The notes beneath the pieces are model-generated. The model saw nothing but the letters and a program-made list of their open reading frames with translations. It was not told the origin of the DNA and did no database searches. The position numbers and the translations under genes were made by a program. From Spirogloea muscicola (lineage: Eukaryota; Streptophyta; Zygnematophyceae; Spirogloeales; Spirogloeaceae), in contig WELB01000405.1 of the NCBI GenBank assembly GCA_009602725.1, positions 21,797 to 48,099 on the forward strand: a stretch of 26,303 nucleotides of DNA, given 5' to 3'. Every line of letters starts with the position of its first letter. Position 1 is the stretch's first letter. Shown here one piece after another: positions 1 through 26,303 of the stretch.

Positions 1-188
1 TGGGTATGCCGGCAGCCTATCTGTCATTTCTGCGACGTCGAGTGTCAACCTGTCTGCAACGAGCTCAGGCGTATGCTCTGCATCAGAAAGCTGGTCGAGC
101 CTTAGCTGCTGGCACAAGAGCTAGTCAATTGCCGTCCGGTATTCGAGCGTCAGCTAGCGACCTCTATGTGCTGACTCGTGGTTACTGA
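1..188 (+). pseudogene. LINE ORF C-terminus relic (copy 1)
   Basis: The window opens inside a decayed 3' end of a non-LTR retrotransposon ORF. The frame starting at 6 contains a stretch like LQRAQAYALHQKAGRALAA and ends SDLYVLTRGY before a TGA. The better preserved copies at 4612 and 18143 end LLSRGY-TGA after the same LQR..A..LH...GRALAA segment. The match is to the last 55 or so residues only, and the sequence is more diverged than the others. It therefore belongs to an older subfamily, shared with the minus-strand relic at 21240-21460, which ends VLTREY. No function is expected. Confidence 0.6.
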
Positions 189-480
189 GCGGGTCAGCTT
201 AGCAGCAGGTGACGTACATTTGTCCAATATGCTTGCCTTTGTACTTGGCCACACATGGCCTCCCCATCTCTTAATATACACGCATTTCCTGTAGGGATCG
301 CAGTGGGGTCGCCGGGCGACGCGAGGCCTTCATCGACGGCGCGCCACTGGCACAGGCGTCGCAGATGGCACTGCCGCCGCTCCATCCCTCAGGACGTCGC
401 ATCGGCGCCATCTTTCTCAGGACTCGCGCGCTTTTGCCCTAGCCGGTCCCCTTCCATTCTTCACTCCCATCGTCTCGCAG
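189..480. other. No recognisable gene
   Basis: Short frames on both strands overlap here without any motif I recognise. The stretch lies between a plus-strand LINE relic and the tails of a minus-strand LINE, so it is probably eroded transposon or intergenic sequence. Confidence 0.4.
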
Positions 481-557
481 GAAAGCGCGGCCAGATTTGA
501 CTGGTGGCTGGGAAACAGCAGGAAGCGCGGCCAGATTGACTGGTGGCTGGGAAAGAA
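481..557. repeat. Two-copy tandem repeat, about 40 bp
   Basis: The segment beginning GAAAGCGCGGCCAGATTTGA (481) is repeated from 522 with one T fewer and a few end differences. Both units contain GGTGGCTGGGAAA, which resembles one arm of the LINE tail hairpin just to the right. The repeat may have arisen by slippage in LINE-tail sequence. Confidence 0.65.
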
Positions 558-562
558 GAAAG

Positions 563-1300
563 TGCTCGCCAATTGAGAATAGGGGCTGGAAAAACCAGCC
601 CGAAAGGGCTGGGAAAGGCCAGCCCAAAGGAATGGATAAGGTCTGAAGGAGCCGGAGTACGAAGGACTAGGACTAAGACATCAGCCAGAGAACGCTCAGT
701 AACCTCTAGTCAGGAGATGGGAAAGGCCAGCCCAAAGGAATGGACAAGTCTGGAAGGAGTACTCACACTTCGTAACCTCTACTTAGGGGCCGCAGATTAG
801 GAATTCTAGCCGCCGAGCACCCACGCTTGCTCATCACCTTGCTGGCCTTGGGGTCGTTCGCGTGCCGCCCACAGCCCTGTTGATAGCGTGCCCCAAATCT
901 TCCACCGATGTGAATGGTTTCCTAGCTCGATGGCGTCTGTGGTAGACGACGTCCGACACATTTGTGGGCCACCTCCAGGCGCGATCGCGACGAGGTCTGC
1001 ACGCGGCGTTTGGAGACGACCGCCGGCCCCCAGCTGGTTAGGCTATGAGGGACTTCATCTCTATGGGCACGGTGTGGCCAGCCTCCAGATGGAACCTGCT
1101 GTCGCTTACAAGAGTGCGTGCCGTGCGTGCCGGTCCCCTGCCTTTTGTGTACTTAGCGATCACGTGCCCAACCAACTCCGCAGCAGGCGCTGCGTGTTCG
1201 GCTCTCTCACTGCATCTCACAACGAGGCAGGGCATGATGAAGGTCGGATGAAGGCCGAGGAGGCGGTGCACAGCCGTCCAAATACGTGTTTCCGGCATGC
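563..1300 (-). mobile_element. Decayed LINE (endonuclease-like domain, C-terminus, doubled 3' tail)
   Basis: Read on the minus strand, this is a non-LTR retrotransposon fragment. Near 1300-1040 are remnants of the Cys/His-containing region before the endonuclease domain (TAVHRLLGLHP, then CSERAEH). Near 1010-930, in a shifted frame, comes RADLVAIAPGGGP followed by SDVVYHRR. This matches RRVDLVATPPAGGP...LDVVTTDP in the intact copy at 18143. An internal deletion leads to NLRPLSRGYEV-TGA (about 785-765). The 3' tail occurs twice: the ...RGY sequence recurs near 709-693, and tail hairpins lie at 719-735, 606-625 and 583-601. It ends in the usual ...GGCGAGCA near 563. Several stops and frameshifts mark it as dead. 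The part from about 860 rightward is duplicated at 5203. Confidence 0.7.
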
Positions 1301-1854
1301 TGGGCGCTGCATAGATGGGAGCGCCATCACTGCAGTTGCTGTGAAGTCAAATCCGACACAGACTGTCGAGGTATTGCAAGTTCAGCGGCCAGCTATCTGG
1401 GCAGGTCTCAGCAACTTGCATGCACCACTTGCATGATTCACGTATTCTGTGCAAACCTGAGCTTATCGCTGCTTGCTGTCACTCTGTGCAGTGCTCGACT
1501 AGCTTACTTTGCTACACGACGACGACGCTTGATGTCCATGAGCAGTTCCTGATGACTGACGTCTTCGCAATTACAAGCATTTGCAGCCTGCTCGAGCTGG
1601 CCTACTCCTTGAAGTACATTTAAGAGGCTATACGGTAGTGCGCCAGAAGTGAGCAACTTGGTGCTTTCTGGCCTGAAATCCTGAATTTGAATTGGCAAGT
1701 GCGATGCAAAGACCAGTGTTCCTATCACGGAAAGTTGCAGTAGTACATGCTGAGCTCTGAGCAGCCATCTGTTCAAGTTGTCAAGCATAATAGTGCTATA
1801 CACTCGTTGCAACCTGTACAATATGCTCAACTGTATAAGTGCGAGCTGCCTACT
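1301..1854 (-). other. 3' flank of reductase gene A
   Basis: The stretch is downstream of the copy A stop codon and similar to 5661-6200 downstream of copy B. It contains open frames on both strands but no protein motif, and the matching frames in unit B are broken, so I read it as 3' UTR and spacer. A minus-strand TGTAA at 1575-1571, about 280 nt after the stop, would serve as a polyadenylation signal if the host is a chlorophyte. Unit B has TGATG at the same place. Confidence 0.4.
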
Positions 1855-4192
<2,338 letters not shown>

Positions 4193-4611
4193 CGTGGCGT
4201 TTGCGACCAGCAACGGCGACGCCCTCGACGGCGGTGGCGGTGGCTGGCGCGAGGGCTGCTCGCGTCGTGCAAGGGCGACGCCTGGAGCTGCTCAGCGCGG
4301 GACCCACGCCGAGCCACTGCCGACAGGGCGCTCGCTGCGGCGGTGGCGGCGGCGGCGGCGGGCGGAGTGAGACGGCGCGCGCGAGCCTGCGGCCTGGCGG
4401 GGCGGCGCGGGGACGGCCCGCCGTGGCCGCACCTGCATGGGCGCCGCATGCGGGGGGGGCTGCCAAGGCCGCTGCTGCGCCCGTCGTGCTTCCACCTGCA
4501 CGTCCGCTGACGGCCACAGCCAGACCGCGTCCCGGCGCGCGTCGATAAAAATAAAAGACGAGGAAAATAGAGTCTTACGACACTCCCGCGCGCCCACATT
4601 TGCACACACCC
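4193..4611 (-). promoter_or_regulatory. GC-rich leader/promoter region of gene A
   Basis: This very GC-rich stretch lies immediately upstream of the chosen ATG. Long frames cross it in both directions (Ala/Arg/Pro-rich), which is expected from composition. One minus-strand frame looks like a chloroplast transit peptide, but it cannot join exon 2 in phase through the conserved CAG|GTGCAG donor, and it is frameshifted in unit B. I therefore take it as 5' UTR and promoter-proximal sequence. An A/T-rich patch near 4547-4570 (GATAAAAATAAAAGACGAGG on the plus strand) is absent from unit B. Confidence 0.45.
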
Positions 4612-5135
4612 AGCACAGCGTGCCTCCAAGGCTGGGTATGCGGTAGCCTGCGCCGCCCGGGCCAATGATCTCGAATTCGCAGATCACCCGCGGGAAGACG
4701 AGCTCTTCCCGCTCGCCATGGACACGCACGGCGGCGTTGGGTGCTCGGTGGCTCGAGCTGCTCAACCAGCTCTCACGTCACGCCATCGTCCGCCGCTTCC
4801 ATTGTGAGCCGGTGGCCTTTCATGCAGCCGGGTCGCTGGCGCAGGTGTACCGCATGCGCTTGGCCGTCTCGCTGCAGAGGTCTATGGCCCGCACGCTGCA
4901 CCTGCGTGCCGGAAGAGCCCTCGCTGCTGCCTCTGGCTCTGGCCAGGGGACCCGCTTCCAGGAGCCAAGTTTCTCTGACCTGAGGCTGCTTAGCAGGGGT
5001 TACTGAGTGCTTTCATAGCTGCTTCATTTCTTTATGTGATTGTTTTTCTCAGTGCTACCCCTTGGCCCCTTCTCGTACTTCATTCATTCTTTTTTGGCTG
5101 GCTTTTCCCAGCCCCTATCCTTTATGGGCGAGCTC
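4612..5135 (+). mobile_element. 5'-truncated LINE with C-terminal ORF end and 3' tail
   Basis: The copy begins abruptly in the sequence coding CxxKAGYAIACAARA of the longer element at 18143. It continues through EDELFPLAMDTHG-like sequence, LELLNQLSRHAIVRR, FHAAGSLAQVYRMRL, SLQRSMARTLHLRAGRALAA and SDLRLLSRGY, ending with TGA at 5006. One frameshift separates the first part (around 4735, near GGCGTTGGGTGCTCGG) from the rest. The 3' UTR has the tail hairpin GGCTGGCTTTTCCCAGCCC (5096-5114) and ends TTTATGGGCGAGCTC. The copy sits exactly between duplication units A and B. Confidence 0.8.
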
Positions 5136-5189
5136 TTATCTCTGTGATCATCGACTGCAGCGTCAACAAATCCGTCACCAGTAGGCACT

Positions 5190-5660
5190 CCGCGTATCTG
5201 CGTGTCGCCTACAGTCCTCTTGACCGCGTGCCCCAATCTACCACCGATGTGAATGGTTTCCTAGCTGGATGGCGTCTGTGGTAGACGACGTCCGCCATTA
5301 TTGTGGGCCCCTCCAGGCGCGATCGCGACGAGGTCTGCGCGCGACGTGTGGAGACGACCGCCGGGCCCCAGCTCGATTAACTACTATGACGGACGTGATC
5401 TCCGTGGCCACGGTGTAGCCAGCCTCCAAGACCACATCGAACATTCTGTCGCACGCAGGTAGTGCGTGTCGGTCCTCCCCAACTGTGCGCAGCGAGTGAT
5501 GTGCCCAGCTTACTCCACAATGAGCGCTGCATGCTCCGCACTCGCACTGCATCTCACTGACGAGGCAGGGCGGATGGGAAGCCGAGGAGGCGGTGCACAG
5601 CCGTCTAATCGAACGCGCCTGGCTTGCTGAGCGCTGCGTAGATGGGAGCGCCGTCAATGC
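5190..5660 (-). mobile_element. LINE endonuclease-like domain fragment (unit B)
   Basis: This is the duplicated counterpart of 860-1300. It preserves one minus-strand frame (5657-5298) with a Cys/His cluster (CECGACSAHC...HH), then CDRMFDVVLEAGYTVATEI, which corresponds to AAHDRLQGAIDYNLVEAGFSVAAET in the 18143 copy. A neighbouring frame reads RADLVAIAPGG. In this class of LINE the region lies downstream of the reverse transcriptase and is thought to include a PD-(D/E)XK restriction-like nuclease fold. It is a fragment and not functional. Confidence 0.6.
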
Positions 5661-6200
5661 AGTTGCTGTGACGTCAAATCTGACACAGACAGTCGGGGTA
5701 GTACAAGCTCAGCGTCCAGGATTATGGGCAGGTCTCAGCAACTTGCATGCTCTACTTGAATGAATCACTCAGTCTGGGCAAACCTGAGTTTATCGCTGCT
5801 TGCTGTCACACTGTGCAATGATCGACTAGCTTGAGTGTGCTACACGACGTGGATGCTTGACGACGTGGATGCTTGACGTCCATGAGCAGTTCCTGATCCC
5901 TCACGCCTATGGCAATCATCAGCATTTGCAACCTACTCGAGCTGGCCTACTCCATGAAGTACATTTTAAAAAGCTATACCAGAGTACGCCAGGAATCAGC
6001 AACCTAGTGTTACCTGGCCGATATAGAATCAGCAGGTGCGATGCAAAGTCCCGTGTTCCTAACATCGAAAGTTGCAGTAGTACACGCTGAGCTCTGAGCA
6101 GCCATCTATTTATGTTGTCGAGCATGATCGTGCCATGCACTTGTTGCAGCCTGTACATGAGTTACCACATGCTCAACTGTACTAGTGCGAGCTGCCTAAT
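5661..6200 (-). other. 3' flank of reductase pseudogene B
   Basis: Homologous to 1301-1854, with no recognisable coding content. The only frame shared with unit A is interrupted, which supports its being untranslated. Confidence 0.4.
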
Positions 6201-8528
<2,328 letters not shown>

Positions 8529-8870
8529 CGTGGCGTTTGCGAACAGATATGGCGACGCTCTCGACGGTGGTGGCGGCGGCCGGCGCAGGGGCTCCTCGCG
8601 TCGTGCAAGGCCGACGCCTGAAGCTGCTCGACGCGGGCCCCCGCCGAGCCACCACCGACAGGGCGCTCGCTGCGGCGGCGGCGGCGCGGGGGCGGCCCGC
8701 CGGCCGCGCCTGCGAGCGGGGGGAGGCTGCCAAGGCCGCTGCTGCGCCCCGTCGTGCTTTCATCTGCACGTCCGATGACGGCCACAGCCTGACGCCGTCC
8801 CCGCGCGCGTCAGAACGGGACTTCTTGCACGACTCTTACGACACTCCCGCGCGGCCACATTCCCCCGCAC
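8529..8870 (-). promoter_or_regulatory. GC-rich leader/promoter region of pseudogene B
   Basis: The counterpart of 4193-4610. The context AACGCCACGATGGC at the start codon is conserved. Further upstream, B has an extra G in GACGGGGCGCAGC relative to A (GACGGGCGCAGC), so the long frame seen in A is not maintained. This argues against a translated transit peptide in either copy. Confidence 0.45.
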
Positions 8871-9110
8871 TAGTAAGCGACGACTTGCAGACCCCTGCGT
8901 GGTCAAGAGGATAGCGGATTGTTGCTCGTCATGCTTTTGCGTTGCCAGGATGAGGACTTACGTAGGTGGCAGAGCCAACCTCCTGTCAAACATTCACTTT
9001 CCAACTCCAAAGCTTGATCATCGATGCCTGCGGGAACGCTGTTTCCCAGGTCCTCGGTGGAGGGGTTCTCACCCTCACGATCACATACTTTACCCCGCAA
9101 TAACGCCATA
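8871..9110. other. No recognisable gene
   Basis: The stretch lies between the end of the duplication and the first clear rRNA similarity. Short frames only. It may be more strongly decayed organelle DNA, but I cannot show that. Confidence 0.3.
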
Positions 9111-9114
9111 AGGC

Positions 9115-9580
9115 GAGGGTGTCGACAATGGACTTATTCTCGTACAAACGAACTGCACGTTAAGGTGCAAGAAGTCTTACCATCTAGCCGTCGGTCCTCG
9201 CATTTTCTCGGAGTATGCAAATCAACTGAGTCCATGTTGGAGACAGTCGGGCATTGCTTACACCATTTTTGCAGGTCGCTATTTATACGACAAGGTATTT
9301 TGCTACCTTGGGACCGTAAGATTTACGGCCGCTATTTACTGGGGCTTCTAATTCAAGCTTAATGCACTTGCCCTTTTCACCTTCCAGCACCGCAGGCAGG
9401 TGTCAGACTCCGTACATCATGTTATCACTTAACAGGGTCCTTGTTGTCATTAATTACTCCCTAACCCCATCTCTGTTCTACTGTTTACTTACTCTTACAA
9501 TGCACCAATCTCCCGAAGCTACGCAGGTAATGCCGAGTTCATTTGACATGGTTCTCTCAAAGGCCTTAGTACGCACAACA
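9115..9580 (-). pseudogene. Organellar LSU (23S-like) rRNA relic, part 1
   Basis: The minus strand matches bacterial-type large-subunit rRNA in order. Plus-strand (reverse-complement) landmarks are GTCTTACCATCTAGCCGTCG, AACTGAGTCCATGTTGGAGA, TTTTTGCAGGTCGC, ACGACAAGGTATTTTGCTAC, CTTGGGACCGTAAGATTTAC, TTTACTGGGGCTTCTAATTC, CACCTTCCAGCACCGCAGGC, TCTCCCGAAGCTACG and GAGTTCATTTGACATGGTTC. From memory of the E. coli molecule these cover roughly positions 1350-2080 (domains III to V). The many differences in normally invariant positions show decay. With the neighbouring mitochondrial-type rps12, the source is probably mitochondrial, though a plastid source is not excluded. Confidence 0.75.
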
Positions 9581-9648
9581 GCTCTTCCAATTTAAGGCAG
9601 TAGCTGGGAAAGGCCAGCCCAAAAACAATGACAAGGTCCATAGAGCCA
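9581..9648 (-). mobile_element. LINE 3' tail inserted in the rRNA relic
   Basis: Read on the minus strand, this is the tail hairpin GGGCTGGCCTTTCCCAGC (9620-9603) followed by the conserved terminus ...AAATTGGAAGAGC. It interrupts the rRNA similarity between CTTAGTACGCACAACAG and CATAGTTCACCTGTGTCGC. AACAG occurs at both junctions and may be the target-site duplication. Only the tail of the element was inserted. Confidence 0.6.
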
Positions 9649-10080
9649 AACAGTCCACATAGTTCACCTGTGTCGCTTTGGGGTACGGTATGTTCACGAA
9701 GTCCTTTCCTAGAAGTGAGAAACATAAGAGATACTCCAAGTAATATTTCTCAGCAACAGCCATCACTTCATCATACTCGTGAACACATGGGGACCATCCT
9801 TTCGGAATGCTCTCAGAGATTGATTCACTCTGCCCAGACTGACTAAGCACAGAAACCCTTGAACATCTGGCGATCATGTTTTTCACATGATTGATCGTGA
9901 CTAATGTCAGCATCCTGACTTGTTATATCTCCAGCTATAGTAACTATCAACCTTGATCAAGATACAGAACGCTCCGCAACAAAGAAAAGGACACATTCCC
10001 GTCGTTTCGGTGAGTCACTTGAGCACGACGGCCTTTTCAGCACGGTACTAAGGGCCTACATTGTCTACGGCTTCTGGATT
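9649..10080 (-). pseudogene. Organellar LSU rRNA relic, part 2
   Basis: The rRNA similarity resumes right of the LINE tail, continuing toward the 5' side of the molecule. Plus-strand landmarks are CACCTGTGTCGCTTTGGGGT, GTCCTTTCCTAGAAG, CACATGGGGACCATCCTTTC, TTGATTCACTCTGCCC, AACCCTTGAACATCTGGCGA, TTCACATGATTGATCGTGAC, TAATGTCAGCATCCTGAC, ATCTCCAGC and ATACAGAACGCTCC. Each has an equivalent in the reverse complement of E. coli-like 23S rRNA. Similarity fades after about 10030. With part 1 the segment is about 0.9 kb of rRNA. Confidence 0.72.
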
Positions 10081-10101
10081 AGGGAGACGCACCGTCATTG
10101 G

Positions 10102-10263
10102 CTAGACGTGTCGTTTGGCTACCCCCGGTAAGTCCTTGACTCCACGAATATAATGATAGAGCGCATCTGGTAAAACCTCGACTCTACCACCTCGTATCAT
10201 CATAACAGAGTGTCCTTGTGAGTTGTGGCCTTCTCCAGGAATGTTAGCCCCATCACCAAGAAA
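10102..10263 (-). pseudogene. rps12: Mitochondrial-type ribosomal protein S12 relic
   Basis: The minus-strand frame has [20 protein letters not shown] followed by [20 protein letters not shown]. Plant-type mitochondrial S12 has IPGEGHNLQEHS, IRGGRVKDLPG and IRGVKDL in the same order, whereas plastid and bacterial S12 have VRGTLD instead of IRGVKD. About 45 residues are recognisable. The conserved basic C-terminus (RRRGRSKYG type) is missing and a stop follows at 10102. It lies directly beside the LSU rRNA relic on the same strand, so both probably arrived in one mitochondrial DNA insertion. A nuclear-transferred gene that later decayed is the alternative. Confidence 0.65.
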
Positions 10264-10289
10264 CAAAACTGTCTCCCATCAGAGTTTCA

Positions 10290-11090
10290 ATAGCTAAACT
10301 AGTAAGTACAGTAGCTCCAACAAGCTCATTTGCAAAATAGCATAATAAACAAGCTCAAATGATAACAAGGAAGAAAGCCTTGAAAGTTCCACATGAAAAT
10401 GTGTTACGTTATGATTATATGCTACTATGAAATGATTGTGCAGTCACCACACATCCCCAAGGTATTCATTACTTACCCAGTAGGCGCTCGACCATTACTC
10501 TGTCCTATACAATCTGTCGAATAAGATGACAAGTCCTTCCTCTATTTGTAATTGCTTCTCTGCAAAATAATAGCCATCATATGCTGGATTCCATAAAACG
10601 ATGATAGATGTGCATTCGTAGCAGCAGATATGAATGGTCATATGAGATCATGTCTATATAGCTGATTTGGTTAGAGCAAAGGGTTGACAATCGATGATGT
10701 CACCATGTGTGCGGAACTATTCAATGTTGAATAAGAAGATTATAAATATTGAGATTTCCTTGGTCTCGGATCAATCCTAGTCTAGCTACTACATTGTCAA
10801 TTGCGATACACCCTCGCTTCGTCAGGTCTGCTCTCACACCTGTAGCAGCAGCCCACTCCTTGCCAGGCAGTATGCCTTAATGTCCTGTGAGCTTTCATGT
10901 GTACAACATGTACATTATATTGACATTGTAAGCGACATAAGCCCTTCTAGAAGACGCTGACGATGAGTATGCTGGACGAGGAAACGAACCAGCTCACAAG
11001 AAACACGATGCTTTGCAAATTTATAAGGGCCAGAAAATGCATGAGTATGTACAAGGACATGCCTTCACAGTGCAACAGGTTGCGTAATAT
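10290..11090. other. A/T-richer stretch without recognisable genes
   Basis: The composition is clearly A/T-richer than the rest of the window. A short minus-strand open stretch runs just upstream of the rps12 relic (about 10345-10265, including [20 protein letters not shown]), but I cannot assign it. The segment may be the continuation of the organelle insertion. Confidence 0.35.
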
Positions 11091-11100
11091 GTGTAAAAGG

Positions 11101-11138
11101 CAAGAAGGGCACCTCGCTATTGCGAGGTGACCTTCTTG
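11101..11138. repeat. 17-bp stem hairpin
   Basis: CAAGAAGGGCACCTCGC and GCGAGGTGACCTTCTTG flank a TATT loop with a single mismatch in the stem. It lies 7 bp beyond the stop codon of the minus-strand reductase pseudogene, so it would fall in its 3' UTR or at its transcript end. Confidence 0.8.
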
Positions 11139-11144
11139 GCAGGA

Positions 11145-12850
11145 TCAAGCAACCTTTATAACGGCATTGCCAATGTTATCGCCCTCGAGCATGCCAACGT
11201 AGGCCCGGGCTGCATTCTCTAGCCCTCTCTCATGTGCTTCAGCTATATAGTCTTCTTCTGGTTCGTAGTGCTCCACTGTCTCCATAAAATCTCCCTGCCT
11301 GTCCTTATATGGGCCGACGAGGACACCCGGAGAGAGGGTGAAGAGGTCATGCTCGAATTGGAGGGAGAGAGCCAATTTATACACATGTCAACAACGTGCG
11401 CAGTTCTACGCGAGTACAGCATATATCTGTGTCCTTTGCGCCACTGACATCACAAGTGCTCTTGCACCCTAAGTCCTCAAATGTGATGAAAGCATGTGAC
11501 ATATCAAGACAAATGCCCGTGAATCTCACCTTCTAGTCCAAGCACTTGCCTACGATGGTCAAGAGATTGTGCACTTCCTCTGGGAGCTCAACATTGTAAC
11601 TAGCGATCATGCCGCAGGCTACAATGCGAAGCAGGTATTCACATAGTGAGTAAAAGCTCCACCAGCATATTGCCTCCAACATTCTCAAAGTACGTGTCAA
11701 TCTCATTGGGGCAATGCCTGCAAAGAGGCAACAGCATGCATCGTCCTCAACCTAGTGAAGACATTGTCTATTTCCTTCAGCTGCAGCTCCCTGGCTGCAA
11801 ATACTGCATACATGCGCTGATGCTTGAGAATACGTGGCCAGCTGAGAGCTGGCTGTAGCTGCCATGCGAAGGCACTTGAAAATGGGGCATCTCATGTGGC
11901 GTGCAGAAGGACATTCCATACCCTATGCTGTTGATCTTATTGCTACGGCACTGCCTTATGAAGGCCCACAGTAATGTTCAAGCTGTCTCATTACTTATCG
12001 AGAGCAGCCGGCGGACTAGACTGCTTGTATTCGATTGCCGCACTGACGCCCCGAGCTCGTCGGACTCCACCTACATTTCCACGCGTGTAGCTGGTCAGCT
12101 ATTACTCCACGCGCCAAACATATAGTAGTAGCCATGACCTTGCGGTCAAACTTACCCCACTCTGCGAATGGACAGAATATCACATGAGCAGGTAGTCCCG
12201 ATGTTGAAAAAAAAAAAAATGTTGAGGAGGAACCTTTGCCAAAGATAGCAGAACAGCACCCTGCAATTTGCAAGAAGCACCAACATCTCATTGCTTCCTG
12301 CACGGCCAACGGTGTGGCAGGCGTTCAGCGTTGTTAACTGGCCGACATTCTGCTCAGTAGCTCCTCAACATATACATATAGACTGTGTCGCTGGCCTTGA
12401 AATGACCGACATCAATAAGCCACAGTGGTGTCTCGTGCTGTCAGTAGGCTGTCATCCAGACATTCCTGCACCAGGCACCTGTGTCATTTGCAATTGACTG
12501 CTTACATAAGTGAAGGTGGACTGAGCGCGTGTAAGTCAATACGCGGCAAGAAGCTTCAGGAAGTCAGGCATGACTACAGAATTGAATGGCTCCTCATAAG
12601 GTACGCAGACAAACAAGGCACTGGAGTAGGACATCATTTTCACAGTGAAGGAAGTAAGAAGTACTCATGATAGTACGATGGAGATTTCTAAGTGTCCTTA
12701 TGAATCTTCTTCATGACTTCGAACAAATTGCCTGCTGATAATGTATGAAGTTCCCGAATGGAAATTTGCAACGTCTCCTTCCTTTAATCAATCGTCCTTG
12801 CTTACTAACACCTCAGCGATGCCAGGGCCTTTACTGGGTCTGTGAAAACA
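11145..12850 (-). pseudogene. 2-alkenal reductase / prostaglandin reductase-like gene, decayed
   Basis: Remnants of a second type of medium-chain reductase appear in the correct order. Around 12848-12740, after a TTTTCACAG acceptor, is PSKGPGIAEVLVSKDD, then an in-frame TGA, then LKEGDV. Around 12474-12440 is GMSG/MTAY, with one base lost between the two halves. At 11717-11530 is NEIDTYFENVGGNMLVELLL, a stop and frameshift, then RIVACGMIASYNVELPEEVH and NLLTIVGK. At 11294-11145 is the last exon, DFMETVEHY...ERGLENAARAYVGMLEGDN, ending IKVA-TGA. These correspond to G.G.A.V, GM.GMTAY, DIYFENVGG, CGMIS.YN and GLE.AP..LVGL..G.N.GK of the plant alkenal reductase family. The N-terminus and most of the nucleotide-binding exon are not recognisable. 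It is in the same orientation as copies A and B but from another branch of the superfamily. Confidence 0.72.
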
Positions 12851-12859
12851 AGGACACCG

Positions 12860-13300
12860 TACTTATTGAAATGCAACTTATGACGTGGCTGTGCAGGGAT
12901 GCTGGATACAACTGTTGATTGTCAGCTCTTTCCTCCACGAGGCTCATTGCAAACCTCAGAATGCACAACAGGCCCACAAAGCTTTACCAGGGGGGCTATT
13001 GAAGCAGCTACAAGTAGATGCTCCATAGTTAACAGGTACAGATGCCAGCACTTGGTAAATACAGATGCAGCCGATCAAAGCTTTGAACCAGCATGCTCCC
13101 CTGACCAATACGTATGGAGCAGCATATGGATTACCGCCAGAATTCATGCGGTCCACGCATGTAAGGATGCCTCACGTTGCCTTACATTGGATGGCGATGA
13201 CGTGCACAAGGCGCTTGGCAGTCGGTCGCTAGTCCTCCTGCGGCGCCTTGCACGGCTAGCCATTGATGGTCGGCAGGTCGGCAGGTTGGCAGGTCCACCT
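12860..13300. other. No recognisable gene
   Basis: An open plus-strand frame (12899-13306) crosses the stretch but contains no motif I know. The 5' exon of the minus-strand alkenal reductase relic would be expected here, but I did not find it. Confidence 0.35.
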
Positions 13301-13309
13301 AGGTGAGCT

Positions 13310-13500
13310 GCTCGTCTTGAACGCCTATCGGGTCCCTTGCCAGGTCATCCGAATGCGGCTGTCCTGTCTCCTTCCAACGTTCCTGGCTCACGCCGTGCAC
13401 TTGCGAGCAGGACGCGCTTTAGCTGCTCTTTCTGGTCTTGTCGGTGTGCCTCTTTCCAGCTGTAAGGTACTCCGACTTGCGGCTGGTGTCTCGTCAATTT
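13310..13500 (+). pseudogene. LINE ORF C-terminus relic
   Basis: The frame reads QVIRMRLSCLLPTFLAHAVH followed by LRAGRALAALSGL, matching QVYRMRL...LQRSMARALHL..GRALAAASG of the 18143 copy. It then runs into unrelated sequence without the terminal LSRGY. It is short and diverged. Confidence 0.6.
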
Positions 13501-13602
13501 TCGATACATTTTTTACTCCCAAGAGAGGAATTGTTTGTTCATTATCTGTGAAATGAATAATCAAGTGATGAGCCATTAAAACAGAATCATAACTCAAAAT
13601 TA

Positions 13603-14007
<405 letters not shown>

Positions 14008-14184
14008 CTACTAAGGCTACGAAAATCACAGGTATTGGAGAACGTATGCAGGTTTTTAAGCAAACTCGTTATATTTACACGGTTGACTTATATATACTTG
14101 GTTACATTTGAAATCACTATTTGCTGCTTGATGAATATTGGGTTTACTAAGCTCCCATCTCTATGTTATCTTGCATAGCTTTGT

Positions 14185-14285
14185 AATTTTGGCGCCTTTC
14201 GGCCCTTTGGACATTGTCCATCTTTCTGGGCTGGCCATCCACAGCCCCCGCCCTTTTAGGAAGAGCTGCCTCCTTACTCCACTCT
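14185..14285 (+). mobile_element. LINE 3' tail
   Basis: GCGCCTTTCGGCCCTTTGG, then the tail hairpin GGGCTGGCCATCCACAGCCC (14228-14247), then CGCCCTTTTAGGAAGAGCTG, matching the 3' UTR of the other copies (CCCCTTCTCG...GGGCTGGC...GCCC...GAGC). No ORF remnant was recognised directly upstream. Confidence 0.6.
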
Positions 14286-14434
14286 CCTTACTCCATTTTG
14301 AGGGCGCCCTGTCTGCCTACCTTTGGCTCCGTCATGAACACCTGTATGCGTCTGGCTGGCAGTTTACAGCCGAGTCTTTAATACCAGCAGCCGCACTCTT
14401 TTACTCCCTTCTCTTCCCTTGACCAAGCTTCTGA

Positions 14435-14668
14435 TAGAGGGGCTCAAGCCAGACTTGTTGCGGCAATTGTAGATGAGCGCCGGAGGAGGTTGAGGCGGCT
14501 GCCAAAGGTTCAGAACGATGCAAGGAGCCTGGCAAGACTTGCTTCTCGCGCTACACCTGGTGCTACCGGCTGGGTTACCTCACACGCCATTGCCCTGCCT
14601 TCATCATCAGCACCGAGGCCGTTGGGACGCTGTTTCAAATCGTCCTCGGCCTCCTACCTTACTGTCTA
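14435..14668 (+). pseudogene. LINE ORF segment between RT and nuclease domain
   Basis: The frame from about 14437 to the TAA at 14666 reads QARLVAAIVDERRRRLRRLP, then DARSLARLASRATPGATGWV. The A.L.S...PGA..W pattern is typical of the linker between the reverse transcriptase and the C-terminal nuclease domain in this class of non-LTR element (usually ARL.S...P.AG.WL..LP). No other copy in the window covers this part, so the assignment rests on family knowledge only. Confidence 0.4.
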
Positions 14669-14679
14669 AGTGGAGTACG

Positions 14680-15460
14680 CCAGTACTAGTGTAATGAATG
14701 CTGTGGATTGCCAAGCCTGGGCTGCCGGCGGCGCGAGGAAAGGCGGGGAGGGCATTGGGACGGGGCTGCAACGGCAGATCTGAGCAATGGTCGTGCAGGG
14801 GCAAGGTCCAGGGGTCCGACGATTGGTGTAGAACTCACCCCCCTTTCCTTTCTTCCTTTCCATCTCGGAAGTCCCATGTGTAGCCCGACATATTGCGAGC
14901 CCGGCCAGACGGGCCCGGGTTAATTGGCACCCAGTGTCTCGTCGACGACCCGTCCACGACCCCGTCGGCAGCAATCAACGGTATACCACCGACAGCCTAC
15001 CCTATTATCTGCCACCACCGCCATACCGAGGGTCCCCGGTCAATGCCCAGTCAATAGCAACTGACGGTCTACTACCCTCGGGCTGTCGTGAGCCGTTTAT
15101 CGTTCACGTCAACAGTAACGACCGCTAATGACGCTGTTAAGGTAGTCTCCACCGCTGCCGCCTCTCGTCGCCATCACCGTGCCAGCTCCATGCTATCTCG
15201 CACGTCACAACTCCGGGATACGCGGCTCTCAGCTCAAGGTGGATCTCACGCTTCCCAGTCCAGCCTGGTGAATTGTCCGTCTCCAGGCATCTGACAAGCC
15301 TTTCCTCCGGCACTGACAGACAATTTAATTTCGCAGGATGACGTGTCTTGTCCCCACGCATCTGTCAAGACATTGCTGCTGATTGACATTCGAGCCATGT
15401 AAATATACAGCAAGTGTGGCTTCCGTACAGAGGGTGGTGAGCTCGCCAACACATTCTGCG
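14680..15460. other. No recognisable gene
   Basis: Several overlapping short frames, rich in Pro, Arg and Ser, on both strands. I see no conserved motif, tail hairpin or LTR similarity. Confidence 0.35.
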
Positions 15461-15464
15461 ATAC

Positions 15465-16120
15465 CTGTAGCGGTCCCTCCGATTGGGGGTGACAACGGTG
15501 CCGGTAACTTCCATGATCGTGTCGATTTACCGCTTGGGAGTCCCACTCAGTGCCGGTTACTTCGCTACAGCCCGTGTAGCTAAATACGGTTCGTGGTTCC
15601 AGGCTCCGTACAACGTGCGCACGCCGCGGGCCCACACCTGGACGGGCTGGCTCGGGTGGGCCAGCACTTTTTGTAACAATCCAGCCGTTTGCTTGAGCCA
15701 CACGGTGCTGTTAGCATTACATGACCGCTTGCCGTTTGATGGCAAGTGGCCCGCTAGGTGGCGGGCTAGCTGGCCAAGCAAGTGGCCCGCCCAGGTGCGG
15801 GCCCCGGCCATTCTGAAACACCCCTCGCTAGGATCGACCCCGTCCAAGAGAGGATCTTCGGCCCGCCGCAAGGCAGGCCAAAGGGCGACCCGCTCACACC
15901 CCTGGAGAAGGGATAGCACGGGGGAGGCATTCGAGCCTTGGAATAAAATTCGACAGCAGTTCGGACCTGTGAAGCTCGAGAGCGGCCTTGCTGCTGCTTC
16001 CGCCGCAGCCGCCACCGCACCCTGATGCGGAACTTGCTGCGAGGAGTCCGTGGCTGCGCCCCTTGGAGGACAGCTGCCGGCTTGCGCCCGGGAGGTAAAG
16101 TCGCCACCAGACGGCGGGGA
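15465..16120 (+). mobile_element. Diverged LTR of the Ty3/gypsy family
   Basis: It begins TGTAGCGGTCCCTCCGATTG, related to the TGTAACGTTYCCTCCG start of the family. It then follows the same order as the copy at 19062: AACGGTGC, TTGGGAGTCC, CCCGTGTAGCTAAATACGG, GGCTCCG...GTGCGCACGCC and GGGCTGGCTCGGGTGGGCCAGC. Further right come GGGCGACCCGCTCACACCCC, a TATA-like GGAATAAAATTCG, the CTGCTGCTTCCGCCGCAGCC region, and a GGTAAAGTCGCC segment equivalent to the intron-like donor and palindrome. It is much more diverged than the other copies. Confidence 0.6.
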
Positions 16121-16137
16121 CACAGGCCTGTCTGAGC

Positions 16138-16290
16138 CCGATTCATCCGTTCGGTCTGACCGTCCGTCTAGGGGTGGAAAGCCGTGGACATAGATTGCTT
16201 CGTGCCGAGAAGCTTGCACACTGCCTTCCAGAAGTGACCCGTGAAGCGAGGATCGCGGTCAGATATGATGCGCTCGGGTACTCCGTGCAG
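16138..16290 (-). pseudogene. Ty3/gypsy integrase core fragment
   Basis: The minus-strand frame reads LHGVPERIISDRDPRFTGHF, then WKAVCKLLGTKQSMSTAFHP, a TAG, then TDGQTERMNR. This matches the integrase core with the SDRD aspartate and the glutamate in HPQTDGQTER. The glutamine codon has become TAG (CAG to TAG). To its right it is cut off by an LTR fragment in the opposite sense. Inactive. Confidence 0.85.
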
Positions 16291-16304
16291 TTTCCATACG
16301 CCTG

Positions 16305-16585
16305 GCTGCTGCCTGCTGCTGCCGCCTCCGCCACAGCTTTGCTGCTGCCGCCTGCTGCCAGCCCGTCGCCGCAACTCATCGCTGCGGGTCCTGCCGGCTT
16401 CTCCGTAAGTCTATTGGTAGAGTCACCGCCCTAGGGCGGTGACTCAGGGTAAGACTTCCGCTGCGCTCTGTGCGCGTATGTGCGTTGGCGTTCTCCTGTA
16501 TGAGGGTTGTCTCCAAAACACCCTATGCTCGAATCCAAACTAGGACACCCTGACTCTAATTGTGTGTTTAGAAGCAGAGATGTCT
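16305..16585 (+). mobile_element. LTR 3' part, opposite sense, inside gypsy pol
   Basis: This is the downstream third of the LTR family, nearly identical to 19671-19950 read on its minus strand. It contains the CTGCTGCTGCC-rich region, GTAAGT at 16405, a perfect 26-nt palindrome at 16420-16445 (arms GAGTCACCGCCCT), and TCTAATTGTGTGTTTAG ending at 16571. It ends GCAGAGATGTC. It splits the minus-strand pol into an RT piece and an integrase piece. Confidence 0.75.
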
Positions 16586-16587
16586 TA

Positions 16588-16797
16588 CTGGAAGTGTCCG
16601 ACAGGCGTACAGAACGCTGACTTCGGAACGTCCTCAGGAGTGATATGAATTTGATGATAAACCCACTCTGCAAGTCGAGGGAGCTGAACACTTTAGCTTC
16701 CGCGAGACGATTGAAGAGATAATTGATACGAGGCAACGGGTATCGGTTCTTGACAGTGAGCTTGTCGAGGGCTCGGTAATCGATGCACATCCGATGG
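16588..16797 (-). pseudogene. Ty3/gypsy reverse transcriptase fragment
   Basis: The frame from 16790 reads [20 protein letters not shown], then [11 protein letters not shown]. One extra T shifts it, and the next frame reads [20 protein letters not shown] followed by GHFQ. This is the fingers/palm start of a gypsy RT; the YxDD box is absent. On the right it is fused directly to a 5' LTR fragment (16798-17011), and on the left it ends at the opposite-sense LTR piece. It is close in sequence to the RT at 25761. Confidence 0.85.
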
Positions 16798-17011
16798 CCT
16801 GAGGGAGAGCTGACCCACCCGGCGAGCTCGTAGGGCGTGAGCCCGAGGCGTGCGGACGGGGTGCGGAGCCCGGGACCCTCGAGCCGTACTTAGCTACACG
16901 GAGTGCAGCCAAGTTACCCGCACCGTTTTTGGGACTCTAAACTGTGGATACGCTACGCTCTTGTAAGGTTATGACGCACCGTTAGCACTCTCAAACGGAG
17001 GAAACGTTACA
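16798..17011 (-). mobile_element. LTR 5' part fused to RT
   Basis: Read on the minus strand it starts TGTAACGTTTCCTCCG at 17011 and runs through GAGAGTGCTAACGGTGCGTC, GTAGCTAAGTACGGCTCGAG, CCCGGGCTCCGCACCCCGTC and GGGTCAGCTCTCCCTCAGGC. The same order occurs at 20564-20345. It then joins the RT fragment, so everything between mid-LTR and RT is deleted. It has the same sense as the RT, which ties this LTR family to the gypsy element. Confidence 0.75.
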
Positions 17012-17498
17012 GCACCTGTCCTTGCGGGCAGTGGGTATGCGCAAGGTGCTACCCAACCTATCCCCGTAGTACGCCTTCTATCAAAGTGTCCTTCGATCTC
17101 GGTACACCGGTGCATCGGATGACTCGGTATGTCATTCCACGTGTCCGAGCTCTGGACCTTCCACCTGAATGGCCCTTCCACTTAAATGGCCGTGTCCAAC
17201 CGCCCCCACCCCTCTCTTGCTTGAGCATGTGCTCGAATTCGAATTGAAAGTAATGTCGTCAAACCGGGACAGATTCCGTGGGCACAAGACCCTTGAATAT
17301 TCTGTGAGGTGGCTCGGCTATGGGTTTGAGCACAACACATAAGAGCCTGCCGCCAATCTTGCCAATCGGCCGGCTGCATCCCGGGACCACTTCGCGCGGG
17401 GTGGTAATTCTCCCGCTACGTAGAGGCCAAAACCGTCGGATGTCAGCTCCTCTGCTGATATCCTGTTCTCGTGTACGTGAACATCTAAGTGGAGAGGA
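17012..17498. other. Unassigned stretch with one coding-like minus frame
   Basis: No transposon landmark was found. A minus-strand frame (17512-17318) reads LDVHVHENRISAEELTSDGF, then GLYVAGELPPRA, before ending in a stop. The GFGLYVAGELP part loosely resembles the start of a SET domain, but the rest of such a domain is not visible. I do not assign a function. Confidence 0.25.
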
Positions 17499-18060
17499 AT
17501 GTAATAACCCACTGGCTGTTAGTGTCAATCAGGTGGTTTCACTGACCTGATTGGCACTTGACCGACCTGGCCTGGCCAGGTGGACCCGCATTGAGGGCCG
17601 GGTGGCTCGGTATTTACCCTGGCACCTCGTACAGGTCCGTTGTTTGTGCGCCTTCCCGGTCGCCCCTCTGGGTGGACCTTCCGACAGGTCCGGCCCCCGG
17701 GTTGGGCCTCGTGCGGCCCGCTCCTCGGAGTGGGGCTTCCCCTCGACAGGCTGCCCCTCGGGGTTGGGCTTCGTGCGCCCCGCCCCCCGAGGTGGGCCTT
17801 GGGCGACTTTCATGCGCCCCTGGAGGGGCGGCACGGAGAAGTACTAGAGTCTGGGGCAGATACCGGACGGGGATGGACGGTGAAGCCCGGAGAGAGAGGC
17901 GCTCCCTGCTGCTGCCTTTGCCGCAGCCCGTTGCCGGCAGGACGCTGCCGGCTCGCTGCGAGGCGTTCGCGGCTGGCCCTTGGTGGCTAGCTGCTGGCTG
18001 GTTCCCAGGAGGTGGAGACGCTGCCTGACGGCGGCGCCACAGGGAGACTAGGCAGATGCG
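17499..18060 (+). mobile_element. Distant LTR-like sequence
   Basis: It has the same layout as the LTR family with little base identity: a TGTAATAACCC start, G/C-rich repeats (GGGTTGGGCCTCGTGCGGCC, GGGGTTGGGCTTCGTGCGCC), GGGCGACTTTCATGCGCCCC, GAAGCCCGGAGAGAGAGGCG, CTGCTGCTGCC...GCCGCAGCCC, and then GGTGGAGACGCTGCC...GGCGGC. It is a related but older or different LTR subfamily; the boundaries are uncertain. Confidence 0.4.
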
Positions 18061-18142
18061 TGTGAGCTTCTTCTTGTAAGGGGGTTTGCTCCTAAATGCA
18101 AATGTGGCGAGCGAGAGGTAGAGCCTGGAGAGCTGGCCGCCC

Positions 18143-18781
18143 ATGTTCTGCGTGGTTCCCATGGCGGAGAGGGCAGCGGCCCACGACCGCCTCCAAGGTG
18201 CGATTGATTACAACCTTGTGGAGGCTGGCTTCTCTGTGGCAGCCGAGACCTCAGCCGTCATGCCGCTCCAGCAACGAGCCGGCGGTGTCCACGCTCGTCG
18301 CGTCGACCTTGTGGCCACCCCACCAGCCGGCGGGCCACGTCTTAACCTTGACGTGGTGACCACTGACCCTTACGACCCCTCACACTCAGCCCAGTGTGCC
18401 ACCAAGGCTGGGTATGCGATAGCCTGCGCCGCTCGGGCCAAGGAGCTCAAATACGCAGATCAACCGCGGGAAGACGAGTTCTTCCCGCTGGCCATCGACA
18501 CCCATGGGGCGTTGGGCGCCCAGTGGCTCGAGCTGCTCAACCAGCTCTCACGCCAAGCCATCGTCCGCCGCTTCCGTGGGGGGCCGGTGGATTTTCATGC
18601 AGCCGGGTCGCTGGCGCAGGTGTACCGCATGCGCTTACCCATCTCGCTGCAGAGGTCTATGGCCCGCGCGCTGCACCTGTGTGTTGGCAGAGCCCTCGCT
18701 GCTGCCTCTGGCCCTGGCCAAGGGACCCGCTTCCATGAGCCAAGCTTCTCTGACCTGAAGCTGCTTAGCAGGGGTTACTGA
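18143..18781 (+). CDS. LINE ORF, C-terminal part with nuclease-like domain (5'-truncated)
   Basis: This is the longest intact transposon ORF in the window: 212 residues from the first ATG, opened by a TAG just upstream near 18116. It covers HDRLQGAIDYNLVEAGFSV, RRVDLVATPPAGG, LNLDVVTTDP, KAGYAIACAARAKELKY, EFFPLAIDTHGALGAQWLEL, LNQLSRQAIVRRF, LQRSMARALHLCVGRALAAA and the end SDLKLLSRGY. D(16)DVV...K..KY followed by FPLA(I/V)(D/E)T.GALG is the arrangement of the restriction-like (PD-(D/E)XK) domain that follows the reverse transcriptase in a class of LINE-like elements. The reverse transcriptase itself is missing, so this is a truncated insertion. The 3' UTR with its hairpin (18870-18889) extends to about 18907. 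Domain naming is from memory. Confidence 0.7.
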   Translation: MFCVVPMAERAAAHDRLQGAIDYNLVEAGFSVAAETSAVMPLQQRAGGVHARRVDLVATPPAGGPRLNLDVVTTDPYDPSHSAQCATKAGYAIACAARAKELKYADQPREDEFFPLAIDTHGALGAQWLELLNQLSRQAIVRRFRGGPVDFHAAGSLAQVYRMRLPISLQRSMARALHLCVGRALAAASGPGQGTRFHEPSFSDLKLLSRGY

Positions 18782-18869
18782 GTGCTTCGTAGCAGCTTAC
18801 TTTCCTTATGTGCTTGTGTTTCTTAGTGCTTCCCCTGGCCCCTTCTCGTACTGTTGTTCTTCTAATTTT

Positions 18870-18907
18870 GGGCTGGCTTTTCCCAGCCCCTATCCTCAAT
18901 GGGTGAG
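18870..18907 (+). repeat. LINE 3' terminal hairpin, best copy
   Basis: GGGCTGGCTTTTCCCAGCCC (18870-18889) forms a stem with the arms GGGCTGG/CCAGCCC and is followed by CTATCCTCAATGGGTGAGC. The 5135 copy is nearly identical, and at least eight others are recognisable. In LINEs a 3' UTR structure of this kind is commonly what the reverse transcriptase recognises to start copying. Confidence 0.75.
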
Positions 18908-18984
18908 CCGTTCTCCGTCACCCCTCACGGCCGAGTTCATGAGGACAATTCTCCCCTGACTGCGTGTGTAGGGGCGGGTTGTTC

Positions 18985-19020
18985 CAAGGGCGGTGGCTGT
19001 GAGAGGCCAGCTCGGAAAAC
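18985..19020 (-). mobile_element. LINE 3' tail relic
   Basis: On the minus strand, GAGCTGGCCTCTCACAGCCA followed by CCGCCCTTGGAA corresponds to GGGCTGGC...CCAGCCCC.GCCCTT..GGA of other tails. Only the hairpin and the terminal bases are recognisable. Confidence 0.45.
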
Positions 19021-19061
19021 ACAGAATGACCACATGAGGGGGCTAGGGTAAAGGCGGAGGG

Positions 19062-19670
19062 TGTCACGTTCCTCCCATTTGAGCGTGCCTAACGGTGCGC
19101 GATAACCTTGCATGAGCGTATCGTATCTAACGTTGGGAGTCCGAAACGGTACGGGTAAGTTGGCTGCACTCGGTGTAGCTAAGTACGGGTTGAGGTCCCG
19201 GGCTCCGCACCCCGTGCGCACGCCTTGGGGCACGGCGTACACCCGGCGAGCTGGCCGGGTGGGTCAGCTCTCCCTCAGGCCAGCGCCCTGCAGGCTGGCC
19301 GGGTGGGTCAGCTCTCCCTCAGGCCAGCGCCCCTGCGGGCTGGCCGGGTGGGGCCAGCTCTCCTTCATCAGTAAGTATACTGCGGGCTGGCCGGATTGGC
19401 CAGCTCTCTTGGCCTCATGGCCGCATGCCTCGGTCCTTGTCCTTATGACCTCAGTCCCTTGTCCCCGTGAGCCAGGCTATTGGCCTGTCGCGCCACCTCC
19501 TTGGCGCTAGTCCCTGTTGAGCGCGCCAGTCTCTTGGACTCGCGCGCCGGCCTCTTGACGCTAGTCCCTTGGACTCGTGCTACAGGCCTCTGGCCCTGTG
19601 CGCCAGCCTCTTGTGTTCATCGTGTCCCCTTGTCAGGCCCGCCCCTCCGGGGATGGGCCCTGGGGGCGAC
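19062..19670 (+). mobile_element. LTR, first two-thirds (arm 1 of inverted pair)
   Basis: It starts TGTCACGTTCCTCCC and runs in plus sense through CTAACGGTGCGCGATAACC, GTAGCTAAGTACGGG, CGGGCTCCGCACCCCGTGCG, GGCGCTAGTCCC and CCCGCCCCTCCGGGGATGGG to GGGGGCGAC at 19670. It carries an internal tandem repeat of about 44 bp (from 19252 and 19296, CTGGCCGGGTGGGTCAGCTC). It stops exactly where the next LTR in the opposite orientation ends. Confidence 0.8.
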
Positions 19671-20564
19671 TGTGACATCTCTGCATCTAAACACACAGTT
19701 AGAGTCAGGGTGTCCTGGTTTGGATTCGAGCATAGGGTGTTTTGGAGACAACCCTCATACAGGAGAACGCCAACGCATATACGCGCACATAGCGCAGCGG
19801 AAGTCTTACCCTGAGGCACCGCCCTAGGGCGGTGACTCTACCAATAGACTTACAAAGAGCCGGCAGGGCCTGCAGCGATGAGCTGCGGCGACGGGCTAGC
19901 AGCAGGCAACAGCAGCAGAGCTGTGGCGGCGGCGGTTGCAGCAGGCAGCAGCGGGGCTGGCTAGGCAGCAGCAGGGCTGTGTCTCTCTCGGGCGTCGGTC
20001 GGACACTGGAGTCTGGCCAAGGCCTTCTACTTATAGCGGTTCTCCTGCCACCCCTCCCCTCAGGGTGTGACGAGGGTCGCCCCCAGGGCCCTCCCTCGGA
20101 GGGGCGGGCCTGACAAGGGGACACGATGGATACAAGAGGCTGGCAAACAGGGCCAGAGGCCTGTAGCACGAGTCCAAGGGACTAGCGCCAACAGGCCGGC
20201 GCGCGAGTCCAAGGGACAGGCGCGCTGCACAGTGACTAGCGCCAAGGAGGTGGCGCGCCAGGCCAATAGCCGAGCCCACGGAGCCAAGGGACTGAGGCCA
20301 TGCGGCCATGAGGCCGAGAGAGCTGGCCAATCCGGCAGCCCGCAAGGCGCTGGCCTGAGGGAGAGCTGATCCACCTGGCCAGCTCGCAGGGCGTGAGCCC
20401 GAGGCGTGCGGACGGGGTGCGGAGCCCGGGTCCCTCGAACCGTATTAGCAACACGGAGTGCAGCCAAGCTACCCGCACCGATGGGACTCCAAACGGTAGA
20501 TACGCTACGCTCATGTAAGATTATCGCGCACCGTTAGCACTCTCAAACGGAGGAAAACGTTACG
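19671..20564 (-). mobile_element. Complete LTR, about 894 bp (arm 2 of inverted pair)
   Basis: On the minus strand it starts CGTAACGTTTTCCTCCG at 20564 (family consensus TGTAACG) and ends GATGTCACA at 19671, so with one start substitution it has the TG...CA form of an LTR. Features in order are the G/C-rich repeats; a TATA box (TATAAG at 20035-20030); the CTGCTGCTGCC-rich region downstream of the presumed start; GTAAGT at 19853; an imperfect copy of the 26-nt palindrome (19813-19838); and TCTAACTGTGTGTTTAG ending at 19687. I see no matching target-site duplication. No internal region follows, so it is a solo LTR or a rearranged copy. Confidence 0.75.
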
Positions 20565-21239
20565 CTGGGGGATAAACTGGAGAGTGCAAGGGTGGAGCTG
20601 GGGGGGGAGAGGAACGTAGCAGAGCCAACAACCTCAGAAGCCGCCAGGTGATGGAGTCACTAGATCGTGGTGAGCCGACGACAATGCCAACTTGCGGGTC
20701 CATGTGGGGGGTCTCGGAGTCTGCATCGAGGTGGCCGAACTTGGATGTGCAAGCAGCTGGTCTGGCTCAACAGGCGCGGACACTCCTACGCCAAGGAACT
20801 CGGGCTCCGGTGGCGACGTTGATGTCGTGGTTGCCACAGGCGTGAGCACAATCTGAGGGCTGCGGCCCTCGAACGCGGCGGGGCCTCTGCACTCGCTGGA
20901 GCTGGGAGAGGGGGAGGAGCGGGAGGCGCCGCTGGGAGGTTGGGAAGGGTGGCCCCTGACGCAATGGCGGCCCTTAACGCAGCAGTCGTGCTGCGGGTGC
21001 CGTAAGAGCGAGAGGGGGGAAAGAAGGCGCACCTCCACCTTTCCCTGTTAGCTTGCCTGTTGCGTATTCCCTATTGAACGCCGCTCGTGGCAAAAAGAGA
21101 GAAGGCGCGCGGACCGCATTGCAAGAAATGCAGGCAAATTCAAGCCAATACATTCATTGTTCAGGCAGGATCTTGTGCAGAATAAACAAGGCTAGATAAA
21201 GACGGAGCCCTATGCTAAGGTGTCTAAGGTGACAGGGTG
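20565..21239. other. No recognisable gene
   Basis: A Pro/Ser-rich minus-strand frame (21038-20634) and other short frames are present, with low-complexity composition and no motif. It could be remnant gag-like sequence, but nothing supports that. Confidence 0.3.
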
Positions 21240-21460
21240 ACATAAGTACTCACGGGTGAGCACATACACATCCGACAAGCTTGGGGAGCTTAGGTTTGGG
21301 AAATCTGGGGAGCTTGGGGAGCTTGGGGAGCTTGGGGAGCTGAAACGCCGCCACGAAAGCCGATGGCCTGACTTAGTGCAGGCCCTGCACGCTGAGGAAT
21401 GGCCAGAGCTTGCGAGCGCTGCAACTAAGCAAAAGCCGGATTCAAGAACATGCAACAACT
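21240..21460 (-). pseudogene. LINE C-terminus relic with minisatellite
   Basis: The minus-strand frame ends SLSDVYVLTREY, matching SDLYVLTRGY of the relic at the window start. It is preceded by a Ser/Pro repeat (SSPSSPSSPSSPDF) coded by a 9-bp minisatellite, GGGGAGCTT on the plus strand, repeated about four to five times with variants between 21276 and 21341. The remaining upstream frame is not clearly LINE. Confidence 0.5.
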
Positions 21461-21479
21461 GCCTGCAAAGAGGCCAAGT

Positions 21480-21660
21480 GAGGCGAGCAGGCCAACTTCA
21501 ACGCCGATAAATCGTTAGTGCAGGTGTTTCGCATGCGCCTGATTACGTCATTCCAGCGGTCCATGGAACAACGCCTTGCATCTGCGTGCTGGCCGTGCTC
21601 TAGCTGCAGCCTCTGGCTTTTGTCAAAGGGATTGCTCTCCGGCGGCTAGTCTCTCTGTTG
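21480..21660 (+). pseudogene. LINE ORF C-terminus relic
   Basis: The frame contains FNADKSLVQVFRMRLITSFQ then RSME, matching FHAAGSLAQVYRMRL...LQRSMA. It then shifts frame, and the bases GTGCTGGCCGTGCTCTAGCT encode the equivalent of RAGRALAA out of frame. The terminal SDL.LLSRGY is lost. Confidence 0.6.
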
Positions 21661-22087
21661 TCAACTTCCTCCATCTCCTCTGGGTCGGCTACCTTGTTAG
21701 CATGGTTGGCTCCGACTGGATCGTCTCATCAATTGTTTTCTAATCACCACAGCTCGGCCACAACCCCCCTGCACATGCATACCCAAGAAGCACTGTACAT
21801 GCAAGTGCTAATCAAATCAGCCAGTTCAGCTGAGAGTTGGTGGTGCCGTTACTGGCAGGTGTACTGCCACTGTTTGGAAGATTCATGCCGTTGACCAGTA
21901 CCGAATGCCTTCAGCACGTAGTCTGCTATGCCAAATACTTCGTCGTACTAGTATGTGTGAGTTGTTCGAGGCTGCACAGCTGTACCAATAGTGACAGTCA
22001 CCCGACTCTGTACATCCTGCAGTGAGATAAAGGTTCGCGCATGGTGAAGGTGCAATAGCAGACATACATTGTGATTGATCAGAGTAT
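21661..22087. other. No recognisable gene
   Basis: Short frames only; no transposon landmark or rRNA similarity was noticed. Confidence 0.35.
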
Positions 22088-22114
22088 GTCAGCGGCCTAT
22101 TGAAGGCCGCTGAC
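22088..22114. repeat. Perfect 10-bp stem hairpin
   Basis: GTCAGCGGCC and GGCCGCTGAC surround a seven-base loop TATTGAA. It lies about 30 bp before a LINE C-terminal/tail remnant; any link to it is unknown. Confidence 0.8.
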
Positions 22115-22139
22115 AGCAGCCACATCGCCCGGCTGCAGC

Positions 22140-22275
22140 TGCCCCACCTCTCCTAAGTAGAGGTTACCAAGTAAGTCTGTTAGCGGAAAGCCTTGGGAAA
22201 TCGCTTTGTGGCCCCTTCGGAGCTTGTTATTTTCGGGCTGGCTGTTTACAGCCCTTGCCCCCATTAGGAGAGCCA
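22140..22275 (+). mobile_element. LINE C-terminal codons and 3' tail
   Basis: CTAAGTAGAGGTTACC encodes the LSRGY end (compare CTAAGTAGAGGTTACG in the minus-strand copy at 785). It is followed by TGTGGCCCCTTCGGAGC, the hairpin GGGCTGGCTGTTTACAGCCC (22235-22254) and TTGCCCCCATTAGGAGAGCC. A short, 5'-truncated insertion. Confidence 0.6.
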
Positions 22276-22279
22276 CTTC

Positions 22280-22740
22280 CTCTCCATTCTGGTTGCTCGT
22301 GGATGGCGGATGTTGTGTTCTGCCTTTCCAATTTGTCCTCTGACGTCCCCAACGACGCGAGACCACAGGGACTGAATTGAATCGCTGCTCACCATCGACA
22401 ATGCTCAGGGGGTCCTTCAGATGGCTTCCAGGGGAAAATTCAATAATAATATCTATATCGCCTCTGCTGCCGAGCTTATCATGTCCTCAGGTATTTTATT
22501 TGCCTTCTAAGTCTGGCCATCCGTTTGAGAGGTCTACGCAGACTTGACGTTGCCAAGTTGATACCGTGAGCTATGAATGTATCAACCATAAGCAGCTATG
22601 TAAAAGTGGGTGTTCATCTGACGATGAGCGTTTGCAGGCCGAACTGATTGAAGCTGTGACGTCCTGATCCCTATTCACGCAGTTAGAAGTGATCACGTCC
22701 TGAGTGGAGGGTTGAGAAGTTAACCCCCTACACTGAAGCA
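22280..22740. other. No recognisable gene
   Basis: No conserved frame or repeat was noticed. The stretch lies between a LINE tail and an LTR fragment. Confidence 0.35.
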
Positions 22741-22751
22741 TCACTACAATG

Positions 22752-23100
22752 CACAGCGGATGTCTTACCCTGAGGCACCACCAGAAGGCGGCGACTTTAC
22801 TGAGGGTCTGGCTTAGTAGCTGTCCCGGCATGGGGCGCAGCCATGGCACTTACGGAGAGCCGGCGATGTCCGCAGCAACGAGCTGCAGCGACGGGCTGAA
22901 CAGCAGACGACGGCAGCAGAGCTTGGCTGCGGCTGCGGCAGCAGGCAAGCAGGGGTATGCCTCTCTCTGGCCTCAATGATCAAAGTACCGAGTCCGCTCC
23001 CAGCCGACTGCTTGTGATGCTTCAATGCCACAATCCCTCCAGGATGTGGGAGCCGCTTCAAGGCCCACACCGTCAGGGGCGGGCATCACGAGGGGTGGTC
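22752..23100 (-). mobile_element. LTR 3' part, diverged
   Basis: Plus-strand GTCTTACCCTGAGGCACC, ACTTACGGAGAGCCGGCG, GCAACGAGCTGCAGCGACGG and GCAGCAGAGC repeat the order seen at 19800-19930. The GTAAGT donor-like bases are kept (22854-22849 on the minus strand), while the palindrome is degraded (CACCACCAGAAGGCGGCGAC). Confidence 0.6.
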
Positions 23101-23104
23101 GCGG

Positions 23105-23671
23105 GGACATGTCACGTCCACGGGAAGACCTCGAGGTAAGGTGGACAGAGAATGGCCACGAGCGGCCCGCAAGGGGCTTGTAGGAAAGACAGACGCTTCC
23201 ATGAGAGGGCGGTGATTGGGAGAGGCCAGCCCAGAAAAAAGTATCAACAGAGCTCGAAGGGGCCAGGAAGCGCTAAAGCACACACGGAAGCAAGTAGCTA
23301 CCTACCACACAGTAACCCCTACTTATCAGCCGCAGGTCGGAAAACTAGTCCCTGGCTAGGGCTAGAGGCGGCAGCAAGGGCACGACCTGCGCGGAGATGC
23401 AGCGCATGAGCCATGGACCGCTGCAGCGAGACGGCCCAAGCGCATGCGATGCACCTGCGCCAACGAGCCTGCTGCATGGAAGTCCACCGGCTCCCCAAGA
23501 CTGCAGCGGGCGATAGCGTGGCGGGAGAGTTTGTTGAGCAGCTCTAGCCACATAGCGCCCAGCGCACCGTGGTGTCAATGGCAAGCGGGAAGAACTCGTC
23601 ATCCGGCGGGTGGTCAGCCTGGTTCAGCCTGGATCCGTAGGACATGTGACGTCCACGGGCAGACCTCAAGG
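23105..23671. repeat. 32-bp direct repeats flanking a LINE
   Basis: GGACATGTCACGTCCACGGG (start of the copy at 23105-23136) and GGACATGTGACGTCCACGGG (start of the copy at 23640-23671) are direct repeats over 32 bp with three differences. They bracket the minus-strand LINE copy and could be an aged target-site duplication. Confidence 0.6.
23190..23625 (-). mobile_element. 5'-truncated LINE with tail
   Basis: On the minus strand from about 23615: DDEFFPLAIDT-like sequence, then after a frameshift WLELLNKLSRHAIAR, PVDFHAAGSLAQVHRMRL, a damaged SLQRSM...RA region, and GACCTGCGGCTGATAAGTAG-GGGTTAC encoding DLRLISRGY (23336-23310). The 3' UTR follows with CTGGCCCCTTCGAGCTC and the degraded hairpin GGGCTGGCCTCTCCCAATCA (23234-23215). 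It contains stops and frameshifts. Confidence 0.75.
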
Positions 23672-23759
23672 ATTTCGCAAGACAGGGGTCACGTCAAGCG
23701 GTACATCGCTGGCGGGAGAAGACAACGTGCCCGGGAGAATACACCGTAATAGCATGCTC

Positions 23760-24150
23760 CGCAGATGCCACATGTACGCGTTAAAAGGAGGGTAATGCGC
23801 CCAGACGGGTCAAACGCTGCAGAAGCAAGGCCAAAGAACACTTTGGCTAGATTAAATTGCAGATACAGTAATTTGACTGCTTCGAGCTTTACCATCCTAC
23901 TCAGTAAGTCAACGACGACAGAAGTCGTCGTTCCCTGCAGTTTTCGGAGGGGTCGAATCCTAGACCGACTTATACTTCCAAGGTACCTATAGGTGCTTCA
24001 TAGATCTGCATGCGTCACAACTTGAAACGTACGCCTCGACCGTCTTGTCCACGTTTGGCCAACAAACTGGCGTTTGCACCTTCGTCATGGTCTTAGCTGC
24101 CCATTTGTCCTCGAGATTGCAGTGTCAGACGGTATCACAATGCGAGTTGT
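23760..24150 (-). pseudogene. Ty3/gypsy integrase relic (zinc finger and core start)
   Basis: Minus-strand pieces in order are RIVIPSDTAIS (about 24145-24112); WPNVDKTVEAYVSSCDACR (about 24060-24005), which is the C-C half of the HHCC zinc finger with its YWP..(D)..V..YV.SC..C pattern; and, after a frameshift, SVVVDLLSRMVKLEAVK then NLAKVFFGLASA (about 23925-23830). The last piece corresponds to the core strand V.VDRL(S/T)KM.H..P. Stops and shifts are frequent. Confidence 0.72.
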
Positions 24151-24843
24151 TAGCTATCTCTGATCGGCCACACAGCGCTCTTCCCTCCCTGTGATCACCA
24201 ATGAAATCAGTGACTTCCGTGGACGAACTTCTTGGGCAAGGGATGATCGAGTTGCAAACCCCAGAAGCTAAGGAGCTGTGTATGGCTAGACGATTGAATG
24301 AGGTATTGTCTAGAAACCCTAGGGATGCCACTTCAACACCTTGAGCTTCTCAAAACGAATATATATGCCTCGGTACGTCGAGGCTCCATCTTCTTGAATC
24401 AATTTAAACATCTCGCACCCAATGAAGTGCGAGGTGGGGTGCGAGGCCTTTTGGAGATTGTCTGGAAGACGTCGTCACAATTCAGGGTACATCCTTGACC
24501 TCCGGCGCTACATTGGCAAAATGCTGTGTGGAGGAACAAATGTTTTCTCCTCCTACTGCCAGAAAAAGTGATTCCACGATATGCAAGCCTCCTGTGCTGT
24601 ATTGTATCACCTTCAAGACGGTGGGCATTCTAGCCGCGGTGTCGTCCTCTTGGTAAGATCACCGAACGGCCAAATTTATTGGGTAATTCACAAAGTCCAT
24701 GTGCTCCTCGACAATACATACTGGCATTGTCTTCGGTCAGCTGCGGCTTACCTGCAGAACGAACGGGTCGCCAATGTCGTCATAATCGTTTTCATTGTGG
24801 CAATTCGTCATGAGCTTGACTGGCAGCGTTGCAAGGCCGTTCT
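24151..24843. other. Unassigned stretch
   Basis: A minus-strand frame to 24331 may be eroded gypsy sequence upstream of the integrase. A plus-strand frame (24581-25138) runs into the methyltransferase region, but its first 85 residues have no recognisable motif. An inverted repeat CTCGCACCC...GGGTGCGAG lies at 24413-24446. Confidence 0.3.
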
Positions 24844-24866
24844 TGTAACGTTCCCTCCGTTTGAGC
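24844..24866 (+). mobile_element. LTR 5' terminus fragment
   Basis: TGTAACGTTCCCTCCG and the following TTTGAG match the start of the LTR family (at 17011 on the minus strand) at 21 of 22 positions, in plus sense. The similarity ends at once and methyltransferase-coding sequence follows. The LTR-to-DNMT join therefore looks like an internal deletion of the element rather than its original structure. Confidence 0.6.
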
Positions 24867-25600
24867 CACATACGGCGGCTGATGAGCCAGTTCCTAGAAT
24901 CGTTGACCCCGGAGGCCATCAAGGGGTGCCTCACCATCCTGCCTGCCGACATCCAGCTGGTGGGCCTACACCACCTGAGGGGGTTGGGACAGGTGGACCT
25001 GGTGGTCTCAGGCTGGGATTGCCAGGGGTATTCCAGCGCTGGTGTAGGCCGAGGGTTGGCAGACCACGGCCTCACGGCTCTTTTTGGAGCTGGAGCGTGT
25101 CTCAGCGCTGCTGCAGGGGGGGCAGGAGACCCTCCTAGCATACTTATCAGAGAACTTGACGGCAGGCGAAGACCGCTGCGAGAACGTGCGGAGTGACTTC
25201 CAGGTGGTCAAGAGCCGCATTGGGGGCGGCGTGCCTCTGGACGCAGCTGTTCTGGGCAGCCGCGCGCACCAGCTGCGAATGAGTGGACAATCTGGCGCAG
25301 CCGAAGTTGATGGCAGCTGCGGCCGCGTCGGTCAAGCGCCCAGCCGGGCTGCTAGTGGCGGACATATTGGACCCGGGGAGGGTGCCTCAGCCAGTGGAGA
25401 GTTACGACATTCCTCCGTTCGCGCTGTGCAACAAGGTGGGGCAGCGACAGGCGGCGCTGACCACGCTGGTAAGCTACCCAGCGTCCTCTGCATTCCGGAA
25501 TGATGTTGGACAACACTACGCAGCAACTGGGATAGCCGGCGCCGACGAGCGGGTGCGGCCGTTGGGCTTCCAGACCGGCACAACCGCAGCTCCTGGGTTC
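24861..25600 (+). pseudogene. Retrotransposon C5-cytosine DNA methyltransferase domain (frameshifted)
   Basis: A C5-cytosine DNA methyltransferase transfers a methyl group from S-adenosylmethionine to cytosine. Three frames join end to end. Frame one (24861-25082) has LPADIQLVG, then VDLVVSGWDCQGYSSAG (motif IV with the catalytic Cys; Asp replaces the usual Pro before it) and GRGLADHGLTALF. Frame two (25084-25281) has LERVSALLQ, YLSENL (motif VI, ENV-like) and LDAAVLGSRAHQLR. Frame three (25283 onward) has VADILDPGRVPQPV, NKVGQRQAALTTLVSYP and GFQTGTTAAPG. The shifts are at a T5 run (25081-25085) and near 25279. The N-terminal SAM-binding motif I is missing, cut by the LTR fragment. It is followed within 30 bp by gypsy pol in plus sense. 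It is inactive as written. Cytosine methyltransferases carried by retrotransposons are known in some algae and dinoflagellates. Confidence 0.82.
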
Positions 25601-25619
25601 TGCGTCATCGAGACAGTTC

Positions 25620-26303
25620 GTGGGCGGATTTCTCGGATATGTTTCCCGATGCTCTTCCAGACGGTTTGCCTCCTGACCGAGGCGTGGCTCATACAATTCC
25701 ACTGGAGCCGGGCGCTACGCCGCCATACCATCGGATGTATCGACTGAGTCCTGTCGAATTATGGAGATGCAGTCCCAAGTGGAGGAACTGCTACAAAAAG
25801 AGCACATTGAGCCTTCCCAGTCGCCGTACGGTGAACCAATCCTCTTCGTGAAGAAAAAGAATGGTAGTCTTCGAATGTGCATCGATTATCGAGCCCTGAA
25901 CAAGCTCACTGTCAAGAATCGGTATCCTTTCCTTCGAATTGACGACCTGGTCGATCGTCTAGCGGGAGCTAAGGTGTTCAGCTCCCTCGACTTGCAAAGC
26001 GGTTATCATTCGATTTGCATCACTCCTGAGGACGTCCCGAGATTGGCATTTTGTACGCCACTCGGTCACTTCCAGTTCCAGGTGCTCAGCTTTGCTATAA
26101 CCATTGCACCTACCGCATTTCAGAATGTGATGACAAAAGTCTTTGGCCCCTTACTGGCCCCCTACTTTGACTTTGTGCTGGTCTATTTGGATGACATACT
26201 GGTGTTTGATAAAATGCCTGAGGAGCACGTACGATACTTGCGGCAAGTGCTCCAATTACTGCGTGCAAATCAGTTATATGCCAAGAGATACAACTCTGTA
26301 ATT
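25620..26303 (+). CDS. Ty3/gypsy reverse transcriptase (partial, runs off window)
   Basis: The stretch before the RT reads DFSDMFPDALPDGLPPDRGV then PPYHRMYRLSPVE (25626-25755), the usual lead-in of gypsy RTs. A one-base shift near 25755 follows. From ATG 25761 the frame is open to the last base (181 codons): [69 protein letters not shown] and the catalytic YLDDILVF, then HVRYLRQVLQLLRANQLYAK. No protease is seen between the methyltransferase and the RT. RNase H and integrase would lie beyond the window. The element may be one pol-like protein with DNMT before RT. Confidence 0.9.

Follow-up and report, generated by a model that had tools for sequence, protein, structure and literature searches.

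Dnmt3-type DNA methyltransferases (DNMTs) have been described within Gypsy elements of the streptophyte alga Klebsormidium nitens, and further DNMTs within DIRS and LINE elements of Symbiodinium (de Mendoza et al. 2018, PMC5890265), a report that is also cited in PMC12344493. Such elements pose the puzzle why a parasite carries a gene of the silencing system of its host. According to that report, retrotransposon DNMTs carry out de novo CG methylation, and the SymbioLINE DNMT methylated no DNA when it was tested in yeast (PMC5890265). A second known system that bears on the results below is the leaky stop codon of TMV. The sequence CAR YYA after the stop is reported to be essential for its readthrough, in which UAG is decoded as Tyr and UGA as Trp (PMC2754532).

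The stretch of DNA analysed here, referred to as the window, comprises 26,303 nucleotides of Spirogloea muscicola, namely, positions 21797-48099 of contig C405, which is 48099 nucleotides long and part of a 153-Mb assembly of 471 contigs. The last base of the window is the end of the contig, and the window can therefore not be extended to the right in this assembly. From its sequence, the initial annotation had proposed a DNMT-RT Gypsy family in this alga with the window as a member. The proposal failed for the window but proved right elsewhere in the genome, where families A and B have the order protease-DNMT-RT. It is highly probable that the window contains a degenerate chimera, in which a DNMT piece of family B is joined to pol sequences of family R, and that the source families A and B are represented elsewhere by DNMT-Gypsy elements with a readthrough-like stop codon. 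The chimera itself encodes neither an intact DNMT nor a fusion protein.

Composition of the DNMT-RT stretch in the window

All DNMT peptides on which the initial annotation was based are present on the plus strand, but they are spread over three reading frames, with WDCQGYSSAG in frame 3, SENL and GSRAHQLR in frame 1 and NKVGQ, TLVSYP and GFQTGTTAAPG in frame 2. DMFPDALPDGLPPDRGV lies in frame 1 and the RT of the window in frame 3. The unbroken DNMT-RT frame that was looked for in the window is absent, as no frame joins the two. What had been described as a full Gypsy RT is a genuine reverse transcriptase with 87 bits for RVT_1 in the open frame 25761-26303 (Pfam), but it is ended by the contig end. 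The DNMT fragment alone reached 11.7 bits against a Pfam cut-off of 22. The observation that no gag or protease is visible in the window holds.

The DNMT-RT stretch begins with 22 bp (24844..24865, plus strand) that correspond to the start of a family-R Gypsy LTR. Contig C119 has two full-length LTRs of this family, bracketed by the 5-bp duplications GTACG and AAAAG, which begin alike with 2 and 3 differences. An internal piece of a family-B DNMT follows, which is of the Dnmt3 class and has a length of 735 bp (24866..25600, plus strand); it is frameshifted and devoid of motif I and the C-terminal motif when compared with 28 family-B loci by blastn. The homology to long family-B copies has its edges at 24866/24867 on the left and at 25596-25600 on the right (blastn), and those copies run on both ways as their own sequence. 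Both edges (24866 and 25600) fall inside the DNMT domain of the family-B copies. Although the fragment is too damaged for Pfam alone, its similarity at the DNA level leaves no doubt about its identity. As DNA, it has 34 matches in the genome, the window included, eight of which besides the C119 counterpart are approximately whole-length with 77-83% identity. The junction between families B and R (25601..25611, plus strand) is contained in neither alignment and shows, by eye, a possible TGG microhomology. It is followed by the protease/RT linker and the reverse transcriptase of family R up to the contig end (25612..26303, plus strand), with homology to the fetched R copies starting at 25612 or 25615. 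Between the R LTR start and R pol, the stretch lacks the remainder of the 5' LTR as well as gag and protease of this family. Template switching or break repair presumably joined the B DNMT piece to the R sequences.

An ordinary target duplication was ruled out for the 22 bp left of the DNMT, which are the start of an R LTR; the neighbouring GTTCT (left of 24844), as a candidate target duplication flanking the chimera, did not recur after any LTR end in C119:338000-352000. At one R LTR end on this contig (L060, C119:349516), the LTR is followed by TTGGTATCAGAGG, which resembles the site where initiator tRNA primes plant LTR elements. The window also contains a second broken family-R RT fragment (16431-16790, minus strand; RT homology 16587-16794, 79.8% to the C119 copy), and several R LTR pieces lie near it at 15.5-17 kb and at 19-20.5 kb. 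Frames resembling quinone oxidoreductase or zinc alcohol dehydrogenase by eye were noticed at 1855-4040 (minus strand) and 6112-6932, with a similar second block nearby.

Family R is a high-copy Gypsy family, of which 40 of 416 candidates were scored. Apart from the window locus and the corresponding one on C119, ten loci were retrieved together with their 1.5-kb upstream regions, and tblastn detected no DNMT within this distance at any of the ten, an outcome that the initial annotation itself had named as counting against its reading. Three R loci were translated at the DNMT-equivalent place and contained a gag zinc knuckle and protease remains (L042 and L047) or protease remains (L041). An RT of type R (93-100% identical) adjoins a family-B DNMT with equal orientation at the window and C119, but at none of 28 other family-B loci; at one of these, L037, an R piece of 41 residues is oriented the other way. 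The RT of the window is about 35% identical to those of families A and B, which share 52-57% with each other. A quick RT tree with 46 rows was built from homologues gathered as DNMT relatives and without another Gypsy outgroup; in it, the window groups with family R (support 100) and away from the DNMT-bearing elements. A single element across DNMT and RT in the window was ruled out by the frames, the homology edges and the other R and B loci: the two parts do not come from one family.

Part of the window (19669..26303, 6.6 kb, plus strand) is colinear with C119:338622-346267 at 96% identity (blastn). That the same DNMT/RT join occurs on two contigs could be taken to mean that the window does belong to a DNMT-RT Gypsy family, further copies of which escaped detection, the more so as only 40 of the 416 candidate R copies were scored and ten others fetched. 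The colinearity of C405 and C119, however, indicates one locus, duplicated or allelic, and the join is missing from the ten other R loci as well as from the 28 other family-B loci, where L037 comes closest with its short inverted piece; since DNMT and RT also share no frame, true membership is very improbable. An assembly artefact would fit with a join at a contig end in repetitive DNA, but the same join with its flanks is found inside the 401-kb contig C119 at 96% identity, and one copy only has a solo-LTR insertion: the target site AAAAG is empty in the window (24564..24568) and occupied by a solo R LTR in C119. Such an artefact is thus extremely improbable. Two independent chimeric insertions were ruled out, too, because both copies sit in one colinear block. 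The chimera is therefore one event seen on two contigs, and the copies on C405 and C119 would belong either to different haplotypes or to chromosomes that were duplicated. The genome of S. muscicola has been reported to be triplicated. The chimera of B and R is an example of how motif reading in repeat-rich DNA can mistake the accidental junction of two elements for a single gene.

DNMT-bearing Gypsy families A and B

In the genome, 71 DNMT matches were obtained with a Pfam DNMT search and 132 with a family-A protein search, which are pieces and not elements. Protease, DNMT and RT occur in this order on one strand at four of eight family-A loci that were fetched with 1.5-kb flanks (C2, C134, C341 and C351). 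For family B, 28 loci other than those of the window and C119 correspond to 24 places, and five of these places have the same arrangement (C326, C25, C123, C21 and C290), while six further places have protease and DNMT and three have DNMT and their own RT. The protease is clearly upstream of the DNMT at 11 of the 24 places, and the family's own RT is downstream at 8. It is the protease that is downstream at two places, both on C15, and the arrangement is mixed at two (C77 and the second C123 place). All other places have the DNMT alone or an RT piece in the opposite orientation.

The first frame of the family-A copy C2 contains a zinc knuckle with 18.6 bits (cut-off 20.8), a protease with 22.9 bits (cut-off 28.2) and a DNMT with 46.7 bits (cut-off 22) and its next frame RVT_1, RNase H, H2C2, rve (integrase core) and a PHD finger (Pfam). 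The protease of the family-B copy C361 reached 35.8 bits, above the cut-off of 24.3. Long open frames common to protease and DNMT (704-1411 aa) were found in C2, C134, C341, C351 and C361. Both families have Gypsy pol downstream of the DNMT, with the full RT-RNase H-integrase set seen in family A (C2) and pol recognised by the RT in family B. The coding part of family A on C341 is surrounded by a direct repeat of approx. 300 bp with 98.3% identity (L054:5767-6067 and L055:4362-4661), which is a candidate terminal repeat; its right-hand unit appears to have been interrupted when a further insertion, with an 8-bp duplication, took place later. No convincing pair of terminal repeats was found at C351 and C134. 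In family A, the PHD finger forms the C-terminal end of the integrase frame (L053:765-3875), and it is likewise listed for P0003, P0004, P0018 and P0029. Such a finger may guide integration to chromatin. The annotated protein P0033 (eukprot, id SM000012S25399, s12:814352-819161, minus strand) matches family B, and since a family-B match (C12:814862-815069, minus strand) lies inside its coordinates, P0033 is the C12 copy of this family. An identifier built in the same way (SM000027S09592) is assigned to the zygnematophycean alga S. muscicola in PMC12290401.

A profile of ten relatives was compared with PDB sequences and found DNMT3A as best match with 84.6 bits (E 5e-23), followed by HhaI and chain 4onj with 45.9 bits each, DRM2 with 41.1 bits and DNMT2 with 24.9 bits; chain 4onj is named only 'DNA methyltransferase'. 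By this sequence comparison, the DNMT of families A and B is of the Dnmt3 class. In the catalytic motifs, Cys, Glu and Arg are invariant across ten aligned rows, five of them from this genome and the family-B copy L033 not among them. Ka/Ks of the DNMT was 0.153, 0.155, 0.211 and 0.245 in the four computable pairs, five of the nine within-family pairs (family A) being saturated. The DNMT of families A and B is under purifying selection.

The stop codon between DNMT and RT

The DNMT/RT boundary of family A was read in 20 copies, namely, four loci and 16 short pieces that were picked from the 132 family-A search rows because their match ran near the DNMT end. A stop codon is found at the same place in 17 of the 20 copies (14 TAG and 3 TGA). 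The six bases following it are CAATTA (6), CAATCA (5), CAACCA (3), CAACGA (1), CAATCG (1) and CCATCA (1), and three of the 17 stops are thus without the exact CARYYA. The copies without a stop are C134 (TAC) and C365 (GAA), both with the CARYYA hexamer kept, and a degenerate one on C38 near 12 kb. The frame is open on either side of the stop in C2, C341, C351 and 12 of the 14 stop-bearing short pieces. In family B, the boundary was located by the peptide downstream of the stop at six distinct places, all of which have TAG followed by CAACCA (5) or CAATCA (1). All six copies are degenerate, and none can be read through the boundary in one open frame: the net frame is maintained in C25 and C142, which contain additional stops, and the others are frameshifted. 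P0033, as read from the annotated protein and not from DNA, has Trp at the stop place, and the C12 copy therefore seems to have lost its stop.

Taken over both families, CARYYA stands directly after 20 of 23 stops. As background, it followed 4 of the window's 1844 stop triplets and 41 of 15603 in a set of 62 loci that overlap and include some of these sites (0.2-0.3%). Among the window frames with at least 80 codons, it followed none of 126. The copies are related by descent, so that these counts are not independent events. The codon after CAA encodes Leu (TTA), Ser (TCA) or Pro (CCA), but the pattern YYA is maintained behind UAG as well as UGA and in both families, a sign of selection acting on the nucleotides. 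Compared with readthrough of the TMV type, the combination of stop and hexamer is present in both families and a frame open on both sides in family A, but not in family B. From this context, the conserved stop at the boundary is probably leaky. Viral contigs were tried as a source of the stop context in other species and rejected, as all 53 loci were distant (≤44% identity) and one query had no match.

Families A and B might alternatively be host DNMT3 genes that happen to adjoin Gypsy elements, in line with the host Dnmt3 class of the enzyme. Such a neighbourhood by chance would have to account for order and strand of protease, DNMT and RT being kept at 9 places, for long frames shared by protease and DNMT in the five copies C2, C134, C341, C351 and C361 and for homologues in other organisms that lie within Gypsy polyproteins as well, and it deserves next to no credence. 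More serious is the proposal that DNMT and RT are in separate ORFs bordering at the stop, in which case reinitiation, a subgenomic RNA or splicing would yield the RT and CARYYA would have been inherited without function. The copies share descent, the Closterium relatives P0027 and P0031 fuse DNMT and RT without a stop, and P0033, C134 and C365 have none at this place, all of which would suit a mere border. The varying codon after CAA with YYA kept, in two families whose RTs are 52-57% identical and with both UAG and UGA, speaks against it, as does the low background of CARYYA (0.2-0.3%), and two separate ORFs are considered unlikely.

With a leaky stop, the first frame (Gag-protease-DNMT) would be the main product ending at UAG or UGA, and a minority of ribosomes would read through to RT-RNaseH-integrase(-PHD). 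Because the DNMT is on the Gag side of the apparent leaky stop, large amounts of it would be produced along with the structural protein and not with the polymerase, and such minority readthrough would lead to a DNMT made at Gag level and packaged. Bulk amounts, if true, point to a role in the particle or on cDNA. The packaged DNMT would methylate the cDNA of the element or its new insertion, as proposed for other retrotransposon DNMTs. The initial annotation had suggested that the element could thereby control its own methylation or imitate the mark of its host. The complete scenario can only be offered tentatively and is rather doubtful as a whole: a leaky stop would provide DNMT in Gag amounts and keep the polymerase scarce, the many DNMTs of the particles would methylate their own cDNA prior to integration, the PHD finger on the integrase side would direct it to chromatin, and the layout would be old and inherited in some streptophyte DNMT-Gypsy elements.

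Relatives and comparison with described systems

Three protein searches, each of which scored approx. 8000 candidates sharing most words, retrieved homologues from Closterium, Marchantia, Calypogeia, Sphagnum, Klebsormidium (weak, E 5e-5) and metagenomes as well as the protein Mesvir1, which was taken as Mesostigma viride. Among eight homologues checked, the DNMT is located before the RT in three (P0027, P0017 and P0031) and after RNase H in five (P0004, P0018 and P0028 by Pfam, P0021 and P0029 by our own profile). In P0004, P0018 and P0029, which reach the integrase, the DNMT precedes it. Two Closterium proteins, P0005 and P0043, have DNMT-like stretches together with a PF07727 domain, which we take to be the Ty1/copia RT; a DNMT is possibly present in a copia element, too.

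A quick DNMT tree with 64 rows contained 8 loci of this genome. Of the 70 P proteins, 14 were omitted as their DNMT domains were short or disrupted, and the length filter removed no further one. The five proteins with the DNMT after RNase H fall into a clade of 19 rows (support 100) and Closterium forms another clade of 19 (support 100). Family A (100) is apart from family B (97), which groups with liverwort proteins (81), and the deep forks are weak. The liverwort proteins have no RT and are hence outside the RT tree. For K. nitens, one truncated annotated protein was found (P0070), which was too short for placement in the DNMT tree. DNMT and RT trees both separate family A, family B, Closterium and the type with the DNMT after RNase H, which suggests a long-lived partnership and not an accident.

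Among the open-licence papers listed in literature searches and judged by titles and abstract openings, neither a DNMT-bearing Gypsy element of Spirogloea nor a leaky stop in such elements was found. The closest described system is KnitGypsy-Dnmt3, which resembles families A and B in its streptophyte algal host, its Gypsy-type domains and a Dnmt3-class DNMT in the element polyprotein with the key residues kept (PMC5890265). Purifying selection is common to both, with Ka/Ks under 0.2 in KnitGypsy-Dnmt3 (PMC5890265) and 0.15-0.25 in A and B. The two differ, by published description and not by sequence, in that KnitGypsy-Dnmt3 has its DNMT in the Pol polyprotein ORF and a DIRS-like repeat structure (PMC5890265), whereas A and B have the DNMT with the protease before the stop and the RT after it. 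In the main text of PMC5890265, the word 'readthrough' is absent and the sole 'stop codon' passage concerns mutated Symbiodinium elements. SymbioDIRS-Dnmt3 and SymbioLINE-Dnmt share with A and B a retrotransposon-encoded DNMT, but they are DIRS and LINE elements, to which Gypsy is called distantly related (PMC5890265).

The Closterium proteins P0027, P0031 and P0040 belong to the same Dnmt3-like family, and the DNMT is likewise upstream of the RT in P0027 and P0031 (Pfam order). Unlike in A and B, DNMT and RT of P0027 and P0031 are in one annotated protein, and the Closterium DNMT clade is separate and well supported. The leaky stop of TMV has the same hexamer directly after it (PMC2754532), and UAG is the commonest stop in A and B; the TMV stop is located in the replicase of a plant RNA virus (PMC2754532), while the stop of A and B is at a retrotransposon DNMT/RT boundary and its signal is putative. 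The DNMT-bearing Gypsy element was thus known already from Klebsormidium nitens, and new in families A and B is a stop codon between DNMT and RT that resembles a readthrough signal and would be passed by a minority of ribosomes.
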